DNA from: Megasphaera paucivorans
GTDB taxonomy: Bacteria > Bacillota > Negativicutes > Veillonellales > Megasphaeraceae
Direction: 5' to 3'
Assembly (NCBI RefSeq): GCF_900103535.1
Contig: NZ_FNHQ01000002.1
Coordinates: 1 to 64,000, forward strand
DNA: 64,000 bases
In this document: positions 1 to 64,000 of the stretch, one piece after another
How the letters are laid out: each line of letters begins with the position of its first letter
Position numbering within the stretch: position 1 is the first letter of the stretch
Program-made: the position numbers and the translations under genes
Notes under the pieces: generated by a model
The model's input: the letters and a program-made list of their open reading frames with translations, nothing else
What the model was told of the DNA's origin: nothing
Databases searched by the model: none

Positions 1-2
1 TG

Positions 3-122
3 GAACGATTTGTTTGTACATATTACAGTGACTATAATCGAAAGCAAGCTGCTCGAATCCATTTAGGGTTCAATGCGGCCGAAAGTGATTTAGTGAATAT
101 GTTTGATAATCCTAATCGGTAA
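3..122 (+). CDS. C-terminal end of a possible IS transposase (partial)
   Basis: An open frame enters from the left edge and stops at TAA after 39 codons. Its residues include a YYSDYNRKQAA stretch, which resembles the tail of IS3/rve-type transposases, where an aromatic-rich YY..YN..R segment follows the last catalytic glutamate. No catalytic residue lies inside the window, so the family call is an inference from about 40 residues. A strong hairpin terminator follows 120 bases downstream. It could equally be the end of an unrelated gene. Confidence 0.3.
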   Translation, partial: ERFVCTYYSDYNRKQAARIHLGFNAAESDLVNMFDNPNR

Positions 123-243
123 GAACAGCCTAAAATGCTTGCAGGAACGTTTACACATTTATCTTGACACTATCAGTCGAATAGTCGAATATATTAATTA
201 AATAATATGATATTACGATTCCTGTGGGATGACTATATTACAT

Positions 244-288
244 AAAAATCAGTCAGAGAAATTAGGATGATGTCTCTGACTGATTTTT
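244..288. terminator. Strong intrinsic terminator, bidirectional
   Basis: A perfect 16-bp inverted repeat (244-259 with 273-288) has A-run and T-run at its two ends, so it can work in both directions. It closes the transcript of the gene entering from the left edge. The AT-rich stretch between it and 612 shows no supported gene. Confidence 0.8.
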
Positions 289-612
289 ATATTTATGCAT
301 TACTATTTTTTTTATATAGAAGTAAAAAAATATATAAATAAATTTTATTTATATATAAATCATCAACCATTAAATATTATTAAATAATCATAATTTATTG
401 CTTTTATGAAACATTATATGTATAAAATTATACAGAGATGCCTTAGCAGTAACCTAATAAAGTTGTTTTTATCATTTAGGTGGATACGAGCACTATCTAG
501 GTAATAAAAGTAATACTGAATTGTGCGATAATATTTATATGAAGAAAACTTGATGCTCGAGTGACAATTTTTAATTATTATAATAAGTATTTTTGTAAAC
601 AAGGGGGACACT

Positions 613-870
613 GTGTGGGTGTGTAAAGAAGTTGTATTTAAACAAATCGGCGCAAAAATTGTCTATTACCGTAAACTGAATGGATTAACACAGGAAAAAC
701 TCGCAGGGTTTTCCCACATAAGTACCAGTGCTTTGGGACGCATTGAAAGAGGAAAATATAATCATAATATTTCTGTGGCTGTATTGATTGATATTGCCAA
801 TGGTCTCAACATTGATTTTTCTGTTTTGTTTGAGTTCAGTGAAATGGAAAAAAAAATGTGGTATATGTAG
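613..870 (+). CDS. Small XRE-family HTH transcriptional regulator
   Basis: An 85-residue protein that is almost entirely one helix-turn-helix domain of the Cro/CI (XRE) type. The segment from about residue 9 reads IGAKIVYYRKLNGLTQEKLA, followed by STSALGRIERGKYNHNISV, which matches the five-helix XRE fold with its recognition helix around residues 36-46. The start is GTG with a GGGGG ribosome site 5 bases upstream. There is no sensor or dimerisation domain. It stands alone, with an AT-rich gap on both sides, so its target is not evident. It may be a remnant of a mobile element, given the transposase-like end nearby. Confidence 0.75.
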   Translation: MWVCKEVVFKQIGAKIVYYRKLNGLTQEKLAGFSHISTSALGRIERGKYNHNISVAVLIDIANGLNIDFSVLFEFSEMEKKMWYM

Positions 871-1202
871 GATGATTGCCTGCAGTGTAAAAAAGAAATA
901 AAGAATATGTCTTATAGAAAGCCTGTAAAAAGTTTTTATTTGATACATGGAAAAGACCTATAAATCAAAAGGTATCTTATACATATTTGAGCAATATGTA
1001 CTATTGATCTGAAACAATTCTATTTGGAAGGCATCCATAATAGTATTTTAAATATTTTTATTAGATATATCCATATTATGAAAACACAGTATTTTTGAAA
1101 AAGAATATAGAGTAAAAGCATATGTCTTATAGTTGTAAAAAAAACGAAGATACTGGTTGTGCGGTTTTATTTTTCAAATTTTCTGCAGGAGGGCGGCATT
1201 TC

Positions 1203-1544
1203 ATGTATCATATTCCTGATTTCGACACATGCTATAAGAAATATTTTCCTAATGATGCAGATACTTTTATAATGGAAATTTCAGTTGGTAAGTTCGACTA
1301 TTCAATTGAAGAGTTTACAAAAATATTAATTGACGGAAGAGTGGAACATGATCTTATCAACTTCGTTGAACTTAATGTTTCACGGCCTTTTTGTGCAGCT
1401 ATTATCATGCATACTGCATATGGCCATTATAAGAGTGATTTGGAAAGCATGTTGAAAAATTTTAATGGAACAAAAGAGTTTGCTGACGAAATGCGAAACA
1501 TTGCATTGTTGGTAAAAAGTACTGATAATATAAAATCAGGGTAG
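1203..1544 (+). CDS. Hypothetical protein, 113 aa
   Basis: I do not recognise this protein. The frame opens further left at 1122, but that ATG has no ribosome site, whereas the ATG at 1203 lies 9 bases after AGGAGGG, so the shorter product is chosen. It looks soluble and acidic, with no signal peptide or membrane segment. It starts MYHIPDFDTCYKKYFPND and has a mixed helix/strand composition. The 330 bases between the XRE gene and this start contain nothing else I can support. It may be co-expressed with the XRE gene, but no shared promoter is visible. Confidence 0.55.
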   Translation: MYHIPDFDTCYKKYFPNDADTFIMEISVGKFDYSIEEFTKILIDGRVEHDLINFVELNVSRPFCAAIIMHTAYGHYKSDLESMLKNFNGTKEFADEMRNIALLVKSTDNIKSG

Positions 1545-1672
1545 TGCATCTTGTTGATTTTAAAATTTTTAATATGGTTTCAGTAGAGAAGATGATGAAA
1601 ACAGACTATCCGGTAATATTCAACAGGTAAAGAAAAATGATTTAATAAATTATATAATAAAAAATTTATTTA

Positions 1673-1699
1673 TTGACAAATTTAAAAAAATCATATAAT
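1673..1699 (+). promoter_or_regulatory. Promoter for the flavodoxin-fold oxidoreductase
   Basis: TTGACA at 1673 and TATAAT at 1694 are both perfect consensus hexamers with a short 15-base spacer, followed by the oxidoreductase gene starting at 1768. Confidence 0.55.
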
Positions 1700-1767
1700 T
1701 TGCTGTATAGGAAGAGTATATTTTTGATTTGGAAATGGTATGCAGTATAATTAATGAGAGGGAATAT

Positions 1768-2343
1768 ATGAAATTTTTAATTTTGCAGGGAAGCCCCCGT
1801 AAAAATGGGAATACAATGCAATGCCTGCAGCCTTTTTGTGAAACATTGAAGAATGCAGGACATGAGGTTGATTTGGTATGGCTATATGATAAAAAAATTG
1901 CCGGATGTCGTGCTTGCCGATTTTGTCAGGAAGATTGGTCGAAATTTACCTGTACTATTCAGGATGATGCAGTTTTTTTGGCGGATCAGATCATGAGCAG
2001 TGATTGTATTATCTTAGCAACTCCTATTTATTCTTGGTATTGTACACCTCCTATGAAAGCCTTGTTGGATCGAATGGTATATGGGATGAATATGTACTAT
2101 GGTGAAAGAAAAGGACCGTCTTTATGGGCGGGCAAGAAAATGGCGATAGTGACGACTTGTGGATATCGACCGGAAAAAGGGGCAGATCTGTTTGAAGAAG
2201 GAATTCGTAGATATTGCAGGCATTCCCAACTCCAATATATGGGAATGCTGGCGGAACGGCATTTAGGGTATCAATCTGCATTTATGGATGAGACGAAAGC
2301 AGCACATGCCAGGGCGTTTGCTCTGAAACTTTGTAAAGTATAA
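1768..2343 (+). CDS. Flavodoxin-fold NAD(P)H-dependent FMN oxidoreductase family protein
   Basis: A 191-residue soluble protein of the NADPH-dependent FMN reductase / iron-sulfur flavoprotein-like family. The FMN phosphate loop is seen at the N-terminus as GSPRKNGNT. The typical ATPIYSWYCTPPMKALLDR stretch (about residues 82-100) lines the flavin. Cysteines in GCRACRFC (about 47-54) resemble the cluster or redox cysteines of this family. The start at 1768 is preferred over an upstream in-frame ATG because GAGAGGGA lies just before it and the fold begins at MKFLILQGS. It is monocistronic, with its own promoter and a downstream hairpin. The substrate is unknown; such enzymes often reduce quinones, metals or nitro compounds in anaerobes. 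Confidence 0.82.
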   Translation: MKFLILQGSPRKNGNTMQCLQPFCETLKNAGHEVDLVWLYDKKIAGCRACRFCQEDWSKFTCTIQDDAVFLADQIMSSDCIILATPIYSWYCTPPMKALLDRMVYGMNMYYGERKGPSLWAGKKMAIVTTCGYRPEKGADLFEEGIRRYCRHSQLQYMGMLAERHLGYQSAFMDETKAAHARAFALKLCKV

Positions 2344-2417
2344 AACGATATAAGAGATCATAAGAATGCTGCAAGCACGTGATTTAAATAAAATTATATA
2401 ATCTGGTATAAAAAGAG

Positions 2418-2452
2418 CGCTGAGGGAACGAACCTTTTTCAGCGGTTTTTTT
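2418..2452 (+). terminator. Weak intrinsic terminator
   Basis: CGCTGA (2418-2423) pairs with TCAGCG (2439-2444), followed by a T run. It sits 75 bases after the oxidoreductase stop codon. Confidence 0.5.
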
Positions 2453-2551
2453 ATGTATGTTCAGTGAATTTTGTGAAATATATGAAGTGAATAAGCCTTT
2501 GCACTGTTTTTTATACTAAGTAAAGATAGAACTTAATACTATATTAAACTA

Positions 2552-2609
2552 ATACTATATATAGTATTGTTATTATTATAATCATGATATATAATAGAAT
2601 ATATTGTAT
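2552..2609 (+). promoter_or_regulatory. Two NrdR-like boxes upstream of nrdD
   Basis: Box 1 at 2552-2567 (ATACTATATATAGTAT) matches 14 of 16 positions of the NrdR consensus ACACTATATATAGTGT. Box 2 at 2594-2609 (ATAGAATATATTGTAT) matches 13 of 16 of the AATATATT variant. NrdR is the ATP/dATP-sensing repressor of ribonucleotide reductase genes, and pairs of boxes in helical phase are its known site. Their centres are 42 bp apart, four helical turns rather than the usual three. An 11-bp inverted repeat, ATCATGATATA (2581-2591) with TATATCATGAT (2607-2617), encloses box 2. A terminator-like hairpin with a T run lies at 2750-2786, before the gene, and could attenuate it. Confidence 0.6.
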
Positions 2610-2862
2610 ATCATGATTGACAATTCCGTGCAATTGCCTTATACTGAAAAAACCGAATATCGGAGTACTTTTAACTAATTTGTAATTTTATAGCAATGGA
2701 TCGTGTAAATTCAATAGTAAATTTGTTTGGACAAAATACGGCATTTTGAGACAACAGAAAATATATTTTTTGTGCTGTCCTTTTTTATGGCTTCGTGATA
2801 TCGGAAAAGGTTAGACGCAGTAGAGGTTAAGTTATAATGATATTTGTTTGGAGGGTCAGAGG

Positions 2863-5040
2863 ATGAAAATCATAAAACGTAATGGATCAGAAGAAGTTTT
2901 CAACGTAGACAAGATTATTAAAGCTATCGGCAAGGCCAATATTGTTGTAGATGAAAAACACCGATTAAATGCTTTGCAAATCAGCAGTATTGCTGAAAAG
3001 GTAGAAAATATATGCAGTGAAATACCACATGCGATGAATGTAGAAGACATACAGGATTATGTGGAAAATGGAATCATGGGATACAATGCGTTTGAAGTTG
3101 CACGAAAATATATTACATACCGATATGTTCATTCTCTTATACGGACTAGAAATACGACAGACGATAAAATATTGAGTTTGATTGAATGCAATAATGAAGA
3201 TGTAAAACAAGAAAATTCTAATAAAAATCCTGCGGTTAATAGTGTGCAGCGTGATTATATGGCGGGAGAAGTGAGCAAGGATCTAACGATGCGGCTGATG
3301 CTTCCTAAAGATATAGTAAAAGCCCATGAAGAAGGCATGATACATTTTCATGATGCCGATTACTATGCCCAGCACATGCACAACTGTGATTTGGTCAATT
3401 TAGAAGACATGCTGCAACAGGGAACGGTTATAAGTGGTACACGAATTGATCGTCCGCATAGCTTTTCTACAGCTTGCAATATTGCGACGCAGATTATTGC
3501 TCAAGTAGCTAGCAGTCAATATGGCGGACAGAGTATCAGCTTAACTCATTTGGCACCTTTTGTGGATGTCAGCAGACAAAAAATTCGCAGAAGTGTTGTG
3601 GAAGAATGTATGACACTGGGAGTAGAGACCTCTGCTGAGAAAATAGAAAAAGTTGTTCATAAGAGGCTTCTTGAAGAAATTAGCAGGGGGGTGCAGACTA
3701 TACAGTATCAGGTGGTTACCTTGATGACCACCAATGGACAAGCGCCTTTTGTTACCGTGTTTATGTATTTGAATGAAGCACGAAATGAACGGGAAAAAGA
3801 AGATTTGGCAATGATTATCGAAGAAATGCTGCAGCAACGTATTCAAGGAGTGAAAAATGAAAGCGGTGTGTGGATTACGCCGGCGTTTCCCAAATTGATA
3901 TATGTATTGGAGCCAGATAACTTGAAAAAAGGGACACCTTATTTTTATTTAACGGAATTAGCTGCAAAATGTACTGCGAAAAGAATGGTGCCAGACTATA
4001 TAAGTGAAAAAATTATGCTTCAAAATAAAGTCGATAAAAACGGAGACGGTCATTGTTATACTTGCATGGGATGCCGGAGTTTTCTTACCCCTTATGTAGA
4101 TCCCAAAACGAATAAGGCGAAATACTATGGGCGGTTTAATCAAGGGGTTGTTACGATTAACTTGGTGGATGCAGCGTTGTCCAGTAAGGGAGATATGGAA
4201 TCTTTTTGGAAAATTTTTGACGAACGGCTAGAACTATGTCATAAAGCATTGATGTGCCGTCATAATCGTCTGAAAGGTACGAAGTCGGATGCGGCACCTA
4301 TTCTTTGGCAATATGGAGCATTAGCTCGTTTAGATAAAGGAGAAACTATCGATGAACTGCTATATGGCGGTTATTCGACTATTAGTTTGGGTTATGCCGG
4401 CTTATATGAATGTACGAAATATATGACGGGCAAATCTCATACCGATCCGCAAGCTACACCGTTTGCATTAGCGGTTATGCAGCATATGAATGATAAATGT
4501 ACAGCATGGAAAGCAGAACATAATATTGATTTTAGTTTATATGGGACTCCTTTAGAATCGACGACGTATAAATTTGCTAAATGTTTACAGAAACGATTTG
4601 GTGTTATCAAAGGGGTAACTGATAAAAATTATATTACCAACAGTTATCACATGCATGTAATGGAACCGGTGGATGCTTTTACAAAACTTAAATTTGAAAG
4701 CCAATTTCAACGACTTTCACCAGGGGGTGCTATCAGTTATGTTGAAGTACCGGATATGCAGCATAATCTGGAAGCCGTTGAAGCGCTGCAGCAGTTTATA
4801 TATGAAAATATTATGTATGCTGAACTGAATACAAAATCCGATTATTGCCAAGAATGTGGGTTTGATGGAGAAATCCAAATTGTTGAAAGTGATGGAAAAC
4901 TTGTATGGGAATGTCCAAAATGCGGAAATCGGGATCAGAATAAATTAAATGTGGCACGGCGGACGTGTGGGTATATTGGGACTCAATTCTGGAATCAAGG
5001 AAGAACCGAAGAAATTAAGGATAGAGTCATGCATTTGTAG
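2863..5040 (+). CDS. nrdD: Anaerobic (class III) ribonucleoside-triphosphate reductase
   Basis: NrdD reduces ribonucleoside triphosphates to deoxyribonucleotides using a glycyl radical and supplies DNA precursors without oxygen. The 725-residue product has an N-terminal ATP-cone (about 1-95, starting MKIIKRNGSEEVF) for allosteric control. It also has the catalytic barrel with a CYTCMGCRSF cysteine group, a C-terminal zinc site of two CxxC pairs (about 662/665 and 684/687), and the radical motif RRTCGYIG with Gly near 703. The ATG at 2863 follows GGAGGG; the TTG 15 bases earlier overlaps that ribosome site and is rejected. nrdG follows after 9 bases, so the two are one operon. NrdR-like boxes lie upstream. 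Confidence 0.97.
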   Translation: MKIIKRNGSEEVFNVDKIIKAIGKANIVVDEKHRLNALQISSIAEKVENICSEIPHAMNVEDIQDYVENGIMGYNAFEVARKYITYRYVHSLIRTRNTTDDKILSLIECNNEDVKQENSNKNPAVNSVQRDYMAGEVSKDLTMRLMLPKDIVKAHEEGMIHFHDADYYAQHMHNCDLVNLEDMLQQGTVISGTRIDRPHSFSTACNIATQIIAQVASSQYGGQSISLTHLAPFVDVSRQKIRRSVVEECMTLGVETSAEKIEKVVHKRLLEEISRGVQTIQYQVVTLMTTNGQAPFVTVFMYLNEARNEREKEDLAMIIEEMLQQRIQGVKNESGVWITPAFPKLIYVLEPDNLKKGTPYFYLTELAAKCTAKRMVPDYISEKIMLQNKVDKNGDGHCYTCMGCRSFLTPYVDPKTNKAKYYGRFNQGVVTINLVDAALSSKGDMESFWKIFDERLELCHKALMCRHNRLKGTKSDAAPILWQYGALARLDKGETIDELLYGGYSTISLGYAGLYECTKYMTGKSHTDPQATPFALAVMQHMNDKCTAWKAEHNIDFSLYGTPLESTTYKFAKCLQKRFGVIKGVTDKNYITNSYHMHVMEPVDAFTKLKFESQFQRLSPGGAISYVEVPDMQHNLEAVEALQQFIYENIMYAELNTKSDYCQECGFDGEIQIVESDGKLVWECPKCGNRDQNKLNVARRTCGYIGTQFWNQGRTEEIKDRVMHL

Positions 5041-5049
5041 GAGAAAAAA

Positions 5050-5535
5050 ATGAATTATGCGAATATCAAGTTTTATGACATTGCCGATGGTCCGGGCGTT
5101 CGGGTAAGCCTTTTTGTTTCTGGATGCACACATCATTGTAAAGGATGTTTTAACCCGGAAGCTTGGAGTTTTGAGTATGGGGAACCTTTTACAGAGGCTG
5201 TACAACAAAAGATTATAACGGCTATTGCACCGGAATATATCAGTGGACTTACTTTGTTGGGAGGTGAACCGATGGAACCTTGTCATCAAAAAGCATTGGT
5301 AAAATTTCTTGATAAAGTAAAAGAAGCGTATCCTGATAAAACGATTTGGTGTTATACAGGCTATACGTATCCGGAGGATTTTAAAGACGGAGGCAAGGCG
5401 TATAGTGAGGTTACAAAGAAAATGTTGTCGTATATTGATACGATTGTCGATGGAGAATTCAAGGAAGAACTGAAAGATATATCTCTGCAATTCAGAGGTT
5501 CCAGCAACCAGCGTATATTGCAGCTTAAAGAATAA
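5050..5535 (+). CDS. nrdG: Anaerobic ribonucleotide reductase activating protein (radical SAM)
   Basis: NrdG is the radical SAM activase that abstracts hydrogen from the NrdD glycine. The 161-residue product carries the cluster motif CTHHCKGC (Cys-x3-Cys-x2-Cys, residues 26-33) that holds the 4Fe-4S centre, and LLGGEPME, the GGE motif that binds S-adenosylmethionine. Its length is normal for the family. It begins 9 bases after nrdD with AGGAG just before the start, and a terminator follows it. Confidence 0.96.
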   Translation: MNYANIKFYDIADGPGVRVSLFVSGCTHHCKGCFNPEAWSFEYGEPFTEAVQQKIITAIAPEYISGLTLLGGEPMEPCHQKALVKFLDKVKEAYPDKTIWCYTGYTYPEDFKDGGKAYSEVTKKMLSYIDTIVDGEFKEELKDISLQFRGSSNQRILQLKE

Positions 5536-5563
5536 AGTAAAATATTTCATACCTAAATGGTGG

Positions 5564-5616
5564 ACGGCTTTCTCATATAACAGATAAAAATCTAATGTAT
5601 GGGAGAGCCGTTTTTT
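5564..5616 (+). terminator. Intrinsic terminator of the nrdDG operon
   Basis: A 14-bp stem with two G:U pairs (ACGGCTTTCTCATA with TATGGGAGAGCCGT) is followed by six T residues, 28 bases after the nrdG stop. Confidence 0.8.
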
Positions 5617-5737
5617 AGGAAAAATAAAGGTTTGTTTTGAAGAAAAATAATATACATATTTTTTCAGATAAAAAAGAATGTTATGCATTTAATATTAAAA
5701 ATAAATTATTATAAAAAAATTAAACAGTAATTCTAAG

Positions 5738-5766
5738 TTTACGCATTTATATAATAGTGGTATAAT
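5738..5766 (+). promoter_or_regulatory. Promoter for the hydroxyacid dehydrogenase gene
   Basis: TTTACG at 5738 and a perfect TATAAT at 5761 are separated by 17 bases. The start codon lies 55 bases downstream. Confidence 0.6.
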
Positions 5767-5821
5767 GAAAAATTATAATCCCTTAATGCGTATCACTTGC
5801 AAATAGATAGGAGAGATGAAT

Positions 5822-6784
5822 ATGATAGTAAAGAAAAGAACAGTCGGTGTCATTGGAATGGGACATGTAGGAGCTCATGTAGCATTTACGTTAGGAATGA
5901 TGGGAATTGCTGATGATATTCTTATTTGTGATAAAAATGAAGATAAACTTTGCAGTGAAAGACAGGATTTAATGGATGCCGTTCAATTTATGCCGCATCG
6001 CGTTACATATAGTATTGCCGGGTATGAAGAATTGGGCAATTGTGATGTTATCGTTAACTGCGTCGGCGATATTACACTGGTTGCTACGGGAAGCCGTGAT
6101 GATGAAATGAAGTTTACTGCGGCACAGGTGGCTGATTATATCCCGAAGGTAATGAAAGGCGGCTTTAACGGAATTTTTGTTAATATTACTAATCCCTGTG
6201 ATGTTATCACGTATCTTATTCAAAAATTGAGCGGTCTGCCGAAAAATCAGGTTCTTGGCACCGGTACCGGACTTGATACCTCCCGTTTAGTCAGTGCGAT
6301 TTCTCAGCAGACAGGAATAGAACAAAGCTCCTTTACTGCCTTTATGATGGGAGAACACGGCGATTCTCAAATGGTTCCATGGTCTTTTGTGTCTTTTTCG
6401 GGAAAATCATTAAACGAAATGGAACGAGATCCGAAGTTTACATTGAATCGTGAAGATACTAAAAATTTGGCGATCCGTGGCGGCTGGATTACTTACAAAG
6501 GCAAGCATTGTACAGAATACGGAATTTGTTCGACGGCAGCAAATATTGTAAAATCTATTTTGCATAACCAGGGAAAAGTGATGGCGGCCAGTGTGCCTTT
6601 CCAAGGAGAGTATGGAGAACAGGATATTTATTGTGGCTGTCCGGCTGTTATTGGAGCCAATGGAGTTCAGCATATTGTGGAATATCCTTTGCCGGCTGAT
6701 GAAATGGCCGAATTCAAAACCTGTTGTGCTAAGATTCGCGGGAATATAGCAAAGGCAGAAGACTTACTTGGAAAAGGAAAATAA
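5822..6784 (+). CDS. L-2-hydroxyisocaproate / L-lactate dehydrogenase family enzyme
   Basis: An NAD-dependent L-2-hydroxyacid dehydrogenase of the LDH/MDH superfamily, 320 residues, cytosolic. Visible features are the Rossmann loop GMGHVGAH, an acidic residue closing strand beta-2 (LICDKN, favouring NAD), substrate-binding Arg in GLDTSRL and the catalytic histidine in GEHGDSQ. The specificity loop reads GDITLVATGSRDDE. It has neither the Gln of classical LDH nor the Arg of MDH, and is longer, as in L-2-hydroxyisocaproate dehydrogenase, so a bulkier 2-oxoacid is possible. The second ATG (5822) is chosen because AGGAG is only 2 bases from the first. It has its own promoter. Confidence 0.85.
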   Translation: MIVKKRTVGVIGMGHVGAHVAFTLGMMGIADDILICDKNEDKLCSERQDLMDAVQFMPHRVTYSIAGYEELGNCDVIVNCVGDITLVATGSRDDEMKFTAAQVADYIPKVMKGGFNGIFVNITNPCDVITYLIQKLSGLPKNQVLGTGTGLDTSRLVSAISQQTGIEQSSFTAFMMGEHGDSQMVPWSFVSFSGKSLNEMERDPKFTLNREDTKNLAIRGGWITYKGKHCTEYGICSTAANIVKSILHNQGKVMAASVPFQGEYGEQDIYCGCPAVIGANGVQHIVEYPLPADEMAEFKTCCAKIRGNIAKAEDLLGKGK

Positions 6785-6905
6785 TAAGAACACAGAAGTT
6801 GAATGCGGTGGAAACTATATAAGAACTGCTGTATAGAAAAATGAAGAAATATAATGGATATCCATGTAATAAAGCTTCTCTGTATATGAGAACTGGAAAT
6901 AGAAC

Positions 6906-6934
6906 TTGATTTATCAATATATCTATGATAAAAT
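6906..6934 (+). promoter_or_regulatory. Promoter of the tRNA-Ala gene
   Basis: TTGATT at 6906 and TAAAAT at 6929 are 17 bases apart. The mature tRNA begins 38 bases after the -10 box. Confidence 0.5.
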
Positions 6935-6971
6935 ATCTAAGCAAGTTCAATTTTGGACTTACTTATTATAT

Positions 6972-7047
<76 letters not shown>

Positions 7048-7066
7048 TAGATACATAACGGCTTGG

Positions 7067-7095
7067 ACTCATGGCATGTTGTCATGAGTTTTTTT
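7067..7095 (+). terminator. Terminator of the tRNA gene
   Basis: ACTCATG (7067-7073) pairs with CATGAGT (7083-7089), followed by a T run. Confidence 0.75.
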
Positions 7096-7155
7096 ATATG
7101 TTACTATTTTGTATAAATACTATGCCGTATAAAATACACATTACAGGAGAATATT

Positions 7156-7926
7156 ATGGATTATGAAAAAATCATTCGGGTTGTTCAGACAACTCGACCG
7201 TTTTTTGTAGATGATACAAGAGAAATTAAAGTAACTGTTAAAGGAAGATCTGATTTTGTGACACAGATTGATGTGGCTGTTCAGGAGTATTTGCGTCAGG
7301 AATTATATCGGCTGGATCCCCAGACTATTTTGATTGCTGAGGAACAGAAACGTATTTACATTAAGCCGGATACCAGCTATTGGATACTGGATCCGATTGA
7401 CGGTACACAAAATTTTATTCGTCATGTGGGGCTAAGTGCGGTGTCGTTAGCTTATTATAATAAAAAGGATTTGCAATTTGGAGTTATTTATAATCCATTT
7501 ACGGAGGAAACTTTTTATGCTGTTCGCGGACAAGGGGCTTTTCTAAATGGACGAGCGATTCATGTTACAGAAAATAAAGTTTTAGAAAAATCTCTTATGG
7601 CAATCGGGACATCTCCATATGATCGGCAGTTTATTCCAAAAAATTGGGATGTATTCCAAAAGGTATATTGCCGTTGTTTAGATGTTCGTCGTTCAGGCAG
7701 TGCCGCTTTAGATTTGGCATACGTAGCAGCGGGACGATATGATGGTTATTTTGAACGAAATTTAAAGCCTTGGGATATGGCGGCGGGAATTATATTAGTG
7801 CAGGAAGCGGGCGGACGTGTAAGCGATTATACCGGTAAAGAGATACAGGTTGATTGCAATGCGGATATTTGTGCTGCGAATGGATTTATTAATGAAGAGT
7901 TGCTACGTATAATTGGGGAAAAATAA
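7156..7926 (+). CDS. Inositol monophosphatase family protein (SuhB/CysQ-like)
   Basis: A metal-dependent phosphatase of the inositol monophosphatase superfamily, 256 residues, cytosolic. The magnesium-binding motifs are all present: DFVTQIDVA (about 36-44), LIAEEQ (about 63-68), WILDPIDGTQNF (about 78-89) and KPWDMAAG (about 197-204). Members act on inositol-1-phosphate, sugar phosphates or 3'(2'),5'-bisphosphate nucleotides, and sequence alone does not settle which applies here. The gene has AGGAG ahead of its start and appears to be transcribed alone. Confidence 0.9.
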   Translation: MDYEKIIRVVQTTRPFFVDDTREIKVTVKGRSDFVTQIDVAVQEYLRQELYRLDPQTILIAEEQKRIYIKPDTSYWILDPIDGTQNFIRHVGLSAVSLAYYNKKDLQFGVIYNPFTEETFYAVRGQGAFLNGRAIHVTENKVLEKSLMAIGTSPYDRQFIPKNWDVFQKVYCRCLDVRRSGSAALDLAYVAAGRYDGYFERNLKPWDMAAGIILVQEAGGRVSDYTGKEIQVDCNADICAANGFINEELLRIIGEK

Positions 7927-8019
7927 GAACAACAAGAAAATGCTTACAGAATACAGGTAAGCAGAGAAGACCCATATACAATGATGATTAATATGTATAA
8001 TTAAAATAACAAAAAGGTA

Positions 8020-8048
8020 TTTACTTAAAAATATACTGATGATATAAT
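8020..8048 (+). promoter_or_regulatory. Promoter for the micro-ORF and leader region
   Basis: TTTACT at 8020 and TATAAT at 8043 have 17-base spacing. The promoter is over 400 bases upstream of the GNAT gene, so the intervening region is probably transcribed. Confidence 0.55.
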
Positions 8049-8077
8049 AAAAGTGTAAAAAGCGGAAAGGATGTGGA

Positions 8078-8197
8078 ATGTTACCCGTTAAAAGCATTGG
8101 AAAAGAATCACGCAGTTTACTTCTTGCCCAGATGACCGGTAGCATGTTGAAAAGCAAACTATTAGTTATTGGGATTGTGTATGAAACATTATGTTAA
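8078..8197 (+). CDS. Micro-ORF, 39 aa, hypothetical
   Basis: A short frame begins with ATG about 7 bases after GGAAAGG and directly follows a good promoter. It reads MLPVKSIGKESRSLLL, then a hydrophobic patch near KSKLLVIGIVYE, and ends at TAA. I do not recognise it. It could be a small membrane-associated peptide, a leader peptide for the structured region that follows, or chance. Conservation of the reading frame in relatives would decide. Confidence 0.35.
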   Translation: MLPVKSIGKESRSLLLAQMTGSMLKSKLLVIGIVYETLC

Positions 8198-8461
8198 TGC
8201 ATCAATGAGAGACTGTTTGTAAGGTCAAAGGATGTGAGTCCAAAAGGCACTTAAATAGCAAATAGTCTGAGTAGGAAAAGAGATTGCATGACGGTGATTC
8301 TTACAACGGAATAGGGGATATGTCCATATCCACATACATGCCGCTTTTCATAAAGGCGATGGCCGGTCGGGTCATCGCCTTTGTTCCGTGTGAAAGGACT
8401 ATGGGAGCAAAATATATAGGTTAGACAAATTGAATTGGGTAATATATGAGGAGTTCTTTTT
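8198..8461 (+). other. Structured intergenic region, candidate leader RNA or ncRNA
   Basis: There is no gene in these 264 bases, but inverted repeats follow each other: 8210-8219 with 8259-8268 (10 bp, one G:U), 8271-8277 with 8298-8304, GGATAT 8316-8321 with ATATCC 8326-8331, and a perfect 10-bp stem AAAGGCGATG 8352-8361 with CATCGCCTTT 8383-8392. The last stem lacks a T run, so it is not a standard terminator. The block lies between a promoter (8020-8048) and the GNAT gene. It matches no riboswitch class I can name. Confidence 0.35.
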
Positions 8462-8962
8462 ATGGAAATTACTATTCGAGCAGCCAGAAGGGCAGACTTA
8501 AACCGTGTTGTATATATAGAACAGCAATGTTTTCCAAAAGCGGAAGCGGCAACGTATGAACGTCTTAGTGAGCGGATACATGTTTTTGTTCATTCTTTTT
8601 TCGTAGCTGAAAAAAAAGGAGAAGTAATAGGGTTTATTAATGGCTGTGTGACTAAACAACGAAAACTGACAGATGATTTATATGAATCCACGATGTTTCA
8701 TGATGATAAAGCGGATTATCAAATGGTTTTTGGATTAGATGTACTGCCATCAGAACAGCATCAGGGCATTGCTAAAATGTTGATGAAAGCATATATTGCA
8801 GCAGCTCATGAACGAAATAAGAAGGCCGTTATATTGACGTGTAAAAAACATTTAATTCCTTTTTACAAACAATTTGGATATACGTGTGAAGGGCGGTCAG
8901 GTTCTTTGCATGGAGGTGCCGTTTGGTATGATATGATTTTGTTATTGCACGAAAAAACGTAA
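8462..8962 (+). CDS. GNAT-family N-acetyltransferase
   Basis: A 166-residue acetyl-CoA-dependent acetyltransferase. The GNAT fold is recognised from VVYIEQQCFP near the N-terminus, the beta-4 strand MVFGLDVLPSE and the acetyl-CoA pyrophosphate loop EQHQGIAKMLM (the Q/R-x-x-G-x-G/A motif, about 100-110). The ending FYKQFGYTCEG, with its FY..FGY signature, is also typical. The acceptor is unknown, although the arrangement resembles amine-acetylating members. An AGGAG site precedes the start. A long structured region lies upstream and may control it. Confidence 0.88.
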   Translation: MEITIRAARRADLNRVVYIEQQCFPKAEAATYERLSERIHVFVHSFFVAEKKGEVIGFINGCVTKQRKLTDDLYESTMFHDDKADYQMVFGLDVLPSEQHQGIAKMLMKAYIAAAHERNKKAVILTCKKHLIPFYKQFGYTCEGRSGSLHGGAVWYDMILLLHEKT

Positions 8963-9055
8963 TTATATATTTTTTTTTATAGAAGGAAAAATATAAAGAG
9001 AATTGTAAGACATCTATTTTCATGAAGACAGATACGGTAAAAGGAGCGATATGGC

Positions 9056-10225
9056 ATGTTAGGAAACTTTTGTTATTCTAATCCGACTACGTTGTATTTT
9101 GGTGATAAAGCATTAGATAATCTAAAAAAAGAACTTGTCCATTATGGAGAAAAGATACAATTGGTATACGGCGGCGGTTCTATTAAAAAAAATGGTATTT
9201 ATGACCAAATCATTTCAATACTGCAGGAAGCTGGTAAAACTATCATTGAAGATGGGGGAGTAATGCCGAATCCAACGATAGAGAAAGTATATGAAGGAAG
9301 TAAATTAGCCTGCCAGAACCAGGTTGATTTGATCTTAGCAGTTGGTGGGGGTTCTGTTTGCGATTATGCTAAAGCGGTATCTGTTTCTGCCTATTGTGAA
9401 AAAGATCCGTGGGATACATATTTTTTACAAATGAAGAAAGTGGATAATGCAGTTATTCCAGTAGGTTGTGTATTGACTATGGTGGGGACTGGCTCAGAAA
9501 TGAACGGGGGAGCTGTTATTACTAACCATGAACAAAAGTTAAAAATAGGACGCGTTTTTGGACCCGCGGTATTTCCAAAATTTTCTATTCTAAATCCTGT
9601 TTTCACTTTTACTGTGCCGCGATATCAAATGGTGGCTGGTATTTATGACATTATGTCACATATTCTTGAACAATATTTTTCCGGTCAAGATGACAATACG
9701 TCCGATTATATTAGTGAGGGTTTGTTGAAATCGCTGATTTACAGTTCCCGGATTGCAGTAGAACATCCTTGTGATTATGAAGCAAGAAGCAATATTATGT
9801 GGATTGCTTCTTGGGCGTTAAATACTTTGATTGCTAAAGGTAAATCGACAGATTGGATGGTACATATGTTAGGACAGGCAGTTGCTGCCTATACGGATGG
9901 TACACATGGAATGACGTTGTCCTCAGTGTCTATGCCGTATTATCGGTTTATTTTACCTTACGGATTAAAAAAATTTAAACGATATGCTCAGCATGTTTGG
10001 GATGTCCGTACAGAAAACAAGAGTGATGAAGAAATAGCTGGTGAGGGATTGGATCGAATGGAAGCGTATTTAAAAGAAATTGGCTGTGTTATGAGTATAA
10101 AGGATTTTGGGGTTACTGCAGATATGATGGAAGACATATGCGATTCCGTTTTTATTTTAAAAGGGGGATATCACGTATTGACACGGGAAGATGTGATTCG
10201 CATTTTAACGGAAAGCTTGTGTTGA
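9056..10225 (+). CDS. Iron-containing alcohol dehydrogenase (butanol dehydrogenase-like)
   Basis: A 389-residue group III alcohol dehydrogenase related to BdhA/YqhD, expected to reduce aldehydes to alcohols with NAD(P)H in fermentation. The dinucleotide-binding GGGSVCDYAKA (about 102-112) is clear. The metal ligands can be followed as Asp and His in YDIMSHILEQY, His in WMVHMLGQA and His in DGTHGMTLS. The start has AAAGGAG 10 bases upstream. It is the last chromosomal gene before the prophage, which has probably replaced its natural downstream region. No terminator is seen between its stop and the prophage boundary. Confidence 0.92.
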   Translation: MLGNFCYSNPTTLYFGDKALDNLKKELVHYGEKIQLVYGGGSIKKNGIYDQIISILQEAGKTIIEDGGVMPNPTIEKVYEGSKLACQNQVDLILAVGGGSVCDYAKAVSVSAYCEKDPWDTYFLQMKKVDNAVIPVGCVLTMVGTGSEMNGGAVITNHEQKLKIGRVFGPAVFPKFSILNPVFTFTVPRYQMVAGIYDIMSHILEQYFSGQDDNTSDYISEGLLKSLIYSSRIAVEHPCDYEARSNIMWIASWALNTLIAKGKSTDWMVHMLGQAVAAYTDGTHGMTLSSVSMPYYRFILPYGLKKFKRYAQHVWDVRTENKSDEEIAGEGLDRMEAYLKEIGCVMSIKDFGVTADMMEDICDSVFILKGGYHVLTREDVIRILTESLC

Positions 10226-10254
10226 AAAAGAGTGTTAGACAAATCAGTGGATTC

Positions 10255-10267
10255 ATTTTATAATGAA
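10255..10267 (+). other. Candidate attL core
   Basis: ATTTTATAATGAA occurs here and identically at 55449-55461, just outside the last phage gene. The sequence is AT-rich, so chance is possible. The alternative is that the CGTCAAAAAT repeats at 10316-10335 and 55316-55334 are the core rather than integrase arm sites. Confidence 0.35.
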
Positions 10268-10315
10268 ATATAATTTTCATGAATGGATGCTTAAACACGG
10301 CGTTTTTTGTAAATT

Positions 10316-10335
10316 CGTCAAAAATACGTCAAAAA
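10316..10335 (+). repeat. Tandem CGTCAAAA repeats, candidate integrase arm sites (left)
   Basis: CGTCAAAAAT is repeated twice with an 11-base period, immediately after the integrase stop codon. Almost the same double repeat lies in the same orientation at 55316-55334. Direct repeats at both phage ends with the crossover site outside are typical of arm-type sites of tyrosine integrases. Confidence 0.45.
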
Positions 10336-11421
10336 TTAGATGCAAAAAATTTTGTTTATATCTTCTTTGGCTTTTTCTCGCATCTCGTCTGTATAGTGGA
10401 CGTATGTTTTTAACACTGTTTCAGTCTTATCTCCTAAAAGGGCAGCCACGGTGCGTATGTCGACGCCGTTTGCCAGTAGGAGCGTGGCGTAAGTATGCCG
10501 TAAGTTGTGAATACTGATATCCGGGCGCGAGATATGTATCTGTCTATTTATTCGGACCGGATTTACCCCCTTAAATATTCGTTTATCAATGTTCAAAGGA
10601 ACCGTACAGCGATATTCTTTTAATAGTGTTACAAGTGCATCGGGGATAGGTATTTCTCGATTTCCATTTGTATTTTTTGTCGGTTTAAGGCCATAGATAT
10701 TTTTATCTATGGCTCCATATTGCTGACAAACTGTTATTGTCTTTCTTTTTACATCCACTGCATCCCACGTGAGGCCAGCTATTTCGCCATAGCGCAATCC
10801 TGCGTATCCTGCAATGGCCACTACAACATAAGCGGCATAGTCGGAATTACGAAGACTGTTTAGTAAATCCATAAATTCACTTTGGCTAAGAGCGTGAAGC
10901 TTTTTATTTTCCTTGTCCTTAGGAACAATGATGTCGGTAGCGGGGTTATGCATGAGGATTTTGTATGGGGATATAGCATACCGAAATAATCTTTTTATTT
11001 TTATCATATATAACTGTTTTGTGCTTGCCCGGCAAGATAGATTATTAAGACAGTCGACAATATCAGCATACGTGATTTTTACTATTTCCCTGTCGGAGAT
11101 AGTATTAAAAGCATCTATGGCCTGGTCATAAGTAGAGCGTGTATTATATTCGAGATTACTCTTTTGATCACGTAAAAACAGTTCTTTTAGTTGACGGAGC
11201 GTGAGATGCTGCATACCGCAGTTCTCTGATTCTACGTTCACCGTTTCTTTTACCTGCTCCAATAATTTATCTCCAGCAAGTTTGGCCAAGGCTCTCCGGT
11301 TTTTCCCTTTGAACCCCTGCTTAGACCTTTGATGCCATTTTCCGTATGCGTCTTTGTATGACAGGATAACTTGGATTCCGTTGTCCTTCTCACGAAATGT
11401 GAAAGTGTATTCTAATTGCAT
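10336..11421 (-). CDS. int: Phage tyrosine recombinase (integrase)
   Basis: A 361-residue site-specific recombinase that would integrate and excise the prophage. The N-terminal third resembles an arm-binding domain, followed by a SAM-like core-binding domain. The catalytic domain shows GLRYGEIAGLTW (first Arg), HNLRHTYATLLLANG (His-x-x-Arg), LLGDKTETVLKTYVHY with the nucleophilic Tyr. The usual Gly-His before the nucleophile reads Gly-Asp. The start is the ATG at 11421, which has AAAGGGG 8 bases upstream; the ATG six codons earlier overlaps that site. It is transcribed toward the left phage end. Confidence 0.95.
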   Translation of the reverse strand: MQLEYTFTFREKDNGIQVILSYKDAYGKWHQRSKQGFKGKNRRALAKLAGDKLLEQVKETVNVESENCGMQHLTLRQLKELFLRDQKSNLEYNTRSTYDQAIDAFNTISDREIVKITYADIVDCLNNLSCRASTKQLYMIKIKRLFRYAISPYKILMHNPATDIIVPKDKENKKLHALSQSEFMDLLNSLRNSDYAAYVVVAIAGYAGLRYGEIAGLTWDAVDVKRKTITVCQQYGAIDKNIYGLKPTKNTNGNREIPIPDALVTLLKEYRCTVPLNIDKRIFKGVNPVRINRQIHISRPDISIHNLRHTYATLLLANGVDIRTVAALLGDKTETVLKTYVHYTDEMREKAKEDINKIFCI

Positions 11422-11451
11422 TCTATTAACCCCTTTCATGTGTAAAAACAG

Positions 11452-11486
11452 GGGCTGATATGTTATAATAATAAGGTAATCAGCCC
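11452..11486. repeat. Inverted repeat upstream of integrase
   Basis: GGGCTGAT (11452-11459) and ATCAGCCC (11479-11486) enclose a TATAAT-containing loop, 30 bases before the integrase start. It could be an operator or an RNA hairpin in the integrase leader. Confidence 0.45.
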
Positions 11487-11549
11487 ATTTTGATTGGTGG
11501 TGCGATTGCGTTCTCCCGTTGCCGGTTGCACCCGGTGACGGGATTTTTT
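11464..11549 (+). ncRNA. Candidate small RNA opposite the lysogeny genes
   Basis: On the plus strand TGTTATAAT (extended -10, 11461-11469) is followed about 45 bases later by a GC-rich hairpin and T6 (11515-11549): CCCGT with ACGGG and CCGG with CCGG in one stem. No plus-strand gene lies here, so a short transcript of roughly 70-75 bases would be made and terminated. The -35 match is poor. No function can be assigned. Confidence 0.35.
11515..11549 (+). terminator. Plus-strand intrinsic terminator
   Basis: Stem CCCGT (11515-11519) with ACGGG (11538-11542), extended by CCGG pairs, followed by ATTTTTT. It is oriented opposite to the flanking leftward genes and so must serve a plus-strand transcript or block readthrough. 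Confidence 0.6.
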
Positions 11550-11563
11550 GTTTTTAAAGTATT

Positions 11564-12220
11564 CTATTGCAATTTTCCAATAACTACCAAATGTGTGAAT
11601 GATCCGCCTATTTTGTTTTTTACATCGGTTCGACCCACAGGATACCCATATAGAGTTATTTGTTGTCCAACTTGGGTATTATTAACGTTTCCGGCAATCA
11701 GAGCGTCTATAATTACATTTTTACTGGATTCGATGACAATTTCGCAGGCTTCGCCCCCTAGCGCCTTAGATAGATCATTGTCAGGTGGGTTATTTTCGGC
11801 GATAGCTACCCTGCCTGTGAAAGAAATTACCTTGCCATAGTAGTTCCATGGTGACTTATAGACAACAGTTGCATCTTGAGACTCGGCAATGGGCGCCAGG
11901 GCTCTATGCTTTTTTATTTCCCCAATAGCTAGTTTTATGTTGCCATTTTTTAGTGCATCAGGATCGGACTTATTCCATTGTACTGTTTCTTCCTGTGCTG
12001 TTTTGGCCATAGGATCAGATGAGGATAGCTTTTGCGTGGAACTGGTAGAGAAAATTGCACCAATAGCAAAGATAATGATGGCGATAGTACTAATTAAAGC
12101 TGCTTTTCCTCTAGTTTTCTTTTCATCTGTCCCCCATCGAATAATTAAGCAAGGTTTCATTAACCCTAAAATTAAAGAAATAATAGCAAGAAAAAATAAA
12201 ATAGTAAATAAAATAATCAT
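11564..12220 (-). CDS. Two-helix membrane protein of unknown function (prophage)
   Basis: A 218-residue protein with two N-terminal membrane helices (about 1-22 and 42-60) and a C-terminal soluble domain of about 140 residues. The C-terminal part (VVYKSPWNYYGKVISFTGRV to ITLYGYPVGRTDV) resembles small OB-like domains seen in phage and secretion membrane proteins, but I cannot name the family with confidence. The start has GGGGG upstream. Its position between integrase and the repressor pair is typical for lysogenically expressed accessory genes, so superinfection exclusion or host modification is an inference only. Confidence 0.7.
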   Translation of the reverse strand: MIILFTILFFLAIISLILGLMKPCLIIRWGTDEKKTRGKAALISTIAIIIFAIGAIFSTSSTQKLSSSDPMAKTAQEETVQWNKSDPDALKNGNIKLAIGEIKKHRALAPIAESQDATVVYKSPWNYYGKVISFTGRVAIAENNPPDNDLSKALGGEACEIVIESSKNVIIDALIAGNVNNTQVGQQITLYGYPVGRTDVKNKIGGSFTHLVVIGKLQ

Positions 12221-12399
12221 AATTAATTTTCCCCCCTATCTAAAAATAAGAGTATTAATATAAATTACAAATACATAGAACAAATGATAACTCTACCTAA
12301 TATTTGTAGTTTAGCTTTTTCCGAAATTAATTTACATGCCTAGTAATATTTTTCCGAAACGTTAAAAATGGAAACTTATAGTAGCGAATCTCTTTTGCA

Positions 12400-12663
12400 T
12401 TAAGCGACAACAAAAAATTGTATATCTGGTAGATCTGATTTTGAAACCTCTTGTCCATGTAGTAAATGCTCTAATACATCCGCATGAGCATTGGCGTCAA
12501 AATCACCACATTGAATATGGCTTACCTCGTGTAAAACGGCTTTAACTTGGTTGTTATGATCAATCAAAGAGTTTACAAAAATGGTATATGTACCGTCCAC
12601 ATTAGGGTGTACCAAGGCTTTCATGTGCAAAGGCATTGCTTTATAAATAAGAATAATATTCAA
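12400..12663 (-). CDS. ImmA/IrrE-like metallopeptidase, short form
   Basis: An 87-residue protein with the zinc peptidase motif HEVSHIQCGDFDA (HExxH followed by a downstream acidic residue). ImmA-type peptidases cleave the phage repressor and release lysogeny. The TTG start overlaps the repressor stop (TTGA) and follows AGAGGG, so the two are translationally coupled. The protein is shorter than full ImmA, with essentially only the catalytic core. Confidence 0.8.
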   Translation of the reverse strand: MNIILIYKAMPLHMKALVHPNVDGTYTIFVNSLIDHNNQVKAVLHEVSHIQCGDFDANAHADVLEHLLHGQEVSKSDLPDIQFFVVA

Positions 12664-13031
12664 TCATCAATGCCCTCTTTCTTTTTTAATTCGTTGATCA
12701 TGTTGATAGCAAAATCAATATCTTTTTTATTCAAGTCCTTAGAAGCGTCAAAAAGAATACGCATTTTAGGATTGGTACGCAATTCCTCAGCTATCTGCGC
12801 TATTTCTGGATCGTGGTACCAGCCTTGGGAGTCATTCTGAGCATCGTCTGCTAAATCTTCAACCCGAATATTTAGTTTAGTGGCCACCTTAATTACATTG
12901 TCAACACTTGATTTGGCTATTCCCTTATTTAACATGGATATTAATGTTGTATATGGTATGTTAATTTCTTTTGCAAAAGATTTTATAGTGTATCCTTGAG
13001 ATTCTATCAGGTCTCTTAAATTAATACTCAT
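12660..13031 (-). CDS. CI-like phage repressor, XRE family
   Basis: A 123-residue lysogeny repressor. The N-terminal XRE helix-turn-helix spans about residues 5-60 (IKSFAKEINIPYTTLISMLNKG), and the C-terminal helical segment probably dimerises. There is no LexA-like autocleavage domain, which fits release by the adjacent ImmA-like peptidase. It is transcribed leftward from a near-perfect promoter overlapped by operators O1 and O2, so autoregulation is expected. Confidence 0.88.
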   Translation of the reverse strand: MSINLRDLIESQGYTIKSFAKEINIPYTTLISMLNKGIAKSSVDNVIKVATKLNIRVEDLADDAQNDSQGWYHDPEIAQIAEELRTNPKMRILFDASKDLNKKDIDFAINMINELKKKEGIDD

Positions 13032-13054
13032 TTGTTAGTCACCTCTTGCCTGTT

Positions 13055-13083
13055 ATTATATACGGTATATCGTATCAAGTCAA
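13055..13083 (-). promoter_or_regulatory. Leftward lysogeny promoter
   Basis: On the minus strand TTGACT (13083-13078) and TATAAT (13060-13055) are separated by exactly 17 bases. The repressor start is at 13031. Operator O1 fills the spacer and O2 covers the -35 box. Confidence 0.8.
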
Positions 13084-13096
13084 CGATATACCGTAT
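13060..13096. promoter_or_regulatory. Operators O1 and O2 of the lysogeny switch
   Basis: O1 (13060-13075) is ATACGGTATATCGTAT and O2 (13081-13096) is the same sequence inverted, with 14 of 16 positions. Each is an ATACG-N6-CGTAT palindrome, and their starts lie 21 bp (two helical turns) apart. Confidence 0.85.
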
Positions 13097-13141
13097 ATTT
13101 TTATGTAAATTGTAAAAGTATTTGATAAAACACAACAATAT

Positions 13142-13209
13142 ATACGGTATATCGTATTGACAATACAGCATATCATGTTATACTAAACACGTAATACGAT
13201 ACATCGTAT
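13142..13209. promoter_or_regulatory. Operators O3 and O4 around the early promoter
   Basis: O3 (13142-13157) is identical to O1 and abuts the early -35 box. O4 (13194-13209, ATACGATACATCGTAT) lies just downstream of the -10 box. A repressor bound here would block early transcription. Confidence 0.85.
13157..13184 (+). promoter_or_regulatory. Rightward early promoter
   Basis: Perfect TTGACA (13157-13162) and TATACT (13179-13184) with a 16-base spacer lie between operators O3 and O4, driving the Cro-like gene. Confidence 0.8.
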
Positions 13210-13238
13210 TTTTGAGCGTATAGAAAGGGGGTGTGAAC

Positions 13239-13442
13239 ATGTATCAAAATTTAATAAAAGAAATGGCAAATAAGCATATTGTCCAAAGTCAAATATCTGA
13301 TCTATTGGAAATTCGCCCTGCCACTGTTAGTGACAAAATACAGGGAAAATCTAGATTTTATTTTGATGAGGCGATGAAGATTAAAAAAGTTTTTTTTCCC
13401 GCCTTTGATATGGAATACCTTTTTTATTCCGCAGACAACTAA
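13239..13442 (+). CDS. Cro-like DNA-binding protein
   Basis: A 67-residue protein with a helix-turn-helix: HIVQSQISDLLEIRPATVSD carries the two helices, followed by KIQGKSRFYFDEAMKIKKVF. It is the first rightward gene after the operator region, the usual place of Cro. The ATG at 13239 lies 7 bases after AAAGGGGG; the GTG two codons earlier is too close to that site. It probably competes with the repressor for the ATACG-N6-CGTAT operators. Confidence 0.8.
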   Translation: MYQNLIKEMANKHIVQSQISDLLEIRPATVSDKIQGKSRFYFDEAMKIKKVFFPAFDMEYLFYSADN

Positions 13443-13470
13443 GTTTAATACTAGAAAGTGAGGTGACAAA

Positions 13471-13803
13471 ATGGAAGAAAAAACAGTAATTTCAAAACAG
13501 GAACTTGCCAAACGTTGGGGCTGCTCAACAAAAGCTATCGAAGAGAGGGAACATGTGGGGCTGATTAAACGCCGTCACGGATTACCTAATGTGATGTACC
13601 GTATGAGAGAAGTCTACGAGCTTGAGGGACTTGACGAAAAAGACCGTCATACGATTAGCCCGTTTGAGTATCATCAAGCCATTGTGCGGGCTGAAAATGC
13701 CGAGCAGAAAGTTAAGGAACTGCGGTCTAAAATGGCCCAGGTGGCAGTCGTCATCAATGGCGAAATGTTGAAGCAGGCTGATCGAGAGGTGAATGAGGGA
13801 TGA
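13471..13803 (+). CDS. HTH protein with coiled coil (early phage protein)
   Basis: 110 residues. The N-terminus ISKQELAKRWGCSTKAIEEREHVGLI resembles the MerR/excisionase winged-helix type, with the recognition helix near residues 18-26. The C-terminal half (RAENAEQKVKELRSKMAQV) is a likely coiled coil. It could be an excisionase-like or transcription factor, but no target is visible. It overlaps the next gene by four bases (ATGA). Confidence 0.65.
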   Translation: MEEKTVISKQELAKRWGCSTKAIEEREHVGLIKRRHGLPNVMYRMREVYELEGLDEKDRHTISPFEYHQAIVRAENAEQKVKELRSKMAQVAVVINGEMLKQADREVNEG

Positions 13804-14012
13804 ATGCCACAAAAGACACTATTGGTTCCCCGTGGTGGTTTGTCAACACCAATTATGAAAAGAGGCAGGAACTAAATGCCATTTGTTATAGCAAAGCCAC
13901 CGACTATGGCGAACCCGCAACAATTAAGGACGCCCTGGAAATTGTTTTTTGGTTTGGGGTGTATGCCGGAATGGGATGCCTGCTGGCATACGGCTTATGG
14001 GAAGTTGTGTGA
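13800..14012 (+). CDS. Small membrane protein, 70 aa
   Basis: A hydrophilic N-terminus (MNATKDTIGSPWWFVNTNYE) is followed by one clear membrane helix near the end (ALEIVFWFGVYAGMGCLLAYGL). The start codon overlaps the previous stop, which indicates translational coupling. The function is unknown; early phage membrane peptides often act on host division or defence, but nothing here shows that. Confidence 0.6.
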   Translation: MNATKDTIGSPWWFVNTNYEKRQELNAICYSKATDYGEPATIKDALEIVFWFGVYAGMGCLLAYGLWEVV

Positions 14013-14031
14013 GGAGGTGAAAAGTGAGTAA

Positions 14032-14325
14032 ATGGATATTATTTTAATTGCAAGAGAGGTACTTGAACGGTATAAGAAAATTGAGGGCGAAAAATATGAC
14101 CCTTCAGAAGGTGAATTAGTAGCAATTTTAAAGGATGGTGTTATGCAAATCGGATTGGATGATACCAATCAATTAAAAATTAATGTTGTTCTAGGAAGAC
14201 CACTTAACTGCAAAGATTTAAAAATATTAGACAATGGAAAAGCCGTTGACACAGCAATGTCAACGGCTCTGCAAAAAAAATTATTAGTTCAAGGTAACTA
14301 TAGCACAAAAGGAAGTAATTTGTAA
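14032..14325 (+). CDS. Hypothetical early phage protein, 97 aa
   Basis: A soluble protein without recognised motifs. AGGAGGTG lies about 11 bases before the ATG, slightly far but strong. A perfect 11-bp inverted repeat lies within the coding sequence near its 3' end (14241-14268). Confidence 0.6.
   Translation: MDIILIAREVLERYKKIEGEKYDPSEGELVAILKDGVMQIGLDDTNQLKINVVLGRPLNCKDLKILDNGKAVDTAMSTALQKKLLVQGNYSTKGSNL
14241..14268. repeat. Perfect hairpin inside an early gene
   Basis: AGCCGTTGACA and TGTCAACGGCT form an 11-bp stem with a 6-base CAGCAA loop. There is no T run on the coding strand beyond it (it is followed by an A run), so it is not an ordinary terminator for the plus strand. Confidence 0.6.
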
Positions 14326-14356
14326 ATGTTTCACATTCGAAGGGAGATTATAAATT

Positions 14357-14776
14357 ATGGATATTAATGTACATGTAATACTAGATGAATCACCGGCACT
14401 GCTTACCACGCTGAACACTTTTAGCGAAGTACTGAAGGAATTTTTACAGAAAAAAAACACAAATGTTATTACCATAGCACCACAGATTACGAAAGCCGTT
14501 CCTGAAAAAATAGTTACTAAACCTGTCGAAACAAAAGCTCCGGAAACCCCGCAGGCAGTACCGGTAGAAGTACCCGTAGAAGAACCAACGGATGCCGTTA
14601 TTACGGACGAACAAAATCAGGAGCTCCGCAAAAAAATGACACCGCTGCTCAAAAAGGATAAAACCAAAACGATGGATGCGGCCAATGCGTGGCTGAAAGC
14701 AAATAAGCTGGATCGCTTATCTCACATGATGCAGTCCCAAATGCCTGATTTCCTGAAAGCAATCGGGGCAGAATAA
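14357..14776 (+). CDS. Phage protein with Pro/Glu/Val linker, 139 aa
   Basis: The N-terminal 45 residues are helical, a central low-complexity linker is rich in Pro, Val and Glu (about 50-80), and the C-terminal domain is helical (NQELRKKMTPLLKKDKTKTM, then ANAWLKANKLDRLS). Helix-linker-helix proteins of this kind precede DUF2800 genes in related phages, so a DNA-metabolism role is inferred. It overlaps the next start by one base. Confidence 0.65.
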   Translation: MDINVHVILDESPALLTTLNTFSEVLKEFLQKKNTNVITIAPQITKAVPEKIVTKPVETKAPETPQAVPVEVPVEEPTDAVITDEQNQELRKKMTPLLKKDKTKTMDAANAWLKANKLDRLSHMMQSQMPDFLKAIGAE

Positions 14777-15960
14777 TGGGAGAACATGCATTGTTGTCCG
14801 CTTCCAGCTCGAGTCGATGGCTGGTATGTACGCCCTCGGCTCGGATGGAGGAAAAGCTCACTGATACGACAAGCCCATATGCGGAAGAAGGTACCCGGGC
14901 GCATGCCTTGGCGGAGCAATGGCTGAAGGAGTATGTTGCTACTGGATATTTGGATGAGGGTACGTTAGCAATGGACGCCCATGATACAGACGGTGAAATG
15001 ATGGAAGCCGTAAGGCGCTATGTAGATATTGTCATCGAAAAAATCAATGAAGCGCGGACTGTTTCACCGGATGCCGAAGTACATATCGAATACCACCTGG
15101 ACTATTCACCCTGGGCTCCTGAAGGATTTGGGACGGGCGATACGGTGATCGTATCAGACCACTATATAGAAATTGTGGATCTGAAATATGGAAAAGGGGT
15201 ACCTGTTTCTGCCGTAGGAAATACGCAGATGCGGTTCTACGCACTCGGGGCGCATAATGCGTTCGGTATCTGCTACGGTTACGACAATGTTAAAATGACG
15301 ATCGTGCAGCCGCGGCTGGACAGCGTTTCTACGGATGAAATATCTATTGCGGAACTGCTTGCCTGGGGTACACAGATCCGCCCCATTGCGCAACAGGCGT
15401 GGGATGGTAAGGGCGCCCCGGTAGCGGGAGTGCATTGCCGGTTTTGCCGGTGCCGCACTACGTGCCGGGCGTTGGCAGATTATATGCTGTCTTCTGTTAA
15501 AAAAGACTTTGCACCCGGTGCGGAGCTGGAAGACTGGGAAATTTCAGATATTATCTTAAAGGCCAAGGAAATAAAATCTTGGTTGAAGGATATCGAGGAT
15601 TATGCACTCTCCGAGGCTCTTTCCGGTACCACCTGGCCGGGGCTGAAAGTGGTAGAAGGTATCAGTCGGCGCAAGATTACCGATGAAGACAAAGCGGCAT
15701 CGATCCTGCAGCTGAATGGGTATGAACACGATACCGTATATAAACCCCGCGAGCTCAAAACCATTACGGAATTAGAAAAATTATGCGGGAAGAAGCATTT
15801 CAGCGAACTATTAAAGGAATTCATTGAAAAACCGGAAGGCAAGCCAACGCTGGTTTCAGAAACGGATCGGCGGGAACCGATGCCGTTACAGGATGTTGCC
15901 GACGATTTTGATGATACGTTATTAGAAGATTTTATTCAAAAAGGAGATAAAACATTATGA
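14776..15960 (+). CDS. DUF2800 protein, Cas4/RecB-like PD-(D/E)XK nuclease
   Basis: A 394-residue phage protein of the DUF2800 type. The N-terminus ALLSASSSSRWLVCTPSARM, the nuclease core with GTGDTVIVSD and IEIVDLKYGKGVPV (a D...D-x-K metal site, about 117-138), and the cysteine cluster HCRFCRCRTTC (about 219-229) match Cas4/AddB-like nucleases with an Fe-S cluster. In phages it sits beside the DUF2815 ssDNA-binding protein and polymerase, as here. It probably resects DNA during replication or recombination. It overlaps DUF2815 by four bases. Confidence 0.85.
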   Translation: MGEHALLSASSSSRWLVCTPSARMEEKLTDTTSPYAEEGTRAHALAEQWLKEYVATGYLDEGTLAMDAHDTDGEMMEAVRRYVDIVIEKINEARTVSPDAEVHIEYHLDYSPWAPEGFGTGDTVIVSDHYIEIVDLKYGKGVPVSAVGNTQMRFYALGAHNAFGICYGYDNVKMTIVQPRLDSVSTDEISIAELLAWGTQIRPIAQQAWDGKGAPVAGVHCRFCRCRTTCRALADYMLSSVKKDFAPGAELEDWEISDIILKAKEIKSWLKDIEDYALSEALSGTTWPGLKVVEGISRRKITDEDKAASILQLNGYEHDTVYKPRELKTITELEKLCGKKHFSELLKEFIEKPEGKPTLVSETDRREPMPLQDVADDFDDTLLEDFIQKGDKTL

Positions 15961-16526
15961 CAGTTAAGATTTCTACAGGAGTAGTACGAATCAGTTATGC
16001 AAATATTTGGGCGCCAAAAGAAACGCCGTCCGGAACCATGAAATATAGTTGTTCGCTTCTTATCCGTAAAGATGATAAGAAGACACTGGCTAAAATCAGC
16101 GAAGCGCTGAAGCAGGTTAAAAACGATTCTGCCTCTAAAGAAAAATGGGGAAAAGTTGTAAAAGAACTGCATATGCCGATCCGGGACGGCGATACGGATC
16201 GCCCAGGTGATCCGAATTACGAAGACTGCTATTTTATCAATGCGAATGCCAACGAAGACAGGGCCCCTAAAATTGTAGACCGTGACAGAAACGAAATTCT
16301 CGATAAGTCGGAGGTATATAGCGGATGCTACTGCCAAGCGGTTATTACATTTTATCCGTATGCAGCCTCTGGCAATAAAGGCATCGGATGCGGATTGCAG
16401 GGCCTGCGAAAAATTAAGGACGGCGAACCGCTTAGCGGTTCTGTGGTGACCGACAGTGATTTCAGTGATGAGGATATCGAAGACGATGCGTTCGGCGGAA
16501 ACAGCAGCGTGGATGATTTATTTTAG
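15957..16526 (+). CDS. DUF2815 ssDNA-binding protein
   Basis: A 189-residue protein of the DUF2815 family, thought to be a single-stranded DNA-binding protein of phages (OB fold). Visible family features are the start KISTGVVRISYANIWAP, YFINANANEDRAPKIVDRDR and the central VYSGCYCQAVITFYPY. The C-terminal 25 residues are very acidic and end SSVDDLF, much like the DDLPF/DDIPF tip by which bacterial SSB recruits partners. It is translationally coupled to DUF2800. Confidence 0.87.
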   Translation: MTVKISTGVVRISYANIWAPKETPSGTMKYSCSLLIRKDDKKTLAKISEALKQVKNDSASKEKWGKVVKELHMPIRDGDTDRPGDPNYEDCYFINANANEDRAPKIVDRDRNEILDKSEVYSGCYCQAVITFYPYAASGNKGIGCGLQGLRKIKDGEPLSGSVVTDSDFSDEDIEDDAFGGNSSVDDLF

Positions 16527-16538
16527 GAGCTGAGAAAT

Positions 16539-18509
16539 ATGAGAACGCTCGCAATAGATATAGAAACCTACAGCGACGTCAACCTAATCAAATACGGAGT
16601 CTACAAATATGTAGACTCCGATGCTTTTACCATCCTGCTGTTCGGTTACAGTTTTGATGAAGATCCGGTCACGGTCATTGATATGACGCGACAGGAATTA
16701 CCGGATGACCTAATTACGTGCCTGTACGATATCGATATCATCAAAACGGCCTTTAATGCCAACTTTGAAATAACATGTTTAAGCAAGTACTTGCAGCGCA
16801 GAAATTTACCGCCCCTGCAGACAGCGCAGTGGGAATGCTCCAGCGTACTTGCCTGCTACAATTCCCTGCCTACGGGTTTGGCCAACGTGGCCAAGGTATT
16901 ACACTTCGGGGAGGACAAGCAGAAAGATGCGCGGGGCAAAGCCCTGATCCGATATTTTTCAATGCCCTGTAAACCAACTAAGGCTAATGGAGGGAGAACG
17001 CGAAATATGCCGGCAGATGCCCCGGACAAATGGGTCGAGTACATAGAGTATAACCGGCAGGACGTCGTGGTGGAAAAGGCAATCCGGAGAAAGCTGTTAG
17101 CCTTGCGGCCGCCGGATACCGAACATCAGGTGTGGTGCCTGGATCAGAAAATAAACGCTGCAGGTATTGCCGTGGATCAAACGTTGGTAAATAATGCAGT
17201 CATTATGAACGTGATACATCATGACACGCTGATGGAGGAAGCTACGGAGATTACGGGGCTTTCCAATCCGAACAGTGTCATGCAGCTAAAAGAATGGATG
17301 GAAGAGCAAGTAGGACGTCCGTTGGAATGCATGGATAAGAAAGCCGTGCAGGAACTTTTGGCAGAAACAGACTTACCGGTGAATGTGCGGCGTATCCTGG
17401 AAATTCGGCAGTTATTAGGAAAGACCAGTATCAAGAAATATGAAGCCATGGCAGGATCCATGGCCAAAGACGGCCGGTGCCGGGGCATGCTCCAGTTTTA
17501 TGGGGCAGCGCGTTCCGGACGCTGGGCTGGGCGCATCATCCAGCTGCAGAACCTGCCACGAAACAGCATGCCGGACTTGGATACGGCGCGGAATCTCGTA
17601 AAAGATGGTGATCTCGACGTCATGGAAATGCTGTATGATAACGTACCCGATGTATTATCCCAGCTCGTACGTACCGCACTCGTAGCACCGGAAGGAAAAC
17701 GGTTTATCATTGCCGACTTCTCGGCGATCGAAGCCCGTGTCATTGCGTGGCTTGCCGGAGAAACATGGCGCATGAACGTATTTGCCGAAGGCGGTGACAT
17801 TTATTGTGCATCTGCTTCTTCCATGTTTCACGTTCCTGTCGTGAAGCACGGCATCAACGGAGATTTGCGACAGAAAGGAAAGGTCGCCGAACTGGCCTTA
17901 GGTTACGGCGGTGGACCGCATGCTCTTGTTATCATGGGGGCACTGGAAAAGGGACTGTCCGAAGAAGAACTGCCGGATATCGTAGAAAAATGGCGTGCGG
18001 CATCGCCTAAAATTATTCAGTTTTGGGGCGCTGCCGACAGAGCCGCTAAAAATGCTATTCGTACCCGTAAACCACAGCGCATTAAGCAGGGCGGCCTTAT
18101 ATTCCGGGTTGCAAAAGGCGCCTTATTTATTGAATTGCCCAGCGGTCGGCATCTGGTGTACATCCATCCGCGGATCGGTACGAATCGATTCGGTGGAGAA
18201 TCCATTGAGTATATGGGGATGGAACAGACAAGCCGTAAATGGGGGCGCCTTGAAACCTATGGCGGTAAGTTAGTGGAAAACATTGTGCAGGCCGTGGCCA
18301 GAGATTGTTTGGCAATTGCTATGATACGCCTGGATAAGGCGGGTTATAAAATAGTGGCGCATGTGCACGATGAAGTGATTTGTGAAATGCCGGAAGGGCA
18401 GGGAAGTCTGAAAGAAGCCATTGCTATCATGACACAGAATGTTTCCTGGAATGAAGGACTCGTACTGAATGCCGACGGATTTGAAACTAACTATTATATG
18501 AAAGATTAA
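16539..18509 (+). CDS. Family A DNA polymerase with 3'-5' exonuclease
   Basis: A 656-residue phage replicative polymerase. The N-terminal exonuclease begins LAIDIETYSDVNL (Asp and Glu of motif Exo I). The polymerase domain shows motif A (DFSAIEARVIAWLAGE, about 391-406), motif B (RQKGKVAELALGYGGG) and motif C (HVHDEVICEMPEG, about 606-618). The order and length match the family A enzymes found in many Firmicutes phages next to DUF2800/DUF2815 and VirE-type helicases. Confidence 0.95.
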   Translation: MRTLAIDIETYSDVNLIKYGVYKYVDSDAFTILLFGYSFDEDPVTVIDMTRQELPDDLITCLYDIDIIKTAFNANFEITCLSKYLQRRNLPPLQTAQWECSSVLACYNSLPTGLANVAKVLHFGEDKQKDARGKALIRYFSMPCKPTKANGGRTRNMPADAPDKWVEYIEYNRQDVVVEKAIRRKLLALRPPDTEHQVWCLDQKINAAGIAVDQTLVNNAVIMNVIHHDTLMEEATEITGLSNPNSVMQLKEWMEEQVGRPLECMDKKAVQELLAETDLPVNVRRILEIRQLLGKTSIKKYEAMAGSMAKDGRCRGMLQFYGAARSGRWAGRIIQLQNLPRNSMPDLDTARNLVKDGDLDVMEMLYDNVPDVLSQLVRTALVAPEGKRFIIADFSAIEARVIAWLAGETWRMNVFAEGGDIYCASASSMFHVPVVKHGINGDLRQKGKVAELALGYGGGPHALVIMGALEKGLSEEELPDIVEKWRAASPKIIQFWGAADRAAKNAIRTRKPQRIKQGGLIFRVAKGALFIELPSGRHLVYIHPRIGTNRFGGESIEYMGMEQTSRKWGRLETYGGKLVENIVQAVARDCLAIAMIRLDKAGYKIVAHVHDEVICEMPEGQGSLKEAIAIMTQNVSWNEGLVLNADGFETNYYMKD

Positions 18510-18522
18510 GGGAGAAAAAACT

Positions 18523-18714
18523 ATGCGCTCAGAAAGCAACTTTTACAAATATTCTAAATTAAAGTATTCGTGGGCACTGAATAGCGCGATTGCTTGTATT
18601 ATCGATTACGCAACACAACATAATTGCGACGGTTGCCCTCTCAAAGGGTCGGGGGAAAATAAGCGTTCAAACAGCTGTAAGAATCGTTTAATTAAATATT
18701 TTATGAAAGATTAG
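18523..18714 (+). CDS. Small cysteine-containing protein, 63 aa
   Basis: Not recognised. Four cysteines (one near residue 24, CDGC, and one near residue 54 in NSCKNR) could bind a metal. The start has GGGAG upstream. The 3' end of the gene repeats the DNA of the polymerase 3' end (TATGAAAGATTA), so both proteins end in MKD, hinting at a small duplication at this junction. Confidence 0.55.
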   Translation: MRSESNFYKYSKLKYSWALNSAIACIIDYATQHNCDGCPLKGSGENKRSNSCKNRLIKYFMKD

Positions 18715-18726
18715 GAGTTGATTACT

Positions 18727-19110
18727 ATGGAATTAACAGAATATACGCTCAACAAACAACGAGAAATGGCACAATCAATCAAGAATTTATTGGAACAAGA
18801 AATTGTAAATACAACAGATGAAATTCGGCTGTCGGATATCAAGACGGGAGTAGATTACTGCAATGGCGCGATTGTTTCCTGCCGGTTGGCCGCAGAGATT
18901 CTGAAGCAGCAGAAGGAAGCAAAAAAAGCAGAAGAGGCAACAGCAGAACCGACTACACCACCTGTGGATGAAAAAACTACTGCAGATGAAGCGAAACCTG
19001 CAACCGAAGATAAACCAAAAAAACGGTCTCACCACAGAACCGCTAAGCCCCCAGTGGAAGAACCGGCAGTAGAGGAAGACATTACCGCTGATCTGGATGA
19101 CCTGTTTTAG
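18727..19110 (+). CDS. Phage protein with acidic SSB-like tail, 127 aa
   Basis: The N-terminal half is helical. The middle is a Glu/Ala/Pro/Lys-rich linker with a basic KPKKRSHHRTAK patch, and the end is acidic, DITADLDDLF. The last four residues are the same as in the DUF2815 protein, suggesting that both present a tail to a shared partner. The ATG at 18727 lies 9 bases after AGGAG; the TTG three codons earlier overlaps that site. No known family is recognised. Confidence 0.6.
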   Translation: MELTEYTLNKQREMAQSIKNLLEQEIVNTTDEIRLSDIKTGVDYCNGAIVSCRLAAEILKQQKEAKKAEEATAEPTTPPVDEKTTADEAKPATEDKPKKRSHHRTAKPPVEEPAVEEDITADLDDLF

Positions 19111-19121
19111 GGGGTGTCGGT

Positions 19122-20756
19122 ATGAAAATACTAGGATACGCGGAAACAGGCCTTTTGTGGGATGTGGTGCAGCAGTATAGAGGGGGTAGTTATTATGACG
19201 GAACGGAGAGTTACCCAGCAATACAGATGCACGTAGACTGCGGGCATATGTTTAGCTGTAGGTGGCATCTTGAGGATCACTACTGTCATACATATGATGA
19301 GGGGCAGCACTTTTACTGCCCTAAATGCGGAGCTCAGCTAATAGCTTATATGGGGTATTTCTACGAGACGGACCGCGAAGAATGTATACCACTCCAGATG
19401 TGGTTTCGGGTAACGGAGACGGCGACCACGGTAAACCTGGAAATAAAATATCAGGCAGTCCAGAGCACACCACGAGAAGAACCGCTGGGACTTATCCGGC
19501 AGCAGCGTAGACAACGGTGTACCCTGCAGGCGGATATCAAGAACCAGTGCCTGTATATCAAAACATCGGCAGGGACGACTACGGTAGATATGGTGGCGCA
19601 CCCCGATTGGCCGGAAACAACACCGTTGCGATATTTGACATATAAATCAAAAGCTTCTCGCGAACGCAAAGGGATAACCGATATTTTTAAGTTATGGCGG
19701 CAAACAATCGAACAAAAAATATGTAAAAAGCTGGGATATCATGTTCCTTCTATGTATGTAGGAACGTCGCTGCAGGGCCGGTATGGTATGTTCTTTAATG
19801 CTTTACAAAACATTGCCTGGCGGTTGGCCGCTCCGACAGCCCCTAAGTATGATCGAGATTCATGGGAGGTCCTCAAAAATTATGATTCAGAGGTGCTGGA
19901 CTATGAAAAAGAAGTGTTAGCACGTACGAGTAAAGGGCAGGAATATTACTCTGCCGTATGTGATGCCTTTGCACTGCCGCAGAAGAAGGCAATGCGTAAG
20001 GCGCTGAAAGACAAAGGCCTCTTTTCAGAAATATTATTCCAAAGAGCGCAGCACATCACTTCCAATTTTGATATGCTGCTGCGTATCGGGCAATCTATTG
20101 GACCTGTTAGGGGGGCAGGCCGTTACTATAGTGAGTATGGGTGCGAAGGTGCTGGATTTTGGCGTAATGAAGAGGTCATGAAATTTCTGCGACGAATTGC
20201 CCGCTTCTATAACGATGAAACGGTAATGCGCCTTTTAACGAAGTACTGCGAAACTCTTCAAGATACAGCACGCATGTATGTACAGCTGACTCCTAAAAAT
20301 AAAAAAGTGTTCTGGCGGCAGCCTCATGTTGGCGCCCGGGATTTACACGATGCGGTTATGGCGCTGCACGACAAGCAGAAGTATGCGAACCGGGTCATCC
20401 CGCAGACGCGGGAAATGAAGGCACTGCGGGACAGAATCAGCGGACTGGAGTTTTACACGCCGGAAGGTACACATCAATTGAATGCCATCAGCGCAGCACT
20501 CCATAATTGTGTGAAGTCCTATGGTGACCGGGCCGTGAAGCATCAATGCATCATCGTAGGAGTACGTACCGGTGACACGATACTGGCCTGCATCGAAGTA
20601 CGACAAGGAACCTTGATACAGGCCAAGCTGCTGCAGAATAAATTGGCGTCCAGCGACGCACGGATGAACAGCATCATCTGCGGATGGGTGCAAAAACATC
20701 ATTTGACACCCTGCTCCGATCTGCAGATGCCGGAACAGGAGCAGAAAGCGGTGTAA
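19122..20756 (+). CDS. PcfJ-like protein with N-terminal zinc ribbon
   Basis: 544 residues. The N-terminal region has paired Cys and His (VDCGHMFSCRWH, then FYCPKCGAQL), like a zinc ribbon. The C-terminal part, with LHNCVKSYGDRAVKHQCIIV, CIEVRQGTLIQAKLLQNK and a closing GWVQKHHL, is the PcfJ domain first known from conjugative plasmids. Its biochemical role is unknown. The location inside the replication module, between the acidic-tail protein and the VirE-type primase-helicase, suggests a DNA-metabolism function. Confidence 0.8.
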   Translation: MKILGYAETGLLWDVVQQYRGGSYYDGTESYPAIQMHVDCGHMFSCRWHLEDHYCHTYDEGQHFYCPKCGAQLIAYMGYFYETDREECIPLQMWFRVTETATTVNLEIKYQAVQSTPREEPLGLIRQQRRQRCTLQADIKNQCLYIKTSAGTTTVDMVAHPDWPETTPLRYLTYKSKASRERKGITDIFKLWRQTIEQKICKKLGYHVPSMYVGTSLQGRYGMFFNALQNIAWRLAAPTAPKYDRDSWEVLKNYDSEVLDYEKEVLARTSKGQEYYSAVCDAFALPQKKAMRKALKDKGLFSEILFQRAQHITSNFDMLLRIGQSIGPVRGAGRYYSEYGCEGAGFWRNEEVMKFLRRIARFYNDETVMRLLTKYCETLQDTARMYVQLTPKNKKVFWRQPHVGARDLHDAVMALHDKQKYANRVIPQTREMKALRDRISGLEFYTPEGTHQLNAISAALHNCVKSYGDRAVKHQCIIVGVRTGDTILACIEVRQGTLIQAKLLQNKLASSDARMNSIICGWVQKHHLTPCSDLQMPEQEQKAV

Positions 20757-20759
20757 CCT

Positions 20760-23159
20760 ATGAAGTACGATTTACAGTTTGATATAGCAACAGGGGCCAA
20801 CCGGTTTGCGGAGGTCTGGCGTACAAAGCCTATTTTGTGGTCGGAGTTTCTGCATAAGCTGGAGACTCCGGCCCGGACAGGCGAAACCGCAGCCGAGTAC
20901 AGGACTTTTAAAAAGTCGGATAAGGACAAGGCAAAGGACGTCGGCGGCTTTGTCGGCGGCAAACTGAAAGGCGGCCGCCGGCTGCAGCAGAATGTGATAC
21001 ACCGCCAGCTGGTTTGCCTGGATGCGGACCATGTGGATGACATGGATACATTTCTGCTGCTGGTAGATTTGGCCGTCGGGCATTATGCCTGGGCTTTATA
21101 TTCTACCCACAGCCATACATCGGAATCTCCACGGCTGCGGCTTGTGATACCGCTTTCAGAACCCATACCGGCGGAAGCGTATCCGGCTGTTGCCCGGCGT
21201 ATTGCCGATACTATCGGCATCGGTCAGTTTGATGTTACTACCTATGACGTCCACCGACTCATGTACTGGCCGTCAGCACCGCAGGATGGCACGTACATCT
21301 TTACCTATAATGACGCACCGCCTATACCGCCTGCGGACGTACTGGCTACGTATGAAGACTGGCATGACACGGCAGAGTGGCCTGTAGGTCCTACGGAAGT
21401 AAAAGCACGACAGACGGAGGCCAAACATCAAGGGGAACCGGCGGAAAAACCGGGACTTATCGGGGCTTTCTGCCGACAGTACACGATCACGCAGGCTATT
21501 GAAACATTTTTAAATGAGGTATATCTCCCGACGGGGCATGAAGACAGATACACATATGCCGAGGGCAGCACGTCTGCCGGGTTGGTGCTCTATGATGATA
21601 AATTTGCGTATTCCCATCACGGAACGGATCCGGCATCCGGAAAATTATGCAATGCGTTTGATCTGGTGCGGATCCATACGTTCAGTCATCTGGATGACGA
21701 TACCGACGACCGGACGCCTATCAACAAACGGCCTTCCTACGTGGCCATGATGAAACTGGCAGGAAATGACGAAGCCACGAAACAAGAACTGGCAGAACAT
21801 GATATGGCCGAGATTAGAGGGCTCATGACGGATGACGGCTTGGACCTTCCGGACGCAGAGCAGGACCAGTCCTGGCTCAAACACTTAGAACGTGGCAAGA
21901 ACGCGGCCATTAAGCCGACGGCCGAAAACTTCATTTTGATTTTATCGCACGATCCCCTATTAAAAGACAGTTTCGGTTTAGACGACTTTTCTCACCGCAT
22001 CCTGCTGAAGAAAGATTTGCCCTGGCACCGCAGCCAGGAAGGAGTTATCTGGCGTGATGCCGATGACGCGAGTCTCCGGAACTATCTGTCCAAGTATTAC
22101 AAACTGACCGGCCGGGGCGTCATCGATGACGCATTGACAGAGGTCATGGCGCAGAACCGGTTTCATCCGGTCCGGGAGTATTTAAAAGGCTTGCACTGGG
22201 ATGGCGTCAAGCGGGCAGAAACGCTTTATATTGACTATCTGGGCGCCGAAGACAACACGTACGTGCGCACGGTCACGCTGATACACTTAAAGGCCGCTGT
22301 CGCACGCGTGCTGCATCCGGGTATCAAGTTTGATCCCTGCATCGTTCTCTCCGGTCCACAGGGTATTGGCAAGTCTACAGTACTGGCTAAGCTGGGCCGG
22401 CAGTGGTTCAATGATTCTATCGTCAGCCTGCAGGGAAAGGATCCCATGGAACAGCTGCAGGGCAGCTGGATGATTGAGCTCTCTGAAATGCAGGCGGCCA
22501 ACAAAGCGGAAAATGACCAGATTAAAGCGTTTATTTCTAGGCAGGTGGATAAGTTCCGGGCACCCTACGGCAGGCGTACGGAAGAATTTCCCCGCCAGTG
22601 CGTATTTGCGGCAACAACCAATGATTATATTTTTCTGAAGGACCGCACAGGTGGCCGAAGGTTTTGGCCGCTGTTTGTGCAGGGAAGTGACCGGGATATC
22701 GGGGAGATAGATATAGACCAGATATGGGCAGAGGTGTATGAGGCCTATCGACAAAATGACAGCTTACTGCTGCCGGCAGACGTGGCCAAGACGGCCGCAG
22801 AACTACAGGAGGCGCATACAGAAGGCAGTGAAAAGGCAGGGTTGATACAGGATTATCTGGATAAGAAACTGCCGGAAAACTGGGATAGCTTAGACTTGTA
22901 TGACCGTAAGGCCTATTTAGAGGACTACGACGAGAGGGCACCCGATGCCGTCGTCGTACGAAAACGGGTATGCATCCTGGAGATATGGTGCGAAGCCATG
23001 AACGGCAGCCGACCGCAGTTAACAAACGCCGTTGCCCGAGAACTCAACAGTATCATGCAGGGAATGCGAGGATGGATGCCATATAAAGAACGAAGTGGGA
23101 AATTACGTTTTGGGAATATCTACGGCCTGCAAAGGGCCTACATTCGAATAAAACGTTAG
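20760..23159 (+). CDS. VirE-family primase-helicase
   Basis: A 799-residue protein. The N-terminal part resembles archaeo-eukaryotic primase-like domains (VCLDADHVDD as the metal-binding Asp pair, YSTHSHTSESPRLRLVIPLS). The C-terminal part is the virulence-associated E ATPase: Walker A GPQGIGKST (about 532-540), ELSEMQAANKAE (Walker B-like), FAATTN (sensor) and DRTGGRRFWP (Arg finger). Such proteins prime and unwind phage DNA. It starts four bases after the PcfJ-like stop and is followed by an iteron cluster. Confidence 0.92.
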   Translation: MKYDLQFDIATGANRFAEVWRTKPILWSEFLHKLETPARTGETAAEYRTFKKSDKDKAKDVGGFVGGKLKGGRRLQQNVIHRQLVCLDADHVDDMDTFLLLVDLAVGHYAWALYSTHSHTSESPRLRLVIPLSEPIPAEAYPAVARRIADTIGIGQFDVTTYDVHRLMYWPSAPQDGTYIFTYNDAPPIPPADVLATYEDWHDTAEWPVGPTEVKARQTEAKHQGEPAEKPGLIGAFCRQYTITQAIETFLNEVYLPTGHEDRYTYAEGSTSAGLVLYDDKFAYSHHGTDPASGKLCNAFDLVRIHTFSHLDDDTDDRTPINKRPSYVAMMKLAGNDEATKQELAEHDMAEIRGLMTDDGLDLPDAEQDQSWLKHLERGKNAAIKPTAENFILILSHDPLLKDSFGLDDFSHRILLKKDLPWHRSQEGVIWRDADDASLRNYLSKYYKLTGRGVIDDALTEVMAQNRFHPVREYLKGLHWDGVKRAETLYIDYLGAEDNTYVRTVTLIHLKAAVARVLHPGIKFDPCIVLSGPQGIGKSTVLAKLGRQWFNDSIVSLQGKDPMEQLQGSWMIELSEMQAANKAENDQIKAFISRQVDKFRAPYGRRTEEFPRQCVFAATTNDYIFLKDRTGGRRFWPLFVQGSDRDIGEIDIDQIWAEVYEAYRQNDSLLLPADVAKTAAELQEAHTEGSEKAGLIQDYLDKKLPENWDSLDLYDRKAYLEDYDERAPDAVVVRKRVCILEIWCEAMNGSRPQLTNAVARELNSIMQGMRGWMPYKERSGKLRFGNIYGLQRAYIRIKR

Positions 23160-23186
23160 AATTAATGTATAAAATTATTATTTTTG

Positions 23187-23499
23187 GTGTTACCAATTAT
23201 TTTCAAGTGTTACCAATTATTAGGAAAAACGATGTTACCAATTATTTAGTATTATACAAAAAGTAGAGAATTAGAAAGTAAGGTGTTACCAATTATTTTT
23301 TTTGGTAACACCAATTGGTAACACCTTTGAGCTAGATAGGGACTGAATTTAGTAACTGTTGTTACCAATGTAACCAATTCTATATAGAGATATATGAAAA
23401 TGAAACTTTAGACACGTGTACGCGCGTGAGGAAATTCTCTAAAGTGTCTAATACACGTACTTATAAGAAGGCCTTTGAATGGGTAACACTGGTAACACC
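23187..23499. repeat. Iteron cluster, candidate phage replication origin
   Basis: GTGTTACCAATTATT occurs at 23187-23201, 23207-23221, 23232-23246 (first base A) and 23283-23297. Inverted copies of TTGGTAACACC lie at 23302-23312 and 23315-23325. Further half sites lie at 23358-23380 and a double inverted site at 23482-23499. A second inverted repeat (TTAGACAC near 23408 with GTGTCTAA near 23443) lies within it. This is the only long gap inside the early operon, directly after the primase-helicase gene. Repeats of this kind bind initiators in iteron-controlled origins. Confidence 0.65.
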
Positions 23500-23528
23500 C
23501 GCATATGTATAAAAAATTAGGAGATAGT

Positions 23529-23843
23529 ATGAAAATTTTAGAAAAGGAACTAGAACAGAAATTAGTGCAAGGAGTGAAACGACTGGGTGGCTGGGCATTA
23601 AAGTTTACCAGCCCCGGGCAGGACGGTGTACCAGATCGGATTGTAATGATGCCGGGCAAAACGTATTTTGTAGAAATGAAGGCACCCGGTGAAAAGCCAA
23701 GGCCCCTGCAGCAGGTTGTGATCCGGCGTATGCGGCGTCTGCATCAGAAAGTTTTTACCGTGGATAGCGAGGAAGAGCTGGCCAAACTGTTGCAGTATAT
23801 GTTGGATGACCAATGCAAAATAGATAGAAGGGCGATGTTATGA
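23529..23843 (+). CDS. VRR-NUC domain nuclease
   Basis: A 104-residue stand-alone VRR-NUC nuclease. The core reads FTSPGQDGVPDRIVMMPGKTYFVEMKAPGE, giving the PD...E-x-K metal site, followed by QQVVIRRMRRLHQKV. Phage VRR nucleases cut branched DNA, such as Holliday junctions. The ATG at 23529 with AGGAG is chosen rather than the upstream ATG at 23505, which has none. It overlaps the SNF2 helicase start by four bases. Confidence 0.9.
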   Translation: MKILEKELEQKLVQGVKRLGGWALKFTSPGQDGVPDRIVMMPGKTYFVEMKAPGEKPRPLQQVVIRRMRRLHQKVFTVDSEEELAKLLQYMLDDQCKIDRRAML

Positions 23844-25228
23844 TATTTACACCACATGCGTATCAAAAAGAAGGTATCGAATATATTATAGGGCATCCGG
23901 ACTGCGGCCTGTTCTGGGAGATGGGACTTGGCAAAACGTCTACTGTATTAGATGCCATAGATGCCTTAATGTATGACTGCTGTTCCATTCGTAAGGTCCT
24001 TATCGTGGCGCCGAAAAAAGTAGCAGAAGCCACATGGCAGGACGAAGCGGTGAAATGGGACAATCTGCGAGGCCTTACTTTTTCTACGGTATTGGGAACG
24101 GAAGACCAGCGTAAAAAAGCCCTGCGGAAGGAAGCCGATATTTATGTAATTAGCCGGGATTCCGTTGTGTGGCTGATGGAGCTATGCCGTTTCCGGCCGT
24201 CCTTCGATATGCTGGTAGTAGACGAAAGCAGCAGCTTTAAGAATCCACAGGCCAAACGGTTTAGAGCACTTCGCAAGGCAAGGCCTTTCTTTAAACGGAT
24301 TGTTATATTGACCGGAACGCCGGCGCCAAACAACTTACATGATATATGGGCACAAGTGTACCTGCTGGATGCCGGCAAACGGTTGGGCGTAACGTTAAGC
24401 GAGTTCCGGAAAAATTATTTTAAACCAGGACGCAGCAATGGATACGCTGTATATGAATGGCTGGTCCGGGATGAGAAATCAAAAAAGGAAATATATAACA
24501 GGGTGTCGGATATCTGTATGAGCCTAAAAACGAAGGATTATTTAAAACTGCCCGAACGGATCGATAACATCATCCGCGTGCAGATGGATGAAACCGCCAA
24601 GCAGTGTTATAAGAGTATGAAAAAAGAAATGACACTGGAGCTGCATGGTGCGGAGATAACTGCCTTAAATGCCGCCGCGCTGTCCAATAAATTACTACAG
24701 ATGGCTAATGGCAGCGTGTATGAGGATCCAGATCCGAATGTGGAATACGTAGGAGGTTATTTCGGAGGAACAGTGCAGATCCATAAAGCGAAATTGAATA
24801 AACTGTATGAAATTGTGGAGGACAACCCAGGCAAACCGGTGCTTGTGTTTTATGCATTCAAGCACGACTTGTGGACGATCAAGTCTAGGTTTCCAAACGC
24901 GGTAGAACTGTCCGGGGCAGACAGCGTACGAGATTGGAACGCCGGGAAAATAGAAATGCTGGTGGCCCATCCGGCTAGTTGCGGATATGGCCTGAACCTG
25001 CAGGCAGGGGGCAACATCATTGTGTGGTATGGCCTGACTTGGAGCTTGGAACAATATCAGCAGGCCAACGCCCGATTGTACCGGCAGGGGCAAGATAAGC
25101 CGGTCATCATACACCACCTGGTTACTGCCGGCACCATAGATGAACAGGTCATCGCGGCACTGCAGCGAAAACGGACCGGACAGGATGCCTTGATGGAAGC
25201 AATTAAGTCGCATTTACGAGGAGAGTGA
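23840..25228 (+). CDS. SNF2-family DNA helicase/translocase
   Basis: 462 residues with both RecA-like lobes. Motif Q/I reads HAYQKEGIEYI and EMGLGKTST (about 27-35), motif II is VVDESSSFKN (DESS, the SNF2/SWI form), motif III is LTGTPAPN, and motifs V/VI read GYGLNLQAG and QANARLYRQGQ. It belongs to the compact phage SNF2 proteins always found next to VRR-NUC, and probably remodels or translocates along DNA during replication or recombination. Confidence 0.94.
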   Translation: MIFTPHAYQKEGIEYIIGHPDCGLFWEMGLGKTSTVLDAIDALMYDCCSIRKVLIVAPKKVAEATWQDEAVKWDNLRGLTFSTVLGTEDQRKKALRKEADIYVISRDSVVWLMELCRFRPSFDMLVVDESSSFKNPQAKRFRALRKARPFFKRIVILTGTPAPNNLHDIWAQVYLLDAGKRLGVTLSEFRKNYFKPGRSNGYAVYEWLVRDEKSKKEIYNRVSDICMSLKTKDYLKLPERIDNIIRVQMDETAKQCYKSMKKEMTLELHGAEITALNAAALSNKLLQMANGSVYEDPDPNVEYVGGYFGGTVQIHKAKLNKLYEIVEDNPGKPVLVFYAFKHDLWTIKSRFPNAVELSGADSVRDWNAGKIEMLVAHPASCGYGLNLQAGGNIIVWYGLTWSLEQYQQANARLYRQGQDKPVIIHHLVTAGTIDEQVIAALQRKRTGQDALMEAIKSHLRGE

Positions 25229-25233
25229 AGAAC

Positions 25234-25716
25234 ATGATAACGAAACGAACAGAAAAGCTATGGAAAGCGGCATTGAATATAATTATTAGGCCCGATGAAT
25301 TTTCTGGCGGAGTGCATTATTTATATAAAAGGGAAGGTACAATGGTATTGGCAAACGCATATATGGCGGTATGGATCCAACATCCGAACCCCTTTAATTT
25401 AAGGGGTATGGAATTTTCAGAAATGAGTGAGGAAATGTACCGAAGAGTATTTGCGGAGCCTGATAGGGGGGAAGGCAATGTGCTACAGGATGAGAATACA
25501 GTGAAACACATAGAGGATAATGTACTTGCTGTTTTTTCAATTGCGGGGCGCGAAGTGTTAGTTTCCAATAAATTACTAAAACGTATTCCATATGATCCAA
25601 GGGAAGATATTGTGCGAATTAATAATCCTAAAAAAGATGGTCCTTTGTTTTTTTACGATGTAACAAAAGTTTTATATGGGCTTGTTATGCCCTTTCGCAA
25701 CATGAAGGGACGATGA
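25234..25716 (+). CDS. Hypothetical phage protein, 160 aa
   Basis: A soluble protein of mixed composition with no motif I recognise. Segments such as HYLYKREGTMVLANAYMAVW and VLAVFSIAGREVLVSNKLL suggest a beta-rich fold. The ATG at 25234 has AGGAGAG about 10 bases upstream; the GTG at 25225 is only two bases from it. It overlaps the next gene by four bases and is the last but one gene of the early operon. Confidence 0.65.
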   Translation: MITKRTEKLWKAALNIIIRPDEFSGGVHYLYKREGTMVLANAYMAVWIQHPNPFNLRGMEFSEMSEEMYRRVFAEPDRGEGNVLQDENTVKHIEDNVLAVFSIAGREVLVSNKLLKRIPYDPREDIVRINNPKKDGPLFFYDVTKVLYGLVMPFRNMKGR

Positions 25717-26222
25717 AAAGTATGTATCATAATGATTATGTGATTGTCGTTAAGCAGTATCTGCGGCGATATAAGGAATTTGGGGTGTACATCAATAATA
25801 TCCATGTGGCCATAGAGGATATCCAAGACACGATGAAACTGGAAGGAGCCCCGAAAGTTTCTGTATTATCTGAAGCAGGAGGATGTGGTGGGAGTGGTAA
25901 GGGTATCAGTCCGCAGGAAGTATTATACTTTAGCAAAGAATCGGCGCCGGCACGAATTGCAGAACTGCATAAAAAGTTAGAGGAAATAGAACCCACCTTT
26001 AATAAACTAAAGAATTCACTTAATACATTGGACCTGGAGGACAGAAGTTTATTAATGCAAAAATGGGTATCAGGGGATTCATGGGAGGAGGTAGCCCGTG
26101 AAGTTAATCTTAGTTATGCTAGTTGCCGTCGGCGCAGCAATGTACTGTTGGAAAAGTTAGCAATTATGATATTCGGAAAAAATGCGGATGACACAAATTC
26201 AAAAATTATTTTTGTTAAGTAA
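25713..26222 (+). CDS. ArpU-like late transcription regulator
   Basis: 169 residues. The C-terminal third reads LEDRSLLMQKWVSGDSWEEVAREV and SYASCRRRSNVLLEKLA, a sigma-70 region 4-like helix-turn-helix as in the ArpU/RinA-type activators. The N-terminal part is probably for assembly. Its position as last early gene, just before the late promoter and terminase, is that of the late-gene activator. Two TTGAGCAGA repeats downstream could be its site. Confidence 0.75.
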   Translation: MKSMYHNDYVIVVKQYLRRYKEFGVYINNIHVAIEDIQDTMKLEGAPKVSVLSEAGGCGGSGKGISPQEVLYFSKESAPARIAELHKKLEEIEPTFNKLKNSLNTLDLEDRSLLMQKWVSGDSWEEVAREVNLSYASCRRRSNVLLEKLAIMIFGKNADDTNSKIIFVK

Positions 26223-26225
26223 AAG

Positions 26226-26260
26226 TTGAGCAGATTTTGAGCAGAAAAATGTGGTATACT
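26226..26260 (+). promoter_or_regulatory. Candidate late promoter with tandem activator sites
   Basis: TTGAGCAGA occurs at 26226-26234 and 26237-26245, one helical turn apart. An extended -10, TGGTATACT (26252-26260), follows, but no -35 box is at the proper distance. The layout suggests activator-dependent late transcription, with the ArpU-like protein as the likely activator. Confidence 0.55.
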
Positions 26261-26283
26261 AGTAGCATGAAAATTTATATACA

Positions 26284-26313
26284 GGGCGCCTATATTTTGT
26301 AGGCGTCTTTTTT
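26284..26313 (+). terminator. Terminator in the late leader or after the early operon
   Basis: A G-rich arm GGCGCCTA pairs with TAGGCGTC around a TATTTTG loop, followed by six T residues. It lies about 20 bases after the predicted late transcription start and 60 bases after the ArpU-like stop, so it could end the early operon or act as a control point for antitermination. Confidence 0.7.
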
Positions 26314-26335
26314 ATGCGCAGAAGCAGGTGATACC

Positions 26336-26524
26336 ATGATAGATTGTGACAATGTACGATGCCGGTTTAATCGGCGCGAGGTGTGTGTTAACATGCGGAT
26401 GTCCGTACGGAACGGTCGATGTATATCGTCTGAAATTAAGATGCATCGGCAGAAGAAAACCCGGGAAACAGAAATCAATCATGCGCCCGTGGTGCGGTCT
26501 ACTCGAAATAGAATATTGAAATGA
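26336..26524 (+). CDS. Small Cys-rich phage protein (zinc-finger-like), 62 aa
   Basis: The N-terminal half has four cysteines (CDNVRC, then EVC and GRC), arranged like the small DUF1540-type metal-binding proteins common near phage terminase genes. The C-terminal half is basic. AGGTGATACC precedes the ATG. It is probably the first late gene, but its function is unknown. Confidence 0.6.
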   Translation: MIDCDNVRCRFNRREVCVNMRMSVRNGRCISSEIKMHRQKKTRETEINHAPVVRSTRNRILK

Positions 26525-26578
26525 TTTTTTCCCGGGCTATTTTCAAAACAAAACAAGGGATGGTGGTGACAATGTGAA

Positions 26579-27262
26579 ATGGAACTACGGGATAAAGCAT
26601 ATAACGATTATTTGGACGGTATGAAGTACAAAGAAATTGCTGAAAAGTACGGCGTATCCATCAATACCGTAAAGTCGTGGAAACAACGGCATAACTGGCA
26701 GCGTAAAAAGGGTGCACACAAAAAGAAAAAGGGTGCACCCTTTCGTAATACGAATTCAGTAGGGCATGCAAGCAGCGTCCCTAAGCAAAACAGTAACGCT
26801 GTAAAGCACGGGCTGTTTGCTAAGTACCTGCCACCGGAAACGGCTAAATTAGTACAGGCTATCGAGGATACACCACCTATTGACGTACTGTGGGAGAATA
26901 TCTGCATCAAATATGCGGCCATCATCCGGGCGCAAAAACTTATGTACGTTAAAGATCAGGCTGATTTGACGAAGGTATTGAAACGGGAAAAAGAAAGTTC
27001 CGGTAAAATTAAATCCTGGGAAAAAGAATATGAGCTGCAGTTTGCTTGGGATAAGCAGGCTGCTTTTTTGACTGCCCAGTCCCGTGCTATGGGCACCCTT
27101 AACAATATGATTAAGCAGTACGAGGAACTGTGTCGGTCTGGACAGGCAGATGAAGAACAGCAATTACGGATTGAAAAATTAAAGGCAGAAGTTGATTCTA
27201 TTAAAAATGATGCACCAGATAAAGATGCTGTTACATTTACATTTGATAGAAAGAGTGATTGA
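26579..27262 (+). CDS. terS: Terminase small subunit
   Basis: 227 residues. The N-terminal helix-turn-helix (YLDGMKYKEIAEKYGVSINT, then VKSWKQRHNW) binds the packaging site. A lysine-rich linker (KKGAHKKKKG) and a helical oligomerisation region follow. The fold and the position directly before the large subunit match the PBSX/SPP1-type small terminase. The stop overlaps the next gene. Confidence 0.88.
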   Translation: MELRDKAYNDYLDGMKYKEIAEKYGVSINTVKSWKQRHNWQRKKGAHKKKKGAPFRNTNSVGHASSVPKQNSNAVKHGLFAKYLPPETAKLVQAIEDTPPIDVLWENICIKYAAIIRAQKLMYVKDQADLTKVLKREKESSGKIKSWEKEYELQFAWDKQAAFLTAQSRAMGTLNNMIKQYEELCRSGQADEEQQLRIEKLKAEVDSIKNDAPDKDAVTFTFDRKSD

Positions 27263-28509
27263 TTGTGGAAGTAAATATCGCCGATATTATTTCACCGGCT
27301 TTTGATCCGGTGTTCTGGGATATACAACAGCATAAACATACGTTTTATTGGTTGGCCGGTGGCCGTGGTAGTACAAAATCTTCGTTTATCGGTGGTATAG
27401 AAGTACCCACGTTACTGATGCAGCATCCACAATGTCATGCCGTCGTATTGCGTAAGGTAGGCAATACCATCAAAAACAGCGTATATCCGCAAGTACAGTG
27501 GGGTATCGATCAATTGGGTGTTGCTGCCCGCTTCCGTTTCAAAACGTCACCGCATGAAATAACCTATAAAACAACCGGCCAAAAAATTCTTTTCTTTGGG
27601 GTGGATGATCCGACAAAGGTCAAGTCCATTAAGCTGCCGTTTGGGTATGTAGGTATTGTATGGCTGGAAGAATTAGACCAATTCAGCGGCATGGAAGAAA
27701 TACGAAACCTGTTTCAATCTTTATTGCGTGGTGGTGAAGAGTACTGGGTGTTTTGCACATACAACCCTCCTAAAAGTCAAAATAACTGGGTGAATGAAGA
27801 AATACTCTTCGACGACCCAGATCGACTAATACACCATTCAACTTATTTAGATGTACCTAAGTCATGGCTTGGTGATCAATTTATTCTGGAAGCAGAAAAG
27901 CTTAAAGCTAAGAATGAAACATTATATCAGCATGAATATTTAGGTGAGGTTACCGGTACCGGCGGGGCTGTCTTTGAAAATGTATCAAACATGTGTATGA
28001 GTGATGAAATGATTGCTCAGTTTGACCGACGGCATTACGGTCTTGATTTTGGTTTTGCTGTGGATCCGTTGGCATTTAATGCGATGCATTACGACGCAAA
28101 ACACGAAGATCTGTATATATTTGATGAATTATATCAACAAAAATTAACAAATAAGCGAGCAGCTGAAATTATCAAACAGAAACATAATACCTGCCGCATC
28201 ATTGCTGATTCTGCTGAACCTAAAAGCATCGTAGAAATGCGGGGCTTTGGCTTAAATATCACGGGAGCTAGAAAAGGACCGGACAGTGTGGAGCATGGTA
28301 TGAAATGGCTGCAGGAACGGGCACATATTTATATTGATAAGAAGCGTTGTCCTAATACCTATAAGGAGTTTGTCAATTATGAGTATGAACGCAATAAGGA
28401 CGGGCAGTTTATTAGTGCCTATCCGGACAAAAATAATCATGCTATTGATGATATCCGGTATGCCATGGAAAAAGAAATGGCTCGCAGCCGTCTCCGTATT
28501 ATGAAATGA
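27259..28509 (+). CDS. terL: Terminase large subunit, PBSX/Terminase_3 family
   Basis: A 416-residue packaging motor. The ATPase shows an adenine/Walker A region FYWLAGGRGSTKSSFIG (about 30-46), Walker B IVWLEELDQF (about 133-142) and coupling motif FCTYNPP. The nuclease domain has GLDFGFAVDPLAF, IIADSAEPKSI and NHAIDDIRYA (three acidic sites). The TTG at 27259 overlaps the previous stop (TTGA); GTG at 27265 is an equally possible start. Confidence 0.95.
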   Translation: MIVEVNIADIISPAFDPVFWDIQQHKHTFYWLAGGRGSTKSSFIGGIEVPTLLMQHPQCHAVVLRKVGNTIKNSVYPQVQWGIDQLGVAARFRFKTSPHEITYKTTGQKILFFGVDDPTKVKSIKLPFGYVGIVWLEELDQFSGMEEIRNLFQSLLRGGEEYWVFCTYNPPKSQNNWVNEEILFDDPDRLIHHSTYLDVPKSWLGDQFILEAEKLKAKNETLYQHEYLGEVTGTGGAVFENVSNMCMSDEMIAQFDRRHYGLDFGFAVDPLAFNAMHYDAKHEDLYIFDELYQQKLTNKRAAEIIKQKHNTCRIIADSAEPKSIVEMRGFGLNITGARKGPDSVEHGMKWLQERAHIYIDKKRCPNTYKEFVNYEYERNKDGQFISAYPDKNNHAIDDIRYAMEKEMARSRLRIMK

Positions 28510-28520
28510 GGTGTATATAG

Positions 28521-29957
28521 TTGAATTTAGACGCAGCAAAGAAGTTAATAACTCAATATATAGAAGGGCATGCCGAGTTTATTTCCAGTGCTGAAATTGC
28601 AGAACGGTATTATCGGGTACGGAATGATATTTTGTTCCGAAAACCAAAGAAGAAGCCAGGAAGTGAAGATTCTGAAGTTGCTAACCCATTACGGAATGCA
28701 GACAACCGTATCCCTCATAGCTTTTATGAATTGCTTGTAGATCAAAAGGCTGCCTACATGTTTACAACACCGCCGCTTTTTGATGTGAAAAACGATGAAA
28801 CGAATCAAGTTATTGCCAATGTGTTAGGGGATGGCTGGGCGAAAAAAGCAAAATTATTATGTGTGAATGCCAGTAACGCAAGAATTGCATGGCTGCATTA
28901 TTGGATGGATCCGGAAAGTGGGTTTCAGTACGGTGTTGTACCTTCCATGCAAATTATCCCGGTATGGTCAAAAAAACTAGATCAAAAATTACTTGCTGTA
29001 CTTCGTGTGTATAAGGATATTGATGCAGATACAGGTGATACCTACGATGTATATGAATATTGGACAGATACAGAGTGTCAGGCCTTCCGTAAACGAGCTG
29101 CAGATGAAATTATAACAGGCCTAATGGATTACCCTTGCTTTACTGATTTTTACGAAGCAGGGTTGTCTGATTCGGATAACGTTATGCACCATGATTTTGG
29201 CACGGTACCGTTTATTCCGTTTTTTAACAATTCTATACCTAGTAGTGATTTAGATCGTGTCAAAGCACTTATTGATGCCTACGACAAAACTTATAGCGGT
29301 TTTATGGATGACCTCGAAGATATACAGGAGGTCATTTTTGTTTTGACAAATTATGGCGGTGCCGGTGAAAATGGTGAGCTGAATAAGTTTTTGAAAGATC
29401 TCAAATATTATAAAGCTATCTGTACAGACAGTGATGGAGCCGGCGATAAAAGTGGCGTGTCGACACTTACGATTGATATCCCAGTGGAAGCTCGAGATAA
29501 AATGCTTGAAATTACACGTAAGGCGATTTTTGACATGGGACAGGGCATTGATCCACAACAACAGGGATTGGATGCTACAAGCGGCGAGGCAATGAAATTT
29601 TTATATGCTTTGTTAGAACTCAAAGCAGGATTAATGGAAACGGAATTCCGCCTTGGCTTCAATGAACTGATACGGGCTATTTGTAAGGTAAATAAACGGG
29701 ACTGTGGAACGATCATTCAAACGTGGACACGTACCAGTATCCGTAATGATGCTGAATTAGTGGCAATGTGTGCTCAATCAGATGGAATTGTATCGCAAAA
29801 GACCATCTTAAAACATCACCCCTTTGTAGAAAATGTGGAAGATGAGGAAAAACAGCTGCAGAAGGAGCAGAAAGAAAAAGAAGCACAATTGGATTCTTAT
29901 GATGATGGCGATTTACATGAACCAGTTGGTAACAAAGGGGGTGAGGGGAATGCATAA
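28521..29957 (+). CDS. Portal protein (SPP1 gp6-like)
   Basis: 478 residues forming the dodecameric vertex through which DNA enters. The sequence fits the SPP1-type portal family: NRIPHSFYELLVDQKAAYMF near residue 70, GTVPFIPFFNN in the middle and DATSGEAMKFLYALLELKAG in the stem region, with an acidic Gln/Glu-rich C-terminus. The start is TTG with GAGGTG upstream. It is in the expected place after terL. Confidence 0.93.
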   Translation: MNLDAAKKLITQYIEGHAEFISSAEIAERYYRVRNDILFRKPKKKPGSEDSEVANPLRNADNRIPHSFYELLVDQKAAYMFTTPPLFDVKNDETNQVIANVLGDGWAKKAKLLCVNASNARIAWLHYWMDPESGFQYGVVPSMQIIPVWSKKLDQKLLAVLRVYKDIDADTGDTYDVYEYWTDTECQAFRKRAADEIITGLMDYPCFTDFYEAGLSDSDNVMHHDFGTVPFIPFFNNSIPSSDLDRVKALIDAYDKTYSGFMDDLEDIQEVIFVLTNYGGAGENGELNKFLKDLKYYKAICTDSDGAGDKSGVSTLTIDIPVEARDKMLEITRKAIFDMGQGIDPQQQGLDATSGEAMKFLYALLELKAGLMETEFRLGFNELIRAICKVNKRDCGTIIQTWTRTSIRNDAELVAMCAQSDGIVSQKTILKHHPFVENVEDEEKQLQKEQKEKEAQLDSYDDGDLHEPVGNKGGEGNA

Positions 29958-30111
29958 ATGGTTGATTGCATATGTTAAGCAGTTTGATAAGGATTTTCCC
30001 ATTACTGCCGTTGCCGATCATACGGAATATGAGATTGTTCGTATCATCCAAACATGCTGTTTGACTAATACCGCATATAGTACCGGTACATCGACACCAT
30101 CAGGTACATAA
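29950..30111 (+). CDS. Small phage protein after portal, 53 aa
   Basis: ATG at 29950 directly follows GGGGGTGAGGGG and overlaps the portal end by eight bases. The product MHKWLIAYVKQFDKDFPI continues with a HTEYEIVRIIQTCC segment and ends in a Ser/Thr/Gly tail. Similar short proteins lie after the portal gene in many Firmicutes phages. The role is unknown. Confidence 0.6.
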   Translation: MHKWLIAYVKQFDKDFPITAVADHTEYEIVRIIQTCCLTNTAYSTGTSTPSGT

Positions 30112-30120
30112 ATTTCTATT

Positions 30121-30147
30121 CGAGGCAGGTAACCTCGGTAAAAACCG
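30121..30147 (+). promoter_or_regulatory. Two overlapping hairpins before the scaffold gene
   Basis: CGAGG/CCTCG (30121-30137) and CGGT/ACCG (30136-30147) share two bases, so only one can form at a time. They end 22 bases before the scaffold start and could tune its translation. Confidence 0.35.
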
Positions 30148-30168
30148 GAAAATTAGGAGGAATATAGT

Positions 30169-30795
30169 ATGACAATTGAAGAATTTGTGGCACAAAAGTT
30201 AGGAATTGTCGAAGATCAGAGGCCGGCAGCCGTTACGGCCCTTAAAGGGTATTTGGACGGTGAGTATGTCACCAAGTCGCGTTTTAATGAAGTCAATGAA
30301 GAAAAGAAAACGCTTACCGGACAAATTGCCGACCGGGATAAACAGTTGGATACGCTGAAAAACAGTAAAGGGGATATGGAATCCCTGAAAAAACAGATTA
30401 AACAGCTTCAGGAGACCAATGCAGCGCAGAAAACCGAGGCAGAAAATAAAATGAAGGAACTGCAGTTTACCAATGCTATTAAATTAGCCATAGCAGATAA
30501 AGCGCAGGATGTGGATATCGTATCTGGACTGTTTGATAAAGAAAAACTCATCCTTGGCCAAGATGGAAAAGTGACCGGGTTAGATGAACAATTAAAAGCA
30601 CTGGTAGAAAGTAAGCCGTTCTTATTCAAAAATGATGGTAAGCCGCCTAAGTATGATCCAGCAGGTGGTTCTGGCGGTGCAGGAAAAAATCCATTTGCAA
30701 AAGATTCATTCAATTTGACAGAACAAGGAAAATTATTAAAAGAAAACCCCGAACAGGCACGTTCGTTGGCCGCGGCAGCGGGAGTAACTATCTAA
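30169..30795 (+). CDS. Capsid scaffolding protein (Gp20-like)
   Basis: 208 residues. A long coiled coil (about 35-100, with LTGQIADRDKQLDTLKNSK and KKQIKQLQETNAAQ) and a Gly-rich linker before a charged C-terminal helix are typical of the Gp20/scaffold family. It lies directly before the major capsid gene. AGGAGG precedes the ATG. Confidence 0.9.
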   Translation: MTIEEFVAQKLGIVEDQRPAAVTALKGYLDGEYVTKSRFNEVNEEKKTLTGQIADRDKQLDTLKNSKGDMESLKKQIKQLQETNAAQKTEAENKMKELQFTNAIKLAIADKAQDVDIVSGLFDKEKLILGQDGKVTGLDEQLKALVESKPFLFKNDGKPPKYDPAGGSGGAGKNPFAKDSFNLTEQGKLLKENPEQARSLAAAAGVTI

Positions 30796-30809
30796 AGGAG
30801 TGATGAAAT

Positions 30810-31778
30810 ATGCCAGGAACTACACTAGTGGACGTTATTGTCCCCGAACTTTTTAATCCGTATGTAGTCAATCGTACCATGGAGCTTTCGGCTCTCTTTA
30901 ATTCCGGGATTATCACAACAAGTCCCGAATTTACAAAACTTGCGAGTGAGGCTGCACGTACTCACAATATGCCTTTCTTTGAAGATCTTACCGGTGAGGC
31001 ACAAAATATCGTCGAAGGGAAAACAATTGATTTTCAGAAAATTACATCGAATAAAGACGTATCGACAACCATTATGCGTCAGCAGAAGTGGTCGGCAACA
31101 GACCTTTCTGGTGCACTTGCCGGATCTGATCCGATGCGTGCTATTGGTGATTTAGTATCAAGATACTGGGCTCGGCAATACCAGAAAGAACTTATTAATC
31201 TGTTAACTGGTGTCTTTGCAGCGGCGACAATGGAAGATCATGTACTTGATATTTCTTCTGGTACAGGGAAAGCTGCTAATATTTCTGCCTTGGCGTTCAT
31301 GAATGCCTTGCAGCTGTTAGGTGATGCACAAGATCAGCTGACGGCCGTAGCGATGCATTCGGCAACTAAAACCTACCTCAAACAGCAAAACCTTATTACT
31401 ACAGAACGTGATTCTTCGGATGTGGAATTTTCGGCATATCAGGGGAGACGCGTTATTGTCGATGATGGTTGTCCTGTGACTTCTGGGGTATATACGACGT
31501 ATATTTTCGGGCAGGGAGCCGTTGCATTTGGTGAAGGATCTCCGGTTGATTTTGTACAGACTGAAACTCGGCGTGATCCGGATGTAGGTGCCGGTGTAAA
31601 TATGCTTTATAATCGCCATTGTTTTATTATGCATCCTCGTGGAATCGCATGGCAGAATGCTAAGCGTGAAAATGTGGAATCACCTACGCGGGCGGAATTG
31701 GCAGATGCTACTAACTGGAAACGCGTATACGAGCCTAAGCAAATTCGCATGGTTGCTATTAAGCATAAAATCGCGTAA
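30810..31778 (+). CDS. Major capsid protein
   Basis: 322 residues of the HK97-fold capsid type. Features include the start LVDVIVPELFNPYVVNRTME, the AMHSATKTYLKQQNLI segment and the C-terminal TETRRDPDVGAGVNMLYNRH with PRGIAWQ, as in related phage coat proteins. It follows the scaffold gene with AAAGGAG upstream. This should be the most abundant late product. Confidence 0.92.
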   Translation: MPGTTLVDVIVPELFNPYVVNRTMELSALFNSGIITTSPEFTKLASEAARTHNMPFFEDLTGEAQNIVEGKTIDFQKITSNKDVSTTIMRQQKWSATDLSGALAGSDPMRAIGDLVSRYWARQYQKELINLLTGVFAAATMEDHVLDISSGTGKAANISALAFMNALQLLGDAQDQLTAVAMHSATKTYLKQQNLITTERDSSDVEFSAYQGRRVIVDDGCPVTSGVYTTYIFGQGAVAFGEGSPVDFVQTETRRDPDVGAGVNMLYNRHCFIMHPRGIAWQNAKRENVESPTRAELADATNWKRVYEPKQIRMVAIKHKIA

Positions 31779-31788
31779 GGAGTAGACC

Positions 31789-32856
31789 ATGAACAGTGAA
31801 GAATACTGGGCTCAACGTGCAGAAGAGCGGGAGCTGGCATGGCACAAAAAGAGTCAAAATACTGTTGAAATGGAATTATCCAAGACCTACCGTGATGCAT
31901 TGGGTAAGATTCAGACTGAGATAGTGGCCCTGTATGGCCGGTATGCCAAGGATAATAAACTTACTATGATTGATGCTAGAAAACTGTTGCAGGGTTCGGA
32001 ATATCGTACATGGCGAATGAGTTTGAAACAGTACATTGCTATGATTAAGAAGACTAACGACAAGGGACTGTTGCAGGAATTAAATACGTTGGCCATGCGT
32101 AGCCGTATTTCTCGATTGGATAAGTTGTATAGTGATACACTCGTGGAATTAGATGCGTTGGGAAGAATTACAATTGGACAGATGGATCATTTTTTGACGG
32201 ATGCATATACAGATAATTATTATCATGGATTGTATGATATTGGTCAAAAGTGGAGACTTATTCAGCCTGTGGTCAAAGCAGATTCAAATGATGTGGAACA
32301 AGTACTACGTACTCCATGGAGCGGCAAAAATTATAGCGAGAGAGTTTGGAAAAATACAAGTAAGCTGGGTGGTTTGCTGCAAGACGAAATGGTTGCTGCT
32401 ATTCATCGTGGGGAAAGTGTACAGAAAATATCAAGACTAGTAATGCAGCGGATGGATGTAGGAAAGAATAATGCGACGCGGTTGGTCCGAACGGAATTGA
32501 ACTATGTACAAAATAAGGCTGCTATAGACAGTATCGCCGAATCCGGCATGAAATACTATACGTTCATAGCGACTTTGGACCGCCGTACTTCGCAAATATG
32601 CCGAGCGCATGATCGACATGTATATCCGGTGCAAGATGCACAGTCAGGCACTAATATGCCGCCGTTGCACCCGAACTGCCGGTCTACTATATCAGGAAGC
32701 TTTAATGATGAAATGGGAACCAGTAAAGGCACTCGTATCGGTCGAGATAAAAATGGTAAGAACATTCATGTGCCGGCTAATATGGCATATGATGATTGGC
32801 ATGCTATCTATGTAGATCAGACAATGACGCTTAAACAGTGGCAAAAAGGGGAATGA
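31789..32856 (+). CDS. Minor head protein, SPP1 gp7 / Mu F-like
   Basis: 355 residues. The C-terminal half shows the Mu F/SPP1 gp7 signature: VRTELNYVQNKAAIDSIAES, YTFIATLDRRTSQICRAHD and PPLHPNCRSTI with paired Cys/His. It helps in head morphogenesis or DNA ejection. Here it follows the capsid gene, whereas in SPP1 and most relatives it lies between portal and scaffold. Confidence 0.88.
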   Translation: MNSEEYWAQRAEERELAWHKKSQNTVEMELSKTYRDALGKIQTEIVALYGRYAKDNKLTMIDARKLLQGSEYRTWRMSLKQYIAMIKKTNDKGLLQELNTLAMRSRISRLDKLYSDTLVELDALGRITIGQMDHFLTDAYTDNYYHGLYDIGQKWRLIQPVVKADSNDVEQVLRTPWSGKNYSERVWKNTSKLGGLLQDEMVAAIHRGESVQKISRLVMQRMDVGKNNATRLVRTELNYVQNKAAIDSIAESGMKYYTFIATLDRRTSQICRAHDRHVYPVQDAQSGTNMPPLHPNCRSTISGSFNDEMGTSKGTRIGRDKNGKNIHVPANMAYDDWHAIYVDQTMTLKQWQKGE

Positions 32857-32860
32857 TACA

Positions 32861-33229
32861 ATGACACGAGATGAAGCCATACAAGCTATTACTGAAAAAG
32901 TACAGCTCAGGAAGGCCCAGCAAATTACAGATACAGCCAATCTTACCTTTTTTGCTGAAAAGTTGGTTGTAGATATTTTGGACTATTGTCATCGTGATGA
33001 TTTCCCCCCTAGTTTGGTATATACCGTTGCCGATCTTATTTGCAAGCGTATTGATGATGAAGTGAAAGCGGTAGCAGGAGCGCCGGGGCCGCTCAAACGG
33101 TTGCAGCAGAATGATACTACCTATGAATGGGCAGTAAATGCGGCCAATGCTGCAGGGCTTTTAAGTGATGCTGATTTTGATAGTATTAAACCTAAACTGA
33201 ATCGATGGCGAAAGGTTGTATGGTCATGA
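32861..33229 (+). CDS. Head-tail connector protein
   Basis: 122 residues, mainly helical, with YTVADLICKRIDDEVKAVAG and a C-terminal KPKLNRWRKVVW. Position (after the head genes, before the closure and gp10-like genes) and length fit the gp6/gp15-type adaptor that sits below the portal. Its stop overlaps the next start (ATGA). Confidence 0.75.
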   Translation: MTRDEAIQAITEKVQLRKAQQITDTANLTFFAEKLVVDILDYCHRDDFPPSLVYTVADLICKRIDDEVKAVAGAPGPLKRLQQNDTTYEWAVNAANAAGLLSDADFDSIKPKLNRWRKVVWS

Positions 33230-33591
33230 TACAAAATACATACTTAAAAAGCTTATTGTCCAGCATCATGTATACGGATACTGTTACGGTAACCAGGCAG
33301 ATGCCTACTATTGATGAGGAAGGTGCTGATGGATACAAGCCAACCGATGTGTATGTCAATATTCCCTGTAAATTATCTCAGTATGGTAAAGAATTAGAAT
33401 CTAATCAGGAAGACAGAGCTTTTAAACTGCGGACTGATTTACGAATTTGCATAGATCCAGTTTATGTAATATTGCCAAACGATATTATGACGATACATCA
33501 CCAAGGGCAAACGTTTGTGTTATATGCAGCACAACCATTCTGCTATGCAGATCATCAAGAGATTTCTGTACGGCGGAAGGAGGATGCATAA
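33226..33591 (+). CDS. Head closure / stopper-like protein
   Basis: 121 residues, beta-rich (IMYTDTVTVTRQMPTIDEEG, DPVYVILPNDIMTIHHQG), like the small head-completion proteins (SPP1 gp16 type). The ATG at 33226 overlaps the previous stop. A longer reading from 33205 lies inside the connector gene without a ribosome site. Confidence 0.65.
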   Translation: MIQNTYLKSLLSSIMYTDTVTVTRQMPTIDEEGADGYKPTDVYVNIPCKLSQYGKELESNQEDRAFKLRTDLRICIDPVYVILPNDIMTIHHQGQTFVLYAAQPFCYADHQEISVRRKEDA

Positions 33592-33968
33592 TGGCTGAGT
33601 TTGATGGGTTGGATGAGTTAGATAAAAAGTTAGCGAATATGGCTAAAGAATTTCCTATTAAACGGAATCAATTCCTTGCGCAGGAAGCGGAACTATTGAT
33701 AGGTCAGGCAAAGGAAAATACACCGGTAGATACGGGTGCGTTACGAGAAGGATGGCATCGTACTAGGGCACATGCCGGACAAATTGAGATATACAATAAT
33801 ACGGAATATGTGAATCATGTTGAATATGGGCATCGTATCAAAAATCATAAAGGAGAATGGACGGGAAAAGTAGTGAAAGGTAAAAAAATGTTGCATATTG
33901 GAATGGATACTTTGAAAAAGAATTATCCAGAGGATGCTGAAAGTATTTTAGAAGGATTGTTAAAATGA
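33591..33968 (+). CDS. HK97 gp10-like tail completion protein
   Basis: 125 residues. TPVDTGALREGWHRTRA and NTEYVNHVEYGHRIKNH are the hallmark segments of the HK97 gp10 family, involved in neck or tail completion. AAGGAGG lies upstream, and the start overlaps the previous TAA by one base. Confidence 0.88.
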   Translation: MAEFDGLDELDKKLANMAKEFPIKRNQFLAQEAELLIGQAKENTPVDTGALREGWHRTRAHAGQIEIYNNTEYVNHVEYGHRIKNHKGEWTGKVVKGKKMLHIGMDTLKKNYPEDAESILEGLLK

Positions 33969-34435
33969 TTATGCTGCGTTCTATAAAAAAAGCAATTACG
34001 ATAGCTTTGAAAACTAAATATCCCACTTATAAGGTGTATTTTGATAATGTAGAAAAATCAGATACACCTTATTTTTATGTCGAAATGCGGCCTACGGCTA
34101 AAACGTGGGATACCGTGATTAGCGATCGGTCTGTTCAGATTGACATACAGTTTATTCCGCCTCTTGACACCTATGGCCGTGCAGATCGTAGTTTACTGTA
34201 CGATGTGGCTGATAGTATGGAAGAGTTGTTCCGACCAGTATTTCAAATAGAAGACCGGTGTATTACCGTCTTAGAAGCAGAAATCACGTTTTTTGATGAA
34301 ATACTACATTATATTTTTAATCTTGATTTTGCTGATGCATTCACCAAAGAAGAAATTGGTGGTATTCAATATGAACTCATGCAGCAGTTTGGTTTTGAAC
34401 TTAATGGAAAAGATTTGAAAGAGGAGGGAATGTAA
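33965..34435 (+). CDS. Tail terminator-like protein
   Basis: 156 residues. SDTPYFYVEMRPTAKTWDT and SVQIDIQFIPPLDT resemble DUF6838/tail terminator proteins that cap the tube between neck and sheath genes. It starts four bases inside the gp10-like gene and ends one base before the sheath start, indicating tight coupling. Confidence 0.7.
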   Translation: MIMLRSIKKAITIALKTKYPTYKVYFDNVEKSDTPYFYVEMRPTAKTWDTVISDRSVQIDIQFIPPLDTYGRADRSLLYDVADSMEELFRPVFQIEDRCITVLEAEITFFDEILHYIFNLDFADAFTKEEIGGIQYELMQQFGFELNGKDLKEEGM

Positions 34436-35563
34436 ATGGCAAATGAAGCAGATATTTTTGGCTTGCCTCAAGTCCTGATTAATTTTCGAACAAAAGGTAC
34501 CACTGCAATAAAACGCTCTGCAAGAGGTATTGTAGCGATGATTTTGCGGTGTGAGACTACAGATGTTATCAATAACTATAAAATTTCAGATGTGTCGGAT
34601 ATTCCGGGTACATTCAATGATGATGCAAAAGACTTAATTGAAAAGTGTTTGGATGGAACACCGCTGAAAATCCTTTTATATACGCTTCCTGCATCATCTG
34701 TCGAATCGGCAACCAAGACACAGGCAGATGTATTGAAAATGTTGGTAAGTATTAAATGGAATTGGTTATGTGCCCCTACGGCGACGAGTGCAGATCAGAT
34801 AGAACTTACTAGCTGGATTAAATCCATGCGAACGAACAAGAAAAAGACCTTTAAGGCAGTTTTGGCTGCTCAAGAAGCTGATAATGAAGGTGTCGTCAAT
34901 TTTTGTACCAATAATATTAAGGTGCAGACAGGTACCGATACTAGTGGTAATGCTGTGTATAAGATTTATACGGCCTTGCAATATACCGCCCGAATTGCTG
35001 GCATTTTGGCAGGGCTAGCTCTTGATCGATCGGCTACCTACTTCAAGTTAACAGAAATTGAAAGCGTTGAAGTGTATGAAGATATAGACAGTTTGATTAA
35101 TGAAGGGCAGCTTTTATTGTTTGATGAACAGGATGGAGACGGCGTAAAGATTGCTAGAGCTTGTAACAGCTTAACGACCTTTACAACCGACAAAGGCGAA
35201 GACTTCCGGTACATTAAAATTATCGAAGGAATTGACTTAGTTACGGATGATATCCGGGATACCTTCAAAAAATACTACGTTGGCAAGGTTATTAATGACT
35301 ATGACCATAAAATGTTGTTTATTGCCGCTATTCTTGTTTATTTTTCTGAAATTGAAGGGAATGTACTTGATAAAGATGCAGGCAATTCGGTAGATATTAA
35401 TGAAACATATCAACGGAATTATGCCATCCTTAAAGGAGCCAACGTAGATGACATGACTGCTCAGCAGATCAGAGAATATAACACTGGCGATACTGTTTAT
35501 TTGGCGGGTTCCGTGAAATTTGTAAATGCAATGGAAAACTTAAATATTGATTTTTCGATGTAA
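34436..35563 (+). CDS. Tail sheath protein (XkdK-like)
   Basis: 375 residues, the contractile sheath subunit. GLPQVLINFRTKGTTAIKRS at the N-terminus and the C-terminal KKYYVGKVINDYDHKMLF and INETYQRNYAI are typical of the XkdK sheath. Its presence sets the phage morphology as myovirus-like. The ATG follows the previous stop directly. Confidence 0.92.
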   Translation: MANEADIFGLPQVLINFRTKGTTAIKRSARGIVAMILRCETTDVINNYKISDVSDIPGTFNDDAKDLIEKCLDGTPLKILLYTLPASSVESATKTQADVLKMLVSIKWNWLCAPTATSADQIELTSWIKSMRTNKKKTFKAVLAAQEADNEGVVNFCTNNIKVQTGTDTSGNAVYKIYTALQYTARIAGILAGLALDRSATYFKLTEIESVEVYEDIDSLINEGQLLLFDEQDGDGVKIARACNSLTTFTTDKGEDFRYIKIIEGIDLVTDDIRDTFKKYYVGKVINDYDHKMLFIAAILVYFSEIEGNVLDKDAGNSVDINETYQRNYAILKGANVDDMTAQQIREYNTGDTVYLAGSVKFVNAMENLNIDFSM

Positions 35564-35581
35564 GGAAGGAGGTAAGGTACT

Positions 35582-36037
35582 ATGACAAGAGCTGCAGAAG
35601 ATTTGACCTATCGTGGTCGCCGGCGGTGGAATGGAAGCCACGGCAAAGTATGGTGGGATAATGAACTGCTTTTTGAAATTGAAAAATTTGAATGCAAGGT
35701 AACGGCTAACCGTGAAGATGTTATTATTGGCAACAGCGTTGACAGTAAGATCGTATCCCTCAAAGGGGAAGGCACGATTACTATTAAAAGTGTTGTCAAT
35801 CGTAATATTAGCGCCTATCTTGAAGCTTGGAAGTCTGGACAGGATCCACGGGCAACATTTGTGGGATTGATTGATGATCCCGATGCAGTGGATAAACAGA
35901 AAGAACGGTGCAGTATTGATAATGTTTGGTTTAACGAGCTGGCGATTATGAATTTTGAAAAAGGGAAAGTGGTTGAAAAAGAATTTCCGTTCGGGTTTAC
36001 ACCGGAAGATGCGTCGTTTATGGAAACAATTTCGTAA
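35582..36037 (+). CDS. Tail tube protein (XkdM-like)
   Basis: 151 residues forming the inner tube. LFEIEKFECKVTANREDVII and KSVVNRNISAYLEAWKSGQD match the XkdM family, and the gene follows the sheath as in PBSX. AAGGAGG lies just upstream. Confidence 0.92.
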   Translation: MTRAAEDLTYRGRRRWNGSHGKVWWDNELLFEIEKFECKVTANREDVIIGNSVDSKIVSLKGEGTITIKSVVNRNISAYLEAWKSGQDPRATFVGLIDDPDAVDKQKERCSIDNVWFNELAIMNFEKGKVVEKEFPFGFTPEDASFMETIS

Positions 36038-36061
36038 TAGTTATTTAGGAGGAATGAGAAT

Positions 36062-36433
36062 ATGGCAGCAGTAAGTATTCAAGATTTAATTAATAAGAAA
36101 GATCAGATTCAAGCACAGAAACAAGAAACGTATGATTTAGACACTTCTATTGGAACGATTACTGTTAAAAAGCCAACACGGTCTTTTGTGTTGGAAGCGT
36201 CTAAGTTAGAAGAATCCGGTGAAAGTGATAAATATATGATTTTAAATTTAGTAACCGCACCAAATCTTAAGGATACGTCTTTGCAGCAGACTTATGGATG
36301 TACGGAACCGACAGATATCGTGGACGCGTTGTTTGATCCAGGTGAAGTTGTGGGTATTTCTAAGAAAATCATGGAATGTGCCGGCTATGGCAAAGATATT
36401 AAAACTGCAGTACATGAAGAAGTAAAAAACTAA
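36062..36433 (+). CDS. Tail assembly chaperone, short form (XkdN/G-like)
   Basis: 123 residues, soluble. It contains TIGTITVKKPTRSFVLEASK and ends at TAA right after a slippery A AAA AAC. In long-tailed phages the chaperone G is made as such and also as a GT fusion by -1 frameshifting before the tape measure gene. Its place between tube and tape measure fits exactly. Confidence 0.85.
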   Translation: MAAVSIQDLINKKDQIQAQKQETYDLDTSIGTITVKKPTRSFVLEASKLEESGESDKYMILNLVTAPNLKDTSLQQTYGCTEPTDIVDALFDPGEVVGISKKIMECAGYGKDIKTAVHEEVKN

Positions 36434-36466
36434 TTAACGAGAACTGGGAAGCGGCTACGGCCGCTT
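36424..36466 (+). promoter_or_regulatory. Programmed -1 frameshift site
   Basis: The heptamer A AAA AAC (36424-36430) is in phase with the G reading frame (GTA AAA AAC TAA). A 7-bp hairpin AAGCGGC (36449-36455) with GCCGCTT (36460-36466) lies 18 bases further. Slippage by one base opens a 60-codon extension to 36612. Confidence 0.75.
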
Positions 36467-36612
36467 TTTTGGTTCTCCGCGGGCATCCATTACATTATTT
36501 TTTTTCCTTATCTGAGACAGAAAAACTATTCTGTCATGCAGCAATGGAATTGGAACTTAAACGACAATATGATATGGCGGCGTGGATTGCGACAGGAAGG
36601 AGGCAGTCATGA
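36430..36612 (+). CDS. T extension of the tail chaperone (made by -1 frameshift)
   Basis: After slippage the reading continues LINENWEAATAAFLVLRGHP to CHAAMELELKRQYDMAAW and ends at TGA, overlapping the tape measure ATG. The frame has no start codon with a ribosome site of its own. Short T domains with HAAMELE-like helices are usual for XkdN-type GT proteins. The full fusion is the reading 36062-36430 joined to this frame. Confidence 0.7.
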   Translation, partial: LINENWEAATAAFLVLRGHPLHYFFSLSETEKLFCHAAMELELKRQYDMAAWIATGRRQS

Positions 36613-39386
36613 ACGGATATGTACTTAGTGCCACCTTGGAACTGAAAGATAAGTTAACCGGTACGGTAAACGAGGCACGAAAAGGATTAAAGAATTTAAA
36701 AGAATCAGCACAGGGGGTACCTTCCAGTCTGCAGTCTGCCGCTACATCTTTTGAAAAAGCGGGTGCGTCTGCAAAAGTACTAACATCTGGTATAGACGCG
36801 GCTAAAAAATCTTTATCTGGTATCAAAGGAACCTATACTACTCGATTGGAAGCTAAGGACGAGGCTACCTCTAAAATCAAGCTAGTGCAGGAAGAATTAA
36901 ATCAATTCAAAGGTAAAACCTATACAGCTATGGTTAATGTTAAAAATAACCTATCTAAAGACGGTGGTGTGGGTGGCAAGTTGTCAAATGGCATGTCTAA
37001 TATGGCAGGTGGTATGTTAATGGGTACCAGTCTGCAGATGGCGGGAGCAGCCGGCATTGGGTATGGAATTTATGATACGATTAAGACCTATATGGATTTT
37101 GAGGCACAGTTATCCGAAATTAAAGCTCTTACCGGGTTAGATGCGACTGCCATGGATCAAGTAAAAGAAAAGGCCATGGAATTAGGTCAGGCTACCGTGT
37201 TCGGCAATACAGAAGTAGCCAAAGGTATGGCTGAATTACTGAAGGCTGGCGTAGATGTCAAAGATGTATTGGGGGATGCTTCAGAAGCGGCATTAAACTT
37301 GGCCGTTGCCGGAGATATTGCATTACCGGACGCGGCTGAAATTATGAGTACGGCCATGAATGCATTTAAAGTAGATGACGCAACACATGCTGCAGATACT
37401 CTTGCCGGAGCTGCCAATGCCAGTGCAACGAGTGTAGGAGAATTAAAATATTCTTTGGCGGCATGTTCTGCTGTAGCCGCTGGTGCGGGTATGAGTTTTG
37501 ATGATACAAACACTGCCCTTGCCGTATTTGCACAAAATGGACTCAAAGGATCTGATGCCGGCACATCTTTAAAAACTATGCTGTCTAACCTTGTACCGAA
37601 AGGAAAAACAGCAATTGCAGCATTTGAAAAATTAAATTTACTTACAGAAAGCGGTTCCTCTGCTTTTTTTGATGAAGCAGGAAATATGAAGTCTTTGGCC
37701 GATATTGCGGGTCTTCTAAATAATCGTATGAAAGATATGACCAAGGAAGAACAACTGAGTACGTTATATGACATGTTTGGATCCGATGCAATTCGTGGCG
37801 GTATGATTCTACTACGCGAAGGTGCAGGCGGCGTTACACAAATGTTTAAAGAAATGGGGAAGGTAACGGCAAAAGATGTTGCCATTACTCGGATGGATAA
37901 TCTCAAGGGTGATATTGAACAGTTATCTGGTGCTTGGGAAAATTTTCAAGATACTCTGATGGATAGTCATAATAGCTTTGGATTACGTGGATTTATTACA
38001 GAATTGACCGATGTTGTGCAATATGCAGGAGCATTAATTAAAGATGGTTTCGATTTTTCGGATATATTCAAACTTGCGGGAAAAGGTATTAATGACTTGA
38101 AAAATAAATTTCTTCAATTTGATGGTATCGGATCGATGTTATCTGGCGGCGTGTTGGCTTTTGGACTATATAAGATTACAAAACTTGTTTTAAAAGCGAA
38201 AGATGCAGTAACATCAATTGGACAAGGAACAAAGATACCAGGTGGCATGGGAGATACAACCGGTATCACAAAAGATATGGTTATCAATGCTCGGACGGTA
38301 ATTGTAAATGGAAATAATTCTTCGACGGTACCTAATAGCCCGATTCCAACAGATACAACCACTCCTAATAATGGCGGACTGTCTAAATTATCTCGTTTTA
38401 CCAAATGGATGGGACGGCTTGCTGTTCCATTAGCAATTGCTGGCGGCATATATGATATTGTCACTGCTCAAGAAGGCCAAAGAGGAGCGGCTGCTGGTGG
38501 AGCTATTGGTGGTGTTGGTGGTATGTTAGTTGGTGCTAAACTAGGAACCGCTGCAGGTGCTTCTATAGGATCCATCGTTCCTGGTGTTGGTACAGCAGTA
38601 GGGGGTGCTGTTGGTGGGCTTGTTGGTGGTACTGCCGGATATATTGGCGGTAGTAATGTAGGGAAAAATTTTGCGGATAACATTGATTTTTCTGGAATAA
38701 AAGAAAAGTGGTCTACAGCGATAGGAGAAATGGAACGGGATTTTGTGAATGCCGGTCCACGGTTCCAATCCGGTTGGGCTGAAATTACGGAAAATATTCG
38801 AGCTGGTTGGGATAATAACACCGCGTATTTACGCGCTAAACAAGAAGAATTTAGCACACAGATACAAACGACATGGAATGATATTTCAACTGGGGCACAA
38901 TCTGCCATGGATAGTATTAGAAGCGCATTTTCGGACGCTTCCGCAAATGCAGAAAGCTCTTGGAGTAATGTTGTTGGTTGGTTTGATACCAATGTATGGG
39001 GACCGTTGAAGGAAAAGGCTTCCAATGCATGGGATTCCATTAAAAGCGGTATATCCGGTATTTCACTTCCTTCATTCGGTGTTCATTTGCCAGGCATGAA
39101 GTGGAATGCTACAGGTTCCTCTTATTTTGAGGGCGGTCTGACACATATCAACGAACATGGCGGCGAAATTGTGGATCTGCCGCAGGGCAGTCGTATTTAT
39201 CCTGCAGCGACGACGCAGCGCATTATTGCAAAACGAGTATCGAAATACAGAAATAGTAATACTGGTGGGGTACTTGTAACGGGAAATACTTTTATAATTC
39301 GCGAAGAAGATGATATTGATAAAGTGGCACATCAGTTGTTTCAATTGATGGACCAAGCAAATTTGAACTATGGAGGTGGGTATTAA
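36609..39386 (+). CDS. Tape measure protein
   Basis: 925 residues, setting tail length. There is an N-terminal helical region with ATLELKDKLTGTVNEARKG, then the TP901 core (GQATVFGNTEVAKGMAELLK, SATSVGELKYSLAACSAV, GTSLKTMLSNLVPKG). Further on are Gly/Ala-rich hydrophobic stretches (about 625-690), which probably insert into the membrane, and a C-terminal FEGGLTHINEHGGEIVDLP. The ATG at 36609 lies after AAGGAGG; the earlier in-frame ATG is rejected. Confidence 0.94.
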   Translation: MNGYVLSATLELKDKLTGTVNEARKGLKNLKESAQGVPSSLQSAATSFEKAGASAKVLTSGIDAAKKSLSGIKGTYTTRLEAKDEATSKIKLVQEELNQFKGKTYTAMVNVKNNLSKDGGVGGKLSNGMSNMAGGMLMGTSLQMAGAAGIGYGIYDTIKTYMDFEAQLSEIKALTGLDATAMDQVKEKAMELGQATVFGNTEVAKGMAELLKAGVDVKDVLGDASEAALNLAVAGDIALPDAAEIMSTAMNAFKVDDATHAADTLAGAANASATSVGELKYSLAACSAVAAGAGMSFDDTNTALAVFAQNGLKGSDAGTSLKTMLSNLVPKGKTAIAAFEKLNLLTESGSSAFFDEAGNMKSLADIAGLLNNRMKDMTKEEQLSTLYDMFGSDAIRGGMILLREGAGGVTQMFKEMGKVTAKDVAITRMDNLKGDIEQLSGAWENFQDTLMDSHNSFGLRGFITELTDVVQYAGALIKDGFDFSDIFKLAGKGINDLKNKFLQFDGIGSMLSGGVLAFGLYKITKLVLKAKDAVTSIGQGTKIPGGMGDTTGITKDMVINARTVIVNGNNSSTVPNSPIPTDTTTPNNGGLSKLSRFTKWMGRLAVPLAIAGGIYDIVTAQEGQRGAAAGGAIGGVGGMLVGAKLGTAAGASIGSIVPGVGTAVGGAVGGLVGGTAGYIGGSNVGKNFADNIDFSGIKEKWSTAIGEMERDFVNAGPRFQSGWAEITENIRAGWDNNTAYLRAKQEEFSTQIQTTWNDISTGAQSAMDSIRSAFSDASANAESSWSNVVGWFDTNVWGPLKEKASNAWDSIKSGISGISLPSFGVHLPGMKWNATGSSYFEGGLTHINEHGGEIVDLPQGSRIYPAATTQRIIAKRVSKYRNSNTGGVLVTGNTFIIREEDDIDKVAHQLFQLMDQANLNYGGGY

Positions 39387-40099
39387 TGGGGCTAGGAGCA
39401 TTAAGCAATGTCATAGAAATATTATCTGCAGCTTTAAGTGGGGGAACTAGTGGTGCTTATCGACAGGTTATTTTAAACAGTGCTACAGAAAAACTTATAT
39501 TACCCGTTACCCCGCCTACATATAAAGTATCGACGGCACAAGGGAATAAGATTGTAAGTATTACCCAAGTTGGTGAAGCACTGATTTTTGGAATGCCAAA
39601 GCTGCAGACGTTAACGATGGAATGCTTTTTCCCGGCACTAGTACATGATTATCCTTTTGTTGTAGGAGATACCAAGGCGCCTTCTGCTTGTGTGCAGCAG
39701 ATTATTAAATGGAAAGAAGCTAGGACTCCTATACGAGTTATTATTACCGGTACACCGGTAAATATGGCAATGGCCGTACAGACATTTGACTTTCGGGAGC
39801 AGGATGGTAGTCAAGATATTTACTATACATTAGGCCTTACCGAATATAAAGATCTAAATACGCCAGCAGCCAATAATGATAAAGCGGTTGATAGTACAAC
39901 AGGTCTAAAAGAACGAGCCGATAATACACAGGCAGCTACGTCGGCCACGTTGGTTCAAAAAGGTGCGGACATACTGGATGCGGCCAAAAAATCGTATGGA
40001 CAATATTCACATTGGAGACGTATTGTGCAATCTAATGATTTGAAAGACTTAGCTATTAATAATATCAGTAAGCTCCGCAAGTTGGTGATTAAAAATTGA
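39386..40099 (+). CDS. XkdP-like tail protein
   Basis: 237 residues. The central part (LQTLTMECFFPALVHDYPFV, IRVIITGTPVNMAMAVQTFD, IYYTLGLTEYKD) matches the XkdP/LysM-type baseplate-proximal protein, but the C-terminal LysM module normally present is not evident. The start overlaps the tape measure stop (TAATG) and the stop overlaps the next TTG start. Confidence 0.8.
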   Translation: MGLGALSNVIEILSAALSGGTSGAYRQVILNSATEKLILPVTPPTYKVSTAQGNKIVSITQVGEALIFGMPKLQTLTMECFFPALVHDYPFVVGDTKAPSACVQQIIKWKEARTPIRVIITGTPVNMAMAVQTFDFREQDGSQDIYYTLGLTEYKDLNTPAANNDKAVDSTTGLKERADNTQAATSATLVQKGADILDAAKKSYGQYSHWRRIVQSNDLKDLAINNISKLRKLVIKN

Positions 40100-41493
40100 T
40101 TATCAAACACAATGGCACGGATATCTCTAAACTGGTAAAGAAAATTACGTGGTCTGGTGCGCGGCTGCTGGTTGCACGGAAGCTTATATTTGACTATGTG
40201 CAGGATGCACGGGATCCTAATTTACCGAATTATGTAATTAATAATGGAGAAACTGTGTATGGCTATGATGAAGATGAAAATCTGCAATTTCAGGGCAATG
40301 TGTATAGTCTTGAAAAGAATACCCAGGAATCTAATATCACTGTTATGGCCTATGATAACTTGTTTATTCTTTGCCGATCGAAGACTACTCGTAAATTTAC
40401 GAATATGACGCCGGAAGCGATTACCCGAGCTATTTGTGATGAAATGGGCATAAAAACAGGAAACATCATTGAAACGGGAAAACAGGTTAGTTTTATTGCT
40501 GCTGAAAAGACTGGATATCAGATTATTATGCGGGCTTATACGGATGTGGCAAAACAGATCAATAATGCGAAAGCCAATGCGAATGATCCAGATGTACTTT
40601 ATCATTTGGTCATGAATGGTGATACGCTCGATGTAATACAAAAAGGAACGTTAATCGAAAATTTCACGGCAGATCAGTACAGTAATATTGAAAATAGTCA
40701 GTATAAAGAAAGTATCGAAAATCTTGTCGATGTTGTTATGATTACCGATGAACAGGGCAATTTAACCGGGTATCAGTCAAATGAAGACTGGATAAAGAAA
40801 TACAGTATGATACAGGATGTTTATAAGTCCAGTCCCAAAGCCAATACTCAAGAAAAAGTAAAAGCTATGATGAAGGGGCCGGATAGAACCGGTACTTTAG
40901 ATCTGTTAGGTGATTATCGTGTAAAATCGTCGTATTCCATTCCTATCAAAGATATTCAGACAGAGCTTACCGGGCAATTTTGGGTGAAATCGGATTCGCA
41001 TACCTTTGAGAATGGCATGCACTTTATGCGGCTGGAAATTGAGTTTGAAAATCTGATGAACAAAGTAGAATGGAGCGACAGTAACGGCATCGGGAAGGGA
41101 AAGCTGTCTGTTAGCAAAGGACTTACTGCCGGATATAAGGCGTGGGGTGGTGTCACGATGGATAATGGACGTAATGGATGTGCGGAAGCAGTCGGAAAAG
41201 TAGGCAGCTATTACAGCCCATTCTTAGCGCAGGAAGCGAATGCCGGTGTCGTCAAAGTACCGACAATGGTAGGTGATGCCCAAGATAGCGGGATTGCTGT
41301 AGAATCATTTGATACCAGCAATTTACAAAAAGGAGACTGTATTGTCTATGGGGATGACGAACATATTGTGATTTATGATGGCTCTGGCGGGTATTACGGC
41401 AATAGCAGTAGTGCAGACCACGTTGTTCATAGCCATGATTACACAGATGTAGGTATGACACCAACTAAAATTATTAAGACCAGCAGGGGGTGA
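40096..41493 (+). CDS. Baseplate hub protein XkdQ-like with C-terminal NlpC/P60-like domain
   Basis: 465 residues, longer than typical XkdQ. The N-terminal 320 residues form the hub (gp27/late control D-like: LVKKITWSGARLLVARKLIF, ITVMAYDNLFILCRSKTTRK, GQFWVKSDSHTFENGMHFMR). The remainder (about 350-465) has NGCAEAVGKV, DCIVYGDDEHIVIYDGSG, a Cys-His pattern like NlpC/P60 or CHAP peptidases, probably for cutting peptidoglycan on infection. It starts at TTG (TTGA overlap). Confidence 0.82.
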   Translation: MIIKHNGTDISKLVKKITWSGARLLVARKLIFDYVQDARDPNLPNYVINNGETVYGYDEDENLQFQGNVYSLEKNTQESNITVMAYDNLFILCRSKTTRKFTNMTPEAITRAICDEMGIKTGNIIETGKQVSFIAAEKTGYQIIMRAYTDVAKQINNAKANANDPDVLYHLVMNGDTLDVIQKGTLIENFTADQYSNIENSQYKESIENLVDVVMITDEQGNLTGYQSNEDWIKKYSMIQDVYKSSPKANTQEKVKAMMKGPDRTGTLDLLGDYRVKSSYSIPIKDIQTELTGQFWVKSDSHTFENGMHFMRLEIEFENLMNKVEWSDSNGIGKGKLSVSKGLTAGYKAWGGVTMDNGRNGCAEAVGKVGSYYSPFLAQEANAGVVKVPTMVGDAQDSGIAVESFDTSNLQKGDCIVYGDDEHIVIYDGSGGYYGNSSSADHVVHSHDYTDVGMTPTKIIKTSRG

Positions 41494-41497
41494 GCGA

Positions 41498-41923
41498 ATG
41501 ATTTCTAAGAACATACCAACTGCAGCACAATCTATGGCTAAAATAGTACATTCCATTCATGGCATAGCACAAGAAGAACAACTGCAGGGGATTATGGTTG
41601 GCATTATAACAGCTCCGCCGCCTGATATTAAAGTGATGGTAAACAATATCGAACTTACTAAGGACGATATTTATATTTCGGAATATTTGCTTATTGGTTA
41701 TGAACGTACTGCAAAAGGTCATCTTGTAAGTGCAACGCAGGACCGGAGTGGTGGTAGTGGTGATGCGGCATATGAAAGCCATAATCACGATATAAATAAT
41801 GAGTATACCGATACCATCGTCTATACTGACACGTTAAAGGTTGGCGATAGAGTGAGTGTTATTCCGGTATATGGGCAAGACGCTCAATTATATATTATTG
41901 AGGATAAGGTGGTGAAACTATGA
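41498..41923 (+). CDS. XkdR-like baseplate protein (DUF2577)
   Basis: 141 residues with the DUF2577 pattern: GIITAPPPDIKVMVNNIELT, DTLKVGDRVSVIPVYGQDAQ and LYIIEDKVVKL. It is the small spike or OB-fold component after the hub in PBSX-like tails. It overlaps the next gene by four bases. Confidence 0.85.
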   Translation: MISKNIPTAAQSMAKIVHSIHGIAQEEQLQGIMVGIITAPPPDIKVMVNNIELTKDDIYISEYLLIGYERTAKGHLVSATQDRSGGSGDAAYESHNHDINNEYTDTIVYTDTLKVGDRVSVIPVYGQDAQLYIIEDKVVKL

Positions 41924-42357
41924 GTGAGGAATTCCCTTTCGTTGGCAGCAGTTCCGGTATGACAGAAACAGCCGCGACAGAAAATAATTTACCAATATGC
42001 AAGGAGTATGCATGGGATTTTGAAAAAAATTGTTTTTTATATGATGGGAACGGACAGCATGTTTTAGTCGATAGTGCTGAAGCGGTAAAGGTCTGGATCT
42101 ATAAAGCGTTGCAGACGGAACGGTATCAATACCTTGCATATAGTTGGCAATATGGAATTGAAGTAAAGCCATTTATTGGAAAAGTTATGAGCGTACAGGA
42201 GCGATATAGTGAGCTCAAACGTATTATTATTGAGTGCTTGATGGTGAATCCATATATTACCAGTGTTGATTCTGTTGAATTTACAACAACAGGGGATAAA
42301 GTTTCTTGTGAAGTGGATATTACAACGGTATATGGAGAGGTGAACGTCAATGTATAG
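41920..42357 (+). CDS. XkdS-like baseplate wedge protein (DUF2634, gp25-like)
   Basis: 145 residues. AVKVWIYKALQTERYQYLAY, YGIEVKPFIGK and the closing VSCEVDITTVYGEV are typical of DUF2634. The gp25-like lysozyme-fold wedge links the sheath to the baseplate. It is coupled to both neighbours. Confidence 0.87.
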   Translation: MSEEFPFVGSSSGMTETAATENNLPICKEYAWDFEKNCFLYDGNGQHVLVDSAEAVKVWIYKALQTERYQYLAYSWQYGIEVKPFIGKVMSVQERYSELKRIIIECLMVNPYITSVDSVEFTTTGDKVSCEVDITTVYGEVNVNV

Positions 42358-43387
42358 TGCTAGAGAACAGGCAGATATATTGGAAGAATTACAGAATAAA
42401 AGTACGATAGCTGCCAGTAAATTTGAAGGAACCTTTGAGTATGATATATTTTCTTCAAATAGTATCGAATTTGCGAAAACAGAAGTTGAATTGGAACAAT
42501 TATACAAGGCGGCGTTTGCTGATACGAGCTGGGGTGACTATCTTACTATGCGAGCAGCTGAATCAGGTATTATCCGGAAAGATGCAGTACATTCCATCGG
42601 AAACGTTATAGTAAAAGGAACGGGAACACTGCCTACAGGTAGTATTTTTGCGACAAAAGCAGGTACTCAATTTAAATCCTTGTCAACAGTGTCCATTGTA
42701 GAAAGCGCAACCATAGCGGTACAGGCAGTCATTGCCGGAGAAGCTGGGAATGTTTCTGCAGGTGAAATTACACTTATTCCGATGTCTATACCTGGCATCA
42801 ACAGCGTTATAAATGAGGAAGCTATGCACGATGGGTATGATGAAGAAAACGATAGTAGTTTACTTAGTCGTTACTTAGTGCATGTACGGACGCCGGGAAC
42901 GTCCGGCAATAAGTATCATTATTTAGAATGGGCGACAAGCGTCTCAGGAGTGAGTTCTGCTAAAGTTATTCCTTTATGGAATGGGGCGGGAACCGTCAAG
43001 GTTGTCATTGTCAATAATAATTATGAACAGGCGAGCGATACGTTAGTGAAAAGCGTTGCTGATTATATTGAAACAGTACGGCCCATTGGAGCAACCGTCA
43101 CAGTCACAAGTGCAGCCCCAAAAATGATTAATATATCAGCTACGATTGACGGGACGTTAAATGAATCAACGTTTAAAGAAAATATCAAGAACTATTTTAT
43201 TACGATTGAAAAGAATATTATCAATTCGTCAGATACAGGCTATGTATCCATTGCTAAAATTGGTGCTATCATACTAAGCGACAACGGTGTTAACGACTAT
43301 TCAAACTTAAAAATAAATGGTGAATCAAATAATATAGCATTGACATCGGAGGAAATTGCAACCCTTGGGACGGTGACACTCTCATGA
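42350..43387 (+). CDS. XkdT-like baseplate J protein (gp47 family)
   Basis: 345 residues of the baseplate J family. The segments DTSWGDYLTMRAAESGIIRK, VQAVIAGEAGNVSAGEI, YLVHVRTPGTSGNKYHYLEW and VADYIETVRPIGATVTV are characteristic. It forms the wedge arms with the gp48-like XkdU protein. It overlaps both neighbours. Confidence 0.92.
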   Translation: MYSAREQADILEELQNKSTIAASKFEGTFEYDIFSSNSIEFAKTEVELEQLYKAAFADTSWGDYLTMRAAESGIIRKDAVHSIGNVIVKGTGTLPTGSIFATKAGTQFKSLSTVSIVESATIAVQAVIAGEAGNVSAGEITLIPMSIPGINSVINEEAMHDGYDEENDSSLLSRYLVHVRTPGTSGNKYHYLEWATSVSGVSSAKVIPLWNGAGTVKVVIVNNNYEQASDTLVKSVADYIETVRPIGATVTVTSAAPKMINISATIDGTLNESTFKENIKNYFITIEKNIINSSDTGYVSIAKIGAIILSDNGVNDYSNLKINGESNNIALTSEEIATLGTVTLS

Positions 43388-43926
43388 CGTTTGAATTGTT
43401 AAGAACTACACCCGTTAACGTTTTGCGGTATTTGCCAGATTTTCTGGCTAAGGATCCTATATTTAAATTGTCTCAGGAAACGCTTTCATGGGAACATGAA
43501 AAGGGTAGGTTAGAAATTATTGATATTGCCAAGCAATTGTTTGTCAGCAGTGCAACGTGGGGACTGGATGATTGGGAACGGAACTATGATTTATCGCATG
43601 GAATGAATGATACCTATGATTACAGGCGCAATAAATTATTTGAAAAAATGCGGGGCGCACGTACTAGTACTGTAGATATCATAAATAAAATTGTACAAAC
43701 GTATGGTTCCGGGTATGTTGAAGAACATAATGATCGTTATTATTTTAATGTATATACAACCTGTAAAGATGTGGGAATGCTGCAGGAAATGCGGAAGCAA
43801 ATTTTGATGTCCAGACCCGCTCATTTAGGTATAAATATTTATACCGGATATAGTTGGAATGGACATATTAATTTCGATGGTACGTACACATATGGTTCCA
43901 GTAATACAGAATGGAGTGATGGATAA
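43384..43926 (+). CDS. XkdU-like baseplate protein (YmfQ/DUF2313)
   Basis: 180 residues. QLFVSSATWGLDDWERNYDL and YDYRRNKLFEKMRGARTST, near the middle, are the DUF2313 signature. The C-terminus NFDGTYTYGSSNTEWSDG may contact the fibres. It follows the J protein with an ATGA overlap. Confidence 0.88.
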   Translation: MTFELLRTTPVNVLRYLPDFLAKDPIFKLSQETLSWEHEKGRLEIIDIAKQLFVSSATWGLDDWERNYDLSHGMNDTYDYRRNKLFEKMRGARTSTVDIINKIVQTYGSGYVEEHNDRYYFNVYTTCKDVGMLQEMRKQILMSRPAHLGINIYTGYSWNGHINFDGTYTYGSSNTEWSDG

Positions 43927-44435
43927 TGAGCTATCTTAGCAAATGGTTAAATCTTTTTCCTAAGGTCATCGGCAATCAAACACGATCGGATGATGGGATT
44001 GATAATACGCTGGATTACAATACGGACGGATTCCCTCAGCGTATGGCCAATGATCCTGTCCGATATGATTTAGAAAATGCCGTGGCAAGTCAGCTTCTTA
44101 GTAACGATGAACGGTTGAAAGAAGAGGTAGATAAATATAAAAAAGAAGCAGATGCTAACCTTGATACCGCAATAGAAAGTCATAATAAGGACGTAAATGC
44201 CCATGCTGATATTCGCACTAAGATTGGCATGGATATTGGTATACATAATAAGAATGGTGAGGCTCATTCAGACATTCGTACTAAAATCGGCACGGATATA
44301 GGCACTCATAACAAAGACGCTGCAGCACATGCGGATATCCGACAGCTTGTTTCCGATACAGTAAAAGTTACATCGACTGTCAATAAACCGGAATCCATGG
44401 CTGATAACGGATTATGGTGTGAAATTATTAGTTGA
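43926..44435 (+). CDS. Tail fibre-like protein with HN/AH-DIR repeats
   Basis: 169 residues. A short N-terminal attachment part is followed by a coiled coil (KEEVDKYKKEADANLDTAIE) and three repeats of about 22 residues, each HNK(D/N)...AH(A/S)DIR(T/Q), which are common in phage fibres and trimerise. The C-terminal tip is short. It is probably the first of several fibre proteins. Confidence 0.75.
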   Translation: MSYLSKWLNLFPKVIGNQTRSDDGIDNTLDYNTDGFPQRMANDPVRYDLENAVASQLLSNDERLKEEVDKYKKEADANLDTAIESHNKDVNAHADIRTKIGMDIGIHNKNGEAHSDIRTKIGTDIGTHNKDAAAHADIRQLVSDTVKVTSTVNKPESMADNGLWCEIIS

Positions 44436-44449
44436 GGTAAAAAAAGTAT

Positions 44450-44773
44450 ATGTTAAAAATTATAAATAATTGTATTTATCATACACGGGGTGATTCGGGG
44501 CCTTTGGCATATGCACCTAAGTTAAATGGTGTTTTGCTTACTAATTATATTGCAACATTATCTGTAAAGAAGTCTGTTGACGATGATACGTATATATATC
44601 AGAAAACATTTTCTAATGGGACTATATTTATTGATGCTGCAGATACAAACAATTTGTTACCAGGTAAGTATGTGTATGATGTTCAAGTATCGTGGACAGA
44701 TAATGATGGGAATAAAATGATCAGAACAGAAGGGCCTTTTGATTATAATTTAATTGCAGATGTGACGAGGTGA
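44450..44773 (+). CDS. Baseplate/fibre accessory protein, 107 aa
   Basis: The protein begins MLKIINNCIYHTRGDSGPLA, the DxG-type start shared with BppU-like N-terminal domains of receptor-binding complexes, and continues with IDAADTNNLLPGKYVYDVQV. Such domains connect fibres to the baseplate. The stop overlaps a GTG four bases inside the next frame. Confidence 0.65.
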   Translation: MLKIINNCIYHTRGDSGPLAYAPKLNGVLLTNYIATLSVKKSVDDDTYIYQKTFSNGTIFIDAADTNNLLPGKYVYDVQVSWTDNDGNKMIRTEGPFDYNLIADVTR

Positions 44774-44778
44774 TATCA

Positions 44779-45171
44779 ATGAATGAATTGGTAGGAAATT
44801 TAACTGATGATACCGCCAGCATTACAGGAAATATCGAAGAGAATACTAGTTTTGATTCAAGCCTTGGAGCGATTACTAAAGGAGATAAAGGTGACAAGGG
44901 AGACATTGGGCCTGCCGGTGCCAATGCTTATGCAATAGCTAAAAAAAATGGCTTTATTGGAACAGAATCCGAATGGTTGGCAAGTTTACATGCGGATTCT
45001 TTTTTTAGTTATGACAGTTTATATGAATTTCCTAACATCGGAAAATTCGGTGTTATCTATATAGATACCGGCTCAAATAAAACATATCGGTGGGATAGTG
45101 AAAATAGAAAATACTTTTGCGTTGGAAGTGATTATTCTGATATTGGTGTTATTAATGGAGGGAAAGCATAA
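44779..45171 (+). CDS. Tail protein with short collagen-like segment
   Basis: 130 residues. TKGDKGDKGDIGPAGANAYA (five Gly-x-y triplets) lies between an N-terminal head and a compact C-terminal domain with FIGTESEWLASLH and IYIDTGSNKTYRWD, known from phage fibres. The ATG at 44779, with GAGGTGA, is chosen over the earlier GTG. Confidence 0.75.
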   Translation: MNELVGNLTDDTASITGNIEENTSFDSSLGAITKGDKGDKGDIGPAGANAYAIAKKNGFIGTESEWLASLHADSFFSYDSLYEFPNIGKFGVIYIDTGSNKTYRWDSENRKYFCVGSDYSDIGVINGGKA

Positions 45172-46218
45172 ATGGCGACACAAACTTTAAATAATGTACA
45201 AATATTATTACGTAATGATACGGCAGCCAATTGGAATTCTAAGAATCCTGTTCTGGGTAAAGGTGAACTTGGACTTGAAATTGATACGGGTCGTTTTAAA
45301 TTTGGAGATGGAGCGACAGCGTGGAATGATAATACTCAGTACGGCGGCATTATGATTAAGGCAAATGCCAAGAACGGATATATTACGATTGATGGCGTAG
45401 ATACGTTGGTATATACATTAAATCCGGCAACGTCGAGTGCTTTGGGTGGAATTAAATCTGGATCAGGGATAGGGGCGGTAGCAGTTGATAGTAATGGCAA
45501 TGCCAGCGTTGCAAGTGTTGCAGCGGCGGGAAAATTATCAACAGGACGGACCATTTCGCTTGGGGGCGATATATCTGGATCGACCACTTTTGATGGATCC
45601 GTTAATGCTGCAATCACAGTAGCTCTGGTTGCTACAGGTGTTACGGCAGGAACATACCCCAAGGTTACGGTGGACGCCAAAGGTCGCATTACTAGTGGTA
45701 GCAGCTTGATGGCTGGAGATATCCCATCGTTACCTTTATCTAAAATTAGTGATGCCGGAACTGCTGCAGCAAAAAATATAGGGACTGCTGCAGGAAATGT
45801 GCCTGTATTAGATAGTAACGGTAAGCTGGCAGATAGTATGATTCCTTCATTGGCCATCGGAGATGTTTTTCCTGCAGCTTCTGATGCGGAAATGATTAAA
45901 CTTTCGAGTGCCCAGCAAGGTGATATATGCGTTCGTAGTGATACCAATACTACATATATGTTAAAAGTAGCACCATACAGTACGCTGGCAAATTGGGTGC
46001 AACTCAAAACTCCGACGGACTTGGTGCAAAGTGTCAACGGGAAGACTGGCGTTGTAATAATAACAACCAATGATATTGCAGAAGGCAGCAATCATCTGTA
46101 TTGGACACAGGCACGGTTTACTGCTGCGTTTCAAGCCATGGCGAGTACGGAATTGTCTGATGGAGCAACTATTTTACATAATACCGATACGCTGATTATT
46201 AACTGTGGTAATGCATAG
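45172..46218 (+). CDS. Major tail fibre protein
   Basis: 348 residues. The N-terminal 60 residues (ILLRNDTAANWNSKNPVLGK, FKFGDGATAWND) form the hyaluronidase-type head domain seen in Firmicutes phage fibres. The centre is low-complexity Gly/Ser/Thr/Ala (TGRTISLGGDISGSTTFDGS), typical of fibre shafts, and the end has KTGVVIITTNDIAEGSNHLY. It probably carries the receptor-binding part together with the following proteins. Confidence 0.82.
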   Translation: MATQTLNNVQILLRNDTAANWNSKNPVLGKGELGLEIDTGRFKFGDGATAWNDNTQYGGIMIKANAKNGYITIDGVDTLVYTLNPATSSALGGIKSGSGIGAVAVDSNGNASVASVAAAGKLSTGRTISLGGDISGSTTFDGSVNAAITVALVATGVTAGTYPKVTVDAKGRITSGSSLMAGDIPSLPLSKISDAGTAAAKNIGTAAGNVPVLDSNGKLADSMIPSLAIGDVFPAASDAEMIKLSSAQQGDICVRSDTNTTYMLKVAPYSTLANWVQLKTPTDLVQSVNGKTGVVIITTNDIAEGSNHLYWTQARFTAAFQAMASTELSDGATILHNTDTLIINCGNA

Positions 46219-46229
46219 GGAGTGACTGC

Positions 46230-46538
46230 ATGGAAAAGGTCATAAATGGCAGAATTCAAATACGTAGCGATACAGCTGCCAATTGGAAAGTGAAAAATCC
46301 TATTTTGCTTGCAGGGGAATTAGGAATAGAAACGGATACCAATTCCATAAAATATGGAGATGGAAGTGCTGCATGGAATGATTTAAAGTATATCAGTTTT
46401 CAGGCAGATGTTACTTGCTCCGTACAATCTACAGGAGGGTCAGCAACTGTATGGATTGAGGTGCCATGGGAAAATGTTTATATTACTGAGTCTCCTCCAA
46501 ACGGTACCGATATTAATGTCATAGAAATAACATCATAG
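46230..46538 (+). CDS. Short fibre head-domain paralogue, 102 aa
   Basis: Its first 55 residues repeat the head domain of the preceding fibre (RSDTAANWKVKNPILLAGEL, KYGDGSAAWND), then 45 unrelated residues follow. It may be an independent small fibre component or a product of duplication. A terminator follows directly. Confidence 0.7.
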   Translation: MEKVINGRIQIRSDTAANWKVKNPILLAGELGIETDTNSIKYGDGSAAWNDLKYISFQADVTCSVQSTGGSATVWIEVPWENVYITESPPNGTDINVIEITS

Positions 46539-46562
46539 CAGACCATATACGGTCTGTTTTTT
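46539..46562 (+). terminator. Intrinsic terminator inside the fibre cluster
   Basis: CAGACC pairs with GGTCTG around ATATAC, followed by six T residues, directly after the short fibre gene. It may lower expression of the genes beyond, including lysis genes. Confidence 0.75.
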
Positions 46563-46582
46563 ATATGGAAGGAGAAAATATT

Positions 46583-47071
46583 ATGTCAGTATTAAAAGCA
46601 ATTTTCCATCGTTGGAATAAAACGACTTCGGCTTACGATACGTTGCATCCGGAAACAGAACATGCTCAAGTAACAGACTTTGGACAAGGGGTATTGACGC
46701 ATTTGGCTAGTAATGTGCTGTCTAGTACGATTAGCAGTCTTACCACTGATAGTTTAATGGCCAAGTTGGTGAAACTTATTTTTGATGCTACCGGAGTGCA
46801 GTACAATATTGCGCAAAATGGGTATATCAAATTTGGCGATTTATTTGGAGGACTAATTATACAGTGGGGATTTCACTATTGTTCTGGAAATAATCTAGCA
46901 GTTACTTTCCCAATAGTTTTTAATGTTCTTCTGTCAATTGTAGAAAGTCATAAAGCAGATACATTATCAGATTTTAAAACCGCCACTATCGTAAAGCCGA
47001 ATGAAACTGGATTTACAATAAACACAAACAGTAATGGGTATGTATTTTATTATATTGCATTCGGAATGTAG
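46583..47071 (+). CDS. Tail fibre tip-like protein (gp53-like C-terminus)
   Basis: 162 residues. The start MSVLKAIFHRWNKTTSAYDT is typical of fibre N-termini. The C-terminal half, with GLIIQWGFHYCSGNNLAVTF and PIVFN, resembles the gp53-like tip domain of fibres that bind receptors. The ATG at 46583 follows AAGGAGA; an earlier ATG overlaps that site. Confidence 0.72.
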   Translation: MSVLKAIFHRWNKTTSAYDTLHPETEHAQVTDFGQGVLTHLASNVLSSTISSLTTDSLMAKLVKLIFDATGVQYNIAQNGYIKFGDLFGGLIIQWGFHYCSGNNLAVTFPIVFNVLLSIVESHKADTLSDFKTATIVKPNETGFTINTNSNGYVFYYIAFGM

Positions 47072-47129
47072 GTAACAAAATACTATATTCACATACCTTT
47101 TTTATTTTAATTATACAGGAGATGACGAT

Positions 47130-47576
47130 ATGAGTTTTGCAAGTAACGTTAACTATTATGTATGTGCGTTTGACAGCACCGGGAAGCGCATAGGATGCGA
47201 TATATCTTCTTTCGGCTCGGATGACGGAAAAGCGGCAGATATAGTGACTAATGTCAAAAGTAAGTTTCCAAGTGCCGCAATCGTTGAGATTGTGACAGCG
47301 AATATTTACAATCAATATCTTGCCGGATATGTGCGGGATATGACAACTGGGAAACCAATTGAGTACGTGGCACCGGAGCCCACAGCAGCAGAAAAAAAGG
47401 CATCACAGGCGGACGTGGTGGCTGCTAAGTATGAGCCGCAGATTACAGAACTAAAAGATGCGTTGGCTACGGCCACATTGGCCGGGGATACAGCAACCGT
47501 AACGGAATTACAAACGGAATACACAGCGTTAATGGCGGCCTATACGGCAGAACTGGAGGCGATAAATAATGGCTAG
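47130..47576 (+). CDS. Fibre-associated protein, 148 aa
   Basis: The N-terminal half reads VNYYVCAFDSTGKRIGCDIS. The C-terminal half is a long helix rich in Ala, Glu and Thr (KDALATATLAGDTATVTELQ), likely a coiled coil. It resembles small proteins that follow fibres in Firmicutes phages and may be a fibre chaperone. It overlaps the next gene by eight bases. Confidence 0.6.
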   Translation: MSFASNVNYYVCAFDSTGKRIGCDISSFGSDDGKAADIVTNVKSKFPSAAIVEIVTANIYNQYLAGYVRDMTTGKPIEYVAPEPTAAEKKASQADVVAAKYEPQITELKDALATATLAGDTATVTELQTEYTALMAAYTAELEAINNG

Positions 47577-47724
47577 ATGTAAATTTTGCGGTAAAAAATT
47601 GGATGATGCCGGATATTGTACCAATGAAAAATGCCCGGAATCAATTCGGGCAAAAATTATGCAAGCTGCAGCACAAGAAGAAACTACTGCAACTGAAACC
47701 ACAACACATACTAAGGAGGCTTAA
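47569..47724 (+). CDS. Zinc-ribbon mini protein, 51 aa
   Basis: MARCKFCGKKLDDAGYCTNE continues with KCPES, giving CxxC...C-x4-C, a compact zinc ribbon, followed by an Ala/Glu/Thr-rich tail. The start lies inside the previous gene's end and TAA comes two bases before the next ATG. Its own 3' end supplies AAGGAGG for that gene. The function is unknown. Confidence 0.6.
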   Translation: MARCKFCGKKLDDAGYCTNEKCPESIRAKIMQAAAQEETTATETTTHTKEA

Positions 47725-47726
47725 AA

Positions 47727-47984
47727 ATGGAATGGACAGCAATCATTGGTCCCGTGACGGCCCTGCTGACGGTTTGCGGGGTAGCATTTAATTATGGGGT
47801 TATTAAGCCGTTGCAAGCGTCTATTGATGATTTACGTAACCTTATTGCGGATACCCGTAAATATGTCGAAAAAACAGAAGAGAAGCGGCAGGGCATGGAA
47901 ACGAGGTTAACTAGGGTGGAGGAGTCAGCAAAACAAGCACATCTTCGTTTGAATGATTTGGCGCAGGAGGTGCATCATGATTGA
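47727..47984 (+). CDS. XhlA/BhlA-like holin-associated membrane protein
   Basis: 85 residues: one N-terminal membrane helix (WTAIIGPVTALLTVCGVAFN) and a C-terminal coiled coil (TRKYVEKTEEKRQGMETRLT, RVEESAKQ). This is the reverse of classical XhlA, whose helix is C-terminal, but its place before the second membrane peptide and the amidase suggests a lysis role. Confidence 0.65.
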   Translation: MEWTAIIGPVTALLTVCGVAFNYGVIKPLQASIDDLRNLIADTRKYVEKTEEKRQGMETRLTRVEESAKQAHLRLNDLAQEVHHD

Positions 47985-48160
47985 TTGAAAAAATTAATAT
48001 TGCAGACTGTATGGTCATAGCGGCGCTTGCTATTGCGTTGATTATGGCTATTTTTTATGGCCTAAATGAGCTTGCTATGTCTATTGCTAGTGGGCTCTTG
48101 GGATATATCGGCGGCAGTGTTAAATCGACCGCTAGTCAAAAGAAGGAGGAACAAAAATAA
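47981..48160 (+). CDS. Holin-like membrane peptide, 59 aa
   Basis: TTG start after GGAGGTG, overlapping the previous TGA (TTGA). The product has a long hydrophobic helix (MVIAALAIALIMAIFYGL), a second hydrophobic stretch (SIASGLLGYIGGS) and a lysine/glutamate tail (KKEEQK). These are properties of small holins. The amidase starts one base inside its stop. Confidence 0.65.
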   Translation: MIEKINIADCMVIAALAIALIMAIFYGLNELAMSIASGLLGYIGGSVKSTASQKKEEQK

Positions 48161-48714
48161 TGAAGGTGTTTATTAATCCAGGGCATGACCAAAATTATGA
48201 CAGCGGGGCCGTAAATCCGAATTCCGGCTTGAAAGAATGTGATGTTGTTGCTAGAGTGGGGAATCGCGTAAAAAATTATTTGGAAGCAGCTGGCTGTGAA
48301 GTGCAATTGCTGCAGAGCGATAATTTATATTTTGATAGTCAATATAATGATCGTCCTGTGGCTGTATGTGTAGCGGCAAATGATTGGCCGGCAGACATAT
48401 TTATCAGTATTCATTGTAATGCTGCTAATACACAGGCACGGGGAACGGAAGTCGAATGCTATGACAGTAATGACTCTGGAGGGCAATTGGCACAATGCAT
48501 TCAGTCTCAGATCATCAACAGCATTGGTACCGTTGATCGCGGCGTGAAGGAAATGCCAGGGCTTATCGTTTTAAAACATACCAATATGCCGTCCTGCCTT
48601 GTTGAAATGGCCTTTATCGACAATAAGGCCGATGCACAGCTGTTGATTGACAGTGAAGACGACTTTGCCCGTGCTATTGCCCGTGGCATTACGGATTACG
48701 AAGGTACGCTGTAA
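48160..48714 (+). CDS. Endolysin, N-acetylmuramoyl-L-alanine amidase (Amidase_3)
   Basis: 184 residues without signal peptide. The zinc site of Amidase_3 enzymes is seen as NPGHD (His), LKECDV (Glu) and SIHCNA (His), with the catalytic Glu in CLVEMAFIDN. It cuts the cell wall at the end of the lytic cycle after holin pore formation. No cell-wall-binding domain is attached. Confidence 0.94.
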   Translation: MKVFINPGHDQNYDSGAVNPNSGLKECDVVARVGNRVKNYLEAAGCEVQLLQSDNLYFDSQYNDRPVAVCVAANDWPADIFISIHCNAANTQARGTEVECYDSNDSGGQLAQCIQSQIINSIGTVDRGVKEMPGLIVLKHTNMPSCLVEMAFIDNKADAQLLIDSEDDFARAIARGITDYEGTL

Positions 48715-48811
48715 TGCAACCTAGTGTATAAAAGTATCAGAAATGAGTTTGGCCAAACATGTTTTGTAACTATTTTATGAATTTTAGTGTATATAAAAGG
48801 AGAAATTAATT

Positions 48812-49093
48812 ATGACAAAAGAAGAAATTTTAAACACCGTAGTAACAGAAGTAACATCTTTAGCTAAAGACCAGGCAACATCTTTATTGGGTAGTTTGAG
48901 TGTGGACGAATTGACACCGTTGGTACAGGCGCAGATTAAAACTATCACGGATCCGTTGGAAGCGGAAATCAATACAACTTCTAGTGTATGGGTGAAGATC
49001 CGTAACCGGTTGTATATTACAGCTATTAATAATGCTGTAACTTCCATTGTGGCAAGTATTCAGAGTGGATTAGTGGACTTGGTAAAGAAATAA
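48812..49093 (+). CDS. Hypothetical late phage protein, 93 aa
   Basis: A helical, acidic-to-neutral protein (VVTEVTSLAKDQATSLLGSL, SIVASIQSGLVDLVKK) without clear membrane helices. It follows the endolysin after 97 bases that contain a 12-bp palindrome GTTTGGCCAAAC (48747-48758). AAAGGAG precedes the start. A terminator follows, so it ends the late operon. The function is unknown. Confidence 0.65.
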   Translation: MTKEEILNTVVTEVTSLAKDQATSLLGSLSVDELTPLVQAQIKTITDPLEAEINTTSSVWVKIRNRLYITAINNAVTSIVASIQSGLVDLVKK

Positions 49094-49111
49094 AATGTGA
49101 GATAGTAAACT

Positions 49112-49150
49112 GCCGGACTGCTCAGTAGATGAGTAGTTCGGCGTTTTTTT
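49112..49150 (+). terminator. Terminator of the phage late operon
   Basis: A 13-bp stem, GCCGGACTGCTCA with TGAGTAGTTCGGC, is followed by seven T residues. It separates phage late genes from the restriction-modification cargo. Confidence 0.88.
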
Positions 49151-49236
49151 GCATTAATTTGAATCAATGTGTTAAACTGTAATAAACAATATAAAAAGTA
49201 ATGTAAATGTAAAAATTAGTGCGTATTGATAAAGTA

Positions 49237-49335
49237 ATGAAAATCGTTTCTTTTATGGTTAAGGGTTCGTTATCGGTATTTGTGTTTGCTGTAGGGGCCT
49301 GTTTGTTAAAACGCAAATCGGAGGATTTAAAATGA
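49237..49335 (+). CDS. Micro-ORF, lipoprotein-like 32 aa peptide before mod
   Basis: The frame reads MKIVSFMVKGSLSVFVFAVG, then ACLLKRKSEDLK. It has a basic start, a hydrophobic stretch and a VGAC sequence like a lipobox, then a charged end. Its TGA overlaps the ATG of the methyltransferase gene. The upstream ribosome site is weak. It may be a true small membrane peptide, a coupling leader, or chance. Confidence 0.3.
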   Translation: MKIVSFMVKGSLSVFVFAVGACLLKRKSEDLK

Positions 49336-51362
49336 TAAAAGATATTATTGAAGCAAATGAAGCTGTACTCCCAAACAGTAAAGAAATGACGGTATTAAAA
49401 GAATATTTTCCATCATGCTTTAAAGCAGATGGTTCTTTTGATATGTATCGTTTTTCTGAATTTTTAAAAGATAAAATTGATATTTCACATGAAGGTTATG
49501 AATTGAAGTTTTTGGGAAAAAACTATGCTAAAATGCTTGCTTCTCTTGATACCGAAACTGTCATTATTCCAGACGAAGCACACAACTCACTTCCTGAAAA
49601 TATAGACAGCGAGAATGTGTATATTAGTGGAGATAACCTTGATGGTTTAAAACATTTATTAAAATCCTATGCTGGACATATTAAATGCATCTACATAGAC
49701 CCTCCATACAACACAGGTTCTGATGGGTTTGTTTATAATGATAAGTTCAATTTCACAATTGATGACTTGGTTGAAAAATTGAGCATTGACAAAGAACAGG
49801 CCCAGCGTATTCTTGACTTAACCAACAGAGGAAGTGCATCTCATTCTGCTTGGCTTATGTTTATGTATCCTCGATTACAATTGGCTAAAGATTTGTTGGA
49901 TATAGACGGTGTGATATTTATTTCGATAGATGATAATGAACAAGGTAATTTAAAGCTTTTAGGTGATGATATTTTTAGTGAAACAAACTTTGTAGCACAG
50001 TTGGTTTGGGAGAAGAAAAAGAAAGGTAGTTACTTAGCTAATAGTGTTACAAATATTAAAGAATATGTTTTGGTTTATGCCAAGCGAAAAGAAAAATTTG
50101 ATGGTTTAATTGGTGAGATTAATAGTAAGGAAGAAACATATCCTTGTGTTAATGCTTCAAATGGCAGAGATGTTCGGATTATTCGGGCAGGGATAGAAAG
50201 CAGATATCGAGAGCCAAATTATAAAATGAATGCTGGCAATATTATATCTGATACGACAATGAGTCTTCTACTTAAGTCTGATTTGATAATTAAAAACGGT
50301 GTATTAGCACAAGAACTAAAAATTGAAGGAAACTGGCGATACGGGCAAGATGCAATGACTGAGTATGCAAAAAATAAAGAATTATACATTACTCGGGATT
50401 TATATTTGAGAAGAATTGTAAAAGAACCAAGATATAAAGGTCTAAAGGATTTGTTATTACGTGTTGGCGATAATGATACATCAGGGTATTCTTACGCAGT
50501 AGATAATACAAATCTACAAAAAAATGGATGGGGTTCTAATGAAGATGCCGATGAAGAGCAGCGGCTTTTGTTTGGAGAACAGTCATTAATGAGTTACCCA
50601 AAACCTGTATTGCTGATAATGAAACTTTTATCTTGTTTACAAAAAGACGAATTGACAGTTGTAGATTTCTTCTCTGGCTCCGCAACAACTGCTGAAGCCA
50701 CAATGAGATTAAATACCTTAGGTAAAAAAGTTAGAACAATTTCTATTCAATTACCAGAAAACTTGGATATCAAGTATGAAACATCAACTGGAGACGATAA
50801 AACAAACGCAAAAAAACTTATAAAATTTTTAGAGAAGAATAATCGTCCACATACATTAGACTATCTAGGCATTGAAAGGCTTATTCGTGCATCAAAGAAA
50901 ATTCATGAAGAAAATCCGGACACAACTGCTGACCTTGGTTTCAAACATTACACATTACACGAAGTAAGTCAAACGACTCTTGATAAAATTGAGAAGTTTG
51001 ATAATAGTGGTTTTATCACTGATACATCTATATATGATGAATTTGGCACTGCTACGGTTCTCACAACATGGCTAGTACACGATAATTATGGGTTTGTAAA
51101 CAACTGTAAAATGATTGACTTTGCAGGATATACAGCATATTGGTGTGAAAACCACCTATATTTTATCAAGCCGGGTCTTACTGAAGAAGCAATTAAGTCG
51201 GTTATTGAAAAATACAATACTGATGGTAGTTTCAACCCACAAAATATGGTGTTATTTGGATATAGTTTTAATTATGTTGAAATGGAAAACTTGAAGACAA
51301 ATGTGAAAATTTTACGGGATTCTGAGAAGAACTTGAAAATAAATATCGATACTAGATACTAA
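49332..51362 (+). CDS. Type III restriction-modification methyltransferase (Mod)
   Basis: 676 residues, beta-class N6-adenine methyltransferase. The catalytic motif IV is DPPYNTGS (Asp 123). A variable target recognition part lies in the centre and the SAM-binding motif I is DFFSGSATTAEA (about 443-454), the order typical of Mod subunits. GGAGG lies before the ATG. Mod recognises the asymmetric site and methylates one strand; with Res it forms the restriction complex. The DNA is visibly more AT-rich than the phage replication genes. Confidence 0.93.
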   Translation: MIKDIIEANEAVLPNSKEMTVLKEYFPSCFKADGSFDMYRFSEFLKDKIDISHEGYELKFLGKNYAKMLASLDTETVIIPDEAHNSLPENIDSENVYISGDNLDGLKHLLKSYAGHIKCIYIDPPYNTGSDGFVYNDKFNFTIDDLVEKLSIDKEQAQRILDLTNRGSASHSAWLMFMYPRLQLAKDLLDIDGVIFISIDDNEQGNLKLLGDDIFSETNFVAQLVWEKKKKGSYLANSVTNIKEYVLVYAKRKEKFDGLIGEINSKEETYPCVNASNGRDVRIIRAGIESRYREPNYKMNAGNIISDTTMSLLLKSDLIIKNGVLAQELKIEGNWRYGQDAMTEYAKNKELYITRDLYLRRIVKEPRYKGLKDLLLRVGDNDTSGYSYAVDNTNLQKNGWGSNEDADEEQRLLFGEQSLMSYPKPVLLIMKLLSCLQKDELTVVDFFSGSATTAEATMRLNTLGKKVRTISIQLPENLDIKYETSTGDDKTNAKKLIKFLEKNNRPHTLDYLGIERLIRASKKIHEENPDTTADLGFKHYTLHEVSQTTLDKIEKFDNSGFITDTSIYDEFGTATVLTTWLVHDNYGFVNNCKMIDFAGYTAYWCENHLYFIKPGLTEEAIKSVIEKYNTDGSFNPQNMVLFGYSFNYVEMENLKTNVKILRDSEKNLKINIDTRY

Positions 51363-51366
51363 GGGG

Positions 51367-54333
51367 ATGCAGATTTTGGAACTAATACTTGAACGACAAT
51401 TAGAACATCAGCAAAAAGCTGTTGATGCTATTACATCTGCACTTGATGGGATTACAATGATTAAACCACATTTTGCATACGAGAATCCTTTATTTGATAG
51501 AGAAGAACAATGTCTTATTCATAATTTAGAAGAGGTTCAGAAAAATATACGCACTGATTACTGTGGCTGCCGTGATGAGGGAAATTATCTTAACCTTGAT
51601 ATCAAAATGGAAACTGGAACAGGTAAAACCTATGTTTATACACAGACTATCTATGAGATGCATAAGAAGTTTGGCTTTAACAAATTTATTATTGCTGTTC
51701 CATCTCTCCCTATAAAAGAAGGAACGGCACAGTTTATTGGTGATAGCTATGTAAAACATCATTTTTCTGATACTTGTGGATACAATTGTGATATTGAATT
51801 GGGTGTTTTGGAGAGTCCAAAGAAAAAGAAAAAAGGATTTTTAGCTATGCCACCTGCCGTATGTGATTATGTAACAGGCTCATGCCAAAATTCTAATAAG
51901 ATTTATGTCTTGCTAGTGAATATGCAATTACTAACTAATAGTAATATCCTTACTCGATCAGACTACGATTATTTAGTTGAAGGCTTCTATAGACCATTTA
52001 ATGCTCTAAAAGCCACTAAACCTATTGTCATAATTGATGAACCACACCGCTTTGCACGAGATCAAAGAGCCTATAAAGCAATTGTCGAAGAATTATGTCC
52101 ACAGCTGATTATTCGCTATGGAGCAACGTTCCCGGATACTACTGTAGGGAAAGGCAGAAACAAGGCTACTTTTAAGGATTTCAATAACCTTGTGTACGAA
52201 TTAAATGCTTGTGATTCTTTTAATCATAATCTGATTAAGGGGGTGGCAAAGGAACATTTTGAACCACTATCCCAAAAGGAAGAAAAGGTAAAACTTCTAT
52301 CTGTAGAATCAAAGACTTCTGCAACTTTTCAGTTCAAGAGACGTGGTGAAGATACAAAAACATATATACTCACATCAGGAGATTCGTTGTCTATAATTGA
52401 TGCTGCTTTTGAAGGAATTACAATATCTGCTATTGGTAAAAATTTTATTGAACTTACTAATGGGCAAATTAAGTATAAAAGTGAGGAATTTAATACAGAT
52501 ATATATTCATCTTCTTATCAAGAACAGATGCTAAAATTGGCTATCGAAAGGCACTTTAAAACAGAACGCCAGAATTTTTCTGGCAGACAGTTCAAAATAA
52601 AAACATTGGCATTATTCTTTATTGACGATATCTCATCATACCGAGACTCTGATGATGAAAAAAAACCTTATTTAAAAGAGATGTTCGAAAGATTACTTCT
52701 TGAGAAGATTAATGATTTAATATCTAAATTGACAAACAATGAGCAAGAATATCGTGATTATCTTGAAGCAAGTAAGGCTGATATTGCAGCTTGTCATGCG
52801 GGCTACTTTGCACAGGATAACAGTGATTCAGATGAAGCAATTGCTTCTGAAGTGGCTGATATTCTTCACAATAAGAAAGAACTTATTTCCCTTCGTAGAG
52901 AAGATGGTTCATTTAATACCAGACGATTTCTTTTTTCAAAATGGACTCTTAAAGAAGGTTGGGACAATCCTAATGTGTTTACAATAGCAAAACTGCGTTC
53001 AAGTGGTAGTGAGAATAGCAAGTTACAAGAAGTTGGTCGTGGGTTGCGTCTTCCTGTTGATGAGAATGGTAATAGAATTTCCAACGAAGAGTTTAAGTTG
53101 AATTATATTGTTGATTTTACTGAGGCGGACTTTGCTCAAAAATTAGTTGATGAAATAAATGGTGAATTGCCTGAAAAATTGACTATTTCTGAAGAGCGGC
53201 TTAAGGAAGTAGCGGAGCAACGGAAAATTGACTATAATACGTTGTTTTTTGAGTTGGGTGCCAAGGGTTATATCAATATGAACAAGGAAATTATTCCGGA
53301 CAAGAGAGACGCTTTTTATGCTGATTATCCAGAATTTGCAAGTGGAGTTAGTAGCAATAAAGTCACAGATGTAAACAAGAATAAAAAAGGAGAAATTCAT
53401 GTTAGAAAAGCAGTATACACAGAATTAAAAACATTGTGGGAAAACATCAATCATAAATACTATTTATTTTTTGATAGAGATTTGACAAATGCAATACCAC
53501 AGTTATTACACGATATTTTAAGGAAAAATGATATTTTCGGTAATGTAACATTGTATAGCCACAGAGATGAAGTGGTGAATGATGGGAAAGCTATGATGAT
53601 TAGAAAAAACTCAGGTGTTTCCTATTCGATAAAGCGTCCTATACCATATAACGAATTTCTTAAACGTATTAGTCAACAGACTAGTATACCAATTCTTGAG
53701 ATTCATGCGGCTATGTGTGAACTTGCAAAAGAAAAAGAGAATGGTATCCCTGAAGAGTTTATTAATGAATATTCTGTGGCAAATATTGTATCGGCTTTTT
53801 CTGATTGGAGAATTGAACAGCTGCAGACACGATTTAAATATTCTCGTTCAAATCAACCAGTTACGGAAACCGCATTAACCTATAAGAATGGAACTCCTAG
53901 AGAGATAATCAAACAGGGAAATGTAGGAACAATGTTTGTAGAAGGCACACCTTCTGATAAATATTTATATGATAAAATAGCATTTGATTCTCCGCTAGAA
54001 AAAGACAATATTATGACTGATATTTCGGAGGTGGTTGTATATGGGAAAATTCCTCGTTCCAGTATTGCTATTCCTACTATAGTAGGTGAAAATTACAGTC
54101 CGGATTTTATGTATGTTGTAAAAAAAACAGATGGTACTAAAGAATTAAATATCGTTGTAGAAACAAAACTAGTTAAAAACAACGCAACCCTTAGAGATAC
54201 AGAAAAGGTAAAAATAAAATGTGCTGAAAAATTCTTCAATCAACTTACCCTTGATGGGTACAAAGTATCATTTCATACACAGCTGGAAAATAAAAAAGTT
54301 AAACAGATTATACAAGAAGTTATTGCAGAATGA
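51367..54333 (+). CDS. Type III restriction enzyme Res subunit
   Basis: 988 residues. The superfamily 2 ATPase has Walker A ETGTGKT (about 82-88), motif II IIDEPHRF (DEPH, about 223-228), TLKEGWDNPNVFTIAKL and QEVGRGLRLPVD (motif VI). The C-terminal nuclease reads YSPDFMYVV...NIVVETKLVKN, the PD...E-x-K site (about 911-934). It starts four bases after mod with AAGGGG upstream. The length is normal and no break is seen, so the system is probably active. Confidence 0.94.
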   Translation: MQILELILERQLEHQQKAVDAITSALDGITMIKPHFAYENPLFDREEQCLIHNLEEVQKNIRTDYCGCRDEGNYLNLDIKMETGTGKTYVYTQTIYEMHKKFGFNKFIIAVPSLPIKEGTAQFIGDSYVKHHFSDTCGYNCDIELGVLESPKKKKKGFLAMPPAVCDYVTGSCQNSNKIYVLLVNMQLLTNSNILTRSDYDYLVEGFYRPFNALKATKPIVIIDEPHRFARDQRAYKAIVEELCPQLIIRYGATFPDTTVGKGRNKATFKDFNNLVYELNACDSFNHNLIKGVAKEHFEPLSQKEEKVKLLSVESKTSATFQFKRRGEDTKTYILTSGDSLSIIDAAFEGITISAIGKNFIELTNGQIKYKSEEFNTDIYSSSYQEQMLKLAIERHFKTERQNFSGRQFKIKTLALFFIDDISSYRDSDDEKKPYLKEMFERLLLEKINDLISKLTNNEQEYRDYLEASKADIAACHAGYFAQDNSDSDEAIASEVADILHNKKELISLRREDGSFNTRRFLFSKWTLKEGWDNPNVFTIAKLRSSGSENSKLQEVGRGLRLPVDENGNRISNEEFKLNYIVDFTEADFAQKLVDEINGELPEKLTISEERLKEVAEQRKIDYNTLFFELGAKGYINMNKEIIPDKRDAFYADYPEFASGVSSNKVTDVNKNKKGEIHVRKAVYTELKTLWENINHKYYLFFDRDLTNAIPQLLHDILRKNDIFGNVTLYSHRDEVVNDGKAMMIRKNSGVSYSIKRPIPYNEFLKRISQQTSIPILEIHAAMCELAKEKENGIPEEFINEYSVANIVSAFSDWRIEQLQTRFKYSRSNQPVTETALTYKNGTPREIIKQGNVGTMFVEGTPSDKYLYDKIAFDSPLEKDNIMTDISEVVVYGKIPRSSIAIPTIVGENYSPDFMYVVKKTDGTKELNIVVETKLVKNNATLRDTEKVKIKCAEKFFNQLTLDGYKVSFHTQLENKKVKQIIQEVIAE

Positions 54334-54481
54334 TACTATGTATAGTTTGTTAGCTCTCTATATCTTAATTTACTATATTTTTAGTTATGAATTATGAAAA
54401 AGCGTTGTAAAAAAAATATCGTTTTTATAGGGGAGTTAGGTTTAATCGAAATATTAAAAAATTCAAGAGCAGAACAAATGT

Positions 54482-54510
54482 TTGCCTTCCTGCTACCGTC
54501 GTGCTACAAT
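54482..54510 (+). promoter_or_regulatory. Promoter of the orphan methyltransferase
   Basis: TTGCCT at 54482 and TACAAT at 54505 with 17-base spacing, followed by GAGGTG at 54541. Confidence 0.55.
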
Positions 54511-54552
54511 ACCAGTAGACTAGTCAAAATCTATTATTACGAGGTGTTGTAA

Positions 54553-55272
54553 ACGAACGAAAAGTTTTTAAATCAAATTACGTGCGGTGATTCTATCGAA
54601 TTACTGCAGCAGCTTGAAGATAATTCCGTAGATGCGGTTATTACAGATCCACCGTATTGCAGCGGTGGCCAAACAGCAAATGCACGAGCACAAACTCCAT
54701 CCAGCAAGTATGAGCAATCAGATAATAAAATTGTCCATCGGCCGGATTTTGCAGGAGATACTATGGATCAAAGAGCATGGTTGCATTGGTGCACGATGTG
54801 GATTACTGATTGTCAGCGAATTCTTAAACCGGGTGGGTATTTTCTTATGTTTACTGATTGGCGACAGATGCCGACGGCTTCAGATGCGTTGCAAATGGGG
54901 GGATTGATATGGCGTGGTGTTGTAGCATGGAATAAAGGATTGGGAGCGAGAGCACCACATAAGGGCTATTTTAGGCATCAATGTGAATATATCGTGTGGG
55001 GCACGAATGGGAAGTGTCCCAAAGCTCATCATGCAGGACCGTATCCCGGTTGTTTTGATTTCCCGGTAAAACAGAAGGATAAATTTCACTTGACCGGAAA
55101 GCCGACGCCACTCATGGAAGAACTGGTACAAATTGTTCCGGAAGGGTCCATAATTTTAGATCCATTTGCCGGTAGCGGCACGACGTGTGTAGCAGCCAAG
55201 AAGCATAACCGGCAATACATCGGATTTGAAAAGACTGAAATATACCATAATATTGCTAAGAAGAGAATATAG
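54553..55272 (+). CDS. Orphan DNA methyltransferase (beta class), apparent ACG start
   Basis: 239 residues if read from ACG at 54553. Motif IV DPPYCSGG (about 34-41) and motif I DPFAGSGTTCVAA (about 208-220) are both present, as in phage N4/N6 methyltransferases. An in-frame TAA at 54550 lies directly before the ACG, and GAGGTG is 6 bases upstream of the ACG. The first ATG (54763) would remove DPPY and kill the enzyme. Either ACG is used inefficiently, or a former ATG has mutated and the gene is being silenced. The target sequence is unknown. Confidence 0.75.
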   Translation, partial: TNEKFLNQITCGDSIELLQQLEDNSVDAVITDPPYCSGGQTANARAQTPSSKYEQSDNKIVHRPDFAGDTMDQRAWLHWCTMWITDCQRILKPGGYFLMFTDWRQMPTASDALQMGGLIWRGVVAWNKGLGARAPHKGYFRHQCEYIVWGTNGKCPKAHHAGPYPGCFDFPVKQKDKFHLTGKPTPLMEELVQIVPEGSIILDPFAGSGTTCVAAKKHNRQYIGFEKTEIYHNIAKKRI

Positions 55273-55279
55273 ACTGCAT

Positions 55280-55313
55280 AAAAAAAGGTTCTTGTTGTGG
55301 AACCTTTTTTTTT
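55280..55313 (+). terminator. Terminator at the right phage end
   Basis: AAAAAAAGGTTC pairs with GAACCTTTTTTT, with an 8-base loop and a long T run. It is bidirectional in principle. Confidence 0.88.
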
Positions 55314-55315
55314 GT

Positions 55316-55334
55316 CGTCAAAAATTCGTCAAAA
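55316..55334 (+). repeat. Tandem CGTCAAAA repeats, candidate integrase arm sites (right)
   Basis: CGTCAAAAATTCGTCAAAA differs at one base from the repeat next to the integrase gene and has the same orientation. It could be an arm-type integrase site or, less likely, the att core itself. Confidence 0.45.
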
Positions 55335-55448
55335 TTCTGCTTCTTTTTTGCTCTTCCTTAGTTTAATTATCGCATGTAAAAATTTGCTAAACCCGTATAT
55401 TTTATGCTACTATTTACTTAATATTACTTTGTTTTCTAATATTCTGAT

Positions 55449-55461
55449 ATTTTATAATGAA
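55449..55461 (+). other. Candidate attR core
   Basis: ATTTTATAATGAA matches the left copy at 10255-10267 exactly. It contains the -10-like TATAAT preceding the secreted-protein gene at 55490. The 115 bases between the CGTCAAAA repeats and this point hold no gene. Confidence 0.35.
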
Positions 55462-55489
55462 GTAAAAATTTGAAGGGGAGTTTGATCGG

Positions 55490-56008
55490 ATGAAGCAAAT
55501 TTTTATAATGGCGGCTAGTTTTTTTTGTTTAGCTTTTTCGACGGCTTTTGCAACGGAATACCAATCTTACCATAGTGAAAGCAGTGGTTTTAACATCGAT
55601 GTTCCGGCGGAATTTCAATATTTACAGACAGAATCAGGTATGACGCAATTAACAGCAGGAGACCAGAAAACAGGAGTGCTTATGACTGTTAGAGTCAATC
55701 AAATTCGTAACGGGACGACGGTGGCAGAGCAGGAAGAACAACTGCAGGCAGCGCTTCCGACATTGGAACAGCGTTTAAAATCGCAGGGAGCGACGATGGA
55801 AAATTCCGGGATTGCAACAATAGCAAGTCATAAAGCTATTTATTTTTATTATACGATTAACAGAGCAGGGACTGATTATTATCAAGAACAGTACATCGTG
55901 CTGGGAAATAATACTATGTACAGCCTTGTTTTTACAGTGCCCGCTGCGGTGGAAAATCAATATAAGCCATTGTTTACGCATTCTATTTCATCTATGACGA
56001 TACAGTAG
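55490..56008 (+). CDS. Secreted protein with signal peptide (PsbP/DcrB-like fold possible)
   Basis: 172 residues. A signal peptide is clear (MKQIFIMAASFFCLAFSTAF, cleavage near ATE). The mature part, YHSESSGFNIDVPAEFQYLQ and YYQEQYIVLGNNTMYSLVFT, with a closing ..FTHSISSMTIQ, resembles the PsbP/DcrB-like fold of periplasmic or surface proteins that handle small ligands. The function is unknown. AAGGGGAG lies upstream. It is the first gene after the prophage. Confidence 0.75.
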   Translation: MKQIFIMAASFFCLAFSTAFATEYQSYHSESSGFNIDVPAEFQYLQTESGMTQLTAGDQKTGVLMTVRVNQIRNGTTVAEQEEQLQAALPTLEQRLKSQGATMENSGIATIASHKAIYFYYTINRAGTDYYQEQYIVLGNNTMYSLVFTVPAAVENQYKPLFTHSISSMTIQ

Positions 56009-56082
56009 ATATGCAGGGCTTGTTTTTGAAATAGAGATTGGAATGTTGGCTGTAAGCGGTATTACAAAAGAAAATGTATAAG

Positions 56083-56133
56083 AAAAACATCTCATCTGTG
56101 TAAAAATTATTATATTGGAAGAGATGTTTTTTT
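56083..56133 (+). terminator. Terminator after the secreted-protein gene
   Basis: ACATCTC (56087-56093) pairs with GAGATGT (56121-56127), with flanking A and T runs. Confidence 0.65.
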
Positions 56134-56159
56134 GCTCTCTGAAATAAATATTGTATAAT
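56132..56159 (+). promoter_or_regulatory. Promoter of the sensor kinase operon
   Basis: TTGCTC at 56132 and perfect TATAAT at 56154 are 16 bases apart, 30 bases upstream of the kinase start. Confidence 0.55.
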
Positions 56160-56188
56160 AAAAAAGAAAGGATAGGAGGGAATCCAGC

Positions 56189-57961
56189 TTGGAAAATTAT
56201 AAACCAGATAGGTTTTTACTTTATATGTATATTGTACTGGGTGTTACTATTGTGACTCTCTTTATGTTTTTGCGGCCTATAGATACGGATGATACCAGTC
56301 ATACTGTAAAAGCTATTGCCATGCAAGGGGTTTATCAGCGGATGTCTTCAGATGTGCCTATCCCGTTTCAGCAATTAAAAGATATTTCTATTGGGCCGGA
56401 TGATAATGAGCTCATTCTTCGCGGACATGTAAAACAAGATATTCCTAAAGATAAAAAAATTATGATGTATATCACCCGGTTGCAAGTACATATTCAACTG
56501 AATGGGAAGGATATTTATCATGAAGAGGGGGATGATTATACTTGGTGGGATTCTTTTGATAGTCCTGGCATTACTCCAAAAGATGAATTAGTGATACATT
56601 TACAGCGGGCAACCGACAGCAATTATCCCGAAGCCTTAGCGTTGTGGTTACGAAAATTCAGCAGTGGAGAAACCTATGCATTGCTACTTTATCAACTGCA
56701 GCGTAATGCTGCAAAAATTATTATCAGCAGCATGCTTTTGATTATTGGACTAGCACTCTTGTTCAGCATGGGTGTTCTACGGCTGTTTAAGATCGATATT
56801 TATGAACAGTTCTTTTCTTGCGCTATGCTGCTAATATCCGGGGCTGTATGCACCTTTATTGATTATGAATACATCACGTTATTGTTTCCTTATCCAGGGT
56901 TAATAAACATTATTGATTATTTGTCGCAAATGTTGATTTGTGAGTTTCTTCTTATTTATTTATCAACGTTTCTTAATAAAAAATCACATATTAAAACGGC
57001 CAACGTAATGATATTTTTATGGACACTATGTATTGTCGGATATTGTCTGTTTCAAAAAGGCCGGGGATCAGATGCCTTTTTATCTCCGGCATGGAGCATG
57101 CTGGTATTAGAAATGGTGTTCCTTATACGAGAATATAAAATGCATATGGAAAAACGTATTAAATATGTGGTTGTATCTGTGAGTGTGCTTACAGGATGCA
57201 CAATTATAGAAATTGTACACTATTCATTTGTTCATTTCTATTGGATTTATGTATTTCAGGCAGGATTGTTGTTTTTTACGATAGTGCAATGCATTATTGC
57301 GGGTGATTTTGTAAGGGAAAAAATGCAGCAAGCTTCTTTAGTGCAGGAAATGCAAGGGGAATTGGCGCAAAGCCGCATTCGTGTTATGTTAAGTCAAATC
57401 CAACCTCACTTTGTTTTTAATGTACTGAATGCTATTAGCGGACTTTGTTTGATTCATCCAGAAAAGGCCGATGATGCTATTATACAATTTTCTAATTACC
57501 TTAGAGCGAATATCAATTCCTTGCAAAGTCAAGGACTAGTCAATTTTGAAGAAGAGCTGAAGCATATTCGGTGCTACGTAGCCTTGGAACAGCTGCGTTT
57601 TGGGAATAAGATACACATGGTTTATGATATTGGCGCTGCAAATTTTTCGTTGCCGGCACTTACACTGGAACCACTTGTTGAAAATGCTGTTAAGCATGGA
57701 CTGCGGATTAAATCTCAAGGTGGCACAGTTACGCTGAAAACAGCAGAAAATATGAAAGAAATATGCATCATAATTGAAGATGACGGAGTGGGTTTTGATT
57801 GGGAGTCGCTGCAGAAGGATAGTCATGCATCTATTGGGATTATGAATGTCCGCAGCCGCTTGGAATACATGTTAAAAGCTAAAATGACGATTATAAGCGT
57901 AATTGGAAAAGGGACAAAGGTTATGATACAAATACCGAAGAAGGGGGATAGTCGGGTATGA
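56189..57961 (+). CDS. 7TMR-DISM sensor histidine kinase (LytS/His_kinase type)
   Basis: 590 residues. One membrane helix (about 10-27) leads to an extracytoplasmic domain of about 140 residues with jelly-roll-like 7TMR-DISM features (LQVHIQLNGKDIYHEEGDDY), then seven membrane helices (about 172-385). The kinase part has QIQPHFVFNVLNAIS (phosphorylated His about 407) and ALTLEPLVENAVKHGLRI with a DDGVGF G-box. The start is TTG, 9 bases after AGGAGGG. The extracytoplasmic ligand is unknown, probably a small molecule. It overlaps the response regulator by four bases. Confidence 0.9.
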   Translation: MENYKPDRFLLYMYIVLGVTIVTLFMFLRPIDTDDTSHTVKAIAMQGVYQRMSSDVPIPFQQLKDISIGPDDNELILRGHVKQDIPKDKKIMMYITRLQVHIQLNGKDIYHEEGDDYTWWDSFDSPGITPKDELVIHLQRATDSNYPEALALWLRKFSSGETYALLLYQLQRNAAKIIISSMLLIIGLALLFSMGVLRLFKIDIYEQFFSCAMLLISGAVCTFIDYEYITLLFPYPGLINIIDYLSQMLICEFLLIYLSTFLNKKSHIKTANVMIFLWTLCIVGYCLFQKGRGSDAFLSPAWSMLVLEMVFLIREYKMHMEKRIKYVVVSVSVLTGCTIIEIVHYSFVHFYWIYVFQAGLLFFTIVQCIIAGDFVREKMQQASLVQEMQGELAQSRIRVMLSQIQPHFVFNVLNAISGLCLIHPEKADDAIIQFSNYLRANINSLQSQGLVNFEEELKHIRCYVALEQLRFGNKIHMVYDIGAANFSLPALTLEPLVENAVKHGLRIKSQGGTVTLKTAENMKEICIIIEDDGVGFDWESLQKDSHASIGIMNVRSRLEYMLKAKMTIISVIGKGTKVMIQIPKKGDSRV

Positions 57962-58758
57962 ACATTATATATGTAGATGATGAAGTTGCTGCTGTTGAAA
58001 AATTTGAATATATCATTCATACACTGGATCATGTTACCACCTTGAAAACGTTTACAGAGGCGGCTCCGGCACAAGAATATGCAGAACAGCATACGATAGA
58101 TATTGCTTTTCTTGATATTGAGATGCCGGGAATACGGGGACTGGAATTGGCGAAAATATTGCGGAAAATCAACAGCAACACAAAAATTGTATTTTTGACG
58201 GCATATGATACATTTGCATTAGACGCATTTGATGCGGAAGCGGTTAGCTATATACTCAAGCCATATAATAAAGAATGCATCTGCCAAGCGATAGAAAAAG
58301 CGGAACAAATTATATATACACCGACGAAACAGGTATTTATACGAACATTGCCTTTTTTTGATGTATATGTGAATCATAAACTTCTCTATTTTAACAGTGA
58401 AAAAGCGAAAGAACTTTTGGCAGTGCTTGTTGATGCGGCTGGCGGCAGTGTAACGACAGAGCAAATTATAGGGCATCTTTGGGCTGATCGTCCATATGAT
58501 GCGGGAGCACAGGCACTCTGCCGTGTGACATACAAACGATTGAGAGAAATATTGAATATAGCCGGGATTGGCTTTATTTTGGCTTCAGGTACTGCGCAGC
58601 GCTTTGTTCATTCTGAATTTTATGAAAGTGATTATAAACGTTTGTTAACGGGGGACGAAGAAGTGATCGCTATCTATGATGGGCGATATATGGCACATTA
58701 TTATTGGGCAGAAGAAACGAATGCACGCATACAATCATATATTAACAGCTTGAAATAA
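57958..58758 (+). CDS. Response regulator with SARP/BTAD-like output domain
   Basis: 266 residues. The receiver has acidic pocket VDDE (7-9), phosphorylated Asp 53 in FLDIEMPG, Thr in LTAYD and Lys 101 in ILKPY. The output part is not LytTR, as is usual beside LytS-type kinases. TLPFFDVYVNHKLLYFNSEK, KELLAVLVDAAGGSVTTEQI, HLWADRPYDAGAQAL and CRVTYKRLREIL match the winged-helix plus BTAD arrangement of SARP regulators. SARPs activate promoters by binding direct repeats at -35. It is coupled to the kinase, and a terminator follows. Confidence 0.87.
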   Translation: MNIIYVDDEVAAVEKFEYIIHTLDHVTTLKTFTEAAPAQEYAEQHTIDIAFLDIEMPGIRGLELAKILRKINSNTKIVFLTAYDTFALDAFDAEAVSYILKPYNKECICQAIEKAEQIIYTPTKQVFIRTLPFFDVYVNHKLLYFNSEKAKELLAVLVDAAGGSVTTEQIIGHLWADRPYDAGAQALCRVTYKRLREILNIAGIGFILASGTAQRFVHSEFYESDYKRLLTGDEEVIAIYDGRYMAHYYWAEETNARIQSYINSLK

Positions 58759-58764
58759 ATAGGA

Positions 58765-58800
58765 ATGACTGGCATAAGTAATGTGGTGCCAGTCATTTTT
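58765..58800 (+). terminator. Terminator of the kinase-regulator operon
   Basis: GACTGGCA (58767-58774) and TGCCAGTC (58787-58794) form a perfect stem followed by ATTTTT. Confidence 0.85.
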
Positions 58801-58854
58801 GTTAGGTATGTTGAAAAAAGAATATATTTTTTTGAAAATATTTGTCTGGAAGTA

Positions 58855-58891
58855 AAAAGTTACGGAAAAGTTACGGCCTCTATAGTATACT
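58855..58891 (+). promoter_or_regulatory. Tandem 11-bp repeats and -10 box, probable SARP-type promoter
   Basis: AAAAGTTACGG occurs twice without gap (58855-58865 and 58866-58876), and TATACT (58886-58891) starts 9 bases after the second copy. No standard -35 is present. SARP regulators are known to bind direct repeats of 11-bp period that take the place of the -35 region, 8 or so bases from the -10. A SARP-like response regulator is encoded directly upstream. Confidence 0.65.
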
Positions 58892-58984
58892 AGTTACACA
58901 TTACATAAATGTATATTTTAAGATTGCCGTTTTTACTGATGTAATTAAAGCAAATAAACGACTTTGTCATGGGTGGAGGAATCA

Positions 58985-60238
58985 ATGGTAATGAAGCAGC
59001 AACCGGATCAATCAAGTAGTTTACAGGATATATGGGGATTTTCTTGTTTTTTGGAGACGCTTTGTAAAGATGGTTTTTATCATGAAGTAACCACAACAAC
59101 AAAGCCAGTAGGTCCTACAGTTACATATCATGATAAAGAATACATTAATTTTGCTAGTATTAATGTGTTAAATACGCATCAAGAACCTGATGTAATGAAA
59201 CATTTTTTACAAGCAGCGAAACAATATGGATTGGTTACTGGCGGTTCACGGGTTACTCAAGGAGTCAGCAGTGCGCATAAAGAGATGGAAGAAGAATTAA
59301 CTCGTATTACGGGAAAAGAACGTTCTATATCCTTTGCCAGCGGGTTATTGGCTAATATTGGCTTTATTAATGCAATGACTTGCAAATTTGATTTTAGTTC
59401 TACTTGCGGCATTAACAACAGTGATGCTGTATTCGTTCTTGATAGAGATTGTCACTGGAGTCTATGGAAAGCAGCATCACATTTGGAGTTTGGCAAACAG
59501 TTGTTTCCTTTTCGGCATAATGATCCCAAACATTTGGAAATTTTATTAAAACGTTTGTCTAAAACACATAAAAAGATTGTCGTTGTCTTTGAAAGCATTT
59601 ATTCTGCTGATGGATCCATTGCACCGATGAAAGAACTTTTAGATGCTTGTGAAAAGTATGGAGCGATCAGCTATGTGGATAATGCAAATGGCTTTATGTT
59701 TTATGGTCCGGAGCAGCGGTTATTTTCAGAAGAATTCAAACAAATGAACAGAGCTACCTTTGTCATGGTGTCATTTTCTAAAGCAGTAGGTATGGAAGGT
59801 GGGGCAATTTCCGGTCCTAAAGATATGATTACCATGTTTGAACTATTATCGGGAACTTCTCTGTTTACCGCAGCTATTCAGCCACCGACTGCCAGTACCA
59901 TTACCTATATTTTGCATAAACTGGAGAAACATCCGGAAATTATGGATCAATATTTGGAACGTTCGTTGAAACTACGTCAAGTTTTGGAAGAAAAGCATTT
60001 TCGTCTCAACGATACACCATCTTACATTATTTCTGTCATTATAGGAAATGACAAAAAAGCAGTTAAGGTATATGAGGCTTGTCTGGAAAATAATATTATG
60101 GTCGGTATGTTTCGGTATCCGGCTGTTAAACCGGGACATGCACTGATCCGCATTATGATGAATGCAGGACAGACAGATGAACAGCTTCAATGCCTTATTG
60201 CTTTTCTTGAAAAAATGAAAGATACGTATAAATTTTAG
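58985..60238 (+). CDS. Alpha-oxoamine synthase-like PLP enzyme, divergent
   Basis: 417 residues, fold type I PLP enzyme of the group containing 8-amino-7-oxononanoate synthase, KBL, serine palmitoyltransferase and the autoinducer synthase CqsA. It condenses an acyl-CoA with an amino acid. Seen are GGSRVTQGVSSAHKEMEEEL, DRDCHWSLW (PLP-stacking His 157), the PLP Asp in VDNANGF (232) and PLP-lysine VSFSKAVGMEGG (Lys 266). Where relatives have D-x-A/S-H, it has D-N-A-N, so His is replaced by Asn 235. No biotin genes are near. The ATG at 58985 follows GGAGG. A roughly 90-base leader and SARP-like repeats precede it. Confidence 0.82.
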   Translation: MVMKQQPDQSSSLQDIWGFSCFLETLCKDGFYHEVTTTTKPVGPTVTYHDKEYINFASINVLNTHQEPDVMKHFLQAAKQYGLVTGGSRVTQGVSSAHKEMEEELTRITGKERSISFASGLLANIGFINAMTCKFDFSSTCGINNSDAVFVLDRDCHWSLWKAASHLEFGKQLFPFRHNDPKHLEILLKRLSKTHKKIVVVFESIYSADGSIAPMKELLDACEKYGAISYVDNANGFMFYGPEQRLFSEEFKQMNRATFVMVSFSKAVGMEGGAISGPKDMITMFELLSGTSLFTAAIQPPTASTITYILHKLEKHPEIMDQYLERSLKLRQVLEEKHFRLNDTPSYIISVIIGNDKKAVKVYEACLENNIMVGMFRYPAVKPGHALIRIMMNAGQTDEQLQCLIAFLEKMKDTYKF

Positions 60239-60296
60239 GTAGTTCGGCGGACTGCATTTTTACTTTTTTTTTTGTTGCATCTGCTTTTACTATATG

Positions 60297-60349
60297 ATAC
60301 GGCGCAATCTTTGAGCATCCTCGCTAACAATGATTGTGCCGTATTTTTT
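60297..60349 (+). terminator. Terminator after the oxoamine synthase gene
   Basis: ATACGGCGCAATC pairs with GATTGTGCCGTAT (13 bp, one mismatch), followed by T6. Confidence 0.85.
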
Positions 60350-60390
60350 ACTCACATATAAAAAATACAATGGGTGACTGTACATAACAC

Positions 60391-60420
60391 AAAAGGCTCT
60401 CGAATTTCCGAGGGCCTTTT
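60391..60420 (+). terminator. Hairpin at the group II intron insertion point
   Basis: AAAAGGCTCTCG (60391-60402) pairs with CGAGGGCCTTTT (60409-60420) with one G:U. Some bacterial group II introns insert directly after terminator hairpins, and the intron remnant begins 10 bases later. Confidence 0.75.
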
Positions 60421-60430
60421 GGTTTCGGTT

Positions 60431-61096
60431 GTACGCCCGGCATAGGCGCAGTATAATGGGTGAGAGTCGCGAGTGCCGGTTTAATAGTGCCACGCACATA
60501 ACCTAAGGCAAGGGGGCCATTGTGAGGTGGAATCTGAAGGAAGCCAGTACGAGGAGCACAGAAAACCGAATGGGCTGCCCACAAACGGATAGCGTGGAAC
60601 GGGAAAGATATGCGGGAGTGCCGAGTACCGGCTCTCCGGATGACAGAGAAAGAAACGGTGCTGGCGATTTTGATGGAACGCATACGGGACAAGGACAACC
60701 TAAACCACGCGAACAAACAGGTCAAACGAAACTATGGCGCGCTGGGCATAAACGGAATGACAGTCGAAGCGGCTCAGCCATAGCGGAAGGAACATAAAGA
60801 GGAACTCCTGCAACAGTTGCGGAAAGGATGAACCCAGTCCGGTACGACGCAAGAAAATCCCTAAACCAGAAGGCGGCGTACGACAACTGGGTATTCCCAT
60901 GATCATAGACCGGGTCACAGCAAGCACGTTCCATTACAAAGGAAACGCTCGCATTGGCCGGATAGTATGACTTCTCGAGCCAATACGAGCGATTACGAAA
61001 ACAGCACTTAAATAATTGAAACGCCGTATACCGAACGGTGTATATGGTGTTGTGAGAGGCCGGCCACCTCAACTAATAGATGCCATCCTGCTCGAT
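60431..61096 (+). pseudogene. Decayed group II intron with truncated reverse transcriptase
   Basis: The 5' end begins GTACGCCCGGCATAGGCGCA, close to the GTGYG start of group II introns. From ATG 60640 the reverse transcriptase reads RDKDNLNHANKQVKRNYGAL, then GINGMTVEAAQ, and is broken by TAG. After a frameshift it reads PVRRKKIPKPEGGVRQLGIP, MIIDRV. Then most of the protein is missing and only the C-terminal end SQYERLRKQHLNN remains. A domain V-like stretch (CGCCGTATACC to GAGAGGCCGG, about 61020-61063) and the end CTGCTCGAT follow. It cannot encode an active enzyme. Confidence 0.8.
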
Positions 61097-61105
61097 TAAT
61101 TACAA

Positions 61106-62221
61106 TTAATCGAGTATTTCAGATAAAGAGGTGTATGGTAAATTTCGAGCTTGGGCGACTGCTTTGCATGTGATTTTTCCATCGACGGTATTTAAGCCCT
61201 GAGCAAGTCCTGAATCCTCCTGCAGTGCTTGTTTCCAGCCTTTGTTGGCAATTTTCAAAGCATAAGGAAGTGTAGAGTTCGCTAAAGCGATAGTCGAAGT
61301 CATGGGAACAGCACCTGGGATATTTGCTACTGCATAGTGAATTACGCCATATTTTATATAAACAGGATCTGTATGGGTTGTTACGTGATCAATGGTTTCT
61401 ACGCCGCCGCCTTGATCAATGGCAACATCAACAATAACGGAACCTTTTTTCATTTCCTTGACCATATATTCTTTTATCACTTTAGGAGCCATTGCTCCCG
61501 GAATTAGTACACAACTGATGAGCAAATCTGCTTTTTTTGCCCATACGGCGGCTTCAAAGGAATTAGAAACAATAGTTTCTACACGACCGTTAAACAGATC
61601 GTCAATATAAGACAGCCGTTCAGGGTTCATGTCGAGGACCGCGACCTTGGCTCCGAGTCCTACTGCCATTTTTGCGGCATTTAAGCCGACAGTACCGCCA
61701 CCGATAATAACTACTTGAGCAGGTTCTACACCGGGAACTCCGCCTAAAACCATTCCTTTCCCGCCATATTGTTTTTCTAAATATTGTGCACCGATTTGTA
61801 CACTCATGCGGCCGGCTACGCGGCTCATAGGAGATAAAAGCGGCAAAGAGTTATTTGCATCCCGTACCGTTTCAAATGCGATTCCTATAACTTGATTGCG
61901 AAGCAGTGCAGCCGTTAATTCTGGTTCCGGAGCTAAGTGCAGATATGTAAAGAGAATTTGTCCTTTATGAAACATATCATATTCGGGGAATAACGGTTCT
62001 TTTACTTTAATGATCATATCAGCGTTGTCGAAAACTTCTTTTTTAGTTAGTATTTGAGCACCTACCGCATTGTATTCCTCATCACTGAAATTACTTCCTT
62101 TACCCGCACCGCTTTCTACTAACACGGTGTGTCCTGCTTCTTTTAAAGCATGACAGCCTGCTGGTGTCAAACCTACTCGAAATTCATGATCTTTGATTTC
62201 TTTTACGGTTCCGATAATCAT
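61106..62221 (-). CDS. ald: Alanine dehydrogenase
   Basis: 371 residues. It catalyses NAD-dependent oxidative deamination of L-alanine to pyruvate and ammonia, or the reverse. The N-terminal domain has IGTVKEIKDHEFRVGLTPAG and the substrate-binding Lys/His region (IKVKEPL, LHLAPEPEL). The nucleotide-binding domain shows VVIIGGGTVGLNAAKMAVGL with Asp in VLDMN, and the C-terminal MTSTIALANSTLPYALKIAN. The start at 62221 follows AAGGAGG; a 23-residue longer reading lacks a site. The stop is 10 bases from the intron remnant. Confidence 0.96.
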   Translation of the reverse strand: MIIGTVKEIKDHEFRVGLTPAGCHALKEAGHTVLVESGAGKGSNFSDEEYNAVGAQILTKKEVFDNADMIIKVKEPLFPEYDMFHKGQILFTYLHLAPEPELTAALLRNQVIGIAFETVRDANNSLPLLSPMSRVAGRMSVQIGAQYLEKQYGGKGMVLGGVPGVEPAQVVIIGGGTVGLNAAKMAVGLGAKVAVLDMNPERLSYIDDLFNGRVETIVSNSFEAAVWAKKADLLISCVLIPGAMAPKVIKEYMVKEMKKGSVIVDVAIDQGGGVETIDHVTTHTDPVYIKYGVIHYAVANIPGAVPMTSTIALANSTLPYALKIANKGWKQALQEDSGLAQGLNTVDGKITCKAVAQARNLPYTSLSEILD

Positions 62222-62257
62222 AATACATACCTCCTTAAAATAACTGAGAATACTGAA

Positions 62258-62271
62258 TAATGTATACATTA
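62258..62271. promoter_or_regulatory. Palindrome upstream of ald
   Basis: TAATGTATACATTA is a perfect 14-bp palindrome 37 bases before the ald start, placed where an operator or leader element would lie. The rest of the AT-rich gap from 62222 to 62709, between the divergent ald and gnd genes, shows only a possible extended -10 for gnd (TGGTATGAT, 62659-62667). Confidence 0.4.
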
Positions 62272-62709
62272 GTGCATTAAAAATTATCATAATTACATAA
62301 TTAATAAATAAATTCTAAAATGTAATCTCATGAATTACTTTGGGTAATTTATTAATTTCATTATACTAAGACAACAGATAATTTGCAATATGGGTGTGAA
62401 TTAAATTTTTAATATAAATATTAAAAAAAATATGTATATATTATTATATTCAATAAAAATTAAATATCAGGGTAAAAAATATAAGACGCGTTCTTGTTTG
62501 TATGCTACCGGATGACTTCTGAATTTATAAAAACAAAACTGTTTAATAAATGATACTATGTATCCATGAGTGATAAGTAGATATATACTTGCTTACAGAA
62601 AAGTGAATAAGAGAAAAATATATATTCTGCTTGTTTTGCTGTCAAATAGAAATGAATATGGTATGATAAAAGAGTAAAGTTAGTATTTTATAACGTAGGG
62701 AGCGTATAT

Positions 62710-64000
62710 ATGGAAAGCATAGATATCGGCATTATTGGATTATCAGTTATGGGAAGCAATTTAGCGCTGAATATGGCAGATCATGGATTTTCTGTCGCAG
62801 GGTATGATTTTGAATCGTCATTTACGACGCAATTTATTACGGACAAGCCGCATTCAGGAGTGCAGGGATTTTATGATTTGCAGGAGTTTTTACATTCGTT
62901 AACGAAACCGCGCCGTGTGTTTCTGATGATCAAAGCAGGAAAACCGGTGGATACAGTCATTGAACAAATCCTTCCTTTTTTGAGTGACGGCGATATTATT
63001 ATGGATGGCGGCAATTCGTTTTTTAAAGATACACAGCGGCGGTTCACGTATTTATCTGAAAAGGGAATCCATTATTTTGGCATTGGTGTTTCCGGCGGTG
63101 AAAAAGGAGCACGCAGTGGACCGGCACTGATGCCTGGCGGTAACATAGATATCTATGAAAATATTCGACCTGTTTTTGAAGCAATTGCCGCTAAAATAGA
63201 GGGACAGCCGTGCTGTTTTTTTATTGGAAGCGATGGAGCCGGCCATTACGTAAAAATGGTTCATAACGGTATTGAATATGCGGATATGCAATTGATATCA
63301 GAAGCGTATCGCTTGTTGAAATATATAGGCGGATATACAGACCTGGAAATTTCAAAAATTTTTTGCCAGTGGAATCAAGGAGAACTAAATAGTTATTTAG
63401 TGGGAATTACTGCAGATATTCTGGCCGAGTGTGATGCTGATGGGACTCCTTTGGTAGAACGAATAGTTGATTGCGCAGGGCAAAAGGGAACCGGCCGTTG
63501 GACGAGCATCGAAGCATTAAAGCAAGGCGTCGATGTTTCAATTATTACTACCGCTTGCAATGTACGCGTCTTATCAAATCTGATGATAGATCGCAGCAAA
63601 GCGGCTGAACTGATTGGGCATCCAATCCGGGAACATTGTGCAGATACGAATTTTGTGGAACAAGTCCGGAGAAGTTTATATACTGCAAAGATTGTGGCTT
63701 ATGCACAAGGGTTCTCATTGTATCGTTCGGCATCCATTCATTATGGATGGCATTTGGATTTTTGCAAAATTGCCGCTATTTTTCGTGGCGGGTGTATTAT
63801 TCGAGCACAATTTCTAAATAGAATCATGACGGCATATGAAAGACATCCCGAGTTGAGCAATCTTTTGTTTGATGAGTTCTTTTATGGAAAAATAAACGAA
63901 AATCAAGCAAGTTTGCGTGATATTATCTGTTTAGCAGTACAAAATGGGGTAGCTGTACCTGCTTTTTCCAGTGCATTACAATATGTTGATGGATATTGCG
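62710..64000 (+). CDS. gnd: 6-phosphogluconate dehydrogenase (5' part)
   Basis: 430 codons are inside the window with no stop, about nine-tenths of the usual length. The enzyme oxidises and decarboxylates 6-phosphogluconate to ribulose 5-phosphate with NADP in the pentose phosphate pathway. Features are GLSVMGSNLALN (dinucleotide site, with Ser where Ala is usual), DGGNS, GVSGGEKGARSGPALMPGG, the catalytic YVKMVHNGIEYADMQLI (Lys and His-Asn) and IFRGGCIIRAQFL near the right edge. AGGGAG precedes the ATG. It continues past the right edge. Confidence 0.95.
   Translation, partial: MESIDIGIIGLSVMGSNLALNMADHGFSVAGYDFESSFTTQFITDKPHSGVQGFYDLQEFLHSLTKPRRVFLMIKAGKPVDTVIEQILPFLSDGDIIMDGGNSFFKDTQRRFTYLSEKGIHYFGIGVSGGEKGARSGPALMPGGNIDIYENIRPVFEAIAAKIEGQPCCFFIGSDGAGHYVKMVHNGIEYADMQLISEAYRLLKYIGGYTDLEISKIFCQWNQGELNSYLVGITADILAECDADGTPLVERIVDCAGQKGTGRWTSIEALKQGVDVSIITTACNVRVLSNLMIDRSKAAELIGHPIREHCADTNFVEQVRRSLYTAKIVAYAQGFSLYRSASIHYGWHLDFCKIAAIFRGGCIIRAQFLNRIMTAYERHPELSNLLFDEFFYGKINENQASLRDIICLAVQNGVAVPAFSSALQYVDGYC

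Follow-up and report, generated by a model that had tools for sequence, protein, structure and literature searches.

Alpha-oxoamine synthases, among them BioF, Kbl, serine palmitoyltransferase (SPT), ALAS and the CqsA/LqsA enzymes, have in common a fold type, a PLP lysine and a conserved carboxylate-binding region. LytS/LytTR systems such as BtsS/BtsR combine an AlgR-like receiver with a LytS-type kinase (PF06580), for which a Pro-His-Phe (PHF) H-box is typical (PMC10653868). SARP activators and Pho-box promoters are characterized by tandem, 11-bp-phased repeats that take the place of the -35 element, just 5' of the -10 element. Among the SMR exporters, W16 marks the guanidinium-exporter (Gdx) subtype, represented by E. 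coli Gdx/SugE and Gdx-Clo; substrates of the latter are guanidinyl cations bearing a single hydrophobic substituent, and arginine and agmatine are rejected (PMC7695847). The locus of Megasphaera paucivorans described here, taken together with the SMR exporter that accompanies its synthase in other genomes, shares features with each of these systems and departs from each of them.

The window, that is, the whole 64-kb stretch of DNA that was analysed, belongs to a genome assembly of 2.91 Mb from the Megasphaera family. The initial annotation described a kinase, a regulator and a synthase in it as a three-gene unit. The genes are real: they are intact, adjacent open reading frames, and their order is kept in a sister genome of the same genus (G001/L016), with which about 5 kb of the locus align at 91%. 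The features of the locus are as follows.

56189 to 57961, forward strand: LytS-type sensor histidine kinase (590 aa, TTG start, intact ORF; PF06580 at E = 1.3e-21 and PF02518, HATPase)
57958 to 58758, forward strand: response regulator with an AlgR/LytR-like receiver, a predicted OmpR/PhoB-type winged helix and a short helical C-terminal tail (PF00072, AlphaFold2, Foldseek)
58765 to 58796, forward strand: terminator-like inverted repeat ATGACTGGCA/TGCCAGTCAT followed by a T-run, between regulator and synthase (read from the sequence; present with changes in L016)
58855 to 58865, forward strand: first copy of the 11-bp repeat, AAAAGTTACGG
58866 to 58876, forward strand: second copy of the 11-bp repeat, AAAAGTTACGG
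58886 to 58891, forward strand: -10 element TATACT, 9 nt past the repeats
58893 to 58899, forward strand: GTTACAC, a possible third half-site 3' of the -10 element
58985 to 60238, forward strand: alpha-oxoamine synthase of an uncharacterised subfamily (417 aa, intact ORF; domain, profile, alignment and tree evidence)

The synthase starts at the ATG at 58985, which has GGAGG 5 nt ahead of it; the TTG at 58964, upstream, is a less likely alternative. The protein has the Aminotran_1_2 fold, a PLP lysine (within SFSKAVG) and homology to solved alpha-oxoamine synthases, which places it in this superfamily. The closest solved structures are SPTs; in the alignment with SPT, both the catalytic Lys and the Arg region that binds the carboxylate have counterparts. 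On the NCBIfam profiles the enzyme scores 233 bits for bioF (TIGR00858, cut-off 426), 198 for SPT (cut-off 500) and 135 for AHK synthases of the CqsA/LqsA type (NF005526, curated cut-off 428), and none of the cut-offs considered (bioF, SPT, Kbl, AHK/CqsA type) is passed. The initial annotation had assigned it to the family that includes the autoinducer synthases CqsA and LqsA. The superfamily, which includes CqsA, stands, but membership in the CqsA/LqsA type is rejected on the last of these scores.

In a tree with long branches and few outgroups, including a single SPT and leaving CqsA out, the 13 synthase-type sequences, drawn from Negativicutes, Ktedonosporobacter, Pseudomonas, Cupriavidus and Eleftheria, group in a single clade, separate from BioF, Kbl and the SPT. 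All 13 members have Asn instead of the BioF pocket His (DDANGF or DNANGF versus DDAHG), as well as an additional segment of ~11 residues ahead of the conserved DRDCHWSLWKAA; the window synthase reads VDNANGF where DEAHG would be expected. It is this clade, the scores under all curated cut-offs, the Asn and the insertion that set the enzyme apart from BioF, Kbl, SPT, ALAS and CqsA/LqsA. The exchange of the pocket His could mean an altered chemistry. We infer that the synthase probably couples an acyl group with an amino acid, and the neighbours of the Ktedonosporobacter homologue (a KAS-III gene, an AMP-ligase and a P450) fit a biosynthetic role.

A survey of 380 genomes of the class, with the synthase called at E ≤ 1e-100, yielded 9 carriers. 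The kinase and the regulator adjoin it only in the window genome and its sister. The other seven carriers are three Pectinatus genomes (P. frisingensis, P. haikarae and a third one), two of Propionispira (Propionispira raffinosivorans and P. arboris), a Megamonas MAG (Megamonas sp. UBA1796) and one genome of another family (G075). In all seven, an SMR gene lies directly 5' of the synthase in the same orientation, separated from it by about 25-90 nt; the remaining neighbours vary by genus. The self-contained sense-and-make circuit that had been proposed is therefore not a conserved one: the three-gene linkage, found in 2 of the 9 carriers, holds in the sister genome but is absent outside the genus, an outcome that the initial annotation had itself named as speaking against its reading, and the conserved partner is the SMR. 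On a plasmid, one distant match was found, in Eleftheria terrae, where the homologue comes first in a run of genes on one strand that also comprises a methyltransferase, a GNAT gene and another SMR; position 16 of this SMR is Gly, as in the Qac subtype.

The SMRs encoded beside the synthase (104-107 aa) have the PF00893 domain and Trp16 expected of the Gdx subtype, and carry the Gdx pattern of E13, W16, S42, Y59 and W62 in common with E. coli Gdx/SugE and Gdx-Clo. They differ from these exporters in being paired with an alpha-oxoamine synthase and in having no guanidine riboswitch at the 8 SMR-synthase loci scanned. Our literature search found no paper linking SMR and oxoamine synthases. The window genome has a single SMR gene, located on another contig (C12). 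Its top matches in 300 class genomes are the synthase-adjacent SMRs (72, 72, 64 and 62% identity), the next best SMR being at 56% and the rest at 52% or below, which indicates that the synthase-type exporter is kept in the window's genus, but unlinked. The 11-bp repeat is absent 5' of this gene, so that the SMR and the synthase need not be co-regulated there. The conserved unit is the synthase together with the SMR exporter; in the simplest reading, the two would make and export a cationic metabolite.

The terminator-like hairpin parts the regulator from the synthase, and the latter thus appears to have its own promoter. This promoter is without a -35 element, whose place is taken by the repeats. 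The perfect tandem repeats that had been reported at 58855-58876, 9 bases from TATACT, are confirmed, and the direct-repeat-to-(-10) geometry of SARP targets (8-9 bp) is present. Besides the two copies of AAAAGTTACGG, the 64-kb window has no perfect tandem repeat with a period of 9-13, and when the intergenic region was shuffled 1000 times with its dinucleotides preserved, none of the shuffles matched it. The activator-type repeats are kept in full in the sister genome, all 22 bp being unchanged, and GTTACGG-N4-GTTACGG occurs exactly once in each of the two genomes. Judged on sequence, this site is both genuine and strong. A search for a regulon by pattern gave fewer near-matches (up to 3 mismatches) than a reversed control pattern, i.e., chance level. 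A repeat site with 2 mismatches is located 5' of an RND efflux operon and is conserved in G001.

The same spacing recurs upstream of the SMR-synthase genes in the three Pectinatus genomes, in the form of the block TTTTCATATTAATTTCATATTA, with one mismatch in P. haikarae, in intergenic regions that are otherwise unalignable among the three. Read as heptamer-4-heptamer-9-(-10), the block has the spacing of the window promoter, but the heptamer differs. In two of the genomes, the match run was reached by 0 and 2 of 1000 shuffles; for P. haikarae, where the mismatch interrupts the run, 220 of 1000 shuffles reach it, which is not significant alone. The block, with its repeats TTTCATATTAATTTCATATTA, looks similar to a Pho box. 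No two-component system adjoins the Pectinatus SMR-synthase genes. With the same geometry and different heptamers across genera, the module seems to be activated through OmpR/PhoB-type regulators that differ from genus to genus. For the window repeats, the adjacent regulator is the natural candidate.

The regulator, whose intact reading frame overlaps that of the kinase by 4 nt, gave a good AlphaFold2 model (pLDDT 89), with which Foldseek matched OmpR/PhoB regulators, e.g., DrrB and VanR. In this model the output domain is of the OmpR/PhoB type. The initial annotation had called it SARP/BTAD-like in place of the usual LytTR. The winged-helix DNA-binding domain, also a SARP trait, is there and is not LytTR, but no BTAD was found by Pfam scan, in the AlphaFold2 model or by Foldseek, and with only ~45 helical residues following the wing the term SARP is too specific. 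The window promoter has the repeat arrangement of SARP and Pho-box promoters; it differs in that no BTAD was found in the adjacent regulator and in having GTTACGG as heptamer. The kinase, 95% identical in the sister genome, is of the LytS type, having the PHF H-box (H407) within PF06580. Its hydropathy profile, one N-terminal helix, an extracytoplasmic region of ~140 aa and then about seven membrane helices, fits the layout for which it had been named a 7TMR-DISM kinase. The Pfam 7TMR-DISM models, however, give no match even at E = 10, and the AlphaFold2 model is unusable (pLDDT 36), so that 7TMR-DISM is a description of the layout alone. Compared with LytS/LytTR systems, the pair shares the LytS-type kinase and the AlgR-like receiver, and differs in the winged helix that replaces LytTR and in the added ectodomain. 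Elsewhere in the class, the relatives of the regulator's output half are all weak; where their context is readable, they adjoin LytS-like kinases, without a synthase.

Several alternatives were weighed against a make-and-export module. The synthase could be the housekeeping BioF of the genome, of which it is the sole bioF-like enzyme and in which bioB exists, but we regard this as next to negligible in probability. Its score falls short of the bioF cut-off by the margin given above, the two genomes of the genus have neither a bioF above cut-off nor bioD, bioB is without bio neighbours, and the other seven carriers own a separate bioF above cut-off besides this synthase. The presence of bioB with neither of the other two in itself makes a biotin role very unlikely, and BioF was rejected; the biotin product that the initial annotation had named as an outcome against its reading is not what the genomes suggest. 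It is also highly doubtful that the enzyme is SPT-like and supplies the envelope with a sphingoid base, in which case the SMR linkage would be incidental. SPTs are indeed the nearest solved structures, but the SPT score is far below its cut-off, just 9 of 380 class genomes carry the enzyme, and its clade lies apart from SPT and has Asn for the pocket His, in a tree with long branches and a single SPT sequence.

Quorum sensing of the CqsA/LqsA kind, where an alpha-hydroxyketone-type autoinducer made by the synthase would be sensed by the adjacent kinase in a loop onto the synthase promoter, would account for the proximity of a membrane kinase in two genomes and would agree with the superfamily shared with CqsA. 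We consider it quite unlikely, since the AHK score lies below even those for bioF and SPT, comparable receiver/winged-helix systems occur without any synthase in other Negativicutes, and the kinase linkage, limited to the window's genus, is missing from the seven other class carriers; conservation does not support such a circuit. The repeats might instead serve another regulator of the OmpR/PhoB family, e.g., the phosphate-starvation regulator PhoB, the kinase/regulator pair being a mere neighbour with its own terminator. The 7-4-7-9 geometry is generic for this family, the Pectinatus repeats are Pho-box-like and have no adjacent two-component system, and the hairpin does separate regulator from synthase. 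On the other hand, the GTTACGG heptamer is unlike a Pho box, its exact pair is found at the synthase promoter only, in both genomes, and the sister genome keeps the kinase/regulator/synthase order; we hold this explanation to be unlikely. It may also be by chance that the synthase came to lie next to the two-component system, two closely related species having simply kept it there.

The explanation we favour, with about even confidence, is a make-and-export module for a cationic metabolite of the amino-ketone type, with OmpR-type activation and, in the window's genus, local LytS-type control. The PLP-dependent synthase would catalyse the condensation of an amino acid and an acyl thioester, yielding a basic amino-ketone or a derivative of one. 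The Gdx-type SMR would most likely export either this compound or a cation closely related to it; the SMR is apparently cotranscribed with the synthase in Pectinatus, Propionispira, the Megamonas MAG and one more genome, and is not linked to it in the window's genus. There, the synthase would be switched on by the adjacent kinase and the receiver/OmpR-type regulator, which as an activator would bind both 11-bp repeats where a -35 element would otherwise lie; kinase, regulator and repeats are likely the genus's switch for the synthase module. Both the exported substrate and the binding of the regulator are what we infer. The Gdx proteins that have been tested favour guanidinyl cations and do not accept arginine or agmatine (PMC7695847), so that a plain amino-ketone would not be the evident choice of substrate. 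Arginine as the substrate of the synthase would be a guess by analogy with other oxoamine synthases, and Gdx-Clo rejects arginine-like tails.

We tentatively suggest, with somewhat less than even confidence, that this is an undescribed make-and-export pair, consisting of a synthase subfamily for a cationic secreted metabolite and a dedicated Gdx-type SMR pump, the pair standing in one genus under a LytS/OmpR-type sensor, and that its carriers are anaerobes including brewery spoilers. M. paucivorans and M. sueciensis are both beer spoilers (PMC12509672, PMC12613860). An uncharacterised enzyme subfamily gains a consistent partner, the Gdx-type SMR exporter, and a concrete, testable promoter. If true, the proposal would give a biosynthetic role to an SMR pump, where the usual interpretation is efflux of waste or drugs. 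Should the product of the enzyme be what the pump exports, this would answer for one case what SMRs are for besides guanidinium or antiseptics. Several of the named carriers are from genera feared in breweries, and the product can thus be sought in culturable strains.

Upstream of the kinase, regulator and synthase genes, the window holds an inserted island of about 45 kb, flanked on one side by an alcohol dehydrogenase gene and on the other by the gene at 55490-56008; from its gene layout the island appears to be phage-like. When the window is compared with L016, a locus of the sister genome, the latter shows an empty site, the alcohol dehydrogenase gene directly abutting the counterpart of the 55490-56008 gene.

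10278-55448, the island
49332-54333, type III restriction-modification-like pair inside it (family judged by eye)

The segment at 60421-61094, about 670 bp long and downstream of the synthase, likewise has no counterpart in the sister genome. Part of it, 60516-60579, matches a group II intron below threshold (E=0.13), which suggests that the segment is an intron remnant.

In Pseudomonas and Cupriavidus, a two-component system resembling BaeSR lies close to the synthase homologue, as does a gene for an outer membrane protein of the MipA family (L019, L020 and L021, around 4900-8000); in Cupriavidus, RND-type efflux genes are also in the vicinity. The surroundings of the Ktedonosporobacter homologue (L018:2384-12148) look like a natural-product cluster: genes nearby encode an aromatic amino acid lyase, a member of the arginase family, KAS-III, an AMP-ligase and a P450.

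A site related to the tandem repeat of the synthase promoter is found, with the same sequence in the window genome and its sister, upstream of an RND efflux operon.

L126:3716-3733 and L127:3287-3304, GTTACGTTATTGTTACGC, intergenic

Although the number of 2-mismatch sites genome-wide is at chance level, this site could be a second target.
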